Positions 1-64,000 of a stretch of DNA of 64,000 nt are shown in pieces. The notes below the pieces were generated by a model. That model saw nothing but the letters and a program-made list of their open reading frames with translations. It did no database searches and was not told the DNA's origin. The stretch covers positions 1 to 64,000 of the forward strand of contig JAUIJL010000025.1 of assembly GCA_030431255.1 (NCBI GenBank). Direction: 5' to 3'. The DNA is from Thermoanaerobaculia bacterium (GTDB taxonomy: Bacteria; Acidobacteriota; Thermoanaerobaculia; Multivoradales; J023). The position numbers and the translations under genes were made by a program. Position 1 is the stretch's first letter; every line of letters begins with the position of its first letter.

Positions 1-122
1 AGGGTCTATTGGGCAGAGTGCATGGCTAGGGGCTCGGGGAGCGTTCCACAGAAAGCCATTTCGGCAGCTAGTGTTGAGCTATCCCCGAGCCTCATCTTCA
101 ACCACTACTAAATATAGACCCT
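1..122. repeat. Nested palindromic intergenic element at the left edge
   Basis: The first 122 bases form a nested inverted repeat. The outer arms are AGGGTCTAT (1-9) and ATAGACCCT (114-122). The inner arms are GGCTCGGGGA (31-40) and TCCCCGAGCC (82-91), a perfect 10-bp match. No coding frame is convincing here. The size and nested symmetry fit a MITE or a REP/BIME-type element. It lies beyond the 3' end of the sulfatase-like gene. Part of it may continue outside the window. Confidence 0.45.
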
Positions 123-125
123 TCC

Positions 126-333
126 ACAGAATTTATTCTGTGGCGCCGTGACGTAGTAGACCGAAGGCCCAGAGGCGCAATGGCCCGGAGGCGCACCGTG
201 GGATCGGACCCACCTCTATCAATCGATATAACCACAGAATGAATTCGGTGGCGCCGTGACGAAGTAGACCGAAGGCCCGGAGGAGCAATGGCCCGATGGC
301 GCGCGGGCAAACGCCCCCGTCAATCGATATAAC
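126..333. repeat. Two tandem copies of a ~100-bp palindrome-containing repeat
   Basis: Copy 1 (126-233) and copy 2 (234-333) are imperfect direct repeats. Both begin ACAGAAT, carry GGTGGCGCCGTGACG or TGTGGCGCCGTGACG followed by GTAGACCGAAGGCCC, and end with AATCGATATAACC. The end of copy 2 contains the last codons and stop codon of the sulfatase-like gene (stop at 320-322), so the duplication copied the gene's 3' end. The opening GAATTTATTC hairpin with its GTGGCG flank recurs at 7720-7743 with a compensatory base-pair change, so this looks like a dispersed REP-like family. It may also act as a transcription end for the minus-strand gene. Confidence 0.6.
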
Positions 334-1867
334 CCAAGGCCCGCAGCCGCTCCTGCTCTTCCGCCGACAATTCCGGTGCTGAGCGATTTTTGAGGCCGGC
401 GGCGGTGGCGTCGACCTCCGCTTGCCAAGCTTCCAAGGCGTTGCGCATGGCGATGAGGGTTTGTCGGCGGGCACGCCCGTGGTCCGTGGTCTCGCCCGGG
501 TCCTCGCGCAGATTGAAGAGGCGATATTGGTAGGTCTGGCCGTCGTGCAGCAGCTTCCAATCCCCTTGGTACACGGCGTCCTCGTTGCGCCACCTTCGGG
601 TCTGGCTGAAGACCACCGGCGGCTCCTGCTCCTGCTCCTCACCGACATCGATCAGCGAGCGAGCCATGGGCAGCTCCGAGCCCACCTGCTGCAAAATGGT
701 CGGCAACACCGCCAACGTGCTGACCGTGGACCCGATCCGGCGACCGGACGAGGCGGGCCCGGCGGGTTTGATCATCAACGGCACGTGGATCAGCTCTTCG
801 TAGAGATATTTGGTGTGACCGATCCACCGATGGCGCTCCCCGAACATCTCCCCGTGGTCGGCGACGAAAACGATCAGGGTCGAATCGTAGATCCCGAGCT
901 GCTTCAACCGGCCCACCAATCGACCGACATGCTCGTCGGTGAAGGCGATCTCCGAATCGTAGAGATCCATCAGATGGCCGAGGTCTTGCTCGGACAGCCG
1001 ACCCTTCTCGGCCAGGAACCTCAGGTCCTCGAAATTATCGTCCCGGCTACGGGCCGGTCCTTCGTAAGGACCGCTAAAGGGGTGTGACCGATGCTCCAAG
1101 TAGTCGTAGTGGGGATCAAAATAGTGGGCAAAGAGAAAGAACGGCCGATTCTGCTCCGATAGCTCTCGCAGGCAATTTCCGGCCAAGCCGGTGACCCAGG
1201 GAGACGAGATGTCCTCGTGCCCACCAGCGGCGGTCTCGTCCCACACGTCAAATCCTCGGTCGAAACCGTATTTCTTGCCGATGTAGAAATGGGACGCAAT
1301 GCCGGCGGTGAGATACCCCCGCTTCTGGAGCAGCTCCGCGACAGTTTCGGCCTCGGTCGGCAAAGGTATGGGTCGGCTGCCGATGCCGAGCGCCGCCGGC
1401 GGCAAACCGGTAAATAGCCCGGCCATGGAAGGGGTCGTCCAAGGAGCCGGCGCGATAGCGTGCTCAAAAACCAACGAGTCGACGGCCAAGGCGTCCAGAT
1501 GGGGAGATGTGTCCCGATCGTGGCCCATGAATCCCAAGCGATCCGCTCGTAGGGTATCGACGGCGATCAGCAGCACATTGGGACCTTGGGCCGGAGGGCG
1601 ATCGCCGATCTCCGGCAGCGGACAAGGGGACACCCCCACCTGGCCATGGAAGCGAATGGTTCCCCGCCCCAGATCCGCCAGGGGCTCGTCCAAACCGGGC
1701 ATGGAGGCCATCAGCGTTTCCTCCGAAGATTTGGAAGAGGCTGAGCCCGCCTCCGATGCACCGGCGTTGGAATCCTCCGGCCCCTGGGAGCAAGCCGCGA
1801 GCAGGAAACCTAGGATCGCGATCCACCCAATGACCACGGAGCCGGCGACGGGTTTTCGAATCTCCAT
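320..1867 (-). CDS. Sulfatase/alkaline-phosphatase-fold lipoprotein with Thr in the nucleophile position
   Basis: This is a predicted membrane-anchored hydrolase of the sulfatase branch of the alkaline phosphatase superfamily, about 515 aa. I chose the ATG at 1867 because it directly precedes a lipoprotein signal ending in LLAAC. A TTG at 1903 would add 12 residues, and neither start has a good ribosome binding site. Metal-binding motifs are visible: LIAVDTLRADRLG near the N-terminus and VFVADHGEMFGE further on. The segment that normally holds C/S-x-P-x-R reads PWTTPSMAGLFTG, so the nucleophile would be Thr and the motif Arg is missing. That is unlike a formylglycine sulfatase and closer to Thr-dependent phosphoesterases or transferases of the fold. 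It follows bioD by about 55 bp on the same strand and may be the last gene of the biotin operon. The substrate is unknown. Confidence 0.8.
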   Translation of the reverse strand: MEIRKPVAGSVVIGWIAILGFLLAACSQGPEDSNAGASEAGSASSKSSEETLMASMPGLDEPLADLGRGTIRFHGQVGVSPCPLPEIGDRPPAQGPNVLLIAVDTLRADRLGFMGHDRDTSPHLDALAVDSLVFEHAIAPAPWTTPSMAGLFTGLPPAALGIGSRPIPLPTEAETVAELLQKRGYLTAGIASHFYIGKKYGFDRGFDVWDETAAGGHEDISSPWVTGLAGNCLRELSEQNRPFFLFAHYFDPHYDYLEHRSHPFSGPYEGPARSRDDNFEDLRFLAEKGRLSEQDLGHLMDLYDSEIAFTDEHVGRLVGRLKQLGIYDSTLIVFVADHGEMFGERHRWIGHTKYLYEELIHVPLMIKPAGPASSGRRIGSTVSTLAVLPTILQQVGSELPMARSLIDVGEEQEQEPPVVFSQTRRWRNEDAVYQGDWKLLHDGQTYQYRLFNLREDPGETTDHGRARRQTLIAMRNALEAWQAEVDATAAGLKNRSAPELSAEEQERLRALGYID

Positions 1868-1922
1868 GCCCAAGGTTATCGCGTTCGGGGTGACCTTGCT
1901 CAAGGGTGGCTCACCGCAGGGT

Positions 1923-2582
1923 TCACCGCAACGCCGCGAGAAGCTTGCCTTCGAGATCGACGGTTTTGGAGCTGATCTTCAACCCCTCGCCCTCCAGGGG
2001 ATCGAGGGGCAAGAGCTGTCCCAAAATCGGCACTTTGCCGAAATCGCGAATCGCGCTCCGATTTTCGGGGTTGGTCGGCCCGTTCAGCACCACCCCGAGA
2101 ATCTTCAAGCCCCGGCTGCGCAAGCATTCGAGGGTCATCAGGGTGTGGTTGATGGTGCCCAGGGTCGAACGCGCCACCACCACCGACGGCAAGTCCAGCT
2201 CTTGCATCCAATCGCTCCACAGGTAGCCGTCGTCGTTGAGGGGCACATGCACGCCGCCGATCCCTTCGATGACCAGCCCGCGATCGGGGGCCTCCTCGAG
2301 CAGCTCGCGATAGCGCTGAGTCAAACTTGCGGGATCGACCCAACGCTCCTCCGATCGAGCCGCGAGATGGGGCGAAAGGGGATCCCGAAAAAGGTAGGTC
2401 TCGTCGATCACCTCGACGCCGCTCAACCGAGCTACGTCCTCCACGTCTCGCCCTTCACTCGACCCCGACGCCACGGGTTTCCAATAGGCCGGCCGGCCGT
2501 GATCCGCGAGCTTGGCGCAGATCATGGCCGACACCACGGTTTTGCCGATCTCCGTATCGGTCCCAACGACGAAAAAGCTCAA
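1923..2582 (-). CDS. bioD: Dethiobiotin synthetase BioD
   Basis: ATP-dependent carboxylation of 7,8-diaminopelargonate to dethiobiotin, the penultimate step of biotin synthesis, in the cytoplasm. The 219-aa protein opens with the P-loop GTDTEIGKT, diagnostic of BioD. It also shows the GIGGVHVPL stretch (usual form GAGG...PL) that binds substrate and metal. Length is normal for the family. The start codon is TTG (2580-2582), overlapping the bioF stop in a TTGA tetranucleotide, so translation is probably coupled. It lies downstream of bioB and bioF. No bioA for the preceding aminotransferase step is in the window. Confidence 0.95.
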   Translation of the reverse strand: MSFFVVGTDTEIGKTVVSAMICAKLADHGRPAYWKPVASGSSEGRDVEDVARLSGVEVIDETYLFRDPLSPHLAARSEERWVDPASLTQRYRELLEEAPDRGLVIEGIGGVHVPLNDDGYLWSDWMQELDLPSVVVARSTLGTINHTLMTLECLRSRGLKILGVVLNGPTNPENRSAIRDFGKVPILGQLLPLDPLEGEGLKISSKTVDLEGKLLAALR

Positions 2583-3784
2583 ACCGTGACCTCCATGAGC
2601 CGGTGCTCGGATACCGCGGCCAAGACAGAGCGCGCCAAGGCATCGATCTGTGTATCGGTATGGTCGGCGTGCACGGAAATCCTCAAACGGGCGGTGCCCT
2701 CGGCAACGGTCGGCGGCCGAATCGCGCGGACGTCGAAACCGTCGGCCTGTACCTGACGCGCCGCCTCCATCGCCTCGTCGTTGCCGCCGATCCTCACCGG
2801 CACGATCGGTCCACGGCTGCGCCCGAGCAAGGGGCAGGACCCCATGCCGGCGTCCCTCAATTGTCGACGCAGCCGGTCGGCATTGAGGTGCAATCTTTGC
2901 CGTCGTTCCGGCTCGGCTTGCAGTACCTCCAAAGCCGATTCGAGGGCGTAGGCGGTCAGGGGCGAGACCGCGGTGGAAAAAATGAACGAGCGGCTGACGT
3001 TGACCAAATAGTCGATCAGCGTCTTCGATCCCGCCACAAAACCGCCGCCGACTCCGAGGGACTTACCGCCGGTGGAAACGATCGCCAACACCCGATCCAC
3101 CACATCGCAGGCCTCCACCCATCCCGATCCGCGCTCACCCCACAGACCCGTGGCGTGGGCATCGTCGACGATCAGGGCCGCGCCGTGGGCGTCACAAAGA
3201 TCCGCGTAGCGCTCCAGGGGCGCCAGATCCCCGTCCATGGAGAAGAGAGATTCGGTGACCAAAAAGGTCCGACCGGTCCACGGACGGGCCAGCTCCGTGG
3301 CTACCGCCTCCACATCGAGGTGAGGAAAGATCACTTTCCGGCATCGGCTGAGCCGCAGACCGTCGATCAAGCTGGCGTGATTCAGCTGGTCGGAGAGCAC
3401 ACGATCCCCGGGCCCCAACAACGCGGTCAACAGGCCGACGTTGGCCTGCCAACCCGACGGATAGACCAAGGCACTTTCCGTGCCTTTGAAGTCGGCCAGC
3501 CGCGACTCCAATCCTTCATGGACCTTCAAATGGCCGCGCAACAATCGCGACGCGGGCGCTCCCACGGCTGTCTCTTCGGCCAAGCGATCCATGATCCGAC
3601 GCCGGAGACCCGGGTGATTCGATAGGGCCAAATAATCGTTGGAGGAAAAATCGAGACCGTTGGGGGTTTCCAGACGACGACCCAGCCCCTCACCCCGCAG
3701 GCCGTCCACATGGACCGATAGATCCGCGAGCACCGCGTCCAACCCCCTCGATCCGGATCTCGGCTCCGAGCCCGGTCCTTTCAT
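2579..3784 (-). CDS. bioF: 8-amino-7-oxononanoate synthase BioF
   Basis: PLP-dependent decarboxylative condensation of pimeloyl-ACP (or pimeloyl-CoA) with L-alanine, giving 8-amino-7-oxononanoate. The 401-aa protein has typical alpha-oxoamine synthase landmarks: [13 protein letters not shown] near the N-terminus, the NHASLIDG motif, [11 protein letters not shown], and the PLP-lysine segment [12 protein letters not shown]. The last matches the usual T-x-x-K-x-x-G-x-x-GG pattern. The ATG start overlaps the bioB stop by ATGA, and its stop overlaps the bioD TTG start. The three genes are therefore one translationally coupled unit. It could only be confused with the related KBL enzyme, and the bio neighbours settle that. 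Confidence 0.95.
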
Positions 3785-4944
3785 CCGCCGTGCACCGGGG
3801 ACGTCGAGCTCTCGACCTTCGATGACCTGGCTTTCGATGACCCGGCCTCCGAGCCGCAGGACCCCGAGCAGCAGCTCGACGACGATCCGCCTTGCTGCGC
3901 CGGCACCGGCCCACCGGCCATGGGGCGCATGCCCAGGGTATCCAAGAGCCGACGGTCTCGGTCCTCGCCGGGATTAGGGGTGGTGAGCAATTTATCGCCG
4001 GCAAAGATGGAGTTGGCGCCGGCCAAAAAACACAGGGCTTGAGTCTCGTCCGACATCTCCGTCCGCCCCGCCGACAGCCGCACCCGCGACAGCGGCATCA
4101 GAATCCTGGCGGTCGCGATCATGCGCACCATGGTGAAGGGTTCCACGGGCGGTCGATCTTCCATCGGCGTGCCTTCCACCGCCACCAAGGCGTTGATCGG
4201 CACGCTCTCGGGATGGGGATCCATGGACGCCAGCACTTGCAACATCGCCAATCGATCGTCCACCGACTCCCCCATGCCGACGATGCCGCCGGAACAGAGG
4301 GTGATGCCGGCTTTGCGGGCGGCTTGCAAGGTCTGCAAGCGATCGTCGTAGGTGCGGGTGGTGATGATCTCGCCGTAGAATTCGGGACCCGTGTCCAAAT
4401 TGTGGTTGTAGGCGGTCAAACCCGCTTCCGCCAGCCGCTCAGCCTGCTCTGCAGTGACCATGCCGAGGGTGGCGCAGGCTTCCATGCCCAGCTCGCGCAC
4501 CCCCCGCACCATGTCGAGCACCCGGTCGAAGTCTTGATTGTCTTTGACCTGCCGCCAAGCCGCTCCCATGCAAAAGCGGGTCGAGCCGGCGTCCCGGGCC
4601 TTCCTGGCGGCGTGCAGCACCAGCTCCGTGTCGAGCAGCTTCTCCACCTCCAGCTCGGTCTTATAACGAGCGCTTTGGGGGCAATACGCGCAATCCTCGG
4701 GGCAGGCCCCGGTCTTGATCGACAATAAAGTGCACATCTGCACCTCGTTGGGATCGTTGTGAGCACGATGGACTTGCTGAGCGCGATAGATCAGGTCTGG
4801 AATCGGTGCCAGGTAGATGTCGCGAATCTCCGCCAAGGTCCAATCATGGCGGGTCTGGGCGACATCGGCGGACGATTCGGTCCTCGACGTCGATTCCGGT
4901 CGAGGCAGGGTTTCCAAAGGGGCTGAGGGGGCAATATGGGACAC
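3781..4944 (-). CDS. bioB: Biotin synthase BioB with Cys/Ser-rich C-terminal tail
   Basis: Radical SAM enzyme that inserts sulfur into dethiobiotin. From the GTG at 4944 the protein is about 387 aa, with the cluster-binding motif CPEDCAYC (Cys 81, 85, 88), YNHNLDT, and the FeS-cluster residues of the BATS region (RLSAGR). I prefer 4944 because GGAG lies 6 nt upstream. A GTG at 5010 would add 22 residues but has no Shine-Dalgarno. The C-terminus carries an unusual low-complexity tail rich in Ser, Cys and Gly ([13 protein letters not shown]), part of which comes from a 15-bp tandem duplication at 3817-3846. First gene of bioBFD; pbpC ends 65 bp upstream of the 5010 start. Confidence 0.94.
3817..3846. 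repeat. 15-bp imperfect tandem duplication in the bioB 3' end
   Basis: CTTCGATGACCTGGC (3817-3831) is followed directly by TTTCGATGACCCGGC (3832-3846), two mismatches in 15 bp. In the gene it encodes neighbouring SSK-containing pentapeptides in the tail after the catalytic domain. It is one of several 15-bp tandem duplications in the window. Confidence 0.7.
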
Positions 4945-5075
4945 GGAAAGCTCCACGATATTCAGGAATAGGGGTTCTTCTAGGGGGCTCGCGAAGACGC
5001 GGCTAAGCACTGAATTTCAAAGGGATAAGCAAGGAAGTCGGATAAGTCGAGGGCAGAATAGAAGATCTTCGGCCT

Positions 5076-7547
5076 TCAGTCCACCTCGATGCGCACGGCC
5101 GCAGATCGGTGTCCCGAATAGGGGATTTCCGCTTGGATCCAATGGTCGCCGGGCTTGAGATGCCATCGGGTTTCGAACGGATAGTCCACCAGGGCGTAGG
5201 GCTCGCCGTCGACCCGCCACAGGATTTGATCCACGGCCGGCTCCACCTCCACCGCCAGGGCGATGGAGCTGCGTCCAGGAGGTGTTTCCGGATCCTGGAA
5301 GACCTTCATGCCGTCGGCTGGTGAAACGATCGACAGATCGACCCGGGCCGAGGCGCCCGAGGGCACGGCCGAGGTACCCGTCGGCATCGATGCCGCCACG
5401 GTTTCGGATCCAGGCCCAGCCGGGCCGAGGGGCGGCATGGGGATGCCCGCCCGGTGCTGCCAGGAAGCGTAACGGCCCGGTAACTTGAGAAAGCTGCGAA
5501 TCTCGACCTCGGAACGGGGGGTTCGATGGCTGGCTAGGGCGCCGCTCCGACGATCGATCGCGTGTAGCTGATGAGCCGAGCATGAAACCAGAGGATGGAC
5601 GTCGACCCACTCCGACACCACTTGCGGACACGCGGGCCCGGCGCGACGCCCGGTGAGCGCGCAGACCTTCTCCGCCCGCAGCCCCGTGGGCTCGGCGAAT
5701 CCGGTCTCGTGCAATCCGTCCAGCTGCTCCGGGTGCAAGAAATCCATGATCTCCCGCAACCAAACCGCCGCCGAGCGGTAGCCCGACAAGCGCGCCATGG
5801 GTCGAAAATCCGGATGGCCCACCCAAACCCCGACCAAATAACGTGACGAATAGGCCACAGTCCAGGCGTCCCGATAACGGGACGATGTCCCCGTTTTAAC
5901 CGCCAGCCCGTAGGCCGGCTCGGTATTGCCCTGGCGCGGAAACGACGGCAAACGGGCCATGGGATCGGCCAAGAATTGGGTCACCAGGCGGGCGGAATTT
6001 TCGCTGAAGACACGCTTGGGCGGCTCCCTCGGATCGTCCACCGCCCAGCGTAGCTTGCGCAGCCGGCCGTCCAGCGCCAGAGCGCCATAGGCTTCGACCA
6101 GGCTTTCCAAGCTGACCTCCAAGCTGCCCAAGACCAAACCCAAGCCGTGCCGCTCCGGGGAGCGATCCCGATCGTGCAGGTCCAGCCGGCGGAAGAGCAC
6201 CCACCCCTCGTCCAATCCAAGGTCCGCCAAGAGGTTGGCGGCCGGCACATTGCGCGAGTTGGCGAGGGCCACCCGGGGCAAGAGAGGTCCCAAAAACCGA
6301 CCGTCGGCGTTGCCGATGCCGCCGGCGCCGCGGGTGAGATCGTCCATGATCGTCGTCGGGCTGAGCAAGCCGCGGTCCAAGGCCAGGGCGTAGAGGAACG
6401 GTTTGAGGGTGCTGCCCGACGAGCGCGGCGTGCGGAAATAATTGATCGCGCCGGCGTGATCCTGATCGAAATAGTCCGCCGAGCCCAGGGCTGCCACCAC
6501 CTCAGGTCCGTCCGGCCCTTGGAGATCCACCACCATGGCGGCGAGATTCCCCGCCCCGCGTGGACGCCACGATTCCATCCGGCGCTGGGCCGTCCAAGCC
6601 AGCTCTCGCTGGATCGCAGAATCTAAATAGGTGCGATAGATCCAATCGCGCCGATTCGAATCCGTGAGCTCCGAGCGCTCGCTCTCGATGCGCTCCTTCA
6701 AGGTGAGCAGGCCATGAAGCATCTCCGGTGCTCGCGACGGCCGGGGCGGAATCCGCAGGGAAACGATCTGACCCGTGGCGACCTCGTGCTCCCGGGCATT
6801 GAGGGTGCCGTCCGCCATCAGCAGATCGAGGATCTGCCGTCCACGGCGCACGGCCCGGGCGCGACCGCGGGGGTCGTAGGGGTTCATGCGGCTCGGCGCC
6901 TGGGGAATAGCGGCGAGAAAAGCCACCTCCGCCCAGCTCAGGTCGACCACCGGCTTGCGAAAGTAGCGCCTGGACGCGTAGGCGATGCCGAAGACCTGAT
7001 TGCCGTAGGGCACCAAACGCAGGTATTGGCGCAGCACCCCGTGTCGACCGTGGCGGGCGGTCAGCCACAAGGCGGTCGACGCTTCCGCCACCTTGCGCCC
7101 ATAGGTCCTGGCACCCGGTCGCTGTAATCGCGCGACTTGCATGGCGAGGGTGGAGGCCCCGGAAATCCGTTCGCCGGAGGTGACGTTTTGCCACAGCGCC
7201 CTGCCGATGGCCACGGGATCCACCCCGAGATGGCCGTGAAAGCGCCGATCCTCCACCGCCAGGGTCGCGGCCACGACCCTGGGCGGCACCTCGTCCAAGG
7301 GCCAATAGCCCAAGCCGGCGTCGGGCGACTCCCCGAGCTCGCCGATCAGCTCACCCTGGCGATCCTCCACCCACAGGCTGGGCCGCGGGGACTGCAGGTC
7401 CGAGCGGCTCCATCCCAGAATCACGACCCCGACGACCGACAGGGCCGCGACCGCGACTGCTCCAAAACCGAGCCGACGGCGCTCTTGCCAAAGAGGATGG
7501 GCCGCTCGCCACACGGAACGGACGGCGCGCTGCCAAAGAAGCTTCAC
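5076..7547 (-). CDS. pbpC: Penicillin-binding protein 1C (peptidoglycan glycosyltransferase/transpeptidase)
   Basis: Bifunctional class A PBP of the PBP1C group, 823 aa from a GTG start. A single N-terminal membrane segment (about residues 27-46) anchors it in the inner membrane. The glycosyltransferase domain shows VEDRRFHGHLGVDP and GASTLAMQ. The transpeptidase domain has the nucleophile motif STLK (Ser about 379), SRN, and KTGTS (Lys about 551). A C-terminal beta domain of about 90 residues matches the position of the BiPBP_C domain typical of PBP1C. The upstream gene on the same strand is an alpha-2-macroglobulin, the same partnership as E. coli yfhM-pbpC, where the inhibitor is thought to protect the cell when peptidoglycan is breached. 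A 235-bp gap with a palindromic repeat separates them. Confidence 0.95.
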   Translation of the reverse strand: MKLLWQRAVRSVWRAAHPLWQERRRLGFGAVAVAALSVVGVVILGWSRSDLQSPRPSLWVEDRQGELIGELGESPDAGLGYWPLDEVPPRVVAATLAVEDRRFHGHLGVDPVAIGRALWQNVTSGERISGASTLAMQVARLQRPGARTYGRKVAEASTALWLTARHGRHGVLRQYLRLVPYGNQVFGIAYASRRYFRKPVVDLSWAEVAFLAAIPQAPSRMNPYDPRGRARAVRRGRQILDLLMADGTLNAREHEVATGQIVSLRIPPRPSRAPEMLHGLLTLKERIESERSELTDSNRRDWIYRTYLDSAIQRELAWTAQRRMESWRPRGAGNLAAMVVDLQGPDGPEVVAALGSADYFDQDHAGAINYFRTPRSSGSTLKPFLYALALDRGLLSPTTIMDDLTRGAGGIGNADGRFLGPLLPRVALANSRNVPAANLLADLGLDEGWVLFRRLDLHDRDRSPERHGLGLVLGSLEVSLESLVEAYGALALDGRLRKLRWAVDDPREPPKRVFSENSARLVTQFLADPMARLPSFPRQGNTEPAYGLAVKTGTSSRYRDAWTVAYSSRYLVGVWVGHPDFRPMARLSGYRSAAVWLREIMDFLHPEQLDGLHETGFAEPTGLRAEKVCALTGRRAGPACPQVVSEWVDVHPLVSCSAHQLHAIDRRSGALASHRTPRSEVEIRSFLKLPGRYASWQHRAGIPMPPLGPAGPGSETVAASMPTGTSAVPSGASARVDLSIVSPADGMKVFQDPETPPGRSSIALAVEVEPAVDQILWRVDGEPYALVDYPFETRWHLKPGDHWIQAEIPYSGHRSAAVRIEVD

Positions 7548-7622
7548 CGCTTACGGCCCCTAGCGGAGCATTCGACCCCAAACCCGTGAGAAATAGCGGA
7601 GCAGATTCCATCCTGCGCACCC

Positions 7623-7743
7623 CGCCACGGGCTGAAGCCCGAGGCTCCCCATGTCTTGCCCCTGGCGGGGCTGTCCTGCATCTGCTCCGGGCCGCCCCTG
7701 TAGGGGGCAAGGCAAAGGTAGCCTCGGAATTTATTCCGTGGCG
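7623..7743. repeat. REP/BIME-like nested palindrome between pbpC and the alpha-2-macroglobulin gene
   Basis: A 121-bp element has terminal inverted repeats of about 24 bp: CGCCACGG...CCGAGGCT at 7623-7646 and AGCCTCGG...CCGTGGCG at 7720-7743. Each arm is itself a small hairpin (GGGCTGAAGCCC on the left, CGGAATTTATTCCG on the right). A second inverted pair sits inside (CTTGCCCC near 7655 and GGGGGCAAG near 7703). The right arm shares GAATTTATTCYGTGGCG with the repeat at 126-150. It could separate pbpC expression from that of the upstream gene. Confidence 0.65.
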
Positions 7744-7782
7744 AAGACTCAGTCGAGCGTCTCCCCGTTGGTTGAGCCCGGA

Positions 7783-10700
7783 TCACTCCGCCCCCTCCTC
7801 CGGACGGTCGATCTCGATTCGCGCACCGGCGCTGCGGCCGAAGACGGCGGCGTCGTACATCATCTCCGCCTGGGCCGGCGGCTGGATGAAGCTGCCCTCC
7901 AGGGTCGCCCGGGCGCGGAAGAAGAGCTCGTGGGAGCCCTTGGGCAAAGTGTCGAAGTAAAAGGCCACATGGTCGTCGCGGAAGTCCGTGTAGGTCGGTT
8001 GCACCGTATTGCGACCCTCGGGCTTCGCCTCGGGCGGCGCCGTGGCCAGATGGGGATTGAGCACCTCGATACCGGCCGCCAACGGCACCACCAACGCGAC
8101 GTAATGTCGTTCCGTGGAGCTGACCAGGCGAATCCTCTCCTCCACCACATCGCCCACCTTCAGCCCCTGAACGCTGGGCTCCGTCAGCTCCGCGTGGCGG
8201 GGCGTTTGGTCGACCGCTCCTCCTGCGTAGGTGGATTGACGGCGCTCGACCAAGAATCCCTGGCGCTCCGCCGAAATCTGAGAGCCGTCCGCCGACGGCA
8301 CGTAGTGGGTCTCAGCCCGCACCGCCACGGGTTGCTCCTGCCCGCCCGCATGCCGAACCACCGCCTCCTCCCGGCTGCCCACGGTTCGAATCACCGGTCG
8401 CGAGCCCACCGACAGCTCTTCGTCTTCGCCGGCGACGCTAAGCATCAGCCGCGAGCCTTCCGAAGCCGCCCCGTTTTCCTCCAAGGAAGCGGGATCCAAG
8501 ACCTGCGCCAGGGCCAGCAATGCCGCGGCGTCGGCCTGGGTGCTGCCCCATCCCGAGCCTTTGCCCAAGCGCACCAAAGCTCCCACCAAGTTGGGCAACC
8601 TCCGGGCCTTGGGATCGACTTTCGCCAGGGCCTGGGTCATGGTCGCCAAGCTGCGGGTTTCCGACGGCAGGATCAGCGGATTTCGGGTGTTTTCTCCGCG
8701 CAAGCCTTCGTAGACCTCTTGTCCCTGGTAGAGACGCCAGATCACCGAATCCCACAATTGTCGGACCAGCTCCGGACGCTCGGACGCGGTTCCCGCGTTG
8801 GCCATGGCGAGCACCAGCCGGGCCAAGTCCTCGGTCACCAAGAAGTCACCCTTGCGACCCAGCTCCGCGGCGTAGGCGGCATCCAATTGCCCCCAACGCG
8901 CGGACGCCTCCAGGGCCATGATCCGCTCGCTCCACGCGGCGCCGTTGATGAAACCCGAGTAGTCGGACCTCAGGGCCTGATTGAGGGATCGGACCAAGGG
9001 CGCCGATACTTTGTCCGGTACCTCGAAACCGGCGTCCCTGGCCTCGGCCAAGAAGTGCACGACCCAGGCGGTCAGGAAAACCGAGCCATCACCGCCCGGC
9101 CAGAAGCTGCTCAGACCGTCAGCGGTGGTGCTCTGGTGCAGCCACTCGAAGAGCTCGGTGACCGTCTGCTCGTTCATCTCGACCCGTTTGAGGTCCAAGG
9201 CCTCCCTAAATTCGCGCATGGCGATCATGGCCCGCGCCTTGCTCACCCGCTGCTCCGTGCAGCCGAAGGGATATTCGAGCAAAGCATCCAGACCGGCGGC
9301 CAACCGCACCATGCCGACCTCTTTGGACGCGAGCATACGACGGCTCAAGGTTCCGGGCCGCACCGGCTCGTCCACCTCCGGCCAAACGAGCTCTTGCCCC
9401 GGCTCCAAATCCACCAACCATCGGCGAGTGGTCGGCCGTCGGTCCGCGACCACCGGCAATCGGATCTCGAAAGCGTCTCCAGCTTGGTCCGTGGAGCGCT
9501 CGACCCCGACCTTCACGACCACCTCCTCGGTGAGGGGCCGCCCTTCGTCGTCAAGCTCGATGGATTCGACCCGCACCGGGAAACCCAACTTGATCGGCCG
9601 GTCCGGCAAGAACGAGACGGACGGCTCCAGGCTGCCTGGATCGTCAGCTTCCAAACCCTCAAAGCGGGCCTGGGCTCGACCCGGACCGCCCTGACCGGAG
9701 ATCAACCGCGCCACGGCGCCGGCGGAGAATCGATCCCCCGGGCGTACGAAGCGCGGCAGCGCCGGCTGCACGATGACCGGCAGACGGACCGACAACCGAC
9801 CCGTGGCCCAGCCGAAGCGCTGATCCCCGGCCACGGCTTTGGCCCGGATCGCGAAGTCCGTGAGGTTGTCCGGCAGCATCACCTTGACCACCACCTCACC
9901 GCTCGTCCCGACCGGAATCGACGGTTGGTAGAAGGGCACGGGTTGGAAGTTCTTGCGCACGGTTTGGCGATCGAGCACCCCCCGCTCCGCCGCCGCCTCA
10001 CCGCCACCGGGCAGCTCCACCCAGGGGATCGCCCCAAACACCAAACCGCGGGTGTCGTGGACGTTCAAACGGCTGGTCATCGCCGTCAAAAAGCTGGGCA
10101 CGGGATCGAGCCGTTGCTCCTTGCCCAAGGCCAGCACGGCGCGATCCACCAACCACAGGGTCACCTCACCGGCGCTGGGCGTGCCGTCCGGCTCGGTCAG
10201 GCGGACGGTCATTTCCACCTCACGACCGGGCATGGCTTCCGCGGGGTGCTCGAGGTCCACCTTCAGCCTCAAATCCGTGGGCTCGACGTCGATCCAACGG
10301 GTGGCCGCCAAGGTGACGGGTTTGCCCAGGTCCATAGCCCGGCCGGGCGCCGGCGCGGTGCCCTTGACCCGTCCGCGGTGCAGCACGAAATGGACCGGCA
10401 GGCGAGGCGACCACGCCCCATGGATCTCCAGGTCGAAGACCGCCTGCCCGTTTTCGACGTTGAGCTGGTGATAGCGATTGCCTTCCGGGGCCTCGACCAC
10501 CGCGGTGACCAGGGCCGATTGGAAGGGGCTGCGCACCACCAAGCGGGCGGTATCGCCCGGTTGGTAGGCGCTCTTGTCCGAGGACACCTGGAAGACCGGC
10601 GAGCTCGGACGCTCCCAGGTCACCGGAGACTCGGTGCCGGTGGCGGCGTAGAGATCCACGGCCACGCTTTGGCTGCGCCCCAATCGATCCCGGCTCTCGA

Positions 10701-13623
10701 TTTCCACCACGTAGACGCCCGGCTCGGCCACCGGTAAATCGACGGCCGTCGGATCGAGACCGCTGACCAAGGTGGTTTCAAAGACTTTTTCGTCGACCAC
10801 GTCGGTCACGTAGCGGGCGATGCCGTCGGAAAAATCACCCGCCCGCAGATGGCTGTGCCATTGCCGATGCAGGAGGCGGAGGGTCACCTCTTGTCCTTCC
10901 AGGGGCTCGTTGTCGGTGCCGATCACCCATACTTCCGGTCGCAACGCCTCGCCCGGCTCGAGAAAACGCGGAGTCTTGAGCGCGAGATGAAACGGTGGCA
11001 AAGCGATCACCCGACGGGTGGCGGTGACCGTTTGATCGTCCACACCGGTGACCGTGGCTTCGATCACGTAGGTGCGGGGCTGGGCCGTGGGCTCCACCGA
11101 GGGGTCGATGCTCAGCACCGCCCCGCCGTCGGCGTCGGTGATGTCGGAACGGTCCAACGCCGGAGTCGACTCGAAGCGGCCCGAGGGCGAGAAGCGGCTG
11201 TCGGACGACAACACGAATCCCGGCCGTTCGTCCGGGCTCCAGGAATAGGGGAATTGGGTCACACGCCAGCGGACGGGTTGTCGGGTGACCCGACCACCGG
11301 CGTAATAGGTGGCGCTCAAGCGGACCTCGAAGGGCTCGTCCAATCGCGCGGTATCGTAGCTCTCTCCCGAGGTGTCGAGGGCGCCCGACAGCTGCACCTC
11401 GAAACGGGGCAGCCGATAGGCCTCCTTGCGGAAAGTGACCGTGCCCAGGGTGCTGCCCTCAGCTTCGAGGCTCGCCCGATAAACCCCCGACGGTGTGTCG
11501 TCCTCGGCGAAGCGCAGATAAGCGCTGCCCATGGGGCTCAGCTCCGCGCTTTTACGCCACTCGCGGCCGCCAGGTCCTTGAATCTGCCAAAAGGCTTGAC
11601 CGACCATCGGGGTCAGCCGCCCCAACGACCGCCGACGGGCATAGGCCTGCAGGTGCACGGGCTCTTCGGGCCGGTAGACCGGACGCTCGCTGAACACATG
11701 GGCCAGCTTCTCGGGCTGAGGCGACCGATAGGTCAGATTGCCCTGGGTCCATTGCAACCAAGTTTCCGTTTCCGACGTGAAAGCCCCGTCGTGAAATCGA
11801 TCCGGGGCCCGGGACGGATCCAACACCAGGAGATCCTGGCCCTTGGCCACCACCACCCGGCGGACATCACCCCCGCGGTCACGGTGGTTGGCCACATCCC
11901 AAATCAGTCGTCCCCCATGGTCTGTGGTGCCTTCAAAAAAGGTCGTCCACGGTCCGACCTCCCCATTGCCCCGGGCTCCCTCGAGACGCACCTTGGCACC
12001 GGCCACCGGGCTCGCGTCGGCCAGGGAGGTCACCAAGAAGACGACGCGATCCGCTTCCTCGAAGGTGGTCAGCGCGAGATCCGTCACCTGCACCCGTATC
12101 CATGAGCGCTCCTTCGAGCCGTCGAGACGACGCAAGCCCACCAGGTAGCTACCGGCTGCTTGCGCGCCGAATCCTTGCTCCAAAGCAGGCGCCAGATCCA
12201 ATCCGAATCCCGCGGCTTTGCCGCTCGCCAGGGGCAGGTCCAACCAGGTCGACACCGTGGGTGAGCCCAGGGTGCGCAAACGCTGGGTCAGCTCGTTGGG
12301 GGTTTGTCGACGCCACACCTGCCGATAGGGCGCAGGCACCTCACCGGGTCCCGGCGGACGCAGATCTTCGTTCACCGTCAAGGCGGCGTCGGAGAACGGC
12401 CAGAAGGAGCGATCCAAGGCATCGACAGCATGGATGCGGACGTCGACCCGTCGATCTCCCCGTCCCTCGACAGGAAGATGTTGGGGTCCCAGACGTTCCA
12501 ACCACCCCTGCCCCGTCCGCCAGTGCAAGAAGGGCGGTCGGCTCGGGAAGTAGATCCACACCTCGTTGTCGTCCGCCAGCTCGAGATCCCGACCGCCCGT
12601 ATCCTTCAAAGGAATGGGCGCCAACGTCAGCCGATAGGGAGTGTCGACCTCGAAGTCGCCGTCGACGAATAAGGATCGGCCGGACACCCAGGACTCGAAT
12701 CCCTTCACCGCCGGCGACAATCGCACCAAATTGCGCGCCCCGAGCAGACCGAGACCCGATGGCTCGGCGGAAAAAGTGATCAGCGCCCGGCGGTCGTTTT
12801 CGCAACGCAGCGCTTGCGCGCGGGCGTAGACCGTGCCGCCTTGGGTGACCGGATATTCCGATTGGGGGCAACCGAAGGACACGACCCTAAACGGCTCGGC
12901 GGTGGTCAGCTCCAAGATCTCGACTCGACCGGACGGGCGCCCGGCCACCGCGTCCAAGGAGAGCTGCATGAACACCCGCACCCGGTGGGCCTGGGGCAGG
13001 GTTTGCTCCAGGGAAATCACGTAGCGGGCCGGATCCGAGCGCTTGGCCCGCTCTAAAACTTTGACCTCGAAATCCTCGGCGTCCAGCCAGCGAACCTCCC
13101 CTTCGCCGATGCCGGGCAAGGGGCGAAGCTCTAAGCTCAAGGATCGAGCCAAGGCGTCCGGCTCCAGGGGCTCTTCCAGCTCCAGGGTCAGATCCTTGAC
13201 CTGCTCCAATCCTTGGGAGCCGGTCTCCGGCCAGGTTTGGCGGGGAGCCGCCATCAAGGTGCTGAGCTCGAAGCGACGGTCTTTTCGTCCGTCGCGGACC
13301 TCGACCTCGAAGCGCTGCAACGCCGGCCACGGATCCACCGGCCTCAGAACCAAGGTCCGGCTGTCGACCCATTGCCCCTCCACCGGATGGGCCGGCTTCA
13401 GGGACACCCATTGGGAGAGATCATCCACTGCCCCGGAGGCCGGGCCGGTTTCCTGCTTGAAGAAGATCGTCAGGGGATCCCACCGTCGTAGGAAATCGTC
13501 CGGCACCACCGTCACCGCCTCGGCGGATGCGGGTGGCGCCACCAAATCCGTGGGCGTCTGCGCCCGAAGCGGAGCGCCTGCTCCGATCCCCAGGATCATC
13601 CACAGGGTGATCGTCAGGACCAT
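7783..13623 (-). CDS. yfhM: Bacterial alpha-2-macroglobulin (large periplasmic protease inhibitor)
   Basis: About 1946 aa from the ATG at 13623, which begins a clean signal peptide (MVLTITLWMILGIGAGAPLRAQ). Unlike the E. coli homologue there is no lipobox Cys, so it is probably soluble in the periplasm or secreted. MG-like beta-sandwich domains fill the first two-thirds. The thioester motif GCTEQ (Cys about 1455, Gln about 1458) is intact, so it should trap attacking proteases covalently. A toroid-like helical domain and a C-terminal receptor-type domain follow. The open frame extends upstream to 14046 through a 15-bp minisatellite and into the divergent gene; I reject that extension. Its downstream neighbour is pbpC, the classic genomic partner. 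Confidence 0.93.
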   Translation of the reverse strand: MVLTITLWMILGIGAGAPLRAQTPTDLVAPPASAEAVTVVPDDFLRRWDPLTIFFKQETGPASGAVDDLSQWVSLKPAHPVEGQWVDSRTLVLRPVDPWPALQRFEVEVRDGRKDRRFELSTLMAAPRQTWPETGSQGLEQVKDLTLELEEPLEPDALARSLSLELRPLPGIGEGEVRWLDAEDFEVKVLERAKRSDPARYVISLEQTLPQAHRVRVFMQLSLDAVAGRPSGRVEILELTTAEPFRVVSFGCPQSEYPVTQGGTVYARAQALRCENDRRALITFSAEPSGLGLLGARNLVRLSPAVKGFESWVSGRSLFVDGDFEVDTPYRLTLAPIPLKDTGGRDLELADDNEVWIYFPSRPPFLHWRTGQGWLERLGPQHLPVEGRGDRRVDVRIHAVDALDRSFWPFSDAALTVNEDLRPPGPGEVPAPYRQVWRRQTPNELTQRLRTLGSPTVSTWLDLPLASGKAAGFGLDLAPALEQGFGAQAAGSYLVGLRRLDGSKERSWIRVQVTDLALTTFEEADRVVFLVTSLADASPVAGAKVRLEGARGNGEVGPWTTFFEGTTDHGGRLIWDVANHRDRGGDVRRVVVAKGQDLLVLDPSRAPDRFHDGAFTSETETWLQWTQGNLTYRSPQPEKLAHVFSERPVYRPEEPVHLQAYARRRSLGRLTPMVGQAFWQIQGPGGREWRKSAELSPMGSAYLRFAEDDTPSGVYRASLEAEGSTLGTVTFRKEAYRLPRFEVQLSGALDTSGESYDTARLDEPFEVRLSATYYAGGRVTRQPVRWRVTQFPYSWSPDERPGFVLSSDSRFSPSGRFESTPALDRSDITDADGGAVLSIDPSVEPTAQPRTYVIEATVTGVDDQTVTATRRVIALPPFHLALKTPRFLEPGEALRPEVWVIGTDNEPLEGQEVTLRLLHRQWHSHLRAGDFSDGIARYVTDVVDEKVFETTLVSGLDPTAVDLPVAEPGVYVVEIESRDRLGRSQSVAVDLYAATGTESPVTWERPSSPVFQVSSDKSAYQPGDTARLVVRSPFQSALVTAVVEAPEGNRYHQLNVENGQAVFDLEIHGAWSPRLPVHFVLHRGRVKGTAPAPGRAMDLGKPVTLAATRWIDVEPTDLRLKVDLEHPAEAMPGREVEMTVRLTEPDGTPSAGEVTLWLVDRAVLALGKEQRLDPVPSFLTAMTSRLNVHDTRGLVFGAIPWVELPGGGEAAAERGVLDRQTVRKNFQPVPFYQPSIPVGTSGEVVVKVMLPDNLTDFAIRAKAVAGDQRFGWATGRLSVRLPVIVQPALPRFVRPGDRFSAGAVARLISGQGGPGRAQARFEGLEADDPGSLEPSVSFLPDRPIKLGFPVRVESIELDDEGRPLTEEVVVKVGVERSTDQAGDAFEIRLPVVADRRPTTRRWLVDLEPGQELVWPEVDEPVRPGTLSRRMLASKEVGMVRLAAGLDALLEYPFGCTEQRVSKARAMIAMREFREALDLKRVEMNEQTVTELFEWLHQSTTADGLSSFWPGGDGSVFLTAWVVHFLAEARDAGFEVPDKVSAPLVRSLNQALRSDYSGFINGAAWSERIMALEASARWGQLDAAYAAELGRKGDFLVTEDLARLVLAMANAGTASERPELVRQLWDSVIWRLYQGQEVYEGLRGENTRNPLILPSETRSLATMTQALAKVDPKARRLPNLVGALVRLGKGSGWGSTQADAAALLALAQVLDPASLEENGAASEGSRLMLSVAGEDEELSVGSRPVIRTVGSREEAVVRHAGGQEQPVAVRAETHYVPSADGSQISAERQGFLVERRQSTYAGGAVDQTPRHAELTEPSVQGLKVGDVVEERIRLVSSTERHYVALVVPLAAGIEVLNPHLATAPPEAKPEGRNTVQPTYTDFRDDHVAFYFDTLPKGSHELFFRARATLEGSFIQPPAQAEMMYDAAVFGRSAGARIEIDRPEEGAE

Positions 13624-13758
13624 ACCCAGAGCCCCGCAACGACTTGTGATGCCGATGGACGGTCGGCATCGCACCGCCGGAGCCGAGGACCGGGCCGAAG
13701 CTTGTCGGTGCTGGAGTTTCCGGTTACTCTGGCCGCGCAGAAGCCGCTGACGCTCTGC

Positions 13759-13923
13759 TTTTACAGCGGACGGTTCTACAGCAGACGGTTCTACACCTAC
13801 CGGCTCGGCACCGACCGGCTCGGCACCGACCGGCTCGGCACCGACCGGCTCAGCGCCAAACGGCTCAGCGCCAAACGGCTCAGCGCCAAACGGCTCAGCG
13901 CCAAACGGCTCGACACCAACCTG
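13759..13923. repeat. 15-bp minisatellite, 11 units, in a divergent intergenic region
   Basis: Eleven contiguous 15-bp units fill most of the 328 bp between the alpha-2-macroglobulin start (13623) and the divergent outer-membrane protein start (13952). The units fall into homogenised blocks: three TTYTACA... units, three identical CTCGGCACCGACCGG, four identical CTCAGCGCCAAACGG, and one terminal variant. All share the frame of the final CGG. Because 15 is a multiple of 3, several frames stay open and give spurious pentapeptide ORFs on both strands. The array occupies the space where both divergent promoters should lie. Confidence 0.85.
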
Positions 13924-13941
13924 GCTCCCCGCGGGGCCCTC

Positions 13942-13946
13942 GGAGG
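13942..13946 (+). promoter_or_regulatory. Ribosome binding site of the outer-membrane protein gene
   Basis: GGAGG lies 5 nt before the ATG at 13952. It selects this start over a longer frame that opens at 13702 through the minisatellite. Confidence 0.7.
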
Positions 13947-13951
13947 AAAAG

Positions 13952-14485
13952 ATGATCCCCAGCAAGACGTTCTCCTTCGGCATGTTCATCCTATGCATGG
14001 TTTGCTTCCTCGGTGCGGCCGGCGAGGCCCAAGCCGCCGACCACAAGCTCGGGCTCGGCGCGCTCTTCTACAAGACCCTGGACGATTTCGTCGACGACGG
14101 TTTCGACGACATCGAAGAAGACGGGTACGCCTTCGTGTTGTCCTATCGCTACGAGCCGGAGGGCATCTTCTTTCTCGAAATCGATGCCGAGTACTACGAG
14201 TCCGGCTACGGCGGCTCCACGGACGGCACGTTGACTCCCGTCGTCTTCCTCGGCGTGGGCAGCGGTTGGTATGCGGCGGTGGGCATCGGCGCCAGCTATT
14301 CCGGCGATTTTGAGGACAACGTTTCCGACACCTTCTGGGCCGGGCGTATCGGCTGGCAAAAGGCGATCCTTCCGGGCATCTCCTTGGACCTCAACTTCAA
14401 CTACCGGGCGGACGCCTACGAGGCCCTGGAAGACGCCTCCACGGACGCCATCAACTTCGGCGCTTCGTTCCGCTTTCGTCTCTGA
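13952..14485 (+). CDS. Small outer-membrane beta-barrel protein
   Basis: A 177-aa protein with an N-terminal signal peptide (hydrophobic stretch ending GEAQA, cleavage near residue 28). A run of alternating amphipathic strands follows, rich in Tyr, Gly and aromatic residues, and it ends in FRFRL. The alternation and C-terminus fit an 8-strand outer-membrane barrel of the OmpW/OmpX kind or a YfaZ-like family, but I cannot name one. The start is supported by a strong GGAGG. It is transcribed divergently from the alpha-2-macroglobulin gene and ends 8 bp before the end of the convergent giant gene, so it is an island inside an otherwise minus-strand cluster. Confidence 0.75.
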   Translation: MIPSKTFSFGMFILCMVCFLGAAGEAQAADHKLGLGALFYKTLDDFVDDGFDDIEEDGYAFVLSYRYEPEGIFFLEIDAEYYESGYGGSTDGTLTPVVFLGVGSGWYAAVGIGASYSGDFEDNVSDTFWAGRIGWQKAILPGISLDLNFNYRADAYEALEDASTDAINFGASFRFRL

Positions 14486-14493
14486 GCCGCCCA

Positions 14494-17400
14494 TCACGGC
14501 CGGGCCTCCGACTCCGAGGCCCTGAGCTTCAGATAGTCCTCGATCACCTCCGGGGGTGGTCCATTGCCAGGGCCTTGTAGACCCACCACGGCGGGACGCA
14601 CCCGCACCGGCAGCTCGTCGGCCCCGAGGCTCAGGGCGAAGAAATACTCGCCCGCCTCGAGGGCGGCCATCTGCACGGCTCCGCGGCCGAGGACCGCGCC
14701 GTCTCGATCCATCAACCAACCTTCCACCTCTCCGGACTCCGCCCGGGCTCCGAAACCTACCGTTGCCGATTCCGCGACCACGAATCGATAGAAGCGGGTT
14801 TCTCCCGGCCTCAACAGGACTTCCGGACCCAAACCCTCTCCGATATCGACTACCGGGCTGGTTCGGACGTCTAGGAATCCACTCGGGTCCTGCCCCCCGA
14901 GCCCCCGCAGGAGTAGCTCGGTGACTCCCGGTTCCGCCGGTAGGTGGATGCCCATGCCCTGGGGAAAGACCCCCGACTGGGCTTGTGAGGCACCGGTATC
15001 AACCCAAGCGGCCACCGGCCCAGGGCTTTGAAGGTGCAACACCACGGGCTCTGTGGTTTCGATCAACCACCGGGATCCCTCCACTAGCTCAACCCTGGCC
15101 GGCGGCGTGATCCGCTGAGCCGGCTCGGCATCGAGGTCGAATCCTAAATCCTTCCGAGCATCGGCACGGGCTTCCGACGCAACGCCCTCGTGAACCTGGA
15201 TCAATCTGGCCGCCAACCAACCCACACCGTGCTTCAGAGTCAGATACCCTCCTGGGCTGGGCCCGAGGCGAAGGCTCGTGCCGTGCGCCACGACCCCGTC
15301 GGCACCGTGCCAAACCACGTCCTCGGCTCCGAGCACCTCGAAATCCAAGGGCTGATCCATGGCCGGCACCGTCAAAACCACCGAGCCGGCCCGTTCCATG
15401 GGGCGCTCCCAAGGACGCCCCCATTCGAGCACCGAGCCCATGGACGAAGGCAGGCCGGCCACGGCCGCGGCTCCGCCTTCACCGCTGAGGTCTTGGATCA
15501 GGATGGAGCTCGAGTCCGTGCTCAGGGTGATTTGGCGGTTCTGGGATCTGGCCCAGAGCACTTTGCCGCCATCCAGAGCCGCTGCCAATCCTTGGGACAG
15601 AGTCAGCTGGAGCAACTTCCGGCCCTCGGGAAGCTCCAGCTCTATGCCGCTCGACGGCTCGAGGCTCAGCTCGTGGCCGCCCCCTGTCATGAGCGCTGGA
15701 ACGATCTCATCACCGGTCACCAGCCGCAGGTCCACATCTCCGGCCCGGCCGTCGCCCGAACGGAGATAGACCGCCCCCGAGTCGGTCACGGCCAGGGATT
15801 GCCGTCCATCGGAATCCTGGGCGGAGAAGTCCCCGGCATCTGCCCCGAGGGCGACGGGACCCGCCAATCCTTCGGCGATCACCCATGCGGACGACTCCGC
15901 CGACTTCAAATCGCAAGCTCCCGTGCTACCGCCGGGCAACCAAAGCCGGACGGACGGATCACCCGGGCTCAAGACATGCCGTTGAAGCCCCGCCCGGCGG
16001 CCCACCGCGCCCGACAGCCAAAGGCTCGATCCGACCGTCGACACCAGGGCGTCGGTCCTGGCCAAAGCGTGACCCAAGCGGGGTCCGACAGCCGTGCCCG
16101 AGGCCAGTCGGAAGCAACCTGGCCTCTCGAGATCCACCGCCAGCACACCAGTCCCGCCGGGCATGCCGTCCACCGAGCGCCATTTCGCGCCCGCGGCGGC
16201 TTCGGCCTCGGTGATCCGATCCGCGATCAGAGCCACGGCGTGCAGCTCGATGCGATTACCGCTTTGATCCAGGGATTCCACCCTCAAGGACCATGGTCCG
16301 TCGGCCCCGAGGTCGGGACCGTCGAGCCCAGGGTCCTTCGACTGCAGAGGCACTACCAAGAACACCTCCGTGCCTTGATCCGCCCCCCGCTCCTCGGTTA
16401 CCGGCGCGGTGGCTCCCGGCCCGGTGGTTGCCGGCATCAGCGTGACCTTCTCCAAGGTCACACGCAGGTGATCCGCGGATCGGGCGTGGATCAAGAGCGT
16501 GTCCGCTTCTGACGGCAGGTTTAAAGGCAAGCGAAACGCGCCCGAACCGGTTCCTGGGGTCGCTCCTTGACGCTCCTTGCCGGCTAGGGATCGGTCGACG
16601 GTCTGACCCAAGGGCAACGACCATTCGGGCTCTCGCATTTCCTGCGGCCGAGCCATGGAAACCTCTACCCGTCCGCTTTCGCTGAGGGCGTCGAGCACCA
16701 GCCGGTAGCTCCCTTCGGCCAACCGGCGGCTGAGGCGGAAATTCCAATCCCCGGGCCGGTCGTCGGCCTCGGCGAGCAGCTCCCCTCGACCGTCGCCTTG
16801 CAAGGCGAAGAGGCGGGCTCTGACATCGATCCGTCCCAATGACGACAGCTCCACCAGCCCTGCCTCGCCCACCGCCACGTCCAGCTCCGACGGCACCTCC
16901 ACTACTCGAGAGGTCCCGACCATCAGCGGGACGGGCTCGACCCGCAGCCGGTAGGCCACCCGATTGTCGATTCGTGCGGAACGCACCTGCAGCTCGTAGG
17001 CACCTTTGACCAACGGGCCCTCAAAGCCTTTGTTTCGGGGTAAAAACACCACCGGGCTCCCATCCCTCAGCAAGTCGGCTTCCATGCCTTCGGAAAGCTG
17101 GATGCGTGCCTCGCCGTCCGCCGGCCATTGGAATCGCCACCGATCCCCACGGGGCCCGTCGCTCGGCTCCAGCCACAAGTGCTCGAGCCAACGTTCCAAA
17201 GGCAGCTCATGGGGCCCCGGCCCTTCCGCGGCCTCCGCCTGCCCAAGTGGCTCCAAAAGGGTCCACTGCCTGGCATCGACCTCCTGCGGAAGCACCACCC
17301 AACGGTAGGTGCCGGGTCGCAGCTCCAGGGTCAAGTCTCCGGCCCGTCCGGGCGGAATCAGCGGCCAGCCCTCGGCATCTTCCAGGCGGATGGGAAAGCT

Positions 17401-19914
17401 ACGCCCGAGCCCTTGGGTCCGGATGCGGTAGCGTCCTTCGGCCGGGATCTGGAACGAGTATTCGAGCGCCTCACCGGCCCTCAACCAACCCCTGGCCGAG
17501 ACATCGGAATGAAGTCGACCGCCATCGCGGACCGGCGAGCTGAATAACCGCAACCCAGCCCGCCCTTCGCCTCGGCGAGCCTTGACCTCGGCTTGATAGG
17601 TGCCGGGCCGCAAATACATCTGCACCGCGAAATTCCTACCGTCGCCACCTTCGGAACGGGTTTGAAGCACGGGGCGAGCTCGGGTCCTCAAGACCCCTTC
17701 CGTGTCGAGCAGACCCGTGCTCTCCAGGCGATAGAGAGCGGCCTTTTCCACCTCGAGCTGAAAGGTCTGGCGTTGATCCCGAGCGAGCTCGAATCGACGG
17801 GATTCACCGGGCTCGAGGCTCGGAAACTCGGGCAGTGCCAGGAGCTCCGCGGGTACTGGAGGCGGCGGCTCGGACCACGCGTCGGGAACGAGAGCCAAGG
17901 AATATGCCAACGGCAGGGCTTGGTCCGCGGACGGTCGGACCCGCGCGCGGTAACGGCCGACGTCGACCGACACCTCGTCGCTCCAGGGGCCATCGTCCAC
18001 GGACACCTCCAACCGCTCACCGTTTTCCGCCTCGGCCATGAGCTTTCCCGCCCGGGTCGCCTTGAAGGCAAGCTCCACCGGCTGCGAATCGTCGGCTACT
18101 AGCGGCAAGGCCTGCTCCAAATCCAAGGGCAGAGGCCTGACGATCGCTCCAGCGCGAGCACCGGGTATCCGATTGAGGTGCAACACGTAGTGATCGTCCG
18201 CTCGGAGTGATACCTCGGAAAAACGGACCGCGGATCGCCTCAACGGCTGTTGGTCCATGGGCAGGGACACAGAGTCACCGTTCGGACCGTGGATGAGCAG
18301 CGACATGATGCCGGGTCGGCGAGGGATGAGGGTCGCACGATAGAACCCGGGATCCAGCTGCCACTCTCCGCCCGAGCTGCGAGGCTCCGGTCGGCGGTAA
18401 TCTTTCGGTATTTGGCTGGGGGGAAACCACGGCTCGAGAAGGAGGTCCGCCGTGCCGTCTCCAGTCAACGCAAATTTGTAGCTGCCGGCATCCCCGACCC
18501 TCAGAAAAAGACTGCCCTTCTGATGGAGATTGAAACGACGCCGAATGACCACGCCGTTTTTCAAGGTCAAGGCTTGGCTTTCGACGGCTTTTTCGTATTC
18601 GGTGGAGCGGTTTTCGTTGCGGGTCAATAGGGCGGTGGCGTCGAGGTTGTCTCCCGGCGGACCCGGATGCACTGTACCGACGAAGTAGAGGCCTCCAAAG
18701 GGAAGCTTCCGGGATTCGTCGGCGCGAAAATGTTGCAAGACGAACGGCTCACCGGCTTGCCCCTTCACCGTGACCAGTCGGGTCTCCTGCTCGCGGACAT
18801 TGAGGGAAATCTCCACCGACAGCCGGCGATTTTCCTTGGTGATCTCTTGATAGTTACCGCTTTCGGCAAAGGGTTGGTCTTCACGCCAATCCTGCACTCT
18901 CAAAGAGGTCTGCTCACCCGCCGGTCCGTCGGCACCCAGCTCGAGCCGGAAGTAGGACGCGGAGCCGGGCACCAAGAAGCGATCGAATCCAAAGGGCGAC
19001 ACGGACAGCCGACGACGGGCTGCTTCCGGAGCTGTGGGAATCCCGGAACGGATGTAAAGAGGCCGGCTGCCGTCGTCCTCGGTCCAATCGGCGGACGGCC
19101 CGCCGTAAGCGGTCAGGCGATACAAGCCCGGCTCCAGCACGGTGCTCAATCGATAGAGATGCAGGGGCCGGCCGACTTTGGGCTCGATGATCTGGTGGCC
19201 GGGCTCGGCAGCTTCGAGCCAAGTGCCGTCACGCCACAGTCGGAGGTCGCCCAAATGCCGTCCGGCGGCTTCCAGCACGACCCGTTCCCGCTCTTTGATC
19301 TTTAACCACCAGCTCGCTTCCTCAAAATCCGCCAGCTCGTCGGCCAGGGTGCGTTGGGGCGGCAGGAAGACGTTCTCGTCGGATCGCGGCCGGAATCGCT
19401 CGACCCGCAGCCGTGCGCTCCGCCCGTCCACGGGCAGCGCCGCGGGCTCGGCACCGTCGACAGGCTCCGCGGCTTTGGGACCCCGGCTGCGAATCAACAG
19501 CTCGCCCCGATCCAAAAAGACATCGTGACGGCCGTCGGACTCGCCGGCTCGGCCGCTCCACCCACCGGGTCCCGCCATCTTGTCCACCCATTGGAGGGCA
19601 ACACCGGTGTCGCTTTCCACCCAAATGCCGTAGCGGCCGAAGCTCGGCACCGTCAGGACCGAGCTGCCGTCACCTTCGCGGGGTAGCTCCGCTCGACTCA
19701 GGCTTGCGACGGCCTCGGAAGCGTCAGCCTCGGCAGCGACGGTCTCGGTAGCGGGCGCTTCTTGCGCCGCGACCGGCACGCAGGAGGTCAGCAGGCTTGC
19801 CCCCCAAAAGACCGAACCCACCAAACCCGCGACCAGCATTCGGATCTCCGTGCTTCGGGCCCCGAGAGCCGCTATCGAGCCTTTACGAAATCCCTCTTCT
19901 CTGCCCAAAGCCAT
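14494..19914 (-). CDS. Giant secreted protein with repeated beta-sandwich (PPC-like) domains
   Basis: About 1806 aa from the ATG at 19914, chosen because GGAG sits 6 nt upstream and a hydrophobic export segment follows (LVAGLVGSVFWGASLLTS). The Cys in LLTSC could be a lipobox, giving a lipoprotein. The rest is a long series of beta-rich segments of about 100 residues with recurrent G-x-Y-R or G-x-Y-x-W endings (GLYRLTAYGG, GRYRIRTQG, GTYRWVVLP, GSYRLVLDA, GEYFFALSL). These resemble bacterial pre-peptidase C-terminal or other jelly-roll domains. I see no catalytic motif. It lies upstream of the alpha-2-macroglobulin and pbpC genes on the same strand, so a cell-envelope or defence role is possible but unproven. 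Confidence 0.75.
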   Translation of the reverse strand: MALGREEGFRKGSIAALGARSTEIRMLVAGLVGSVFWGASLLTSCVPVAAQEAPATETVAAEADASEAVASLSRAELPREGDGSSVLTVPSFGRYGIWVESDTGVALQWVDKMAGPGGWSGRAGESDGRHDVFLDRGELLIRSRGPKAAEPVDGAEPAALPVDGRSARLRVERFRPRSDENVFLPPQRTLADELADFEEASWWLKIKERERVVLEAAGRHLGDLRLWRDGTWLEAAEPGHQIIEPKVGRPLHLYRLSTVLEPGLYRLTAYGGPSADWTEDDGSRPLYIRSGIPTAPEAARRRLSVSPFGFDRFLVPGSASYFRLELGADGPAGEQTSLRVQDWREDQPFAESGNYQEITKENRRLSVEISLNVREQETRLVTVKGQAGEPFVLQHFRADESRKLPFGGLYFVGTVHPGPPGDNLDATALLTRNENRSTEYEKAVESQALTLKNGVVIRRRFNLHQKGSLFLRVGDAGSYKFALTGDGTADLLLEPWFPPSQIPKDYRRPEPRSSGGEWQLDPGFYRATLIPRRPGIMSLLIHGPNGDSVSLPMDQQPLRRSAVRFSEVSLRADDHYVLHLNRIPGARAGAIVRPLPLDLEQALPLVADDSQPVELAFKATRAGKLMAEAENGERLEVSVDDGPWSDEVSVDVGRYRARVRPSADQALPLAYSLALVPDAWSEPPPPVPAELLALPEFPSLEPGESRRFELARDQRQTFQLEVEKAALYRLESTGLLDTEGVLRTRARPVLQTRSEGGDGRNFAVQMYLRPGTYQAEVKARRGEGRAGLRLFSSPVRDGGRLHSDVSARGWLRAGEALEYSFQIPAEGRYRIRTQGLGRSFPIRLEDAEGWPLIPPGRAGDLTLELRPGTYRWVVLPQEVDARQWTLLEPLGQAEAAEGPGPHELPLERWLEHLWLEPSDGPRGDRWRFQWPADGEARIQLSEGMEADLLRDGSPVVFLPRNKGFEGPLVKGAYELQVRSARIDNRVAYRLRVEPVPLMVGTSRVVEVPSELDVAVGEAGLVELSSLGRIDVRARLFALQGDGRGELLAEADDRPGDWNFRLSRRLAEGSYRLVLDALSESGRVEVSMARPQEMREPEWSLPLGQTVDRSLAGKERQGATPGTGSGAFRLPLNLPSEADTLLIHARSADHLRVTLEKVTLMPATTGPGATAPVTEERGADQGTEVFLVVPLQSKDPGLDGPDLGADGPWSLRVESLDQSGNRIELHAVALIADRITEAEAAAGAKWRSVDGMPGGTGVLAVDLERPGCFRLASGTAVGPRLGHALARTDALVSTVGSSLWLSGAVGRRAGLQRHVLSPGDPSVRLWLPGGSTGACDLKSAESSAWVIAEGLAGPVALGADAGDFSAQDSDGRQSLAVTDSGAVYLRSGDGRAGDVDLRLVTGDEIVPALMTGGGHELSLEPSSGIELELPEGRKLLQLTLSQGLAAALDGGKVLWARSQNRQITLSTDSSSILIQDLSGEGGAAAVAGLPSSMGSVLEWGRPWERPMERAGSVVLTVPAMDQPLDFEVLGAEDVVWHGADGVVAHGTSLRLGPSPGGYLTLKHGVGWLAARLIQVHEGVASEARADARKDLGFDLDAEPAQRITPPARVELVEGSRWLIETTEPVVLHLQSPGPVAAWVDTGASQAQSGVFPQGMGIHLPAEPGVTELLLRGLGGQDPSGFLDVRTSPVVDIGEGLGPEVLLRPGETRFYRFVVAESATVGFGARAESGEVEGWLMDRDGAVLGRGAVQMAALEAGEYFFALSLGADELPVRVRPAVVGLQGPGNGPPPEVIEDYLKLRASESEARP

Positions 19915-19920
19915 GGCAGC

Positions 19921-19924
19921 CTCC
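19921..19924 (-). promoter_or_regulatory. Ribosome binding site deciding the giant protein start
   Basis: On the minus strand GGAG precedes the ATG at 19914 by 6 nt. The frame is open back to 20028, but that extension has no comparable site and would put 38 non-signal residues ahead of the export segment. Confidence 0.6.
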
Positions 19925-20129
19925 AAATTCCTAAATGACGGTTTCGACGATCTTACGTGGATGAGCGAGCCAAGAACAGCTGGCCGAGGTCGTGAGTCGG
20001 ACGTGAGGAAAGGGTCGGTCCATGCCATGGCCGTATTGGATCAAGGGGTCATGCCGACAGCCCGGCCGAATCGTGACGATGCTCGCCTGAATTGTGGCAA
20101 AGCCTTGCCGGGACGGTTCTGCGGATCGC

Positions 20130-20861
20130 CTATGCGCTGAGCAGCCGTGACCCAGCCGCGACCACAGGGCGAAGCTCCGGCAGCCCGTGGACCAGCGCCG
20201 CCAGCCACCGGTCGATGGCCGTGCCGAGCAGGACCCGGGACGATCCATGCCAGACACGGGCCAATCCTGCTAAGCGATAGTCGCCGTCCTCGCCCCGTCG
20301 CCACATGCCACCACCGGAAAGCCCACTGGGTTGAAAATAGGGCGGCAAATCACGACGGCGCCAGGATTGAACGATTTCACTCGGTCGTTCCGGCGTGGAC
20401 ACGTGGCCGGGAATCCAAGCCCCCGGAACTTGGAATCGAGTGCTGTGAAGCCAATCCGCGTCCATGCCGGCGGCCGGAAAGCCGTGGGTGATGCCGTCGG
20501 ACAGAGTCCGGACGTCCAATTGCTCGAGATCCAAGTGCTCTAGATCCAAATAAGCGACCCTTCGGCGCTCGACATCTTCGGGACACAGCTCGATCCACGC
20601 GACGTCGTCCCCCGCAAGGCCGACTCCCGAGCCGATGGACCGGATGGGATCGGATCGATAGCGCCCGCGGGGAATCGTCCGCACATAGCTGAGGTGGCGC
20701 AAGTTGTGGGCCGCCGTGGCGAGAAAGAAGCGCTCACCGACCCGGATGCAGATGGCGCTGCCCAACCAAACGCCACCCGCCCGGTCGTAGAGGACCAACG
20801 CCGCGGTCACGTTCAGCACTCGCCAGCTCAAGCTATTCGAGCCCCGTGGGAAAACGGCCAC
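20130..20861 (-). CDS. Trypsin-like serine protease without a signal peptide
   Basis: A 243-aa protein with a full chymotrypsin-fold triad. His is in FLATAAHNL, Asp in GDDVAWIEL, and Ser in SGLSGGGMW. The C-terminal strand GLARVWHG corresponds to the usual post-Ser strand. No export signal is visible, which suggests a cytoplasmic protease. The start is GTG (20859-20861), overlapping the end of the upstream vWA gene by 29 bp, so the two are probably co-translated. A 15-bp duplication (20521-20550) encodes the repeated DLEHL/DLEQL loop. Physical coupling to a vWA protein and a TPR protein suggests regulated proteolysis. The target is unknown. Confidence 0.75.
   Translation of the reverse strand: MAVFPRGSNSLSWRVLNVTAALVLYDRAGGVWLGSAICIRVGERFFLATAAHNLRHLSYVRTIPRGRYRSDPIRSIGSGVGLAGDDVAWIELCPEDVERRRVAYLDLEHLDLEQLDVRTLSDGITHGFPAAGMDADWLHSTRFQVPGAWIPGHVSTPERPSEIVQSWRRRDLPPYFQPSGLSGGGMWRRGEDGDYRLAGLARVWHGSSRVLLGTAIDRWLAALVHGLPELRPVVAAGSRLLSA
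20521..20550. repeat. 15-bp in-frame tandem duplication in the protease gene
   Basis: TGCTCGAGATCCAAG (20521-20535) is followed by TGCTCTAGATCCAAA (20536-20550), two mismatches. It gives an in-frame pentapeptide duplication in a surface loop between the catalytic Asp and Ser segments. Confidence 0.65.
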
Positions 20862-22980
20862 CGCCCCATGGACCGCCCTCGATGTCCTGCCACACCACGG
20901 AGAGGGTCGGCTCGTGCACCTCGATCACCGAGCTGAAAGCCTCGTCTTCAGGGCGCCACATGAGCTCGGCGACCCGGGCGGGCTCGCCGCCGCCACCGGC
21001 CGCCACCACGATCCGCAACGGATTCGGAGGCCGCGCACCGGGAATCGACTCCAAACGCACCCTCAACACACCGGCCACCAGCTCCAGTGGCTCGACCCGC
21101 AAAATGCCCTCCAAACCCGCGCCGGGCAGAATCGCGTCCTCGACCAAGAGCCGACGGGCCACGGCCCGGGTCAGCCGGGCCGGCACCCCGGAACGAACCC
21201 ACCGGCCGTAGCGCAGCGACGCCTTTTCCGCGTCCGGTCCCGGGGCCGGCTCGTCGTCCGGGGAAGGTTGATCCCAGGTCGCCACGATGGGCTTCAGCTC
21301 CCCCTCCGACGCGCCCTCCAATTGGAAGGTGAGGCGCAGACGGACCCGCAGGTCGTCCAATGCCTGGAATACCTGTCGATGGTCCGCCAAACGCCGGCCC
21401 GAGGTCTCCTGGGCGATGCGGTCGAGGGGGAAGAAGCGGTTCGTCAGCCCCCCTTCCAGAAATCGCATGCGATCTTCGATCGTCAACAATCCTTCCGCTT
21501 GGTCCGTGTCGCGAACCGCCCACAGCTCGGCCTCGGCGCGTTCCTGGATCCGATCGCGGACGGCTTGCTCCGCCACCTCGGAATCCAATTCCACGGCCAT
21601 CTCGAGCGCTCGCCGCGAAGCGGTGGGCTGATCCAATTGCTCGAGGGCCTCCCCCAGCCCCACCAGGGCAACCGCTTGCCGACTCTTGGTTCTCGGATCT
21701 CCCCAAAAGTGAAAATAAGCACGGTCGTAGGCGTCGGCGGCCTCTTGCCAACGGCCGGCGCTCCGGTGGGCGTCACCCAGCTCCAAATAAGCTTCTGCCC
21801 GGTCGGGCAATCGCTCCGCCTCGTAGGTGGCCATCAAACCGAGGAAGCGCCACTTCCCCAGCCGTTTTCCCGAGCCCTTTCCACGCAGGGGATCCGGCGC
21901 TGGTGGCACCACCGGGAACACCACCCAGCCGTAGGCGGAGAGGGTTCGGGCAAAGAGCTCGGTCTCGCGGGCTAGGGGGCTCAACGCGAGCTCCGCGCCC
22001 TGCGCTTTCGGAGCCGCATGCCCGCTGCCGACACCGTTCTCGTCTTTGGCCCCCCATTCCTGGGGGCCTCGCTCTTGGAGCCCTTCTCCCTCGAGACCAC
22101 CGTCTCGTCGCAGGCCGTAAAATTGATGGGGATTGGCGTCGAACCCGCTGGTCACCCAATAGAGCGCCCTGCGAGCACCGGACGATCCGCCGACATCCAC
22201 CAAATAGGTCAGCAGGGTATCTTGATGGTCGATGGCCAGGGCTTCCTCTCGACGCTGGGCCTCTTGGATTCGACGCCAGGCCGCCCGTTTTGTCCAAGGC
22301 TTATCCAGCAGCTCCCGACGGAGCCGGTAGCGCACCGAGGTCAGCTCGTCGTGCCCTTCCACCGTCAGGGCGATTTTTGCCAGGGTCTGGCGCAGCTCTC
22401 CCCCGTCTCGGGTGGTCGCCATCACCGTTTCCAAGACGTGGCCGGATGCCTGAGCGGCTTCAGAGCCCGGAGGCCCAGGCTCGGTCTCGAGCTGAGACCC
22501 CTGACGCTGGGTACCTGAAAGCTGCGTGATCTGCTGCTGTGTACCTTGAAGGCCTTTCACTCGACGCCATAGAACCTGCACGGGGCCGATCTCGGTCAGA
22601 TCGTCCGCCCGTTGGGAGAGGGCTTCTAAGCCCATGCCTAAATCTCGGGTCCTGCTTCCGGCTTGATCGATGAAAATCACCTGGGTCCAAGGCTCGGCGG
22701 TCACCGGGCGGTCATCCCGAATCTCTTCGAGGGCCACCAAGGTCCGCTTACGTCCGTTGACGAAGACCTCGAAATCGTCGAGACGGACGCCGGAAGGCAG
22801 TTTCACGCCCCGCCCCCAAGCTTTGAAGCCTTTGGCTCCTTGCAGCTCTAAGCCGACGACCACGTCGATGGCCGTGACTTCTTGCAGATCGTGGAAGGTG
22901 GAATCGGCTTGGCCGCCGGCGGGAATGGATAGGGCGAGCCCGACCAGGCCCACACTCAAAGCTCGGCTCAGTCGCTTCAA
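20833..22980 (-). CDS. Secreted vWA-domain protein with TPR-like helices
   Basis: A 715-aa protein with a signal peptide (MKRLSRALSVGLVGLALSIPAGG). The N-terminal region resembles the VWFA-related domain common in Acidobacteria: a DVVVGLEL strand, DFEVFVNGRKRTL, then WTQVIFIDQAGSRTRDLG. The last is a degenerate metal-site loop (D-x-A-x-S). The central part (about residues 330-450) contains helical repeats such as AEAYLELGDAHRSAGRWQEAADAYD, clearly TPR-like. The C-terminus is beta-rich. The TTG start overlaps the stop of the upstream TPR gene (TTGA), and the 3' end overlaps the protease gene. The three genes form one unit, and the protein may be the adaptor or sensor of the set. Confidence 0.75.
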   Translation of the reverse strand: MKRLSRALSVGLVGLALSIPAGGQADSTFHDLQEVTAIDVVVGLELQGAKGFKAWGRGVKLPSGVRLDDFEVFVNGRKRTLVALEEIRDDRPVTAEPWTQVIFIDQAGSRTRDLGMGLEALSQRADDLTEIGPVQVLWRRVKGLQGTQQQITQLSGTQRQGSQLETEPGPPGSEAAQASGHVLETVMATTRDGGELRQTLAKIALTVEGHDELTSVRYRLRRELLDKPWTKRAAWRRIQEAQRREEALAIDHQDTLLTYLVDVGGSSGARRALYWVTSGFDANPHQFYGLRRDGGLEGEGLQERGPQEWGAKDENGVGSGHAAPKAQGAELALSPLARETELFARTLSAYGWVVFPVVPPAPDPLRGKGSGKRLGKWRFLGLMATYEAERLPDRAEAYLELGDAHRSAGRWQEAADAYDRAYFHFWGDPRTKSRQAVALVGLGEALEQLDQPTASRRALEMAVELDSEVAEQAVRDRIQERAEAELWAVRDTDQAEGLLTIEDRMRFLEGGLTNRFFPLDRIAQETSGRRLADHRQVFQALDDLRVRLRLTFQLEGASEGELKPIVATWDQPSPDDEPAPGPDAEKASLRYGRWVRSGVPARLTRAVARRLLVEDAILPGAGLEGILRVEPLELVAGVLRVRLESIPGARPPNPLRIVVAAGGGGEPARVAELMWRPEDEAFSSVIEVHEPTLSVVWQDIEGGPWGGGRFPTGLE

Positions 22981-23540
22981 AACCTTCCCTTCACTCCTTC
23001 ATCCTCGATCACCAGGGTCGCCGGAGCCTCGCGATGGAAAAGGGCGTGGCGAATGCTACCGAGTAGCCTGTTGAGGGCATTGCCGCGGGAGAGGAACGGC
23101 AAAACCGGGGATTTGCGACGCCCCAACGCGGACTGCAGCTCGTGGAGCTTCGCGTTGTCCGGATCGACTTTCAGCCCCTCGCGCACGGCCTCGAAGGCCT
23201 CCCGTCGGTAACGCGGATTGAGCATGCAGGTGCGCGCCAAGTTGATGTAATTCTCGGTTTGGTAGAACTCGATCTTGATCGCATAGCGGCAAAGCCGGAC
23301 ACCGTCGGCCACTTTACGGTGATAACGGGCCATGCCGTAGCCCAGGTAGGAATAAGCCGTGCTCGGCATGCCGGACCGAATCTTGTTGGATTGCACGAGC
23401 CAGGAAAGATCCACCAATCCTTCCTTCCAATTACCGCTTCGACACCGATCCAAACCCCTCTGACATAGGGCTTGTAAATGCTCGTTCCGGGCCAGCCGAC
23501 TGCTGGAGCCCGAGGTGAATGAGACGCTGGAACCGCTCAT
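22977..23540 (-). CDS. TPR-like protein, first gene of the protease/vWA unit
   Basis: About 187 aa from the ATG at 23540. AGGAGA 6 nt upstream supports this start over one 12 codons earlier. The sequence is helical and repeat-like (LCQRGLDRCRSGNWKEGLVDLSWL, AYSYLGYGMARYH, NYINLARTCML, EAFEAVREGLKVDPDNAKLHEL), typical of tetratricopeptide units with the Asp-Pro-x-Asn turn. No signal peptide or membrane segment is seen, so it is probably cytoplasmic. It overlaps the vWA gene at TTGA. No enzymatic motif was found; the likely role is as a scaffold. Confidence 0.7.
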   Translation of the reverse strand: MSGSSVSFTSGSSSRLARNEHLQALCQRGLDRCRSGNWKEGLVDLSWLVQSNKIRSGMPSTAYSYLGYGMARYHRKVADGVRLCRYAIKIEFYQTENYINLARTCMLNPRYRREAFEAVREGLKVDPDNAKLHELQSALGRRKSPVLPFLSRGNALNRLLGSIRHALFHREAPATLVIEDEGVKGRF

Positions 23541-23546
23541 TGGAGA

Positions 23547-23552
23547 TCTCCT
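23547..23552 (-). promoter_or_regulatory. Ribosome binding site deciding the TPR gene start
   Basis: On the minus strand AGGAGA lies 6 nt before the ATG at 23540. This makes that ATG a better start than the upstream one at 23576. Confidence 0.6.
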
Positions 23553-23679
23553 GAACCCTGGTCGCCATATAAACAAAAAATAAGGACATAGAGATTATAT
23601 ACGCCCTTGAGTATATGTCGACTGAAAGAACCGTCCCGCGGCGTGCAAACCACGTAGGGGCTCGCAGAACCCCCGTTTC

Positions 23680-25062
23680 TCAGGAGTCTGTAGATGCTTC
23701 CAACAGCGATAGGACCTGATTTTGGATCCAGCGTTGATCCCACCATTCGAGGGGATTCACTTGGGTGCCGTGAATCAACACCGAAAAATGTAGGTGATCT
23801 CCACCCGCCAACCCGGTCGCTCCGGTCCGCCCAAGGACGTCACCCTGCTTTAAGGCCTGCCCCACCTCAGCGCTGATTTCCGACAGATGAGAATAGAGGC
23901 TCATCAACCCGAAACCGTGATCGATCACCACGGTCTTCCCGTAAATCCCGAAGTACTCCGCCAGGACCACCACACCGTGGTTGGCTGCCGGAATTTCCGC
24001 TCGACGGCGGGACGCCAGGTCGAAGCCCAGGTGTACCTGATGGTCGACGGCTTCGCCGTTGTAGAGATAGGTCCGTTGATCTCCGAACCCCGCCATGGCC
24101 CGGCTGGACGGCAGCTGGGTGAAAGGCCCTTGCCAGAGAAATTCCTGCTTGGAGGCCTCGCTGAGAGCGGCCAGCCGCTCTGCATTGGCCCGCCGCAGCC
24201 GGCCGTTGATCAACAAATACGTGTCGAGCCGGCTGCCCTGCTCCGTCATCTCCGGGGTGTGGGCCAAAATTTCAGGCACCACCTCGTCGAAGAAGCCGTC
24301 GGAGAGGCGAATATCGTCCTGTTTGAAAGTCCGGGTGGCATAACCGCGAATGAAGCTCTGCTCTATGCGGTTGCCCAGCTCGTCCTCGGCGAACAATCGC
24401 ATGTCTGCATGGGCATCCACCAGATCGTGGGGGGCGCCGAAGATGAAAAATCCTCGGCCCGGGCTCAGCTCCGCACCGGAAATCTCCCGATCTCGAATGC
24501 GCAAACCATGACGAGTGGCGGACTCGCCCACCCGATAGACCACGGCCCCGCTACCGCCTTGGGTAACCCGGGAGGAAGCAGCTTCAACGGTCAGGTCCGG
24601 CGGCGCAAGACGCACTTCCAAGGGCAAAACCTCAGTGGTCGGACCCGGACGACGGAACCATGTTTCCGCCCTTTCGGCAACCACCCTCAGCTCGGCCGCG
24701 CCGGGTAACAGCTCTTTTTGATGGTGCTTGCCCACTTGCACCCGCCACTCGTCCTCGAAGGTAGCCGCTCCCCAAAACGCCCAGAAGGGACGCGGCGTAT
24801 AAGTCTTTCGGCCTAGAGACCATGAGGTATTCCCCTGGATCAACTCCACGTCCACGGCCACCAATCCACGGGCCGGCTCGCTGCATTGAATGTGAATCTC
24901 GGTCGAAGGTCCCACCGCCGGCAGGCTCGGGGTCAGGGTCACCGTGCTCGCGGGACCGACCCGCCACAGCGCTAGGAAGATGAGCCCCAGGACCAAGCCG
25001 GCCGGCAGGAAAAGGAAGCGGCGAATGGAGGATTTCTTTTGACGTGAAGAGTCGGGATACAT
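23680..25062 (-). CDS. M23-family metallopeptidase (LytM-type peptidoglycan endopeptidase or regulator), membrane anchored
   Basis: About 460 aa from the ATG at 25062. A longer frame with ATG at 25188 exists but lacks a ribosome binding site. An N-terminal transmembrane segment (FLFLPAGLVLGLIFLALWRV) follows a basic stretch. A beta-rich middle region precedes the C-terminal M23 domain with HLGFDLAS (H-x3-D zinc ligands), the loop VVIDHGFGLMSLYSHLSEI and the closing DHLHFSV (H-x-H). All zinc ligands are present, so it should be catalytically active on cross-linked peptides. It sits alone, 140 bp upstream of the TPR gene, with its promoter probably in the AT-rich stretch beyond 25190. Confidence 0.88.
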   Translation of the reverse strand: MYPDSSRQKKSSIRRFLFLPAGLVLGLIFLALWRVGPASTVTLTPSLPAVGPSTEIHIQCSEPARGLVAVDVELIQGNTSWSLGRKTYTPRPFWAFWGAATFEDEWRVQVGKHHQKELLPGAAELRVVAERAETWFRRPGPTTEVLPLEVRLAPPDLTVEAASSRVTQGGSGAVVYRVGESATRHGLRIRDREISGAELSPGRGFFIFGAPHDLVDAHADMRLFAEDELGNRIEQSFIRGYATRTFKQDDIRLSDGFFDEVVPEILAHTPEMTEQGSRLDTYLLINGRLRRANAERLAALSEASKQEFLWQGPFTQLPSSRAMAGFGDQRTYLYNGEAVDHQVHLGFDLASRRRAEIPAANHGVVVLAEYFGIYGKTVVIDHGFGLMSLYSHLSEISAEVGQALKQGDVLGRTGATGLAGGDHLHFSVLIHGTQVNPLEWWDQRWIQNQVLSLLEASTDS

Positions 25063-25188
25063 ACCTTGGGATCCAAATATTGAGTCTGCAAGAAGCGTCT
25101 CGGGACGAACCGAGCCTCGACCCCGAAGCTTATACGCCTTTGGCGCCGACATGGGATCTTTTTCATACAGATCTGCAAATAAGTACAT

Positions 25189-25465
25189 GTAAAAAGTGCG
25201 CTGCCGGTCGAGGCAGCGCCGGAGCTCACTGGCGGCTCAGCTCGGTTCCCTCCGGCGAATCTCGGTCCAAAAAGTCTCAAATCCGAGAACACACCTCACC
25301 TTCCAAGTCAGAAACTTCCTGACGTTCTCCGAAAGAATCCCAAGAAATCGACCCTGCTTTTTCGCAATTTCTTCCGCAGGAAGTGAAATCTGGGGAGTGC
25401 CCGTACAGAATTCGGACGACGTGACGAAACCGTGACACTTAAATTACATTTAATCTACAAATTTC
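25189..25465. other. Non-coding AT-richer intergenic stretch
   Basis: No convincing gene lies between the M23 peptidase and the ParA gene. This part is noticeably richer in A and T than the surroundings and contains AAGAAAT...ATTTCTT dyad symmetry near 25350-25380. It probably holds the promoter for the minus-strand peptidase. I could not place a convincing -35/-10 pair for it. Confidence 0.4.
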
Positions 25466-25495
25466 CTGACAAAACACTACTTTACCCCTTAGACT
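25466..25495 (+). promoter_or_regulatory. Candidate sigma70-type promoter for the short RNA locus
   Basis: CTGACA (25466-25471) and TAGACT (25490-25495) are separated by 18 bp inside an AT-rich stretch, just upstream of a terminator-bearing 50-nt segment. The -35 differs from consensus by one base; the -10 is weaker. Confidence 0.4.
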
Positions 25496-25501
25496 AGTCG
25501 A

Positions 25502-25553
25502 ACCATCAACACGTGCACCCGAGAGGCGTTCTACGCACCTCGGGCCTTTTTTT
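25502..25553 (+). ncRNA. Candidate ~52-nt small RNA or leader attenuator, copy A
   Basis: Directly after the promoter-like element comes ACCATCAACAC (25502-25512), a 5-nt spacer, a GC-rich hairpin and seven T followed by GCCCT. The same order and spacing occur on the minus strand at 43366-43316. The next plus-strand gene (ParA ATPase, start 25700) begins about 150 nt downstream, so the element is either a free-standing short RNA or a leader that terminates transcription before that gene. No ORF is present within it. Confidence 0.5.
25518..25553 (+). terminator. Rho-independent terminator of the short RNA locus A
   Basis: The stem CCCGAG-(A)-G-GCGT pairs with ACGC-(A)-C-CTCGGG around a 3-nt loop, followed by CC and seven T (25547-25553). 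No plus-strand gene ends here, so the terminator belongs to a short transcript. Confidence 0.75.
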
Positions 25554-25699
25554 GCCCTGAGCTTTCTATCCAGGGTTTTTGCCCCTTACTCTACCGAGTG
25601 AAAGCAGCCGATCGAGCGCTGCCGATGGAGCACGTCATGGTGAGCCTTCGTCGTCGGCCGCTCTTTACCCCCATTCCTTCAGCCGATAATCTGCTGCGT

Positions 25700-26482
25700 A
25701 TGCGTAGGATTGCCATCACCAATCTGAAGGGCGGCGTGGGCAAGACCACGACCGCCGTCAATCTCGCGGCCGGGCTTGCGAGACGGCTCGAGCCCCAGGG
25801 CGAGCGCGTGCTGCTGGTGGATCTCGACCCGCAGGTGGAAGCTTCCGCCTCCTCTTGGCTGGCGGCCCCCCAAGGCAGCCCGATGTTCCTCGAAGCCCTT
25901 TTGGAACGCGGGGACCTCTACGACCTGGTATCCCCCTCACCGGTGCCCGGCTTAGATCTCATCCCCGGCCACCCTTCCCTGGCCCGAGCCGAGATCATGC
26001 TGGCGGGCGAGCCCGGTTCTGAAGCCGCCTTCCAGCGCTGCATTCAGTCGTTGCCGGACCGCTGGCGGGTGGCCATCTTCGATACCCCGCCGGCCCAAGG
26101 TTGGCTCATGCATTCGGCGCTGGCGGCCGCTTCCGACGTCCTGGTGGTGATCGAGTCCGGCGCCATGGCCCTCGGCTCCCTTGTGGGTTTGGATCGGGTC
26201 ATTCGCTTGGTGCGCGAGCGCCTCAACCCCCAGCTCGAGCTATTCGGCGTGTTGCAAAGCCGGGCCGACACCCGCACCCGCCTGTATCGGGAGGTGGCGG
26301 AGCTGCTCGCGGAGCAATTCGGCCCCCAAGCGATGCAAACGGTGATCCGCTCCGATGTCCGCCTGCTCGAAGCTCCTGGACATCGTCAAGACATCTTCAC
26401 CTACGCGCCGAGCTCACGGGCGGCCCAAGATTTCGAGCAGCTGGCGGCGGAGGTCGCCCAGCGATTGGACCTGGGGCGCTGA
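25700..26482 (+). CDS. ParA/MinD-type ATPase
   Basis: A 260-aa deviant-Walker P-loop ATPase. The N-terminus MRRIAITNLKGGVGKTT carries the signature Lys (about 10) and Walker Lys (about 15). VLLVDLDPQ (switch/Walker A'-linked) and VAIFDTPPAQG (Walker B) follow. I chose the ATG at 25700 since the motif begins immediately after it; a GTG at 25598 would add 34 unconserved residues. No ParB, MinE or other partner gene is adjacent, so it is an orphan ParA whose cargo is unknown. The stop is 31 bp before the Nudix gene, suggesting co-transcription. Confidence 0.85.
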   Translation: MRRIAITNLKGGVGKTTTAVNLAAGLARRLEPQGERVLLVDLDPQVEASASSWLAAPQGSPMFLEALLERGDLYDLVSPSPVPGLDLIPGHPSLARAEIMLAGEPGSEAAFQRCIQSLPDRWRVAIFDTPPAQGWLMHSALAAASDVLVVIESGAMALGSLVGLDRVIRLVRERLNPQLELFGVLQSRADTRTRLYREVAELLAEQFGPQAMQTVIRSDVRLLEAPGHRQDIFTYAPSSRAAQDFEQLAAEVAQRLDLGR

Positions 26483-26513
26483 GCTATCACCCAGCAACTC
26501 GACGACCCAAGCC

Positions 26514-27113
26514 ATGACCCACACCGCGGACAGCGCCCTTTCTGCCCACCGATCCGGAACCGACCCGGTTCCTTGGACCTGCTGTGACGATATCGACTGG
26601 CCTCGCTGGCAACCCCAAGACGTGGCGACGCTGACATTCGTCTTCCGCCCGGAGGTGCCGGTCGCGCAGCAAACGGATGAGATCCTGCTGATTCGAAAGC
26701 TGCGGGGATTGGGTGCGGGCAAAGTCAACGGACCGGGAGGGCGGCTCGAAGGAGACGAGACGTTGATCCAATGCGCGGTGCGGGAGGTGCAGGAAGAGCT
26801 GGGGGTCACGCCGCTGGATCCGGTCGAGCGGGGTCGCCTCGATTTCCAATTCGCCGACGGATACAGCCTGCGTTGCCACGTTTTTTCCACCCGACGATTT
26901 CACGGCTCCGCGGTGGCGACCGAGGAGGCGATTCCGCTCTGGACCCGGGTCGATCGAATTCCTTTCGATCAAATGTGGGCGGACGACATCCTTTGGTTCC
27001 CGCACTTGCTCGCCCAGCGACCGTTCGTCGGTCAATTCATTTTCGACAACGACACGATGGTCGATATGCGACTGAGATCAGACGTGGACCTCAACCTCGA
27101 CATGTCCCCTTGA
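26514..27113 (+). CDS. Nudix hydrolase resembling MTH1/NUDT1 (oxidised purine dNTP pyrophosphatase)
   Basis: A 199-aa protein with a complete Nudix box, G76-x5-E82-x7-R90-E-V-x-E94-E95-L-G97. The flanking sequences resemble eukaryotic MTH1 more than E. coli MutT: RGLGAGKVNGPGG before the box, and WADDILWFPHLLAQRPFVGQFIF near the C-terminus, which corresponds to the MTH1 substrate-binding segment with its DD-x-x-WFP motif. The likely job is hydrolysis of 8-oxo-dGTP or 2-hydroxy-dATP to monophosphates. About 35 residues precede the domain. The start ATG is 31 nt after the ParA gene. Confidence 0.82.
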   Translation: MTHTADSALSAHRSGTDPVPWTCCDDIDWPRWQPQDVATLTFVFRPEVPVAQQTDEILLIRKLRGLGAGKVNGPGGRLEGDETLIQCAVREVQEELGVTPLDPVERGRLDFQFADGYSLRCHVFSTRRFHGSAVATEEAIPLWTRVDRIPFDQMWADDILWFPHLLAQRPFVGQFIFDNDTMVDMRLRSDVDLNLDMSP

Positions 27114-27272
27114 GCCTTTCGGCTTGCCCCAATCGGCTGAGGGCGGTACCGTTGGCTCCCGAAGACGTTGTTTCCCAAACAAGACGGTCTCGACGTGCGT
27201 CGGCTGCACCGCCGGCGCCGCTACAGGTCCCCAACGACACACAACCCGTACTTTTCCGATAAAGGAGCCACA

Positions 27273-27788
<516 letters not shown>

Positions 27789-27836
27789 TCTCCGATTTCT
27801 CCCATCAGCGGGTGCTCATACCAAAGAGCTCCCTAC

Positions 27837-27869
27837 AAAAAAGGCCGCGGAGCGTTCCGCGGCCTTTTT
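27837..27869. terminator. Bidirectional rho-independent terminator
   Basis: The near-perfect hairpin AAGGCCGCGGA-GCGT-TCCGCGGCCTT is flanked by A-run and T-run. It works in both orientations, ending the cyclophilin transcript on the plus strand and the convergent OmpW transcript on the minus strand. Confidence 0.88.
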
Positions 27870-27931
27870 GCTTTTGGGCTGTTTTTGTGCTTCCGACCTC
27901 TCCCGCCGGAAGCACCCGATGAGGGCGGCGA

Positions 27932-28606
27932 TCAGAATCGTTTTCCGAAACCGATTCCCCAAACCCAAGGATTGATGTCCACATCGACGTCCACGACCCC
28001 GAGGGCGCCCGGTGTGTCGATGGTCGCGGTGGTGTCCATTTGGATGTATTTGACGTCCAGGTTGAAGAACCAGTCCCCGGAGCCGATATCCACGCCGATC
28101 TGACCGGCGAGGCCCACGGACTCATCCAAATCTACGCTGCTCTCGCCGCCGGCGGCGGTTTCGAATCCAGACGTGGCTTCTTCATCATAGAAAAGCGTGA
28201 AATTGACGCCGGCGCCGATGTAGGGCCGGATCGTGGCGTTGGGTGCGAAGTGGTACTGCAGCACCAGGGTCGGCGGCAAGACCCGGCTGTCGACAATTTT
28301 GCCCAGGGCCGCCAAGCTGCCGGTGCCGAAGACGTCGTGTTGGGTGGTTCCCAGAACCAGCTCGATGCCGATGTGGTCGTTCGGCTTATAGGTGATGTCG
28401 AGCTCGGGCACCGTATCGTCGTTGACGGTGACGCCGCTGCCACCGATATCCCCACCGTTGCTGCGCACGGCCGAGCTGCTGCTATCGGGGTCTACATTGA
28501 TGGCACGCAGGCGAACCAACCACTCCGAGCCTTCGGCGGGAACCGCCGAAAAGAAGAACGCGGCGACCAGACCTAAAACAAGAAAACGAATTCCGTCTGA
28601 CTTCAT
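27932..28606 (-). CDS. OmpW-family outer-membrane protein
   Basis: A 224-aa protein with a signal peptide (MKSDGIRFLVLGLVAAFFFSAVPAEG). The body matches the OmpW layout: WLVRLRAINVDPDSSS at the mature start, ITYKPNDHIGIELVLGTTQHDV, LPPTLVLQYHFAPNATIRPYIGAGVNFTLFYDE, and a final aromatic residue (GIGFGKRF). It is an eight-strand barrel forming a small hydrophobic channel in the outer membrane. The start ATG has AGGAGT upstream. It is convergent with the cyclophilin gene across the shared terminator. Confidence 0.9.
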   Translation of the reverse strand: MKSDGIRFLVLGLVAAFFFSAVPAEGSEWLVRLRAINVDPDSSSSAVRSNGGDIGGSGVTVNDDTVPELDITYKPNDHIGIELVLGTTQHDVFGTGSLAALGKIVDSRVLPPTLVLQYHFAPNATIRPYIGAGVNFTLFYDEEATSGFETAAGGESSVDLDESVGLAGQIGVDIGSGDWFFNLDVKYIQMDTTATIDTPGALGVVDVDVDINPWVWGIGFGKRF

Positions 28607-28942
28607 AAGATTGACTCCTAAAGTCCCTGATTCTCCCGGACGCAGAAGAATCTCTGCGTTATTTCACTAGTCCACCGAAAACATGTGTCCACCGAAAACA
28701 GCATCGTTTCAATAGAGCTAAACATCTAAACATCCCAACCAGCCCCACGGGAGCCGAAACAGCCCTGACGCCGTGCCTCCGTGATCGTCACCCAGCCGCG
28801 CAAGGCGGCAAGACGGCGAAAGGCTTCGAGACACGCAGAGCCGATGGATCCTAGTCCACCGATCATGGTAGTCCGAATCCTTCGAAAGATCAAATTTAAT
28901 CGATAGTTAGCGGCCCTACGACGATGCCGGAAGGGGGCTTGC
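28607..28942. other. Intergenic region with short direct repeats
   Basis: Between OmpW and the phosphatase no gene is supported. A small hairpin ACGCAG...CTGCGT lies near 28640-28659. GTCCACCGAAAACA occurs twice, at 28670-28683 and 28686-28699, 16 bp apart. The rest shows no further structure I can defend. The OmpW promoter should lie in its left part. Confidence 0.4.
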
Positions 28943-31336
28943 TCAAGCTTCGGAAGGCTTTTCCACGGCAGCCTGAAGGATCAGGGCCGTGCAGTCGTCG
29001 TCGGGCTCTCGACCGCCCAAATATCTGCTCACCTCCGTCAAGATGCCGGCCAAGATGTCCGGTGCGGCCAGCGGTGCCAGGGACTCGAGACACGATTCCA
29101 GCCGCTCATAGCCGAACGGCTCTCCGGTCCGCTCGGCGGCGGCTTCGATCAAACCGTCGCTGACCAATACCAACGTGTCTCCCACCCGCAGCCGAGTCTC
29201 GATGATTTCGACCCGCAGCTCCGGGCGAGCGCCGAGGGGGTAAATCTTGGGCGCCCACGAATCCATGGGACCGTCCCGGCTCAATCGCCACACCACATGC
29301 CCCGAGCTGGCAAATTCGAGGGATCCGGTCCGTGAATCGTAGAGGCCGTACACCAGGGTGGTCAGCAAACGGCGGTCGGCAAGCTCGAACAACATGCCGT
29401 TGACCGACTCAAAGACCTTCGCCACCTTCGGTTCAAAGCGAAAGTGGGCTCTCAGCGCGCCGCGCACCGTGGACATCACCAAACCACTGGAAATCCCGTG
29501 GCCGGCGACGTCCCCCAGGGCAAAGGCAAGGCGATCGTCGTCCAACGGGTAGACGTCGTAAAAATCGCCGCCGATCTCCGAAGCGGACAAATAGGCGTGG
29601 GCGAGCTGCAATCCCGCCAGCTCCGGAGGAACCTGCGGCAGAATCGCGGTTTGCACCTCTTTGGCGGTGGCCAGCTCCAAACGCTGGCGCTCCCGCTCCG
29701 CGACGCGCTGGAGCACGTTGAGCGGGATCTCCGAGCTGACGTCGTAGCTATAGGTAAAAGACCGATTCGAATGTAGCCAACGCAGGCTGAGCAGGGCCGG
29801 GCCGAGAATCGCCACCAAGGTGATCCATGCCCAAGATTCGAGCCACGGATCGGCGGACATCACCAGGGGGTAGACCCGCACCAACAGCCGCATGACCAGA
29901 ACCGCCAGAATCGCCGATAGGAGATCGCTGCCCAGGAAGAGCACCAGGGGAATGGACGCCAGCACCAACAGCCACGGGGCGGCGACCCAAACCGGTGCGA
30001 GCTCGAAAGGCATCGGCACCATGACCGCGCTGACCATCAGCGCCGGAACGAAACCCAGCCTCCGCCCCAGACGGTGGAAGAGAAACGGCACCACCACCAA
30101 AAACGTCAGCAGCATGGGCATCCAGAGCAGGAAGATCTCCCGAAATAACCAACCGATCAGCGGCTCGCCGCCGATCATCGCTTGATCGATCAGCGGCCCC
30201 ATCAGGGGCGTCGCCCCGAACCACTTCATGGGCAGGCTCAAGGAGAGCGACAAACCCGCTCCCAAACAGCCGACGCACAACCCGTGCAGCACCGCCCGCG
30301 CCACCGTGACGTTGCGCCAATCCCCCTGCAGGATGGCCTCGAAGGCCGCCAAACGATGCCGCCATTGATCCCGCGCCAGGGCCTCTCCGACCCCGCTGGT
30401 GAGGAAGGCCAAGAATCCCATGAAGATCAACAACACCACGCAGCCGACCACCCAGAGGGCGCGCTGCGAGGAGGAGGCCGCCCCCATTTCTCGAATGGCC
30501 AGCACCAAATACGGAATGCCCGCAGCGACCACCAGCTCCGCCACGTGCAGGGATCGGCGCAATCTCATCTGACCGGCTTCGTAATATCGGAACCACAAGG
30601 CGATCAAGACCAAAAACACCAGACCGACCACCACACAACGGGTCAGATAAAGATAGGTCTGGCCTTCTACCTGCGGCATGTCGGCAGCGGCGCGGGTGTC
30701 GGTGTGCCAATGCTTCCAACCGCTCAGCCGTCCCCCCTGGAAAATCACGGAGATGCCATGGCTCAGCCCGTCCAATCGGGCCGCGGTCTCCAAACGGCGA
30801 AATCGAACCTCCTTGCGTTGGGAATCACGGCCCTGGTCTTGGATGAAGGGCGAGTCGTAGGAGCCCAGCTCGACCCCACGTCGGGCCAAAAATCCCATGG
30901 CTCGACGTGCCGCTTGGGGATTCGACAGCGTCGAGCCGGTCTCCTCGAATCTGGCTTGAACCGCGTGCAAAGAGCCGTCCAGGCCCACTAGGGCTTCGTG
31001 GGAGGGCCTGCCGTCGGATTCGACCCGAACGCGCCAAGCGACCACCTGTGAGCCCAAAGGCTCCAGACGCAGGGCCTCGTGCTGGCGTCGAGTCAGGTCC
31101 CGGAGCAGACGCCGCTCCAGGGAACGATCCACCGAAAGCTGCACATGGAATCGGGCGTCGGCGGGCAGCGGACCCAGCTCCTCAAAGGCGGTGCGAGCCA
31201 CTTCGATGGCCTCGCTTCGACGGATATGAATCACCTCGGGAGCCAACGAGAAGGCTCTCCCCCAGGCGAGAAGGATCAGGATGGCGCCGGCCAAACCCAT
31301 CCCCATCCACGACAGTAAACGCAACAAACCGCCCAT
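28943..31336 (-). CDS. Multi-pass membrane PP2C/SpoIIE-type serine phosphatase (RsbU-like)
   Basis: A 797-aa protein. An N-terminal membrane segment is followed by an extracytoplasmic region of about 200 residues. A block of several transmembrane helices (about residues 220-500) comes next, then a cytoplasmic PP2C phosphatase domain. Domain motifs: AKEVQTAILPQ, GGDFYDVYPLDDDRLAFALGDVAGHG (metal-binding Asp residues), VLVSDGLIEA and PDDDCTALIL. Such phosphatases usually act on anti-anti-sigma factors or as counterparts of kinases. The gene is transcribed divergently from a Ser/Thr kinase only 108 bp away, suggesting a functional pair. No STAS or anti-sigma gene is adjacent. Confidence 0.88.
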   Translation of the reverse strand: MGGLLRLLSWMGMGLAGAILILLAWGRAFSLAPEVIHIRRSEAIEVARTAFEELGPLPADARFHVQLSVDRSLERRLLRDLTRRQHEALRLEPLGSQVVAWRVRVESDGRPSHEALVGLDGSLHAVQARFEETGSTLSNPQAARRAMGFLARRGVELGSYDSPFIQDQGRDSQRKEVRFRRLETAARLDGLSHGISVIFQGGRLSGWKHWHTDTRAAADMPQVEGQTYLYLTRCVVVGLVFLVLIALWFRYYEAGQMRLRRSLHVAELVVAAGIPYLVLAIREMGAASSSQRALWVVGCVVLLIFMGFLAFLTSGVGEALARDQWRHRLAAFEAILQGDWRNVTVARAVLHGLCVGCLGAGLSLSLSLPMKWFGATPLMGPLIDQAMIGGEPLIGWLFREIFLLWMPMLLTFLVVVPFLFHRLGRRLGFVPALMVSAVMVPMPFELAPVWVAAPWLLVLASIPLVLFLGSDLLSAILAVLVMRLLVRVYPLVMSADPWLESWAWITLVAILGPALLSLRWLHSNRSFTYSYDVSSEIPLNVLQRVAERERQRLELATAKEVQTAILPQVPPELAGLQLAHAYLSASEIGGDFYDVYPLDDDRLAFALGDVAGHGISSGLVMSTVRGALRAHFRFEPKVAKVFESVNGMLFELADRRLLTTLVYGLYDSRTGSLEFASSGHVVWRLSRDGPMDSWAPKIYPLGARPELRVEIIETRLRVGDTLVLVSDGLIEAAAERTGEPFGYERLESCLESLAPLAAPDILAGILTEVSRYLGGREPDDDCTALILQAAVEKPSEA

Positions 31337-31444
31337 ACTCCTTAGCCTATGCCCTCGGCAACCCGGTCCGCAGCCCTGAAGGGAAAATTTTCAACGTCTT
31401 TACGCTCGGCGATTTCGGCCTGATTTCAGGTAAGCTGAGCTCCC

Positions 31445-34147
31445 ATGATCGGACAGCAGATCGGTAACTATCGCATCGACGGCGAGCACGCGCGAGGTGC
31501 CATGGGCGTCGTGTATCGGGCCACGGATCTGCGCCTGGATCGCCCGGCCATCCTCAAGGTGCCCGTGCCTGAGCTGCTCGCGCATCCCCGCGCGCGGGAC
31601 CGATTCGAGCGCGAGGCCCGCGCGGCCTCGGCACTCGACCACCCCAACATCTGCACGATCTACCAAATCGGTGAGCTGGACCTACCCGATTCAGCAGGAC
31701 AGCTTTTCATCGCCATGGCCTATTACCGTGGCGAAACCCTGGACGCCAAGCTCAAAAGAGGCCCCCTGAGCTCGGCCGAGGTCGCCCATTGGGTCCGGCA
31801 AATCGCCGCCGGTCTGGAGGCCGCCCACCGCCAAGGCATCGTGCACCGAGACATTAAGGCCGCCAACATCATCATTACCGACGAGAATCGGGTAAAGATT
31901 CTCGATTTCGGGCTCGCCAAGCTCACGGATCTGCCGGACCCGGGGCCTCAGGGTCTGGTGGGCACGCCGGCCTATTTGCCGCCGGAAATCCTACGCGGAC
32001 AAGATGCCGATGCGCGCAGCGATCTCTTTTCGCTGGCCGTGCTGTCCTACGAGATGCTCACTGGTCGGGTGCCGTTCGCCGAGCTGGGCGGACCGGCCTT
32101 GCTCAACGCCCTGTTGAACCGCGACCCCGAGCCTCCTTCCGGCTTCATGCACGGCTCGGCGGACCGATCAATCCCTGAAGGCGACTTCAGAGACGGCGCA
32201 GGCAATCTCGACGAGATCGATCGGGTGATCCTCACCGGCTTGGCCAAAGAGCCGGCTGATCGTTGGTCGGATGTCGGCGAGTTTGCGCGCCGTCTCGGTG
32301 ACGCGCTCGGCCATCCCGACCCTACCCAACCGATTTCGATGCCGGAAACTCCGTCGCGGCGAATCCGCGTTGGGGTCTCGGTCGGACTTTTGTTGATTTC
32401 CCTGATGCTCTTCCTATTTGGTTGGCGTGAGATGGGTGCGCCGCCGAATACCCCGATCGTGCGAAACACGGTGCCGCTGACACGGGCCTCCGGATTGGAA
32501 AAGAGCCCGGCTTTCTCCCCCGGCGCGGAGAGCCTGGCCTACGCCTCCGACGAGCTCGGAAACCTGGATATTTGGATCCGACGTTTCGGCTCCAACCGCA
32601 CCGTACCCCTGACCGCCGACCACGAGGGTTACGACGACTCCCCGACCTTCTCCCCCGACGGCCAGTGGATCGCCTTCGTCTCCGATCGCAACGGTGGTGG
32701 CATCTTTCTCATGCCGGCGTTGGGGGGACCACCCCGCAAAGTGTTCTCCCTACCCTTTGTCGCGAGCCAAGAATCCGCGATTTGGGTGCCGACCGTGGCC
32801 TTTTCGCCGGATGGAAAACAGCTTGCGGTCAGCGAGGTCAATAATTTCGCCGGGCCTTGGCTGGTGGACGTCGCCGACGGCCATGCCCGAGAGCTCACCA
32901 AACCCGAATCCGTCGTCGACGTGCCCCTCGTGCAGCCGGTTTTCTCCCCCGATGGCCGCAGCTTGGTGATGGTCGCCATGGAAGGGGTCGGCACCACGGT
33001 ATCGACCCTGTGGCGTCTCGGTTTAGAGACGGAGCAGGCCGAAGCCTTGACCTCCGGCGACACCCTCGATCAGCACCCGGTTTTCAGCCCCGACGGACGC
33101 CGCCTCTACTTCGTGTCCAACCGCGCCGGCATCTTCGATCTTTGGTTCCTGGATTTCGAGAAGAAGCTGGGGGGACCCCCGAAGATCGCCGGGCCCGCAC
33201 GCCCTCTGACCGCCGGAGCTGAGGTGGGTTTCCCGGCCATTTCGCCCAGTGGCCGAGAGCTGGTCTACTCCAAAATCAACGAACGATCGAATATTTGGTC
33301 CGCCCCCTTGTCCGAGCAACCCGTGGGATTCGAAGACGCCACCCAGATGACGTTCGAAAACCACCTGATCGAATTTGTCCACCCGTCCTCCGATGGTCGC
33401 TGGCTGACCTTCGACTCCAATCGCAGCGGCAATGTGGACCTCTGGCTCATGCCGAGCGAAGGAGGATCCCCCCAGCGCTTGACCACCGACCCCGCTCACG
33501 ACTTCTGCCCCCGCTTTTCACCCGACGACCGCGAGATTCTGTTCTATTCCCTGCGCAGCGGAAATCGGGATTTGTGGGTCCTTTCCCGGGACGACGGCAG
33601 CCTGCGGACGCTGGCCCCCCACCCCACTCGAGATTGGATGGGCCAGTGGCTGCCCGACGGACGCTCGGTGGTCTTCGAATCCTCCCGTTCGGGCAATCGA
33701 GATCTGTGGAGGGTTGCGGCGGACGGTCGCAGCGAGCCCGAGCAGCTGACGTTTCACAGCTCCCAAGACATGTATCCCGTGCCGTCCCCCGATGGTCGGC
33801 GGGTGGCTTTTGCCTCCAATCGCGATGGCCGGATGGAGATCTACCTCTTGGATCTGGAATCCGGCCAGACCCGCCGCCTGAGCCGCCGCGGCACCTTCAG
33901 TGTCCTGCTGCCGTTCTCCTGGTCGAAAGACGGCACCGAGATCTACGCCCAAGCGCGAGAAGCCGGCCTGAGGGCTCCGAATCTATGGTCGATCCGGGTC
34001 GACGACGGCAGCAGCCGACCCCGAACCCGCTTCCGCACGACCCGTCGACAACTATTCGAAACCCTGTCGATCCACCAACAACGGGCCTTTTTTCCCGTCC
34101 GCGAGCGCCAGGGGGACCTGTGGCTCGCTGAGCTGCGATTCGAATGA
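31445..34147 (+). CDS. Eukaryote-like Ser/Thr protein kinase with C-terminal TolB/PD40 beta-propeller
   Basis: A 900-aa protein. The kinase domain (residues 8-275) has a degenerate Gly loop (EHARGAMGVVY instead of G-x-G-x-x-G), catalytic Lys38 (AILKV), HRDIKAAN with Asp136, DFG with Asp154, and an LPPEI equivalent of APE. It is probably active. One transmembrane helix (VGVSVGLLLISLMLFLFGW, near residue 310) separates it from an extracytoplasmic propeller of roughly nine PD40-type repeats (FSPDG...IAFVSDRNGG, FSPDGRRLYFVSNRAG and similar). This makes it a transmembrane receptor kinase of the type frequent in Acidobacteria. It diverges from the SpoIIE phosphatase. Its stop is embedded in a 15-bp repeat array that leads into the amidase gene. 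Confidence 0.92.
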   Translation: MIGQQIGNYRIDGEHARGAMGVVYRATDLRLDRPAILKVPVPELLAHPRARDRFEREARAASALDHPNICTIYQIGELDLPDSAGQLFIAMAYYRGETLDAKLKRGPLSSAEVAHWVRQIAAGLEAAHRQGIVHRDIKAANIIITDENRVKILDFGLAKLTDLPDPGPQGLVGTPAYLPPEILRGQDADARSDLFSLAVLSYEMLTGRVPFAELGGPALLNALLNRDPEPPSGFMHGSADRSIPEGDFRDGAGNLDEIDRVILTGLAKEPADRWSDVGEFARRLGDALGHPDPTQPISMPETPSRRIRVGVSVGLLLISLMLFLFGWREMGAPPNTPIVRNTVPLTRASGLEKSPAFSPGAESLAYASDELGNLDIWIRRFGSNRTVPLTADHEGYDDSPTFSPDGQWIAFVSDRNGGGIFLMPALGGPPRKVFSLPFVASQESAIWVPTVAFSPDGKQLAVSEVNNFAGPWLVDVADGHARELTKPESVVDVPLVQPVFSPDGRSLVMVAMEGVGTTVSTLWRLGLETEQAEALTSGDTLDQHPVFSPDGRRLYFVSNRAGIFDLWFLDFEKKLGGPPKIAGPARPLTAGAEVGFPAISPSGRELVYSKINERSNIWSAPLSEQPVGFEDATQMTFENHLIEFVHPSSDGRWLTFDSNRSGNVDLWLMPSEGGSPQRLTTDPAHDFCPRFSPDDREILFYSLRSGNRDLWVLSRDDGSLRTLAPHPTRDWMGQWLPDGRSVVFESSRSGNRDLWRVAADGRSEPEQLTFHSSQDMYPVPSPDGRRVAFASNRDGRMEIYLLDLESGQTRRLSRRGTFSVLLPFSWSKDGTEIYAQAREAGLRAPNLWSIRVDDGSSRPRTRFRTTRRQLFETLSIHQQRAFFPVRERQGDLWLAELRFE

Positions 34148-34215
34148 CTGCGAGTCTAATGACTGCGAGTCTAATGACTGCGAGACGAATGACTGCGAGT
34201 CGAATGACTGCGAGT
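34141..34215. repeat. 15-bp tandem array across the kinase stop codon
   Basis: Five full units of CGAATGACTGCGAGT and one-base variants run from 34141 to 34215, with a partial sixth unit that turns into the amidase ribosome binding site. The first unit contains the kinase stop (34145-34147). Each unit supplies ATG-ACT-GCG-AG, so a 31-codon open frame runs from ATG 34144 (overlapping the kinase stop as ATGA) to TGA 34237-34239, which overlaps the amidase TTG start. Confidence 0.8.
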
Positions 34216-34223
34216 CGAATGAT

Positions 34224-34229
34224 AAGGAG
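34224..34229 (+). promoter_or_regulatory. Ribosome binding site that selects a TTG start
   Basis: AAGGAG lies 6 nt before TTG 34236, deciding the amidase start. It comes from the degenerate last unit of the 15-bp array. Confidence 0.7.
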
Positions 34230-34235
34230 ATTCGA

Positions 34236-35597
34236 TTGACCGCCTCCCCTCCCCCGGAGCCCCTGGAACACCTGGCCCAAGCCCTTCGCACCGGCGCAGT
34301 GGATCTCACCGCGGCCCTGGAACAGATCGAGCAAGCATTCGATCGGCGGGAAGGCGTGCTCCAAACGTTCCTCCCCGAGCCGAATCGATTCGACCGGCTA
34401 CGTCGCCGTGCCCGAGCCTTAGTCGAGCGATTTCCTTCCCCCGCCCAGCGGCCGGTGCTCTTCGGGGTGCCCGTGGGCGTCAAGGACGTTTTTCACGCGG
34501 ATGGATTCGAAACGAGAGCGGGCTCACGTCTTCCCACCGCTGAGCTCCGCGAGCTCTACGGCAAAGAGCAAGCCCGTGCCGTCACCCTGTTGGAAAACGC
34601 AGGAGCCCTGATCCTGGGCAAGGCTGCTTGCACCGAGCTGGCCTACTTCGCGCCGGGCCCCACCCGCAACCCGGTGGATCCCGAGCACACCCCGGGGGGC
34701 TCGAGCAGCGGCTCGGCAGCGGCGGTGGCCGCGGGCCTCAGCCCGCTGACCTTGGGCACACAAACCATCGGCTCCATCGGACGTCCCGCCGCCTTCTGTG
34801 GTGTGGTCGGCTTCAAACCCAGCTACGAGCGGATCTCTCGCCAAGGCGTCGTGCCGTTGGCCGAAGGCGCCGACCACGTCGGCACCTTCACCCACACCGT
34901 GGACGGCGCGGCGTTGGCAGCTTCGGTCTTGATCGAAGACTGGCGACCGGAGCTCTGGCACCAGCTGACGTCGGATCCGCAGACGCGATCGGAAAACCGT
35001 CCGGTGCTCGGCCGCATCGTCGGCCCCTATGCCGAGCTCACCGACGATGAAGGTCGCGAAAGATTCGACTCGGCGTGCCGTCGACTGATCGAGCGAGGAT
35101 TCGTAATCCGTTCCGTGCCGGCCATGGAGCATTTCGAAGCCCTGACCGCACGCCACCGGGAGTTGGTGGCCGCCCAAGCCTTTCGTCACCATCGACGGCT
35201 CTACGAACGATTTCCGCAGCAGCTCCACATCAAAACCGTGGAGCTGCTCGAAAAAGGGCGCTCGATCTCGGACGAGGCCCTGGAGAGGGCTCTGCAAAGC
35301 CGCCTCCAGCTCCGCGATCACTTGGCTGGGCTCGAAAAACACCACGGCATCGACCTCTGGCTGTCGCCGGCGGCGCCCGGCCCCGCCCCCCGGGGACTGG
35401 AAAGCACCGGCGACCCGATCCTCAATCTGCCCTGGACCCACGCCGGCCTGCCGACCCTGGTCGTCCCGGACCTGACCGCTCCCTTCCACGACAACCCGCT
35501 ACCCACCGGCCTGCAGCTCGCGGGCCCCTTCAACGCCGACGAGCGAGCTCTGGCCTGGGGACGAACGGTAGCCGCAGCCTTGGAGACCTCCCCATGA
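34236..35597 (+). CDS. Amidase-signature family hydrolase
   Basis: A 453-aa enzyme with the Ser-cisSer-Lys triad of the amidase signature family: Lys83 in GVPVGVKDVF, the GGSSSGSAAAVAAG glycine/serine loop (cis-Ser about 157), and nucleophile Ser180 in GTQTIGSIGRPA. It hydrolyses a carboxamide to acid and ammonia; the substrate cannot be read from the motif. The stop overlaps the fdrA start (ATGA), and fdrA is followed by a DUF1116 gene. In that context a small amide such as oxamate, allophanate, biuret or a ureido compound is plausible. The start is TTG. It is not a GatA: no gatB or gatC nearby. Confidence 0.88.
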   Translation: MTASPPPEPLEHLAQALRTGAVDLTAALEQIEQAFDRREGVLQTFLPEPNRFDRLRRRARALVERFPSPAQRPVLFGVPVGVKDVFHADGFETRAGSRLPTAELRELYGKEQARAVTLLENAGALILGKAACTELAYFAPGPTRNPVDPEHTPGGSSSGSAAAVAAGLSPLTLGTQTIGSIGRPAAFCGVVGFKPSYERISRQGVVPLAEGADHVGTFTHTVDGAALAASVLIEDWRPELWHQLTSDPQTRSENRPVLGRIVGPYAELTDDEGRERFDSACRRLIERGFVIRSVPAMEHFEALTARHRELVAAQAFRHHRRLYERFPQQLHIKTVELLEKGRSISDEALERALQSRLQLRDHLAGLEKHHGIDLWLSPAAPGPAPRGLESTGDPILNLPWTHAGLPTLVVPDLTAPFHDNPLPTGLQLAGPFNADERALAWGRTVAAALETSP

Positions 35598-37324
35598 CAG
35601 CGCCTGACACCCCATCCGTGGTGCGACATCGCGTCCGCTCCGGTGCCTACCACGACTCCATCGTGCTCATGCGTTTGCAGTCGAGCCTCGCCGACCTGGA
35701 CGGTGTGGAGGACGCCGGAGCGGTGATGGCCACGGACACCAATTTGGCCCTTTTGCGGGCCAATCGCTTGCTACCGGACCCGATTCCCAAGGCCGGCCCA
35801 GAGGATTTATGGATCGCCGTGCGGGCGGAAACCGCCGAGCAGGCGGAAGCTGCCCTGGAAGAGATCGACGCCTTGCTCGCCCACCGAAACTCCGACACGG
35901 ACGGCTCTTGGCGTCCCCGCAGCCTGCGCGGCGCGAGCCGATTGCTGCCGGGAGCCCGTTGGGTCCTGATCTCGGTGCCGGGGCGTTTCGCCGCCGGGGT
36001 CGCTCGGCAAGCGCTGGACATGCATCGCAACGTGTTTCTCTACAGCGACAACGTTTCCCTCGACGACGAGCGTGAGCTGAAGCGTCTGGCCAGAGATCGT
36101 GGCCTCTTCGTGCTCGGCCCCGATTGCGGCACGGCGATGATCGGCGGCACCGGTCTGGGCTTCGCCAACCGCACCCGGCGGGGGCCCGTGGGATTGATCG
36201 CCGCGTCGGGCACCGGCCTGCAAGCGGTGGCCAGCCGGGTCCACGCCCTCGGCGAAGGCATCTCCCACGCCATCGGCACCGGCGGGCGGGATCTGCATCG
36301 AGAAATCGGCGCGATCACCACTCTCCAAGCCCTCGATCTCTTGGCCCGGGACTCCTTTACCCGGGTCATCTGTCTGATTTCCAAACCACCGTCCCCGGAG
36401 GTAGCCGCGAAGATCCTGCGCGCGGCGAGCCGGCTCGAAAAACCCGTGGTGGTGGGTTTCTTGGGGTATCCCTCCCCCGGTCGCCGGTTGGGCAACCTAC
36501 ATTTCGCCCGTGATTTGGAGGAGATCGCCGATCTCGCGCTCGAATGCCTGGCATCGACGGCGACGCCCCCAAGCGATGGCGGAGCCGCCCGCCCGTCGTA
36601 TCCTCGGGCCTATTTGCGGGGCCTATTCTCGGGCGGCACCTTGGCCTATGAAGCCCTGCTCAGCCTACGCCCCCTGCTGCTTCCCCTGGCGTCGAACCTG
36701 GGGGCGGACGGCGTCGAGCCTCTGGACGACCCGACCCGCAGCTCCGGCCATTGCATCGTCGATCTCGGCGCCGACGAGCTGACGGTCGGTCGCCTGCACC
36801 CCATGATGGACCCGGACGCCGCTAAACGCCGCCTGGAGCAAGAGGCGGCGGACCCCGAAGTCGCGGTCATTCTGATGGATTTAGTGCTCGGTGACGTCGC
36901 CCACGAAAACCCGGCCGCCACCCTGGTCGACACCATCGCCGCGATCTGTGATCGACCGGATAGCCCTCGGATCGTCCTGGCTGTGATCGGCACGGAACAA
37001 GATCCCCAAGGTCTGGAGCAGCAGATGGAAGCCCTGCGGGAAGCGGGTGCCCAGGTCTGCCTCGGCTTGCGCGACGCCATCGACGCCTGCCTGCACCTCT
37101 TACCCGAACAGACCTCGCCCGAGCAGACCTCATCAAGCGCCCCCGAAGCTGAAAAGCAACCCGACCCCAAGGACCTAGAAGGTCCGATCAGCGCCTGGAA
37201 CGTGGGCCTGGAATCCTTACACGACAGCTTGGTCGGTCAAACCTCCGAGGTCTTGCACGTGGAGTGGCGCCCACCGGCCGGCGGCAACGAGCGCCTGGCC
37301 GCTCTGCTGAAAAAGCTCAGCTGA
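35594..37324 (+). CDS. fdrA: FdrA/AllF-type acyl-CoA synthetase-like protein
   Basis: A 576-aa protein of the FdrA family, related to the succinyl-CoA synthetase alpha subunit. The N-terminus SGAYHDSIVLMRLQSSLADL and VMATDTNLALL is the family hallmark. LGPDCGTAMIGGTGLGFANRTRRG and GLIAASGTGLQAV match the CoA-ligase-like core. In E. coli, FdrA (AllF) with YlbE (AllG) and YlbF (AllH) forms oxamic transcarbamylase in allantoin catabolism. Here the AllG relative is the next gene, an amidase precedes it with 4-bp overlap, and no AllH is present. A longer frame opening at 35075 is out of frame with the amidase and rejected. The stop lies in a 14-bp tandem duplication. Confidence 0.9.
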   Translation: MTAPDTPSVVRHRVRSGAYHDSIVLMRLQSSLADLDGVEDAGAVMATDTNLALLRANRLLPDPIPKAGPEDLWIAVRAETAEQAEAALEEIDALLAHRNSDTDGSWRPRSLRGASRLLPGARWVLISVPGRFAAGVARQALDMHRNVFLYSDNVSLDDERELKRLARDRGLFVLGPDCGTAMIGGTGLGFANRTRRGPVGLIAASGTGLQAVASRVHALGEGISHAIGTGGRDLHREIGAITTLQALDLLARDSFTRVICLISKPPSPEVAAKILRAASRLEKPVVVGFLGYPSPGRRLGNLHFARDLEEIADLALECLASTATPPSDGGAARPSYPRAYLRGLFSGGTLAYEALLSLRPLLLPLASNLGADGVEPLDDPTRSSGHCIVDLGADELTVGRLHPMMDPDAAKRRLEQEAADPEVAVILMDLVLGDVAHENPAATLVDTIAAICDRPDSPRIVLAVIGTEQDPQGLEQQMEALREAGAQVCLGLRDAIDACLHLLPEQTSPEQTSSSAPEAEKQPDPKDLEGPISAWNVGLESLHDSLVGQTSEVLHVEWRPPAGGNERLAALLKKLS

Positions 37325-37334
37325 AAAAGCTCAG
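37307..37334. repeat. Perfect 14-bp tandem duplication at the fdrA stop codon
   Basis: CTGAAAAAGCTCAG occurs at 37307-37320 and again at 37321-37334. The fdrA stop TGA (37322-37324) is the junction codon. Before the duplication the gene would have run a few codons further or stopped elsewhere. Confidence 0.8.
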
Positions 37335-37392
37335 CTGAGCCACCCTAGCGACAGATATCGACCCCATCCATTCACCAGCCAATGAGAATCCT

Positions 37393-38688
37393 ATGAGCCT
37401 AGATCACGATCCAGCCCAAACCCCCGGCAACGACACCTTGGGGCAGAAAATCGACGCCGCCAATCAAACGGCCCTCGAACGCATGACCTCCGCCAGACCG
37501 GTGCTCAAATCCGTGGCCATCGCCCGCGACGTCATCCCGGCTCTTCAAGAACGTCGGCTGCTGCACGCCGGTCCGCCGATCGACTGGCCACGCATGTCCG
37601 GGCCCATGCGCGGCGCGGTCATCGGCGCGGCCATTTTCGAGGGCTGGGCAAAAGACGCAGAGTCCGCGGAAGCCATGGCCAAATCGGGAGAGATCGACTT
37701 CGCGCCCTGCCACCACCACCAAACCGTCGGGCCCATGGCCGGGGTGACCTCGCCGTCGATGGCGGTCTACGTGGTCGAGAACGAAACCCACGGCAACCTC
37801 GCCTATTCCAACCTCAACGAAGGCTACGGCAAGGTCTTGCGTTACGGCGCCTACAGCTCCGAAGTCCTCGACCGCTTGCGTTGGATGAATCAGACCATGG
37901 CCCCCTTGGTGCGCAAGGCTCTCGAAAGCAGCGGCGGTCTGGACGTCCGCACCCTGTTGGCGGAAGCCCTGCACATGGGAGACGAGGGACACAACCGCAA
38001 TAAAGCCGGCTCCCTGCTGATGCTCAAGGCCTTGGCCCCCGGCCTGACCGCCTCGGGCGCCGAGCCCGCCGACATCTCCGAGACCCTCGCCTTCATCGGC
38101 GACACCGCCCTCTCAGTGCTGAACCCGGTCATGGCCGCTTGCAAAGCCATGGCCGATGTCGCCCACGGCATCGAGCATTGCACCTTGGTCTCGACCATGG
38201 CGCGCAACGGCACCGACTTCGGCATTCGGATTTCGGGTCTGGGTGACCGCTGGTTTACGGCACCTGCCGCGACCCCGGACGGCCTCTACTTCACGGGTTT
38301 TTCCGCCGACGACGCCAACCCCGACATCGGCGACAGCACGATCACCGAAACCGCGGGCATCGGCGCCTTCGCCATGGCCGCCGCCCCCGCGATCGTCAGC
38401 TTCGTCAGTGGATCTCCCCAGGACGCCCTGCATTCCACCCTCGAAATGTACGAGATCACCGTCGGCGAGCATCCACACTTCACCATTCCCCCCCTCGACT
38501 TCCGCGGCTCTCCCGTGGGAATCGATGTGCGCAAAGTCGTCGAGCTGGGCATCACCCCACGGGTCAACACCGGCATCGCTCACCGGGAAGCGGGCATCGG
38601 CCAGGTGGGGGCCGGCTTGGTTCGTCCGCCCATGGAGATCTTCGAGCAGGCCCTGACCGCTTTTGCCGAGCTACACGACATTGGCTGA
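37393..38688 (+). CDS. DUF1116 protein (YlbE/AllG-like)
   Basis: A 431-aa cytoplasmic protein of the DUF1116 family. Recognisable segments include FAPCHHHQTVGPMAGVTSPSMAVYVVEN, AYSNLNEGYGKVLRYGAYS, and ALHMGDEGHNRNKAGSLLML. The His-rich loop and the GDEGHNRN motif are likely active-site elements. The family partners FdrA in oxamic transcarbamylase (AllG) or occurs as YahG-like paralogues. It follows fdrA by 68 bp on the same strand and is presumably co-transcribed with amidase and fdrA. The third transcarbamylase subunit (DUF2877, AllH) is not found. Confidence 0.88.
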   Translation: MSLDHDPAQTPGNDTLGQKIDAANQTALERMTSARPVLKSVAIARDVIPALQERRLLHAGPPIDWPRMSGPMRGAVIGAAIFEGWAKDAESAEAMAKSGEIDFAPCHHHQTVGPMAGVTSPSMAVYVVENETHGNLAYSNLNEGYGKVLRYGAYSSEVLDRLRWMNQTMAPLVRKALESSGGLDVRTLLAEALHMGDEGHNRNKAGSLLMLKALAPGLTASGAEPADISETLAFIGDTALSVLNPVMAACKAMADVAHGIEHCTLVSTMARNGTDFGIRISGLGDRWFTAPAATPDGLYFTGFSADDANPDIGDSTITETAGIGAFAMAAAPAIVSFVSGSPQDALHSTLEMYEITVGEHPHFTIPPLDFRGSPVGIDVRKVVELGITPRVNTGIAHREAGIGQVGAGLVRPPMEIFEQALTAFAELHDIG

Positions 38689-38784
38689 GCCCCAGGGGTC
38701 CTGAGCTCCTGAGGCCCTAGGAAAGGTTTGACCAAGCCCCGGGGCCCCTCTAAAATCAAGAGACATCTACCAGAGATTGAATTT

Positions 38785-38826
38785 AGATATCGGGACAAGC
38801 TCAGAAGATATCGGGACAAGCTCAGA
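38785..38826. repeat. Perfect 21-bp tandem duplication upstream of the heme peroxidase gene
   Basis: The 21-bp unit beginning AGATATCGGGACAAG occurs at 38785-38805 and is repeated without mismatch at 38806-38826, 45 bp before the peroxidase start. Its position in the leader could matter for expression. Confidence 0.85.
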
Positions 38827-38870
38827 GCCTTTCACCCCTAAAAGCTCGATCTGCGACCACGGAGCCCCCT

Positions 38871-40325
38871 ATGACCCAGCGAGTCCGCCATCACGGAACC
38901 GGATATGCCAGCGGTTGTGATCACCTTCGCCTCGGCAGCTTCAACAAGCTCTTTCCGGACCTGAGCGCCCGTCGATCCAGCCGAGAGGACGCCCAAGAAG
39001 AAGCCGAGCACCTCGGCGGCGTCGGTGGTTTGATGCACGATGCCGACGGCAGCTCGGCGGATTGTGACCTGCCCGCGGGTTACGCCTTCCTCGCCCAGCT
39101 CATAGACCACGACATGATGCTCGGCACCAAAACCGATCTCAACGGCGAGCAGCTGCCGGAGCACAAATTGCGCAAGTTGGCGAACCTGCGCTCGCCGTCC
39201 CTGGACTTGCACTGTCTTTATGGATTCGGCCCCGGCGCGTCCCCCCACCTTTACGATCCGGATCAGCCGGAGCTGCTGGCCGCCGGCCATGTGGACCACC
39301 CCGACGATCTCGCTCGAACCCGTCGGGGACTGGCTTTGATCGGTGACCCACGCAACGATGAAAACCTGCTGATCTCCCAGCTGCATCTGCTCTTCATTCG
39401 ATTCGCCAACCGGGTCTACCGACAGCTCCAGGACAGCGGCGCCAAGCAGCCTTTCGTGGCGGCCCAAACCAAGGTGCGGCACCACTACCAATACTTGATC
39501 GTCCACGACTTGCTGAAACGAATTTGTGCGCCTGCCATCTTCGACTTCGCCTTCGAGCAGCTGAAGAAAGGCAAGTACCCACTGTTTTACAAACAAGAAG
39601 GCCTGCAAAGCTTTCCCATGCCGGTGGAGCTGAGCGCGGCGGTCTTCCGCTTCGGCCACACCTTGTTCCGCCCGACCTATCAAATCAACGAGCAGAACCC
39701 GGACATCGACCTTCTCGACTTGCCGAGAATCGATCCCAAAAGCCCTTCGGTTCCAGAAGATCTGGTGGTGGACTGGCGGTATTTCTTCGAGATCGACCCG
39801 TCGACCGAGCCGACGCCGTGCAAAGCATTCGGCTTGCTCTTCGCCGACTCCTTGATCCGTCGGCCCGAAGCCACATCCAGCGAGTCCGCCGCGTCCCTTT
39901 CCTTGGCTTGTCGCGATCTGCTGCGCGGCCATATCCTCGGCCTACCGGACGGAATCCAAGTGGCCCAACAGCTGGTGGAGAAGAAGTATCCACTGGACCC
40001 GGCCCAAAACATCCAGCTTCACGAAGCCGCGGGCTGGAACGACATCGACCCCATGGTCCGGCGTCGAACCCTGACCGCGCCACCACTGCTCCTCTACGTG
40101 CTGCGAGAGGCCGAGGTCCAAGAGCAAGGTCAGCGCTTGGGCGCCGTCGGCTCAGCCATTCTGCTCGAGGTCTTCCTGGGTATCCTCAGCAGCTGCAAAA
40201 CGTCCTTCCTCAATCCGAAATGGAACTTCAGCCTCGACCCCGACATCGCGCCACGCACCAACGCCCTGGGCGAGCGGGTCTTCAACATGGCCGATTTCGT
40301 GCGCTTCGCCCAAGGGAAGGATTAG
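38871..40325 (+). CDS. Animal-type heme peroxidase (peroxidase-cyclooxygenase superfamily)
   Basis: A 484-aa protein with the diagnostic pattern of the superfamily: distal His80 in FLAQLIDHD, LIGDPRNDENLLISQLHLLFIRFANRVY, and proximal His263 in VFRFGHTLF. It lacks a signal peptide, so it is probably cytoplasmic. Bacterial members include peroxicin-like halide peroxidases and fatty-acid oxygenases related to cyclooxygenase and linoleate diol synthase. The ATG is preceded by GGAG. It lies in the same orientation as a MATE transporter 76 bp downstream, and about 3.5 kb before a PUFA synthase on the same strand. A fatty-acid dioxygenase role is therefore attractive but inferred. Confidence 0.85.
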   Translation: MTQRVRHHGTGYASGCDHLRLGSFNKLFPDLSARRSSREDAQEEAEHLGGVGGLMHDADGSSADCDLPAGYAFLAQLIDHDMMLGTKTDLNGEQLPEHKLRKLANLRSPSLDLHCLYGFGPGASPHLYDPDQPELLAAGHVDHPDDLARTRRGLALIGDPRNDENLLISQLHLLFIRFANRVYRQLQDSGAKQPFVAAQTKVRHHYQYLIVHDLLKRICAPAIFDFAFEQLKKGKYPLFYKQEGLQSFPMPVELSAAVFRFGHTLFRPTYQINEQNPDIDLLDLPRIDPKSPSVPEDLVVDWRYFFEIDPSTEPTPCKAFGLLFADSLIRRPEATSSESAASLSLACRDLLRGHILGLPDGIQVAQQLVEKKYPLDPAQNIQLHEAAGWNDIDPMVRRRTLTAPPLLLYVLREAEVQEQGQRLGAVGSAILLEVFLGILSSCKTSFLNPKWNFSLDPDIAPRTNALGERVFNMADFVRFAQGKD

Positions 40326-40401
40326 AATCTCGGCCCCAGATTTGTGACATCATCCGGCCTTCGCCGATCCTCGGCGGGACATCCCCTTCCCGGAGCTTTA
40401 G

Positions 40402-41784
40402 ATGAAGGCCCACGGCTCAGCCGGATACGAGCGTCTCGAAAAATTTATCGCCGATCCTCCGAAAGCCCTTTGGACGCTTTCGGTGCCGATCATTGTCGGC
40501 ATGTCCATCCAAACCCTTTATATGGTGGTGGACATGATCTTCGTCGGCCGCGCCGGTGCCGACGCCCTGACCGCTCTCTCTTTCAATTTGCCGCTCCTCT
40601 TCCTCGCCATGGGGGCCACGTTCGGCCTCGGCAGCGGCATCACGGCCTTGATCGCCCAAGCCATCGGCGCTAAAGATCAGGACAGGGCGGACGGTGTGGC
40701 GGAGCACACGGTCGCCATCGGCATCTTGATGACGCTCTTCTTCACCGTGATCGGGCTGCTCTACGGACGCCCGATCCTGCGGCTGCTCGGGGTGCCGCCG
40801 GAGCTGCTGACCCTCTCCTGGGACTATTTCAAGGTCACGGCCGCGGGTTATGTGTTCATGGTGATGGCGGTGTTCTTCCGCTCGATCTTGTCCGGTGAGG
40901 GTGAGGTCAAAATTCCGGTGATGATCCAGGCCGCGGGCACGCTTTTGAATATCGCCCTCGACCCGCTTTTCATCTTCACCCTCGGCCTCGGTGTCCAGGG
41001 GGCTGCGGCCGCCACGGTGGTCAGCCAAGCCCTGGTGGCGAGCTGTCTGTTCTATTTGCTCTTCATCCGCAAGCAAACCCACGTCCAAATCAACATGGGT
41101 CGATTCCGCTGGAGCAAACCGATCGTGGCCGGCATCTTTCGAATCGGTGTGCCCGCTTCCCTGAGCTTTTTCATCATGGGTGTGGGCAGCGCGTTCTTCA
41201 ATCGAATCTTGGTGGATTTCTCGCCCGACGCCGTGGCCGCTCATCAGGTCGGCGGACGGCTGGACCATGTGGTGGTGCTGCCGATCGTCGCCATTTCCCA
41301 CGCCTTGGTGACCCTGGTGGGCATGTTCTACGGCGCGCAACGCTTCGATTTGGTGCGTTCGATCGTCCGTTACTCGATCGTGCGCGGAATGGCGATCGGG
41401 GTGACGATCAGCGCGATTTTCTACATCTTCGCTCCGCAGCTGGCGGCTGTGTTCACCGCCGACGAAGGAATCCGCGCTCTGTCGGTGCAGTACATCCGCA
41501 CCATCTCGTTCGCCTACCCACTCTTTCCCTTGTCCATGATCACCGGGCGCTGCCTACAAGGCCTCGGCCACGGCTCGCCGGAGCTGATCCTGACGCTACT
41601 GCGAGTCTTGGTGATCGCGGTGCCGCTGGCCTATACCTTCCTCTATTTGCTGGACAAACCCGTGCAATACACCTGGGTCGCCATTGTGCTGGCCTCGTGG
41701 ACTAGCGCCGCGATCGCCTCGCTCTGGCTACGGGTCGGCTTGAATCGATCCCTCGGCTCTGAAGCAGCAAACACGCAGAGCTGA
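40402..41784 (+). CDS. MATE-family multidrug/toxin efflux transporter
   Basis: A 460-aa inner-membrane protein with about 12 hydrophobic helices in two halves. Typical MATE sequences include LSVPIIVGMSIQTLYMVVDMIFVGRAGADALTALSF in the first helices and AATVVSQALVASCLFY in the middle. It exports organic cations or metabolites using Na+ or H+. The ATG has CGGAG upstream, and the gene follows the heme peroxidase by 76 bp, so the two may be one transcript with the transporter exporting an oxidised product (inference). The 3' end faces the hydrolase gene with only 13 bp between stops, where a small GACC-TTTC-GGTC hairpin lies. Confidence 0.93.
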   Translation: MKAHGSAGYERLEKFIADPPKALWTLSVPIIVGMSIQTLYMVVDMIFVGRAGADALTALSFNLPLLFLAMGATFGLGSGITALIAQAIGAKDQDRADGVAEHTVAIGILMTLFFTVIGLLYGRPILRLLGVPPELLTLSWDYFKVTAAGYVFMVMAVFFRSILSGEGEVKIPVMIQAAGTLLNIALDPLFIFTLGLGVQGAAAATVVSQALVASCLFYLLFIRKQTHVQINMGRFRWSKPIVAGIFRIGVPASLSFFIMGVGSAFFNRILVDFSPDAVAAHQVGGRLDHVVVLPIVAISHALVTLVGMFYGAQRFDLVRSIVRYSIVRGMAIGVTISAIFYIFAPQLAAVFTADEGIRALSVQYIRTISFAYPLFPLSMITGRCLQGLGHGSPELILTLLRVLVIAVPLAYTFLYLLDKPVQYTWVAIVLASWTSAAIASLWLRVGLNRSLGSEAANTQS

Positions 41785-41797
41785 TCAGACCTTTCGG

Positions 41798-43159
41798 TCA
41801 GGGTGGGGCCGAGCGGAAAAGCCCTTCCAGCTCCTCGAGCGCACGATCATCCTTCTTCAAGATCGCCACTCTGAAAGCTTGCTCCGCCATGGATCGAGCT
41901 TCGTGGGGCGCGGGCTTGAGGGACAGCGCTCGACGAAAATGCTCCGCGGCCCCTTTCCGATCTCCGAGGTGAAGGGCCGCCTCCCCCTGGGTAGCAAATC
42001 GCCAGATATCTTCATCGGCCAGTGCGCAATGCTCCAACACGCGCGTCGCCCATGTTTCGGCTTCTTTCGGCTTCTTTTCGGCCGCCAGCAGCAGGTAGGC
42101 GACGTTGATGCCGTGATAGAAGGCTTGGGCATGATCCTGGGCGCTCTCCGACCTTTTGTAGGCGTCTCGATAGAGCGCCATCGCCTTCTCTAAATCTCCT
42201 CTTCTTCCGGTGACGTGCCAGCGACGCTTCAGCCGGCCGGCGAGCACTCCTTGGGCATCGGTGCCCAGCTTGCCGGACTGCTCCAGTAGCTCGATCGCCT
42301 CTTCCGAGCGCCCCAGATCTTCCAACGCCAAGGCGAGCAATACGAGATGTTGCTCGTCGAGCTCTTCTCGATGGGGCCACAGCCGATCCACGGCCTCCTG
42401 GAATTCCAACATCTCAATCGCCAGCCGAGCCGCGCTCAAGGGTCCCTTTGGCGTCGCCCCGCGGGTCAGCCCTTCCACCAGGATTTTCACGCTGAGGTCG
42501 TCCATGGAAGTCGGTTTCACCATCTGCAAATGATCCCCGTGCACCACGTAGCGCTGGTCCATGGGAAAGGGTCCGAGGGACGATCGCGCGGGCACGAATT
42601 CATCGCGATCACCGGCCACCGCGAAGACCTTTGGACATCCCGAGCCTTCCACCCGGCTAGCCCACTGACGGCGCAAATTGCGAATGAATTTGCCCGTGGC
42701 CGACATATCCCGAAACTGGCGTTTCAACCACCAACCCAAGGTCGCTTTATAGAGACCCTTGCTCGGGGTGCCGAATAGAAAGAGATGGCTGACCCGATGC
42801 TGGAAGCTCGCGTCGTCGAGCAGGGCTCGCTGGGCCACCAACCCCCCCATGCTGTGAGCGACCAAGACGAAAGCTCGGTAGGAGCTGAAGTCGGACGTGG
42901 TCAAGCGCGCACGGAGCAAGGTCGCTAGGGTCGACAGATCGGGATCTCCGGACCAAATACCCGTAAAGTCCGGGGCCAACCGGGTGGGATATCCCAGGGT
43001 GTGCACATCCCAATCCGCCAACCGGTCATCTCGGCAAAGAAACTCGGGGAGCCGTCCAAACGTCTCTTCCACACTACCGGAAAAACCGTGGACCAGCACG
43101 ACAGCGGCCTCCGCGCCGTCGGTTCGAGCTGCGACCCATTCCGGTTCCTTAACCCCCAT
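41798..43159 (-). CDS. Alpha/beta hydrolase (PGAP1-like lipase) fused to TPR helical repeats
   Basis: A 453-aa two-part protein with no signal peptide. Residues 1-230 are an alpha/beta hydrolase: oxyanion strand VVLVHGFSG, nucleophile Ser103 in VAHSMGG, acid about Asp184/186 (AGDRDEF), His about 207/210 (VHGDHLQM). It resembles PGAP1-like and DUF676 lipases. Residues 245-453 are helical repeats (EEAIELLEQ, AMALYRDAYKRS, AFYHGINVAYLLLA, AAEHFRRALSLKP) similar to the TRAFs-binding/DUF4071 TPR region. This architecture is seen in putative bacterial conflict or signalling effectors. ATG 43159 has AGGGGGG upstream. A terminator hairpin (copy B) lies about 160 nt ahead of the start. Confidence 0.8.
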   Translation of the reverse strand: MGVKEPEWVAARTDGAEAAVVLVHGFSGSVEETFGRLPEFLCRDDRLADWDVHTLGYPTRLAPDFTGIWSGDPDLSTLATLLRARLTTSDFSSYRAFVLVAHSMGGLVAQRALLDDASFQHRVSHLFLFGTPSKGLYKATLGWWLKRQFRDMSATGKFIRNLRRQWASRVEGSGCPKVFAVAGDRDEFVPARSSLGPFPMDQRYVVHGDHLQMVKPTSMDDLSVKILVEGLTRGATPKGPLSAARLAIEMLEFQEAVDRLWPHREELDEQHLVLLALALEDLGRSEEAIELLEQSGKLGTDAQGVLAGRLKRRWHVTGRRGDLEKAMALYRDAYKRSESAQDHAQAFYHGINVAYLLLAAEKKPKEAETWATRVLEHCALADEDIWRFATQGEAALHLGDRKGAAEHFRRALSLKPAPHEARSMAEQAFRVAILKKDDRALEELEGLFRSAPP

Positions 43160-43315
43160 CCATCCCCCCTGGGTTCAATCTTTAGTCCTTGCGGCGGAGC
43201 ACGCACCTCGGTCCAGCCGAGTTTCTTGATGGCCCGAACCTGATCTTACTTCACGCGCTTCCATACCGGCAGGTGTCGCGGCCACTAGAAGACCAGTCGC
43301 TACCAACCAGAGGGC

Positions 43316-43350
43316 AAAAAAAAGGACCTCGTCCGCTGAGCGGCGAGGTC
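43316..43350 (-). terminator. Rho-independent terminator on the minus strand, short RNA locus B
   Basis: Read on the minus strand, GACCTCG-CCGC-TCA-GCGG-A-CGAGGTC is a strong hairpin followed by C, eight T and GCCCT. No minus-strand gene precedes it within 300 bp, so it ends a short transcript or a leader of the hydrolase gene at 43159. Confidence 0.75.
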
Positions 43351-43366
43351 ATCGTGTGTTGATGGT
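43316..43366 (-). ncRNA. Candidate ~50-nt small RNA or leader attenuator, copy B
   Basis: On the minus strand the -10-like TATAGA (43377-43372) is followed after 5 nt by ACCATCAACAC (43366-43356), a 5-nt spacer, a terminator hairpin and eight T plus GCCCT. This is the same architecture, block and spacing as copy A at 25490-25553 on the plus strand. The -35 region is not recognisable. In both places the next gene in the same direction starts 150-160 nt beyond the hairpin. Confidence 0.5.
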
Positions 43367-43377
43367 GATGATCTATA

Positions 43378-43850
43378 GAGCACAGGCCGTGCCGGCATCG
43401 GCGACAGAAAAATATTTCCCATAAACCTCATCCCATCAGTCGCTTAAAGCTCGCTTCTCGATCTACCGTCAATGTGGAGCCGGCAAATCAAAGAACTTTT
43501 TTCCCAGAAAAAATGAGATCTTTCCAATAAATATCCAAAACGCGCCAGTGCTCACACGAGGGCTTCGCGCCCCCGAATCGAGATTCCCGTTATCACGCCC
43601 GGCACCATCTGGCGAACGAGTCGGCTCAAATCGCGATTTTCCGCTGCCGGCTCGACGGGTCATGGCCTTCATGACGCTATTTTTACCCACATGACCTTTC
43701 TTTTACCCTGTCCCGCAAACGGCCTCGATAGGCTAGATCCACAATCGATTGTCGCCCCCCGGAAGCCGCGCCCCCGCGACGCCGGCGCGCACCGGGAACC
43801 GAGCCGCATTCCTATCGCCCTGTCTAGGGTGCCCAACCGTCCGGACATAT
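43378..43850. other. Non-coding region upstream of pfaD
   Basis: About 470 bp without a supported gene; only a weak 73-codon minus-strand frame occurs at 43469-43690. The stretch 43400-43700 is AT-richer than its surroundings and contains dispersed TTTTACCC motifs (43681-43687 and 43712-43718). The pfaD promoter is expected here, but I could not identify a consensus pair with confidence. Confidence 0.4.
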
Positions 43851-45488
43851 ATGCATACATCCGATCTCTCTCCCGTGGGGACCTGGAGCCCAGGCCCTTC
43901 GTCCGCCGCGTTCTCCTCTGAATCCCTGATTCAAGCCATTCCCGAGGTCCGTCGTCCGGTTCACGTGGTCCGCGAAAGCCCCCACGGACGAGTCGGCATC
44001 GGCTACGACGGCGTGGTGACTCCGCTCAACGGACGGCCCGTCGGTCACGACGGAAGCCTGCCTTGGATGGCCACCCTGCCAGCCCTGTATCCCGAATGGC
44101 TCGGAGATCGCTCGTTCAACGAGGTTCACGGCGTCCGCTTCCCCTACGTCACCGGCGCCATGGCCAACGGCATCGCCACCACCCAGCTGGTGATCGCCAT
44201 GTCGAAGGCGGGCATGCTCGGATTCTTCGGCGCCGCAGGCCTGCGCATCGAGCGGGTGAGCCAAGCGATCGACGAGATCACGGCCGCGGTGGGTGACGGC
44301 GATTCGGCGACCTGGGGATCGAATCTGATCCACTCTCCCAACGAGCCCGCCCTCGAAGCCGCCGTGGTCGACCTCTACCTCAGCCGTAGGGTCCGCAGGG
44401 TTTCAGCGGCGGCGTTCATGAACCTGACCCCGTCCGTGGTGCGCTACGCCGCCACCGGCCTCTATCTCGACGAGCAGGGTCAGATCCAACGGCGCAACCA
44501 CCTCTTCGCCAAGATCTCCCGTCCCGAGGTGGCAGCGCGATTCATGTCTCCGGCTCCCGACGAGATGCTCGATCAGCTGGTGGCCCAGGGCAAGCTGACC
44601 GCCGAGGAAGGGCAGCTGGCACGCCGGGTGGCGGTGGCGGAGGACTACACCGTGGAGGCGGATTCCGGCGGCCACACCGACAACCAAAGCCTGACCGCCC
44701 TCTTCCCCACGCTCTGTCGCCTGCGAGACCGCAAGATGGCCGAGCACGGCTTCACCCGTCCCATCCGTTTGGGGGCCGCCGGCGGTCTGGGCACCCCCGA
44801 GGCCGTGGCCGCCGCCTTCTCCCTGGGCGCCGCCTACGTGCTCACCGGCAGCGTCAACCAAAGCTCCGTCGAGTCCGGTTTGTCCGACGAAGGCAAACGC
44901 CTGCTCACCATGGCCGAGCTCTCCGACGTGGTGATGGCGCCGGCGGCGGATATGTTCGAGCTCGGCGTAGAGGTGCAAGTGCTCAAGCGCGGCACCATGT
45001 TCGGGGTCCGGGCCTCCCAGCTTTACGAGCTCTACAACACCTACGACAGCCTGGAGTCGATCCCGGCCGACACCATGGCGCGCCTGGAAAAGAGCCATTT
45101 CCAGGGCCCGGTGAGCGACGTCTGGGAGCAGACCCGCCAGTTTTTCGCCAAAGTGGATCCCCACGAAATCGAACGGGCCGAGCGGGATCCCAAGCACAAG
45201 ATGGCGCTGGTTTTCCGCTGGTACCTCGGCAAATCCAGCGGTTGGGCGATCCAAGGCACTGCCGAGCGCAAGCTCGACTACCAAATCTGGTGCGGCCCGG
45301 CCATGGGCGCCTTCAACGCTTGGGCGGAGGGTACCTTCCTCGCCCAGCTGGAAAACCGGCACGCGGTGCAAATCGCCCTCAACCTGATGGAAGGCGCCGC
45401 CGTCATCACCCGCTGCCAGCAGCTGCGGTCCTACGGCGTGCCCGTTCCGGCCTCGGCCTTCCACTTCGCACCCCGGCCCTTGGCCTGA
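43851..45488 (+). CDS. pfaD: PfaD enoyl reductase of the PUFA synthase
   Basis: A 545-aa flavoprotein of the PfaD family (nitronate-monooxygenase/FMN-reductase fold). It reduces enoyl-ACP intermediates during anaerobic polyunsaturated fatty-acid synthesis. Diagnostic segments: FPYVTGAMANGIAT, GMLGFFGAAGL, SNLIHSPNEPALE, VEADSGGHTDNQSL, the FMN-phosphate loop GAAGGLGTPEAVAAAF, and VLTGSVNQSSVE. I place the start at ATG 43851; the frame continues upstream to 43749 with 34 unconserved residues. It corresponds to Pfa1 of myxobacterial PUFA clusters, being the first gene of pfa1-pfa2-pfa3, and pfaA begins 84 bp after its stop. Confidence 0.95.
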   Translation: MHTSDLSPVGTWSPGPSSAAFSSESLIQAIPEVRRPVHVVRESPHGRVGIGYDGVVTPLNGRPVGHDGSLPWMATLPALYPEWLGDRSFNEVHGVRFPYVTGAMANGIATTQLVIAMSKAGMLGFFGAAGLRIERVSQAIDEITAAVGDGDSATWGSNLIHSPNEPALEAAVVDLYLSRRVRRVSAAAFMNLTPSVVRYAATGLYLDEQGQIQRRNHLFAKISRPEVAARFMSPAPDEMLDQLVAQGKLTAEEGQLARRVAVAEDYTVEADSGGHTDNQSLTALFPTLCRLRDRKMAEHGFTRPIRLGAAGGLGTPEAVAAAFSLGAAYVLTGSVNQSSVESGLSDEGKRLLTMAELSDVVMAPAADMFELGVEVQVLKRGTMFGVRASQLYELYNTYDSLESIPADTMARLEKSHFQGPVSDVWEQTRQFFAKVDPHEIERAERDPKHKMALVFRWYLGKSSGWAIQGTAERKLDYQIWCGPAMGAFNAWAEGTFLAQLENRHAVQIALNLMEGAAVITRCQQLRSYGVPVPASAFHFAPRPLA

Positions 45489-45561
45489 GGCCCGAGCCAT
45501 GAGCAGCATCAGCTTTTTCCGAATTCCCGTCCCAGTTTTCGTCCGTATTCTCTGCCCGCGT

Positions 45562-45565
45562 GAGG
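45562..45565 (+). promoter_or_regulatory. Ribosome binding site deciding the pfaA start
   Basis: GAGG lies 7 nt before ATG 45573. The TTG at 45567 is closer than is usual for the site, so the ATG is preferred. Confidence 0.6.
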
Positions 45566-45572
45566 TTTGATC

Positions 45573-48500
45573 ATGCCCCAGACATCCAGCACCCAATCAT
45601 CCGACACCCCTGTATCCGAGAAGAGAGCTTCTCGATCCACCACCCAATCGCCGATCGCCGTGGTCGGCGTCAGCGCGATCTTTCCCGGCTCCCAAGATGC
45701 CGACGGATTTTGGCGCGACATCCTCGCGGGTCGGGATCTGATCACCGACATCCCCGAGACCCATTGGCTGGTGGAGGATTATTACGATCCCGACCCCAAG
45801 GCGCCGGATAAGACGTACGCCAAGCGGGGCGCGTTCCTGGGCAACGTCGACTTCGACGCCATGGCCTTCGGCATCCCGCCGACCATCGCCCCGGCCACGG
45901 ACACCAGCCAGCTGCTGGCGCTGATCCTCGCTCAGCGGGTGCTCAACGACGCCGCCCAAGGCCAATTCGAGGCCATGGACAAGAGCCGAATCAGCGTCAT
46001 CCTCGGCGTCACCTCCGCCCAGGAGCTGCTGGCGACCATGATCGGTCGTTTGCAACGGCCGGTGTGGGTCAAGGCCCTGCGCGAGGCGGGTCTGCCGGAA
46101 GACCAGGTACAGGACGCCTGCCGACGAATCGCCGATCAATATATTCCGTGGCAAGAAGCCACCTTCCCGGGTCTCCTGGGCAACGTGGTGGCCGGCCGGA
46201 TCGCCAATCGGTTCGACTTGGGCGGCACCAACTGCGTCACCGACGCCGCCTGTGCCAGCGCCCTGGCGTCGATTTCCATGGCGGTCAACGAGCTGCGTCT
46301 CGGCGAGTCGGACATGGTGATCGCCGGCGGTGTCGACACCCTGAACGACATCTTCATGTATATGTGCTTCAGCAAGACCCCGGCCCTTTCCGCCACCGGA
46401 GATTGCCGACCGTTCTCCGATCAGGCGGACGGCACCCTGCTGGGTGAGGGCATGTCGATGGTGGCCCTCAAACGCCTCGACGACGCCGAGCGCGACGGCG
46501 ACCGCATCTACGCGGTGCTCAAGGGCATCGGCTCGTCCTCCGACGGTCGCGCCAAGAGCGTTTACGCTCCCCTGCCCGAAGGTCAGGCCAAAGCTCTACG
46601 CCGGGCCTACGGCCAAGCGGGCTACGGGCCGGAAAGCGTCGAGCTGCTGGAAGCCCACGGCACCGCCACCAAGGCCGGCGACGCCGCCGAGTTCAGCGGC
46701 CTTCGCCAAACCTTCGCCGAGGCCGGGCGGGACGACCACCAATGGTGCGCCCTCGGCTCCGTGAAGTCGCAGATCGGCCACACCAAGGCCGCGGCCGGCG
46801 CGGCGGGTCTGTTCAAGATCGTCATGGCCTTGCAGCACAAAACCTTGCCGCCGTCGATCAAAATCGATCGCCCCAACCCCAAGCTCGACATCGATTCGAG
46901 CCCGTTCTACCTCAACACCGAAACCCGTCCGTGGATCCGCAAGGGAGACCACCCCCGGCGCGCCTCGGTCAGCTCCTTCGGCTTCGGCGGCTCCAACTTC
47001 CACGTCGCCATGGAGGAATACCTCGGCCCGGGAGCCAAGGCCAAGCGCCTGCGGACCCTGGACAGCGAGCTGATCCTGCTCAGCGCCGACGACGGCGGCC
47101 AATTGGCCGAGCTCTGTGAGCAACACGCGGTTCGACAGGGTCATCCCACCGCGTCCTTGCTGAGCTGGCTGGCCCACCAAAGCCAACAGCAATTCCAGGC
47201 CGACGCCCCGGCCCGCTTGGCGATCGTGGCTTCGGACGACGAGGATCTGCGCCAAAAGCTGAAGTCCGCGGGCGAGCGATTGCGCCAAAGCGCCGACGAA
47301 TCCTTCACCGCCCCCCAGGGCATCTACTGCCAAATCGGAGCGGCCGATGCCGCCCCCACCGCCTTCCTCTTCCCCGGACAGGGAAGCCAATACGTGGGCA
47401 TGGGCTCGGACTTGGCCATCGCATTCGATGCCGCCCGAGAGATTTGGGACCGATCCGCGGATCTCGATTTGGATGCCGAGCATGACCTGCACCGGATCAA
47501 CTTCCCCCGTCCCGTGTTCAGCGACCAGGAGCGGGCTGATCAACAAGCCGTCCTGACCCAAACCCAATGGGCCCAACCGGCGATCGGCGCCGCCAGCCTT
47601 TCCCAGCTGGCGCTGATGCAAAGCCTGGGTTTGGAAGCGGATTGCATGGCCGGCCACAGCTACGGTGAGATCACCGCCCTGTGCGCCGCCGGCGCCTTCT
47701 CCGCCGAGGACATGTTGCGGATCGCCCGCAAGCGCGGCGAGCTGATGGCCGACGCGTCGTCGATCGAAGGCTCCATGACCGCCGTGGTCGCCACCATCGA
47801 AGAGCTTCGGCCGCTGCTCGAAGCGTGGGGCCTGGAGGTCAACGTCGCCAACCACAACGCACCCCAGCAGGTGGTGCTCTCCGGCGCCACCCCGGAGATC
47901 GAGCAGGTGGAGCAACGCCTCGGCGAGGCCGGCTTCAAAGCCCGTCGCTTGCCCGTGGGCACCGCCTTCCACTCGCCGCTGGTGGCCGGCTCGAGCGAGC
48001 CGTTCCATGACTTCTTGCAGGGTGTTTCCATCGATCGGACCGAGGTCGAGGTCTTCTCCAACGCCGAGATTGAGCCCTACTCCGGCGACGCCGAGCAGCT
48101 GCGCCGGCGGCTGGCGGATCAAATCGCGAAACCGGTTCGTTTCGTGGAAGAAATCGAGGCCATGTACGCCAAGGGCGTCCGCACCTTCATCGAGATCGGC
48201 CCCGGCTCGGTGCTGACCGGTTTGGTGGGCAAAATCCTCGGCGCCCGTCCGCATCTGGCGATCAGCTTGGACCGCAAGGGACGCAGCGGCATCACTTCCC
48301 TATGGCACGCTCTGGGCCGTTTGGCCACCGCCGGCGTCGAGTTGGATCTCGCGCCTCTGTGGTCGGAATACCGAGCGCCGGTGGACCCCGCCGAGATCAA
48401 GCAGCCGAAGATGAAGCTCGAAATCAACGGCAGCAACTACGGCAAGCTCTATCCGCCCCCGGGCGGCGCCGCGGCCTTGCCGGCGCCGAATCCCACGGTT

Positions 48501-51500
48501 GAGAGAACCACAGCCGAGATGACCAAGGTCGAGCCGAGTGCCCCGACAGCGGCAGCACCGAAAACCATACCCGCAGCGGCGGCAACGAAAACCGCAGCCG
48601 CCGCGCCCGCCCGACAACCGTCAGCCGCCCCAAGCCCGCGGCCCGCGGAATCTCCATCAGCATCCGCTCCTCAACATCCAACGGCCACCGGCCTGTCCGC
48701 TCCGGAGCGTACGGCTCCGAAGACCAGCCGAGCCGAGACCACCCAACAGGTATCCCACGTGAACGACTCCACCCGTTTGGCCTGGGTACAGGCCTACCAA
48801 GAAGCCCAACGTCAAACCGTCGATGCCCACTCCGAGTTCCAGCGGACCATGGCCGAAACCCAGGCCGCCTTCCTGCGCACCGCCGAAGCGTCGTTCGCCG
48901 GTCTAGGCCAATTGCTGGGAGCCGGCGAGGCCGGCACGGGTCTCACCGAGCCCAGCCTGCCCGCCCAGCCCCAAGCCCTGTCCCGCCCGCCCGTGGCGGC
49001 TCCATCCCCAGCTCCGCAGGTAGCTCCAGTACCGCAGGCAACCCCAGCCCCGCCGGTAAGCGTGGCACCGGCGGCCGCCGCTCCGACGATCGCGTTCCAA
49101 AGCGCTCCAGCCTCCCCGAGCGCTCCAGCGCCCGTGGCCCCACCCAAGGCGACCGCAGCGCAAGCCCCTGAGCCCGCGCCTGCCCCGGCTCCCGCACCCA
49201 CTTTCGAGGGCCCGACCGTGGAAGGCCTACAGACCTTGATGCTCGAGGTGGTGGCCGAAAAGACGGGTTATCCCGTGGAAATGCTCACCCTCGACATGGA
49301 TATGGAAGCGGACCTCGGCATCGACTCCATCAAGCGGGTCGAGATCCTCTCCACCTTGCGCGAGAAAGAGCCACGGCTGCCGGAGGTCGACACCGCGCGC
49401 ATGGCCACCCTCAAGACCCTCGGCCAAATCGTCGACGATATGAAAGGTGAGGTCGGCGCCGGATCCGCACCCGCTCCGGCCGCCGCACCCGCTCCGGCCG
49501 CCGATTCTGGAACCAGTACTCCGGCACCGATCGCGATTTCGAGCGCGCCGGCCATCGACGAAGCGGCCCTGCAACAGCTCATGCTCGACGTCGTCGCTGA
49601 CAAAACCGGCTACCCCACGGAGATGCTCGAGCTGTCCATGGACATGGAAGCCGACCTCGGCATCGATTCCATCAAACGGGTCGAGATCCTCTCCGCCGTG
49701 CGCGAGCAAGAGCCCAGCCTGCCCGAGGTCGACACCGCCGTCATGGCCACCCTGAAGACCCTCGGCGAGGTGGTGGACTACATGCGCGCCTCCGCCCCGG
49801 CCGTTGAAACGGCTGCGGCACCGACGACCGCCGAAGCACCCGCTCCGGCCCCAGCTGCGACAGCTCAAGCCACGAACGCCGTCAGCGAGGCGCGGCTGCA
49901 ACAGCTCATGCTCGACGTCGTCGCCGACAAAACCGGCTATCCCGCCGACATGCTCGAGCTGTCCATGGACATGGAGGCCGACCTCGGCATCGACTCCATC
50001 AAGCGGGTCGAGATCCTCTCCGCCGTGCGCGAGCAGGAGCCCAGCTTGCCCGAGGTCGACACCGCCGTCATGGCGACCCTGAAGACCCTCGGCGAGGTGG
50101 TGGACTACATGCGTTCCACGGCTTCCGCCGCCGGCCCGGCTGTGGCTGCGGCACCGGCGACCGTCGAAGCACCTGCTCCGGCCCCAGCCACGGAAGCTCA
50201 AGCCACGGACGGCATCAGCGAGGCGCGGCTGCAACAGCTCATGCTCGACGTCGTCGCCGACAAAACCGGCTACCCCGCCGACATGCTCGAGCTGTCCATG
50301 GACATGGAAGCCGATCTCGGCATCGACTCCATCAAGCGGGTCGAGATTCTCTCCGCCGTGCGCGAGCAAGAGCCCGCCCTGCCCGAGGTCGACACCGCCG
50401 TCATGGCCACCTTGAAGACCCTCGGTCAAGTCGTCGACTACATGCGGGGCCAAAAAGACGCCGAAGACACCCCCGACGGCCCCGATGACGAGCCCACCCG
50501 CGCGGCCGTGCCGACCCCCGAGCACACAGAGCAGAGCGAGCCCCAAGCCGCCCCACCGGTATCCGCCCCGGCGACGGTCGCGGCGGCAGAGGCCTCGCCC
50601 GATCTCACCGCAGAGAAAACCGCGCCGGCGCCGATCGCTCGGCTCGGTCGATTCGCTTTGCGGGAAGTCGACGCTCCCCTTTCGGGATTCTCCATGTCCG
50701 GTTTGGGCAGCGGCCGGGTGGTGGTGACCAACGACGGCACCGGCCTGGCCACCGCCTTGGTGGAAGAGCTGGGGCTGCGGGGCATCGCCGCCCAGGTGGT
50801 CTTCGAGAAAATCGAGGGCATTCCGGCGGATACCGCCGCGCTGATCCATTTGGGCGGCTTGCAGAGCATCGCCGACTTGGAGCAAGCGCGCGCGGTCAAT
50901 CGACAAGTCTTCCAGGCGGCCAGGGCCTTGGCCCCCCGTTTCACCGAGCAGGGCGGCATCTTCATCACGGTTCAAGACACGGGCGGCAATTTCGGCCTCG
51001 GAGGTCAGACGTCGGTGGCTCGGGCGGTGCTCGGTGGCTTGGCCGGTCTGGCTAAAACCGCGGACCAGGAATGGCCGTCGGCCACGGTGCGCGCCGTCGA
51101 TTTGGAACGGGGCGATCGCGATACCGCCGATCTCGCCCAGGTCCTGGCGGACGAGCTGCTCAAAGGCGCCGGCACCGAGGTCGAAATCGGCCTGCGCGCG
51201 GATGGTCGCCGGATCACCCTGGAGAGCGTGGAAGCTCCGGTGGACGGGGATCCCGCGGACCTGCCGGTGAGCAAGGACTCCGTGATCGTCGCCACCGGCG
51301 GTGCCCGGGGCGTCACCGCGGCGACCCTGATCGAGCTGGCTCGCCAAGCCGGAGCCCACGGTGAAGGAGCTCCACGTTTCGTGCTCCTGGGTCGGACCCG
51401 GCTCCAGGAAGAGCCGGAGAGCTGCCGCGGCGTGGAATCCGGCGCCGAGCTCAAGAAGCTGCTGCTGCAAAAAGCCCAAGCCGACGGCGAGAAGGTGACC

Positions 51501-53009
51501 CCCATGGAGCTCGGCAAGCGGGTCTCCCGCCTGCAAGCCATGCGCGAGATCCGCGCCACCTTGAGCGCCCTAAAAGCCGTCGGCTCCGAGGCTCAATATC
51601 TGCCTGTGGACGTGCAAGACGCCGATGGCCTGGCCGCCGCGTTCAACGCCGTGCGCGGCCAGTGGGGGCCGATCACCGGCCTCATCCACGGCGCCGGAGT
51701 GATCGCCGACAAGGTGATCGCCGAGAAATCCGACGAATCCTTCGATTGGGTCTTCGACACCAAGATTTTGGGCCTGCAGGCCCTGCTCAACGCCACCGCC
51801 AACGATCCCCTCGAGCTGATCGTGCTCTTCTCCTCGGTCACCGCCCGCTGCGGCAACGTCGGCCAGAGCGACTACGCCATGGCCAACGAGGCCCTGAATA
51901 AAATCGCCGCGGTGGAGCTGCACCGCCGCGGTGGCCGGTGCCTGGTGAAATCCCTCAACTGGGGAGCCTGGGAAGCCGGCATGGTGACCCCGGAGCTCAA
52001 GGCTCGATTTGAGGCCATGGGCGTGGCCCTGATCCCCCTCTCCGTGGGCGCCCAGATGATGGTCGACGAGCTCAGCGGCGGCGCCGAGGTGGCCACCGAC
52101 GTCGAGGTCGTCCTGGGCGCCGAGCCCGCCCGTGGACCGCTGTTGGCGGCGCGGCAAGAGCACGGCCCCGGCACCCCCGTGATCACCCTGGAAACCCGGG
52201 TGAGCCGCCAAAGCCACCGTTACCTGGAGAGCCACACCATCGAAGGTGCGGCGGTGTTGCCGGTGGTGCTGGTGCTGGAATGGTTCCACCGGGCGGCGCG
52301 GACCGCGCGTCCCGGCTCGCGGCCGGCGGAAATCCGAGACTTCCGGGTGCTGCGGGGCATTCCCCTCGACGGCTTCGAAGCCGGCGGCGATCTCTTCCGG
52401 GTCCAGGTCAGCCTGGGCGCCGAGCCCGACACCCTTGCCCTCGAGCTGACCGACGCCGCGGGCGCCCCGCGGTATCGGGCCCAGGCGGTCCTGCGATCGG
52501 CCACCGACAAAATCCAAGCGCTGGAGCTGCCCGAGGAGCTCGATGGCCTCCAACCCTGGCCTTCGGAGCTACCGATCTACGGTGACGTGCTCTTCCACGG
52601 TCCCCAATTCCAGGTGATCCAGAATCTCCACGGCATTTCCGACCGAGGCATGGCCGGTCAGCTGGTGGGTAGCGACGCCATGCTGTGGCAGGAAAACCTC
52701 GTGACCGACCCGGCCCTTCTCGACGGCGGCATCCAGCTGGCCGTGCTGTGGTTCCAACACCAGCTCGGCGGCGCTTCCCTACCCCTGGGCATCGGCAGCT
52801 ATCGTCAAGTCCAAGACGGCCCGATCAGCGGCTCCGTCCGCGCGGTGCTGCACGGTCAAGCCAAGGATTCCAACCGCGTGGTCGGCAGCCTGAGCTTCGT
52901 CGATGCCGACGATACGGTCGTCGCCGAGATCCAGGACGTGGAGATCTTCCGCCGTCCGAATGCCCAAACCCAGCAGGCGCCGGCGGCGGCTGAAACCGTC
53001 GAGGTCTGA
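45573..53009 (+). CDS. pfaA: PUFA synthase subunit PfaA/Pfa2: KS-MAT-4xACP-KR-DH
   Basis: A 2478-aa multidomain iterative synthase. The ketosynthase (about 30-480) has Cys227 in TDAACASA, then EAHGTATKAGD and QIGHTKAAAG. The malonyl-CoA acyltransferase (about 590-900) has GHSYGE with Ser696. After an Ala/Pro-rich linker come four acyl-carrier domains with LGIDSIKR, phosphopantetheine serines near 1252, 1366, 1475 and 1586. The ketoreductase has TGGARGVT near 1908 and Tyr2101 (QSDYAMANEALNK). A C-terminal PKS-type dehydratase has His2221 (YLESHTIEG) and Asp2384 (LLDGG). A helical segment rich in AQR-x-x-x-x-x-H (about 1065-1115) may dock partners. It loads and extends the chain by two carbons per cycle and works with PfaD and the next gene. 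A phosphopantetheinyl transferase is needed but none is in the window. Confidence 0.96.
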   Translation: MPQTSSTQSSDTPVSEKRASRSTTQSPIAVVGVSAIFPGSQDADGFWRDILAGRDLITDIPETHWLVEDYYDPDPKAPDKTYAKRGAFLGNVDFDAMAFGIPPTIAPATDTSQLLALILAQRVLNDAAQGQFEAMDKSRISVILGVTSAQELLATMIGRLQRPVWVKALREAGLPEDQVQDACRRIADQYIPWQEATFPGLLGNVVAGRIANRFDLGGTNCVTDAACASALASISMAVNELRLGESDMVIAGGVDTLNDIFMYMCFSKTPALSATGDCRPFSDQADGTLLGEGMSMVALKRLDDAERDGDRIYAVLKGIGSSSDGRAKSVYAPLPEGQAKALRRAYGQAGYGPESVELLEAHGTATKAGDAAEFSGLRQTFAEAGRDDHQWCALGSVKSQIGHTKAAAGAAGLFKIVMALQHKTLPPSIKIDRPNPKLDIDSSPFYLNTETRPWIRKGDHPRRASVSSFGFGGSNFHVAMEEYLGPGAKAKRLRTLDSELILLSADDGGQLAELCEQHAVRQGHPTASLLSWLAHQSQQQFQADAPARLAIVASDDEDLRQKLKSAGERLRQSADESFTAPQGIYCQIGAADAAPTAFLFPGQGSQYVGMGSDLAIAFDAAREIWDRSADLDLDAEHDLHRINFPRPVFSDQERADQQAVLTQTQWAQPAIGAASLSQLALMQSLGLEADCMAGHSYGEITALCAAGAFSAEDMLRIARKRGELMADASSIEGSMTAVVATIEELRPLLEAWGLEVNVANHNAPQQVVLSGATPEIEQVEQRLGEAGFKARRLPVGTAFHSPLVAGSSEPFHDFLQGVSIDRTEVEVFSNAEIEPYSGDAEQLRRRLADQIAKPVRFVEEIEAMYAKGVRTFIEIGPGSVLTGLVGKILGARPHLAISLDRKGRSGITSLWHALGRLATAGVELDLAPLWSEYRAPVDPAEIKQPKMKLEINGSNYGKLYPPPGGAAALPAPNPTVERTTAEMTKVEPSAPTAAAPKTIPAAAATKTAAAAPARQPSAAPSPRPAESPSASAPQHPTATGLSAPERTAPKTSRAETTQQVSHVNDSTRLAWVQAYQEAQRQTVDAHSEFQRTMAETQAAFLRTAEASFAGLGQLLGAGEAGTGLTEPSLPAQPQALSRPPVAAPSPAPQVAPVPQATPAPPVSVAPAAAAPTIAFQSAPASPSAPAPVAPPKATAAQAPEPAPAPAPAPTFEGPTVEGLQTLMLEVVAEKTGYPVEMLTLDMDMEADLGIDSIKRVEILSTLREKEPRLPEVDTARMATLKTLGQIVDDMKGEVGAGSAPAPAAAPAPAADSGTSTPAPIAISSAPAIDEAALQQLMLDVVADKTGYPTEMLELSMDMEADLGIDSIKRVEILSAVREQEPSLPEVDTAVMATLKTLGEVVDYMRASAPAVETAAAPTTAEAPAPAPAATAQATNAVSEARLQQLMLDVVADKTGYPADMLELSMDMEADLGIDSIKRVEILSAVREQEPSLPEVDTAVMATLKTLGEVVDYMRSTASAAGPAVAAAPATVEAPAPAPATEAQATDGISEARLQQLMLDVVADKTGYPADMLELSMDMEADLGIDSIKRVEILSAVREQEPALPEVDTAVMATLKTLGQVVDYMRGQKDAEDTPDGPDDEPTRAAVPTPEHTEQSEPQAAPPVSAPATVAAAEASPDLTAEKTAPAPIARLGRFALREVDAPLSGFSMSGLGSGRVVVTNDGTGLATALVEELGLRGIAAQVVFEKIEGIPADTAALIHLGGLQSIADLEQARAVNRQVFQAARALAPRFTEQGGIFITVQDTGGNFGLGGQTSVARAVLGGLAGLAKTADQEWPSATVRAVDLERGDRDTADLAQVLADELLKGAGTEVEIGLRADGRRITLESVEAPVDGDPADLPVSKDSVIVATGGARGVTAATLIELARQAGAHGEGAPRFVLLGRTRLQEEPESCRGVESGAELKKLLLQKAQADGEKVTPMELGKRVSRLQAMREIRATLSALKAVGSEAQYLPVDVQDADGLAAAFNAVRGQWGPITGLIHGAGVIADKVIAEKSDESFDWVFDTKILGLQALLNATANDPLELIVLFSSVTARCGNVGQSDYAMANEALNKIAAVELHRRGGRCLVKSLNWGAWEAGMVTPELKARFEAMGVALIPLSVGAQMMVDELSGGAEVATDVEVVLGAEPARGPLLAARQEHGPGTPVITLETRVSRQSHRYLESHTIEGAAVLPVVLVLEWFHRAARTARPGSRPAEIRDFRVLRGIPLDGFEAGGDLFRVQVSLGAEPDTLALELTDAAGAPRYRAQAVLRSATDKIQALELPEELDGLQPWPSELPIYGDVLFHGPQFQVIQNLHGISDRGMAGQLVGSDAMLWQENLVTDPALLDGGIQLAVLWFQHQLGGASLPLGIGSYRQVQDGPISGSVRAVLHGQAKDSNRVVGSLSFVDADDTVVAEIQDVEIFRRPNAQTQQAPAAAETVEV
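49210..50450. repeat. Four tandem acyl-carrier-protein modules inside pfaA
   Basis: Four ACP-coding modules spaced about 333-342 bp apart, with DLGIDSIKRVEIL at each. Modules 2, 3 and 4 are almost identical at nucleotide level over the domain (for example CAACAGCTCATGCTCGACGT in all three), while module 1 differs clearly. This points to recent duplication or gene conversion among the last three. The Ala/Pro-rich linkers between them vary more. Confidence 0.9.
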
Positions 53010-53016
53010 GCGAGCC

Positions 53017-56000
53017 TTGACTGTGAACCGCTCTTCCGTCCGTCCATTCGAGCCCATCGCCATCGTCGGTCAGAGCTGTGTGCTGCCCGGCGCCCTGGAT
53101 CCGGAAAGCCTGTGGCGCGCCGTCGAATCCGGCGACGATCTGGTCAGCGAAGCGCCGGCCGATCGCTGGGGCCTGGGTAGAAATCACGCCATGGCGTCGT
53201 CGGCCGATAGCTCCCGCGACCGCACCTGGTGTGATCGCGGGGGTTACGTCCGCGATTTCGAGTCCATCTTCGACGCCGACGGCTTTGGTCTGCCGGCCGA
53301 GGAGATTCGGGGTTTAGACCCGCTCTTTCAATGGGTCCTGCACACCGGTCGCCGGGCTCTGCAGGGCGCCGGTCTCGAAGCCGCCGGCCCCAAACCCAGA
53401 ACCGGCGTGGTGTTGGGCAACCTCTCCTTTCCGTCGGCGGCGACCAATCGCTTTGCCGAGGATTTCTGGCTCGAGCAAGCCGGCTTGCCCCTGCCCGAAG
53501 GACGGGGCGGGGTCGACCCAAAGAACCGCTTCACCTCCGGCTTACCGGCCCACCTATTGGCCCACGCCCTCGAGCTCGAGGGCGGCGCCTTCGCCCTCGA
53601 CGCTGCCTGCGCGTCGTCCCTCTACGCCCTCAAGCTGGCTTGTGACCGCCTCCACGATCGGGATTGTGACCTGATGCTGGCGGGCGCGGTCAGCTGCGCC
53701 GACGACCTCTTCATCCACATCGGCTTTTGCGCTTTGGAGGCCATGAGCCTGACCGGCCGCAGCCGCCCCTTCCACCGCCACGCCGACGGTCTGCTGCCGG
53801 CGGAGGGAGCCGCCTTCGTGACCCTCGAACGGCTCGACGACGCGGTGCGCAACGGGCGTCGGATTTTGGGTGTGATCCGCGGCATCGGCCTGTCCAACGA
53901 CGGTCGAGGTCGCAGCCTGCTGGCGCCCAGCCAAGAAGGTCAGGTAAGGGCCATCCGCCACGCCTACGAGCAGAGTGGCTGGCAGCCGGCCGACGTCTCG
54001 CTGGTGGAATGCCACGCCACCGGCACCCCGGTCGGCGACGCCACCGAAATCGGCAGCCTGACGGAGGTTTACCAGGGCTGCGCCGACGTTCCCGTGGGCT
54101 CTTTGAAATCGAATCTCGGGCATTTGATCACCGCCGCCGGCTTGGCCGGGTTGATCAAGGTGCTGGGGGCGATGAGAGCCGGAGTCCGTCCGCCGACCCT
54201 GCACATCGACGACCCCAATCCCGTGCTCGAAGGCTCGCCTTTTCGCCTGTTGGCGGAAGCGGAGCCCTGGCCCTCGGACGGTCCGCGCAAAGCGGCCCTC
54301 AGCGCCTTCGGCTTCGGCGGCAACAACGCCCACCTGCTGGTGGAGGAATATGTTGCCGCAGAGCCGGTCACCGAAGTGCCGGTCACTGAAGAGCTGAGCG
54401 TCGATAGTTTGAGCCGTCTTCAGCTCGAGGCGAGCGAGCACCACACCGAGGAAATCGAGCTGGGAGCCGACGAAGGTGCGGCCCAGAACACGGTTTCGTC
54501 AAATTCAGCGGAGCCGATCGCGGTGGTCGGCTTGGCGGTGATCGCCGGAAAAGACTCACAAGCGGAGGCCTTCGAGCGGACCCTTTTCCAACGCTCTCGA
54601 GCGGGCGCGGCGGACGACGATTCCCGGGTCGCGGGCGAGGTGGAGCTACCCTTCAAGGGCCTTCGCTTCCCGCCCAACGATCTCAAACAAACCCTTCCCC
54701 AACAGCTTCTATTGCTCCAAGCCTGTGGCCGGCTGCCGGATGCACTGATGGCGAGCCTGCCGCGGGAAGGCACCGGCGTGCTGATCGGCGCTCAATGCGA
54801 CGCGGAGATCGCCCGCTATGGGCTCCGCTGGCGCTTGAGTCAATGGCGGGAGTCGTGGCAAGAGCAAGGCCTCGACGCCGACGATGCCTGGCTCGAGCAA
54901 GCCCAAGGGTCCGCCGTCGCCGGTCTGCAAGCGGCCGGTGTGGTCGGCACCATGCCCAATATTCCGGCCAATCGACTGAATAATCAGCTGAATCTCGGTG
55001 GCCCCAGCGCCACCTTCTCAGCCGAGGAGCTGTCCGGCATGGTGGCCCTCGAGCTGGCGGTCCGGGCCCTGCGCCAAGGCGATATGGACGCCGCGGTGGT
55101 GGGCGCCGTGGACCTCTCCTGCGAGCCTGTGCACGGCGCTGCAGCCGCCGCGGTGTTGCCCGCGAGCCGTCAGCTCGCCGGCGACGCGGCGGTGCTCCTG
55201 GTGCTCGAGCGCCTGGAAGACGCCCGCCGTCAGGGACGCGACATCCTGGCGGTGATCGACGACGTGGGCAGCGGCGAGCCCCAAGGGTCGAGGGCCAGCC
55301 AGCCGGACACGGAATCGCGACACTTAGCTTTCGGCCCTGACACCACCGAGTCGGGCGCGGTCAATCTGACCCCCACCTTCGGCCACAGCCACGCCGCCTC
55401 GGGTCTTCTGCACGTGGCCGCCGCGGTGCTGGCGTGCAAGCACCGAGCCGTACCGGCGGGAGGAGGCCTCCAGGGCCGGCCATGGATTTCCTCGTCGCCG
55501 AGACGCGCGAAGGTGGAGGTCCAAAGCCGCATCGCCGAGCTGCGTCCACAGCTCGCCTATGCCTGGATCGCCGAGCAGCCGTCCCAAGAGTCGGCACCGG
55601 AGCCGGACGCCGCGCCCGCCCGTGGACCGATCCGTTGGCCCCTTTTCGAGCGGCTCTCGGGCGCGGATCGAGAAGATCTGCTCGACCGCCTGCGTTCCCG
55701 AATCGGACGTGGCGCTGGACCCGAGGCTACCCCGGCCGAGACTCCGGGTCCGGCCCGCCTGATGCTCTTCGCCGACGATGAGCAAGGTCTGGCCGGGCGC
55801 CGATCCGAGGCTTTTGAGGCCCTCAACGATCTTTCCGACGAGGCTGAGGTCTTCTCCGCCCCCGGCATCCGCTACCGCCGCCGTCCGATCCAGGGCGAGC
55901 TGGCCTTCGTTTTCACCGGCGCCGCCGCCGCCTATCCGGGCATGGGTCGGGATCTGCTGCTGGCGACCCCGGAGTTGCACGGACCCTTGGGCCGACGCAT

Positions 56001-59000
56001 GGGCCGCGCCGCCGCCTCGGCATCCTGGGTCTACGACGGCACCGCCGATGCGCCGGACGTGCTCCATCAGCTGTGGGGCGCGTCCTTCCTCTGCCAAGCC
56101 CACGCCCAGCTGAGCAAAAACCTCGGCCTATCACCCCAGGCGGCGATCGGATATTCCTCAGGTGAATCCAACAGCTTGATGGCCCTCGGGGTGTGGAACG
56201 ATCTCGAGGGATTGCACAACGACACCTTGGATTGCGGCATCTTCACCCAAGAGCTCGGCGGACCGATGCAAGCGGTGGCCCGCCATTGGCAAGCCCAGGG
56301 TCACCCTCCGGAGAGCAAGGACGAGCCGGTCGCTTGGTCCAATTGGATCGTGCGCGCGCCGGTGGCGTCGATCCGCACCGCCCTCAAGGGGGAAGCGCAG
56401 GTCTATCTGACGATCATCAACAGCCCGGATGAAGCCGTAATCGGTGGCCAGAGTGACGCCACCGCCCGGGTATTGGCCAAGCTCGATGCCCAGGTCTATC
56501 CCCTGGGATATCCCATGGCCGTGCACAGCCCGGAGGTGGACGCCGTGCGTGAGCCGTGGCTGGAGCTGCACCGTCGACCGACCACCGAGGTCGACGGCAT
56601 TCGCTTCTACACCCACGCCGACGGCGGCCGCAGCTATCGACCGGATCGGGAGAGCGCCGCCCAGGCGATTCTCGGCCAAGCCCTCGGCACCGTGGACTTC
56701 CCGGCCATGGTCAAAAAGGCTTGGGACGACGGCGTGCGGGTCTTTTTGGAGCACGGTCCCCGAGGCCTGTGCAGCCGCTGGATCCAATCCAGCCTCGACG
56801 CCCACGGCGTGGATCGAAACGAGTATTTGGCCGTGTCCTGGGACAGCCTGGGCCAAGGCAACATCCAGCACGCGGCCGCCACCGTCGCCGATTTGGTGGC
56901 CGCGGGATTGGACCTGGACGTCGACTCCCTGTGGCGACGCCAGGGTCTGCCCCGGCAGCAAATCGACGGTCCGAGCCTGCGTTTCCCGTCCCATTGGCCG
57001 GCGGTCGAGCTGCCGCCTTTGTCGGCGGCGGATCGGCAATCGCCCGCTTCGACGCCCGATCTGTCACCAGCTTCGACGCCCGATCTGTCCCGATCTTCCG
57101 TGCCCGAGCTTTCGGAACCCCAAGAAACATCCCCCGTCCACGAGCCGCCGCAGGCCCCGCGGACGGTCGAGCCCTTGCCGAGGACCCAACCCTTGAGCCG
57201 TGCAGAGACATCCGTTGCAGATATCCCGACCGACACCCACGATGCGAAGCCTGGGGGCGGCGGTGTCCCAGCCGTCCAGCTGATGGCGCCCGCCCCGACC
57301 CTGCCGTCGGTTTTCTTCGATCCGCCGGATAGCCCGCAACGCCCTGCGGCCCAGGCGTCGACGCCGACGCCGTCTACGAAGCCTATGGAGACAGACACGG
57401 CCGGCCCACCTCCCGCGCACGCCGACGCCTACGCGCCGAGCCCGGGCATCGGTCCCCATGTGGACCCCAACGGCCCAGGCTTGATCCCGGACATGGTTTC
57501 GAGCAGGGTCCCGAGCGCGAGCTCCGTCTCCAATCAGGTCATGGCGGGCATGGCGGATCTCCAAGCGCGCTTGGCCAATGCTCAACGGGAATTTCTCCAC
57601 CACCAAACCCAAATTCATCGCCAATTCCTGGAGCTCCGGCAGCGGGATCTGCAACGTTTGGGCGGCGCTTTGAGCGTCACCGGCAGCTCGATTTCAGGCT
57701 CGGTCACGATCGCGGGTTTGGAGCCCCCGGCTTCGATCCCGACACCGATTTTCCCGACGTCGACAGTTGCTCCTTCAACTGCTGTTCCTTCGACGACCAC
57801 CGAGCCGAAACCGCCCAATGGCAATGGATTCGTTTCGAGCCCAACCGAGGTGGCGGCAAAGGCCGTCACCTCGAGCCACGCTCTCGCCACCGAGCCGACG
57901 AAGGAGCCCGCCGAAGCCCTGACCTCGGCGACTCCAACGACCACCCCGGCGACTACCCAGGCGGCTCCTCCGCCGAATGCCCAGGCGGCCCAGCGGGGTG
58001 ATGCTCCGGAGCTCCTGCCCGGCCCCAAAATCGATCGCCAAGGGCTCTTGACCCTGGCCTCGGGCAAGATCTCCGAGATCTTCGGGCCGCTCTTCGAAGG
58101 CCAAGACCAGTATCACCGCCAAGTGCGCATGCCCGAGCCGCCTTTCCTTTTCGCTGATCGGGTCACGGGCATCGAAGGGGAGCCGCGCAAGCTGGGCACG
58201 GGCATCATCTGGACCGAAACCGATGTGCGCGACGATTCCTGGTATCTCTTCCGGGGTCGCATGCCCGGCGGTTTGATGATCGAAGCCGGTCAGGCGGATC
58301 TGCTCCTGATCTCGTGGCAAGGCATCGACTTCCTCAACAAGAGCGAGCGGGTCTATCGCCTGCTCGGCTGCGAGCTGACCTATCGGGGTGAGCTGCCCAA
58401 ACCCGGCGAGACCCTCAAATACGAGATCCACATCGACGGTCACGCCAAGCAGGGTGACGTCCGCCTCTTCTTCTTCCACTACGACTGCCGGGTCGACGGC
58501 GAAACCCGCCTCGAAGTGCGCGGCGGTCAAGCCGGTTTCTTCACCGACGCCGAGCTGGCGGATTCCGCCGGCGTGCTGTGGGATCCCAATGAGGTGCAGC
58601 TCGAAGACGGTCGGGTCGATCCCCCGCCGGTCTCGAATAGCCACACCTCTTTCTCCAACGAGCAGCTCGTGGCCTTCTCCGAGGGACGGCTCTACGATTG
58701 CATGGGTCCCGGCTTTGAGATGGCCGGCGCCCACACCCTCAGCCCGGCGATCCAAGGCGGTCGCATGCTGCTCATGGACCGCGTGGCGGTTTTCGATCCC
58801 AAGGGCGGACCGTGGGGCCGCGGTTATCTGCAAGCGGTCACCGCGGTGAGCCCCGAGGATTGGATCTACGAGGGCCACTTCCACAACGATCCGTGCATGC
58901 CCGGCACCTTGATGTTCGAGGGCTGCTTGCAGACCATGGCTTTCTACATGGCCGCCATGGGCTTCTCCATCGAGCGGGACGGCTGGCGCTTCCAGCCCGT

Positions 59001-62000
59001 GCAGGACATCGCCTATCCAATGCGTTGTCGGGGACAGGTGGACCCCACCTCCAAGGAGCTGATCTACGAGGTCTTCGTACGTGAGGTTTGGAACGATGCC
59101 GAGCCCACCCTCTTCGCCGATCTCCTGGTGACGGTCGACGGCCTCAAAGCCTTCCACGCCCAGGGAGTCGGCCTGCGGCTGGTGCCCGATTGGCCCATGT
59201 CGGCAACCCCTGAAATCGCCTCCCAACCGTTCCCGGGTGGTCAAAGGCCCGAGGACCGTCCCGTGGCGTCGGTGGACGGCTTCGCCTTCGATTACAACAC
59301 GTTGCTGGCCTGCGCTTGGGGCAAGCCGAGCCACGCGTTCGGCCGGATGTACAGCCGCTTCGATGGTCCCCGCACCGTCGCCCGCCTGCCGGGGCCGCCG
59401 TACCACTTCATGTCGAGGATTTGCCGCATCGACGGCGAGATGGGTGTCTTCCAACCCGGCGCCAAAATCGTCACCGAATACGATGTGCCGCCCGGCGAGT
59501 GGTATTTCTTCGAAAACGGCTACCCCACCATGCCCTACGCCGTGTTGTTGGAAGCCGCCCTCCAGCCCTGTGGTTGGCTGGCGTCGTTCATCGGCAGCGC
59601 CTTGACCTCGGAGCTGGACCTGCAATTCCGCAATCTGGACGGCACCGCCACCCTGACCTCCGACATCCTGCCCACCGCCGGCATCCTGCGCAACGAGGTG
59701 CACCTCACCGCCACGTCCTCCTCCGCCGGGGTGATGATCGTGCGTTTCGACGTGGAGATGTTTATCGGCGAGCAGTCGGTGTTCACCATGCAGACCGCCT
59801 TCGGCTTCTTCCCCAAGGCGGCCATGGCCAGCCAAGCGGGTCTGCCGGCCAACGAGCAAGAGCTGGCGCTCTTCAACGCGCCGAGCGACTATCATTTGGA
59901 TCTCACCTCCCACCCCAGCCGTTTCTTCGACGGCACCGCCCGGATCGGCAAGGACAAGATGTTGGTGCTCGACCGGGTCACCGGCTATTGGCCCGACGGC
60001 GGCGAGGCCGGCCTCGGCCGCATGCGGGCGGAAAAAACCGTCGATCCCACGGAGTGGTTCTTCAAAGCCCACTTCTTCCAGGATCCCGTGCAACCCGGGT
60101 CCCTGGGTATCGAGGCCATGATCCAGCTGCTCCAGATCTACATGTTGGAGCGGGGCATGGACGCGTCGGTGCCCGGCGGACGTTTCGAGCCGATCGCATT
60201 GGATCATCCCATGACCTGGAAGTACCGGGGTCAGGTGATCCCCAAGAATAAGTTGATCAGCACCGAGCTCGAGATCACCGAGCTCGGTGAGGACGAGCGG
60301 GGCGTTTTCGCCGTCGCCAAGGCGTGGCTGTGGGTGGACGGCAAACGCATCTACTCGGCGGTGGAGCTGGGCATGCGCATCGTCGCCGACGATCCGCGCG
60401 AAGCATCGACCGAATCGGACACGGGGAGCCACGACACGGAGGAGACGGCCCTGGTGCCGATCGCCACCGACGAGGAGGAGAGCGACGAGGAGAACGAAGA
60501 ACTCCGCGTGGCGGATTCGATCGCCGCCGCGGTGGAAGACGATCTCGACGATACGGTGATGTCGGCTTCGAGCACGGCAGCCGCCGGACCGCCGTCGGAA
60601 GGCTCGGCATTAGACGACTATCCCGTGCCCGCTTCCCCGGATGAGGAAATCCTGTCGCCGGAGCGGGATCTTTGGCTCAACGATCATTGTCCGACCTGGA
60701 CCTTGCCCGCCTTGCCCATGATGTCGATGGTCGACCGTTTGGCGGCGGCCGCGGCTCGTCGCCACCCGGGCCTGCATGTGGTGGGTTTGGAGAATGTCCA
60801 AGTCCGTCGCTGGATTGCCTTCCCGGCCGGCCCCGTGCGCCTGCGCACCGACGTGGAGACCGAGACTGCCCACAAAAGTGGCGCAATCACCCTGACCGTT
60901 GCCCTAAAGGTCTGGCGCGAATCCGCCCGGCGGGAGCTTTCCCGCTTCGAGATCGCAGCGGTGGGAACGGTGTGGATGGCGCCGGGTTATGCGTCGCCAC
61001 CCGCGCCTCTGGCCCCGTTGGAAGGTGCTCCCGCCGAGGATCCTTATGCCTCGGCCCACCTTTTCCACGGTCCGGCTTTCCAATTGCTCAAAGAGCTGAC
61101 CTTCGGCAACGACGGTCGGCTTTCCGACTCACCCGGCAGCTCCGCCGTGCTCGACGCCGACGCGGGTAGTGTGCCGTGGGGCACCCTGCACCAAGCCCTG
61201 CTCGACGCCGCTACCCACGGCATCCCCCACGACGATTTCGGCCGGTGGAGCCCCGAGATCGCCGAAGGTTTCGCCGCCTATCCGTCGACCCTCGAGTCCG
61301 CTCATTTCTTCGGCACACCTCCCACCCATGGCCCAGTCCGCTGCGAGGCGCGATTCGAAGGCCTGCTCGCTGACGGCCCAGGGGAACGTCCGCCGTCGCC
61401 GGTCACCCGTCTCCAGCTGATCACCGGCGAACGGGTGTGGGCGGAGCTGTTGCTGCGGGAGGTGCTGCTGCCCAAGGGACGCCTGGGCACCGCTCCTGCC
61501 CGGCTGCGCCGTGCATTCCTGCGGGATCGCAAGGCCAGCCCGGGGGTCGGCTTGTCGAGATTGTCAGCGTCGGCCACCCACCTGTCCGAGTCGGAAGTGG
61601 CAGCCAGCGATTGGCTGCCGGGCACGGTGGCTTCAGCCTACGCCGCTGAGGTGCAAGATCGCTTCGGCCTGACCCGAGAGGTGGCGATCAAGGACCACAT
61701 CAGCCGCCACACGGGCAATCATCCCGCCCTCATCGAGGTGGATCTGGCGACCGCCTCCGGGATCGCCGCGGGCCAACCCTTGACCCGCTACGCGGTGTCA
61801 GTGACCGCCGACGATTCTGGGATCCGAGTCACCGACGAGCATCCGCCGAGCCTCGACGTCGGCCCGCTGCGGCGCTACTGGAGAAATTATTTCCAACGGG
61901 CCGATACCTGGGCTGTGGAGGATATCTACTACGGCTTGATCGAACGGTACGTGCGCCGCGTGGTGCTCACCCATCCCGAGGAATTCAAGGCGATCCACGG

Positions 62001-62829
62001 TCGTCCCGCCCTCTTCCTGGCTAACCACCAAGTGGGCGTGGAGTCGTTGCTCTTCTCCACCCTCGCCTCCGCCTTGATCGGCAAGCCCACGATCACCCTG
62101 GCCAAAGACGAGCACCGTACGAGCTGGCTCGGTCGGCTGATCAAACATTGCTTCTCGTATCCAGGCATCATCGATCCCGAGCTGATCACCTTCTTCGAGC
62201 GCGACAATCCTCGCTCCCTTCCCCTGCTGATCCGCGAGCTGGGCAAACGTATGGGAGACGGCGAGCGCGCGGTCATGGTGCACAGCGAAGGCACCCGTTC
62301 CCTGACCTGCCGCAAACCGGTCGAGCTGCTGAGCGGCTCGTTCATCGACATGGCAATGAAAAACGGCGCGCCGATCGTGCCGGTGCGATTCACCGGCGGC
62401 CTGCCCGTCGAGCCCCTGGAAGCACGGATCGAATTCCCCCTCGGCCATGGTCGCCAGGACTATTGGTTCGGCCGTCCCATCCTGCCCGAGGAGCTCGAGC
62501 CGCTGAAGTATCGGGATCGTCGGACCTTCGTGCTCAAGGCGATGAACCAAACGGGTCCGGATCAAACCCAGGAGATCCCCTACCCCGGTCGAGCGGAATT
62601 CGCCGCCGAGGTCGACGAGTGGGTCGAGACCACCGGGGCGTCCCCCGAGCACGCCGCGATCTTCAAGACCCTCCAGGAGTTGGAGAACCCGGGCCCGGAG
62701 ACCCGGCGTCTACTGGAAGGGGCCCAGGTCGGCGAGCTACGCCTAGACGGCGGCGAGCTGGGTCAGTGGACGGCGGAGCTGGCGCGTCGGCTGTTCGGTG
62801 AGCGGGGTCCGTCGGTGGTGGTCGGGTAG
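53017..62829 (+). CDS. pfaC: PUFA synthase subunit Pfa3: KS-CLF-AT-DH-DH-PKS-type DH-AGPAT
   Basis: About 3270 aa. I place the start at TTG 53017 (or GTG 53023), since the frame upstream overlaps pfaA antiphase. An active ketosynthase comes first (Cys198 in LDAACASS; His333 and His369). A chain-length factor with the active Cys lost (SATFSAEE, about 500-830) follows. The PfaB-type acyltransferase has GYSSGE, Ser1047. After a Pro-rich linker and a helical QREFLHHQTQIHRQFLELRQ stretch come two FabA-like dehydratase units: His1954 (EGHFHNDPCMPG) and His2352 (KAHFFQDPVQPG), each with a companion hotdog. An additional PKS-type dehydratase fold (His2557, Asp2730) is next. The C-terminus is an acylglycerolphosphate acyltransferase (NHQVGVES at 3003, HSEGTRS at 3089). 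Terrestrial myxobacterial Pfa3 has the same overall plan. Product chain length and unsaturation cannot be read from sequence. Confidence 0.93.
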   Translation: MTVNRSSVRPFEPIAIVGQSCVLPGALDPESLWRAVESGDDLVSEAPADRWGLGRNHAMASSADSSRDRTWCDRGGYVRDFESIFDADGFGLPAEEIRGLDPLFQWVLHTGRRALQGAGLEAAGPKPRTGVVLGNLSFPSAATNRFAEDFWLEQAGLPLPEGRGGVDPKNRFTSGLPAHLLAHALELEGGAFALDAACASSLYALKLACDRLHDRDCDLMLAGAVSCADDLFIHIGFCALEAMSLTGRSRPFHRHADGLLPAEGAAFVTLERLDDAVRNGRRILGVIRGIGLSNDGRGRSLLAPSQEGQVRAIRHAYEQSGWQPADVSLVECHATGTPVGDATEIGSLTEVYQGCADVPVGSLKSNLGHLITAAGLAGLIKVLGAMRAGVRPPTLHIDDPNPVLEGSPFRLLAEAEPWPSDGPRKAALSAFGFGGNNAHLLVEEYVAAEPVTEVPVTEELSVDSLSRLQLEASEHHTEEIELGADEGAAQNTVSSNSAEPIAVVGLAVIAGKDSQAEAFERTLFQRSRAGAADDDSRVAGEVELPFKGLRFPPNDLKQTLPQQLLLLQACGRLPDALMASLPREGTGVLIGAQCDAEIARYGLRWRLSQWRESWQEQGLDADDAWLEQAQGSAVAGLQAAGVVGTMPNIPANRLNNQLNLGGPSATFSAEELSGMVALELAVRALRQGDMDAAVVGAVDLSCEPVHGAAAAAVLPASRQLAGDAAVLLVLERLEDARRQGRDILAVIDDVGSGEPQGSRASQPDTESRHLAFGPDTTESGAVNLTPTFGHSHAASGLLHVAAAVLACKHRAVPAGGGLQGRPWISSSPRRAKVEVQSRIAELRPQLAYAWIAEQPSQESAPEPDAAPARGPIRWPLFERLSGADREDLLDRLRSRIGRGAGPEATPAETPGPARLMLFADDEQGLAGRRSEAFEALNDLSDEAEVFSAPGIRYRRRPIQGELAFVFTGAAAAYPGMGRDLLLATPELHGPLGRRMGRAAASASWVYDGTADAPDVLHQLWGASFLCQAHAQLSKNLGLSPQAAIGYSSGESNSLMALGVWNDLEGLHNDTLDCGIFTQELGGPMQAVARHWQAQGHPPESKDEPVAWSNWIVRAPVASIRTALKGEAQVYLTIINSPDEAVIGGQSDATARVLAKLDAQVYPLGYPMAVHSPEVDAVREPWLELHRRPTTEVDGIRFYTHADGGRSYRPDRESAAQAILGQALGTVDFPAMVKKAWDDGVRVFLEHGPRGLCSRWIQSSLDAHGVDRNEYLAVSWDSLGQGNIQHAAATVADLVAAGLDLDVDSLWRRQGLPRQQIDGPSLRFPSHWPAVELPPLSAADRQSPASTPDLSPASTPDLSRSSVPELSEPQETSPVHEPPQAPRTVEPLPRTQPLSRAETSVADIPTDTHDAKPGGGGVPAVQLMAPAPTLPSVFFDPPDSPQRPAAQASTPTPSTKPMETDTAGPPPAHADAYAPSPGIGPHVDPNGPGLIPDMVSSRVPSASSVSNQVMAGMADLQARLANAQREFLHHQTQIHRQFLELRQRDLQRLGGALSVTGSSISGSVTIAGLEPPASIPTPIFPTSTVAPSTAVPSTTTEPKPPNGNGFVSSPTEVAAKAVTSSHALATEPTKEPAEALTSATPTTTPATTQAAPPPNAQAAQRGDAPELLPGPKIDRQGLLTLASGKISEIFGPLFEGQDQYHRQVRMPEPPFLFADRVTGIEGEPRKLGTGIIWTETDVRDDSWYLFRGRMPGGLMIEAGQADLLLISWQGIDFLNKSERVYRLLGCELTYRGELPKPGETLKYEIHIDGHAKQGDVRLFFFHYDCRVDGETRLEVRGGQAGFFTDAELADSAGVLWDPNEVQLEDGRVDPPPVSNSHTSFSNEQLVAFSEGRLYDCMGPGFEMAGAHTLSPAIQGGRMLLMDRVAVFDPKGGPWGRGYLQAVTAVSPEDWIYEGHFHNDPCMPGTLMFEGCLQTMAFYMAAMGFSIERDGWRFQPVQDIAYPMRCRGQVDPTSKELIYEVFVREVWNDAEPTLFADLLVTVDGLKAFHAQGVGLRLVPDWPMSATPEIASQPFPGGQRPEDRPVASVDGFAFDYNTLLACAWGKPSHAFGRMYSRFDGPRTVARLPGPPYHFMSRICRIDGEMGVFQPGAKIVTEYDVPPGEWYFFENGYPTMPYAVLLEAALQPCGWLASFIGSALTSELDLQFRNLDGTATLTSDILPTAGILRNEVHLTATSSSAGVMIVRFDVEMFIGEQSVFTMQTAFGFFPKAAMASQAGLPANEQELALFNAPSDYHLDLTSHPSRFFDGTARIGKDKMLVLDRVTGYWPDGGEAGLGRMRAEKTVDPTEWFFKAHFFQDPVQPGSLGIEAMIQLLQIYMLERGMDASVPGGRFEPIALDHPMTWKYRGQVIPKNKLISTELEITELGEDERGVFAVAKAWLWVDGKRIYSAVELGMRIVADDPREASTESDTGSHDTEETALVPIATDEEESDEENEELRVADSIAAAVEDDLDDTVMSASSTAAAGPPSEGSALDDYPVPASPDEEILSPERDLWLNDHCPTWTLPALPMMSMVDRLAAAAARRHPGLHVVGLENVQVRRWIAFPAGPVRLRTDVETETAHKSGAITLTVALKVWRESARRELSRFEIAAVGTVWMAPGYASPPAPLAPLEGAPAEDPYASAHLFHGPAFQLLKELTFGNDGRLSDSPGSSAVLDADAGSVPWGTLHQALLDAATHGIPHDDFGRWSPEIAEGFAAYPSTLESAHFFGTPPTHGPVRCEARFEGLLADGPGERPPSPVTRLQLITGERVWAELLLREVLLPKGRLGTAPARLRRAFLRDRKASPGVGLSRLSASATHLSESEVAASDWLPGTVASAYAAEVQDRFGLTREVAIKDHISRHTGNHPALIEVDLATASGIAAGQPLTRYAVSVTADDSGIRVTDEHPPSLDVGPLRRYWRNYFQRADTWAVEDIYYGLIERYVRRVVLTHPEEFKAIHGRPALFLANHQVGVESLLFSTLASALIGKPTITLAKDEHRTSWLGRLIKHCFSYPGIIDPELITFFERDNPRSLPLLIRELGKRMGDGERAVMVHSEGTRSLTCRKPVELLSGSFIDMAMKNGAPIVPVRFTGGLPVEPLEARIEFPLGHGRQDYWFGRPILPEELEPLKYRDRRTFVLKAMNQTGPDQTQEIPYPGRAEFAAEVDEWVETTGASPEHAAIFKTLQELENPGPETRRLLEGAQVGELRLDGGELGQWTAELARRLFGERGPSVVVG

Positions 62830-62836
62830 CTCTTTG

Positions 62837-62982
62837 GGGGCATTCACTTGATACGTGCCCCTTTCGGAGATGTCCACTTGATACCTGCCCCTTCGGCGAT
62901 TCCCATCTAGGGCATTCACTTGATACGTGCCCCTGTGGATACGTGCCCTTTGTGAATATCCCGGATGTCCACCTGATACCCG
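62837..62982. repeat. Array of REP-like hairpin units upstream of the transposase gene
   Basis: Units containing TTCACTTGATACGTGCCC or TCCACTTGATACCTGCCC occur at about 62841, 62871 and 62913, with partial units at 62938 and 62966. Units 1 and 3 fold into a hairpin: GGGGCA or AGGGCA pairs with TGCCCC or TGCCCT around the conserved loop TTCACTTGATACG. The units are too short and irregular for a CRISPR. They lie between pfa3 and a REP-associated transposase gene, the expected place for REP sequences mobilised by such enzymes. Confidence 0.6.
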
Positions 62983-63168
62983 TCGGATTTCCACACTGTG
63001 CTGATTTCTTCAAGAAAGTTGTCTCTACAGCAGAATTCGCGCAGCCTTTTGCGTCTTTAGTATCTTGTAGACGAAGCTCCTAACGGAGCTTTCCCAGGCG
63101 ATTGACTTTTTTCAAATAAATTCTCCCAGCTGCAGAATTACCGAGGGTTTTTACGTCCTTAGGTAATC
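62983..63168. other. Leader region of the transposase gene with duplicated segment and hairpin
   Basis: A stem-loop AAGCTCC-TAAC-GGAGCTT lies at 63074-63091. A degenerate duplication starts with GCAGAATT: one copy runs from about 63030 to 63064, a second from about 63132 to 63167, ending at the start codon of the transposase gene. No other feature is seen. Confidence 0.45.
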
Positions 63169-64000
63169 ATGGGATATCCATTGAGAATTTTCAGCCACCC
63201 TCAACCGGTAACGGTCGAGATTACCCGCAACACCTTCCAACATCGCGCTCTGATGCGACCGGACCCTCGCCTCAACGAACGGATCATTGGTGCCCTGGCT
63301 CGAGCGCAACAGCGCTTTGACGTCAAGCTCCACGGCTTCATCTTCCTCTCAACCCACGCCCATCTCATCGCCACCTTCGCCGACGTGCGGGATATGGCCG
63401 GGTTCATGCGCCTTTTCAGCCACAAGGTCTCGGTCGAAATCGGCAAGCTCTATGAATGGACCGGCTCTGTCTTTCCGACTCGCTACCAAGCCATCGAGCT
63501 CTCCCAAGAGCCCGAAGTCGAGTGGGATCGTCTCATGTACTTGACCCGAAATTCGTGTAAGGAAGGTCTCGTCGACTCGCCGCTGGCGTGGCCTGGGGCC
63601 ACCTCTGCCAAGGCCCTCACCACCGGAGAGACCCTGCGCGGAGTATGGATCGACCGCACCGGTTTGTATAAGGCCCGAGGCCGGGGGCGCCAGGTCACCG
63701 AAGAGGACTTCACCGAGGAATTGGAGCTGCGGCTCGAGCCTCTGCCGTCGCTCGCACATTTGTCCAAAGCCGACTACCGAGACCTGATGCGAAGCATGAT
63801 CGATGAGGTAGAAGAAGAAACCGGTGCAATGCATCGCCAGGCCGGAACAAAACCCTTGGGCGTAGCCGCTATCCTCAATCGTCGCCCTGCTGAACGTCTG
63901 GGGCAGATTCCACGCTCCCCACGCCCTTGGTTTCATGCCAGGCGTCTCGAGATCAAACAAGCTATCCGAGAAGCCCTCGTACAGATTGTTTCGGCTTATC
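63169..64000 (+). CDS. REP-associated Y1 (HUH) transposase, partial at the right edge
   Basis: An uninterrupted frame of 277 codons runs from ATG 63169 to the end of the window, so the 3' end is missing. The protein begins MGYPLRIFSHPQPV. It shows the HUH metal motif in HGFIFLSTHAHLIATF, the region SVFPTRYQAIEL, and RLMYLTRNSCKEGLVDSPLAWPG, which matches the catalytic-Tyr helix and the following Leu-Val...Pro...W-P stretch of RAYT/IS200-like Y1 transposases. RAYTs act on short palindromic REP sequences and are usually single-copy domesticated enzymes. The hairpin array just upstream and the REP-like repeats near the left end are candidate substrates. Confidence 0.85.
   Translation, partial: MGYPLRIFSHPQPVTVEITRNTFQHRALMRPDPRLNERIIGALARAQQRFDVKLHGFIFLSTHAHLIATFADVRDMAGFMRLFSHKVSVEIGKLYEWTGSVFPTRYQAIELSQEPEVEWDRLMYLTRNSCKEGLVDSPLAWPGATSAKALTTGETLRGVWIDRTGLYKARGRGRQVTEEDFTEELELRLEPLPSLAHLSKADYRDLMRSMIDEVEEETGAMHRQAGTKPLGVAAILNRRPAERLGQIPRSPRPWFHARRLEIKQAIREALVQIVSAY

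Follow-up and report, generated by a model that had tools for sequence, protein, structure and literature searches.

Small RNAs with a common 5' end, leaders that end in a terminator, and RNA antitoxins provide the closest described systems for the element reported here. OmrA and OmrB, in the excerpted account of them, share a 5' end that acts as the base-pairing seed, with the first 21 nt nearly identical and a variable middle (PMC12692685). In the dcw cluster of Rhodobacter sphaeroides, an intrinsic terminator in the 5' UTR yields the small RNA UpsM, which is thought to act in trans (PMC5089854, in excerpt). For the EutX/Rli55 sponge RNA and its ANTAR leaders, as the excerpt describes them, one regulator-binding site occurs both in terminator-bearing leaders and in a free RNA (PMC5821096). 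Finally, type III toxin-antitoxin loci are outlined as a promoter, a small RNA, a terminator and a protein gene (PMC5086642, in excerpt), and AbiF/RCd22 as a protein accompanied by an antitoxin-like RNA (PMC12373285, likewise in excerpt).

The present element was found in the window, that is, the whole 64-kb stretch of DNA analysed, where it occurs as two copies, A and B. Their features and the genes that follow them are:

25466..25495, plus strand: sigma-70-like promoter of copy A, CTGACA-18 nt-TAGACT, with the -10 register of the six leader copies described below
25502..25512, plus strand: 5' block of copy A, ACCATCAACAC, putative RNA nt 1-11, mean predicted P(unpaired) 0.96
25518..25553, plus strand: terminator hairpin of copy A, with a 6-bp outer helix, an internal loop and an inner helix, plus T7
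25554..25580, plus strand: second, weaker terminator-like hairpin of copy A, GCCCTG...CAGGGT, then a T-run
25700..26482, plus strand: ParA/AAA_31-type ATPase gene, the one that follows copy A, 146 nt beyond its T-run
41798..43159, minus strand: alpha/beta-hydrolase and TPR-S gene, the one that follows copy B, 156 nt beyond its T-run
43316..43350, minus strand: terminator hairpin of copy B plus T8, seen by folding and missed by a simple scan
43356..43366, minus strand: 5' block of copy B, ACCATCAACAC, with a -10-like TATAGA 1 nt closer than in the other copies and no clear -35

Promoter, block, hairpin and T-run of copy A each lie where the initial annotation had placed them. Direct reading gives the hexamers CTGACA (25466-25471) and TAGACT (25490-25495) with an 18-nt spacer, which agree with the consensus at 9/12 positions (1 match in the promoter scan vs 0.3 expected), and T7 at 25547-25553. 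Folding of the RNA 25502-25553 yields -17.7 kcal/mol (z = -3.74; 0/200 shuffles equally good), and that of copy B -18.9 kcal/mol (z = -4.62 vs shuffles). Both hairpins were missed by the simple terminator scan of the window, which needs an unbroken stem, because each of the two stems has a bulge or an internal loop. The GCCCT that had been regarded as a common tail of the two copies is, in copy A, the 5' arm of the second terminator-like hairpin; it follows the T-run in just two of the nine copies known now and is not a family feature. The exact 11-mer occurs in the window at A and B only, and with up to one mismatch it gives 5 matches vs 0.60 expected.

The initial annotation was right about these two copies, yet its count was too low, since the genome holds nine. 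The exact 11-mer has 28 sites in the 10.2-Mb assembly, against 4 for its reversed control, and a hairpin adjoining a T-run is found at nine of them: A, B, C7:22585-, C13:14997-, C31:40272+, C37:236328-, C39:51909+ (C39a), C39:90406+ (C39b) and C39:120035- (C39c). The search for further copies that had been suggested thus added seven, among 26 sites outside the window, which were examined with 2-kb flanks. The other 19 sites look different: T5 is absent from the searched range in 18, the sole one that has it (C35:40947) shows no adjoining hairpin by eye, and for 18/19 the longest ORF that contains the site has 100 aa or more. A covariance model scores the nine at 37.2-65.1 bits and the next match in the same genome at 19.3 bits; as it was trained on these same nine copies, the gap in bit score is informative and the E-values are not.

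Neither relaxed patterns, nor a one-mismatch pattern behind the -10 box, nor the covariance model added a member with a variant block in this genome. The one-mismatch pattern of box and block gave 10 matches there (seven exact, the other three mismatched in the box), with no mismatched block behind a perfect TANNNT; in six relatives it gave 4, against 9 for the reversed control. L109 and L110, two loci that combine TCAACAC with a hairpin, were put down to chance, as the letters before TCAACAC mismatch the block. A coding role for the block was likewise rejected: a start codon is absent, and where an ORF does run through it (C31, C37 and C39c), this is the frame of the gene downstream, extended in the upstream direction. 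The initial impression that the element resembles no known RNA family is supported for all nine copies, none of which is overlapped by an Rfam 15 match. The whole window gave nothing at gathering score (the level at which copy B was covered), the region 25200-25800 around copy A nothing up to E 1, and the seven other copies with 2-kb flanks six matches up to E 1 (one tRNA above cut-off), none overlapping the RNA.

The strongest indication of where transcription begins is the promoter register. TANNNT lies exactly at -12 to -7 in 7/9 copies (A and the six leaders) and at 0/19 of the other sites (Fisher p 3e-5). This box precedes the first A of the block by the distance typical of bacterial transcription starts, and the fixed register suggests that the block is the 5' end (nt 1-11) of RNAs of 51-69 nt. 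C7 lacks a -10 box in register, and a 253-aa ORF on the opposite strand overlaps it. A good -35 match (5/6 letters) is found only in A and C13, and most others are poor. Conservation sets in sharply at +1 and is perfect from +1 to +11, followed by A or G at +12, while outside the block it drops on both sides except for the -10 box and a C at -1 (8/9 copies). All 11 block positions are identical in the nine copies, with a mean P(unpaired) of 0.79-1.00; in C13 the block is partly paired if the RNA is folded without its T tail. Hairpins and flanks vary between copies while the block stays the same, and the expectation of a short constant motif next to hairpins that differ in sequence and keep a terminator-like form is thereby borne out across the family. 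This invariance is not the result of recent copying, since the proteins linked to six of the copies show only 47-79% identity to the first of the six.

Seven of the nine hairpins have z <= -3.7 vs shuffles; the weak ones are C37 (-1.73) and C7 (-0.97, for a stretch folded 10 nt beyond the T-run). Five (B, C13, C31, C39a and C39b) are picked up by a strict terminator detector that had been written for 0.64 Mb of sampled strand-bases. By their architecture the copies fall into two sub-types. In A, B and C7, which stand alone and are called orphans here, the stem starts at nt 17, and a bulge or internal loop separates its outer helix from the inner one. In the six leaders it starts at nt 15 (C31, C37, C39a and C39b), at 13 (C39c), or, according to which stretch is folded, at 15 or 17 (C13), so that the 5-nt spacer first noted between block and stem is kept in the orphans and not in C31, C37 or the C39 copies. 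The hairpins of B and C7 are alike by eye, and C31, C39a and C39b have a common hairpin sequence. T-runs count 7, 8 and 9 in the orphans vs 5-6 in the leaders (p 0.02, for a difference spotted post hoc), and they begin 1-2 nt after the stem in the former and 2-4 nt in the latter. This split would fit tight terminators in the orphans and leaky ones in the leaders.

The hairpins of C31, C39a and C39b (L020, L026 and L027) hold TGTGTTGA at RNA nt 22-29, complementary to TCAACACA, the 8 nt made of block and next base. Within this sub-branch the pairing could possibly be intramolecular or intermolecular. A riboswitch-like antiterminator formed by a common alternative pairing was rejected for the family, as the other six copies have complements of at most 4 nt.

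Six copies lie directly upstream of genes for proteins of about 200 aa, with the ATG at +69 to +86, that is, 13-27 nt past the T-run; these gene starts were picked by alignment, and the frames of C31, C37, C39a and C39c stay open further upstream. A genome search for the protein family finds six genes at E<=0.001, and 6/6 have the RNA upstream. The proteins are acidic (pI 4.4-4.8) and mostly helical by prediction, with a mean pLDDT of 74.8 (moderate confidence) and nothing at E<=0.001 when the predicted fold is compared with the PDB. Given the little room between T-run and ATG, their expression most likely depends on read-through of the terminator. The initial annotation had left a choice between a short terminated transcript and a leader, and both turn out to occur within one family, with three free-standing copies and six leaders. 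Near the leader modules are found genes for a T4SS coupling-protein-like product (L102, C39a), an RHS-repeat protein (L103, C39b) and a ParA-like protein (L107, C13), hinting at mobile or conflict regions.

The orphans lack the acidic-protein gene, and tblastn with ten query proteins found no remnants of this family or of its TPR partner (see below) in the window, the best match (E 0.005) covering 28 residues at 33298-33378. Copy A lies between an M23 peptidase gene and the ParA-type gene; the latter is a possible, if distant, leader target. In a comparison of the copy A intergenic region with a genome of the same genus, the DNA match covers ParA sequence only (69% identity). C7 is located 156 nt past a lumazine-binding-like gene. 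On the other side of copy A, a terminator-like hairpin with a T-rich tail (25198-25219, minus strand) directly precedes the most upstream ATG (25188) available to the divergent M23 peptidase gene, a leader-like arrangement without the 11-nt block, although the true start of that gene may be the ATG at 25152.

Beyond this genome, the proposed search of relatives came back empty of convincing copies, both in 71 other genomes of the order (one of the same genus included) and in the 395 others of a phylum sample, a result that speaks against the initial interpretation. Both model runs used stricter filters, with which weak members may be lost. The order-wide search gave matches at E<=1 in 61/72 genomes; among those outside the own genome 12 loci were re-scored and 10 alignments read, of which five show another block and five the exact block without T-run and -10 box. 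At E<=1e-5, two of the 396 genomes of the phylum sample have a match, the own one and G223 (E 8.8e-6), which lacks the T-run. As no copies were found in relatives, there is no between-species covariation of the hairpins to draw on.

An 18-base extended block matches in four named genomes, and the viral scan, whose pattern requires the -10 box, returned at least 120 stretches. Among 125 block sites in 124 loci (the viral matches listed plus the named genomes), a crude filter for hairpin and T-run passes six. L182, in one of the four named genomes, has no -10 box and lies inside a 620-codon frame; in the near-identical viral L184, L209 and L293 the block ends an 83-87-codon frame, so the terminator looks like that gene's own; in the viral L266 and L271 the block is inside longer frames. 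The covariance model, run on 84 of the 124 loci, gave 3 matches at E<=1e-4, with a best score of 26.7 bits.

The protein family is similarly restricted. Pattern-limited scans found no relatives in the named species genomes or viral contigs, and at E<=0.01 the family is present in 3/72 order genomes, namely the own one and, as weak C-terminal matches, G004 (E 5e-4) and G003 (E 0.0025), in neither of which the RNA family was found. Next to each of the two distant relatives (L041 and L151, from two genomes of the same family) lies, by eye, a small gene of XRE-like helix-turn-helix type, a possible clue to what the leader-linked protein did ancestrally. No description of such an RNA family was found in the literature, where, among the matches listed, the block letters appear as DNA or RNA only in papers unrelated by title.

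The arrangement of six RNAs before the genes of one protein family and three alone suggests a small RNA control family. In the preferred reading, which is given an even chance, the nine are sibling terminated RNAs with a common 5' recognition block, six of which would double as leaky leaders while the orphans act in trans. The polymerase would start at the A of ACCATCAACAC, as the -10 register implies, and the RNA of 51-69 nt would stop at the intrinsic terminator predicted from its sequence. The first 11 nt, invariant and mostly unpaired, would be the common recognition block, and the hairpin, needed for termination alone, would be free to drift. At six loci the RNA would be the leader of a paralogous acidic protein, made upon read-through of a terminator whose shorter T-run would leave it leakier than those of the orphans. 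The three orphans, which have no linked gene, would act as free RNAs only. Most likely the block would act in trans, either as a 5' seed common to sibling small RNAs or as a site where a single RNA-binding factor docks, and the nine RNAs would then feed one regulatory node, tied by the leaders to six proteins. Between these two roles the base-pairing seed is slightly favoured, since the block is exposed and outside the terminator, as in OmrA/B.

Possible pairing partners of such a seed were sought among the 19 other exact sites. When they are sorted by longest ORF, the sense strand carries the complement at 14 and the block itself at 4, and one is outside ORFs; these sites look like coding background and none is convincing as a target, a judgement made without a codon-usage control. 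Complementarity to 11 neighbouring gene starts reaches at most 5 nt, except for the divergent RNA itself at C39a (with no background control), and the search found no SSU gene in this assembly. A candidate pairing target is located around 2001-2011 of L015. There the block has a perfect complement, 13 nt long in the case of B and C7, close to where an opposite-strand gene for a likely secreted protein begins; judged by eye the site falls in the 5' UTR, though the longest ORF covers it.

The main rival, tentative and on balance unlikely, is a protein-read tag with orphan decoys: an RNA-binding factor would bind ACCAUCAACAC and set the read-through of the leaders, and the orphans would titrate it away. 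A basic TPR protein might be this factor, since a TPR-type gene is found within about 550 nt of 6/6 leaders, in five cases divergent, with a 111-aa fragment among these, and in C37 upstream on the strand of the leader. Three full-length genes and the 111-aa fragment clearly resemble one another (E 1e-17 or better), while similarity to the others is weaker for C37 (E 1e-7) and marginal for C39a (E 0.002-0.003). With pI values of 8.0-10.6 the TPR proteins are basic, the leader-linked ones being acidic, and the C31 TPR protein, used as query, has four matches in the own genome at E<=1e-10 (itself included), all beside leaders. The TPR fold, however, is usually a protein-protein one, the block and the terminator do not overlap, and no alternative pairing is common to all leaders. 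Titration of an antiterminator by an orphan RNA has a published precedent in EutX/Rli55, in the same excerpt (PMC5821096). A more ambitious version, which seems quite unlikely, would have the linear 5' 11-nt tag define a genome-specific regulon, in which a dedicated factor (possibly the module's TPR protein) reads the tag on nascent leaders and so sets the read-through into the six paralogous genes, and the three orphans, each a tag with a tight terminator, titrate it, as a new, non-ANTAR class of antitermination and sponge.

Very unlikely is a block that is read as DNA or during initial transcription, so that +1 to +11 would be an operator, or an element of promoter escape, under a common regulator. 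The fixed distance from the block to the -10 box would make promoter and block one unit, as this explanation wants, but the block is non-palindromic and starts exactly at the putative +1, fixed relative to the box, and an operator would have no use for the hairpin and T-run kept in nine copies.

A module of the type III toxin-antitoxin or AbiF kind, in which the RNA would restrain the downstream protein and the orphans would be leftover RNA parts, appears highly improbable. The gene order of promoter, short RNA, terminator and protein gene is the same, in so far as the excerpts describe it (PMC5086642, PMC12373285), and in the six leader copies a terminator does separate the RNA from the protein gene. 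The RNAs lack tandem repeats, though, which in the ToxIN family measure about 34-36 nt; each RNA of 51-69 nt reads as a single block and one hairpin. Pfam gave nothing above cut-off for the three of six proteins scanned, thus no Abi_2, nor did NCBIfam and PADLOC for two of six; no ToxN/AbiQ-type toxin was seen in the Pfam (3/6) and NCBIfam (2/6) scans, and no abiF RNA motif or other Rfam match lies over the RNAs. Moreover, the protein is strongly acidic, and a single identical block accompanies paralogs that are 47-79% identical to the first.

Least probable of all is the reading in which promoter and leader were passed on with a duplicated gene family and have no function of their own, the orphans being relics, for although 6/9 copies belong to one such family, C31/C39a/C39b have a common hairpin sequence and B resembles C7 by eye, 11/11 block positions are identical in nine copies despite diverged flanks, hairpins and proteins.

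With the nine RNAs taken as siblings with a common 5' recognition block, their comparison with known systems is as follows. Own promoter and intrinsic terminator around an RNA of 50-100 nt, as in sibling small RNAs, are present by sequence, although strict detectors miss several copies, and so is a shared accessible seed (11/11 identical, P(unpaired) 0.79-1.00). Like OmrA/B, as excerpted, these are short RNAs with a common 5' end; unlike them, there are nine copies, with 11 common nt only, six of which are leaders of a protein family. UpsM is described in its excerpt as one 268-nt leader across a bacterial family, whereas here the leader RNA has 52-69 nt and is multicopy, accompanied by orphans and found in one genome. 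The same element occurs both in leaders with terminators and in free RNAs, like the EutX/Rli55 site; ANTAR sites, however, are given there as dual hairpins tied to the terminator, and folding of the nine copies shows one hairpin per RNA, next to a linear 5' block. From type III systems and AbiF/RCd22 the family differs in its RNA without repeats, in the lack of ToxN or Abi_2 in the scanned proteins, in the acidic protein and in the orphan RNAs.

Small-RNA families are usually detected through conservation between species, and one confined to a single genome, as this one is in the searches made, is invisible to that approach; here it was repetition within one genome that revealed an invariant 5' tag beside drifting hairpins. 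One RNA element that is both the leader of an uncharacterised protein family and free-standing also offers a natural set-up in which to see how orphan regulatory RNAs arise from leaders. The family thus appears to be new and apparently restricted to this genome, of a kind broadly known from terminated leader-derived RNAs and sibling small RNAs, and unusual in combining the two.
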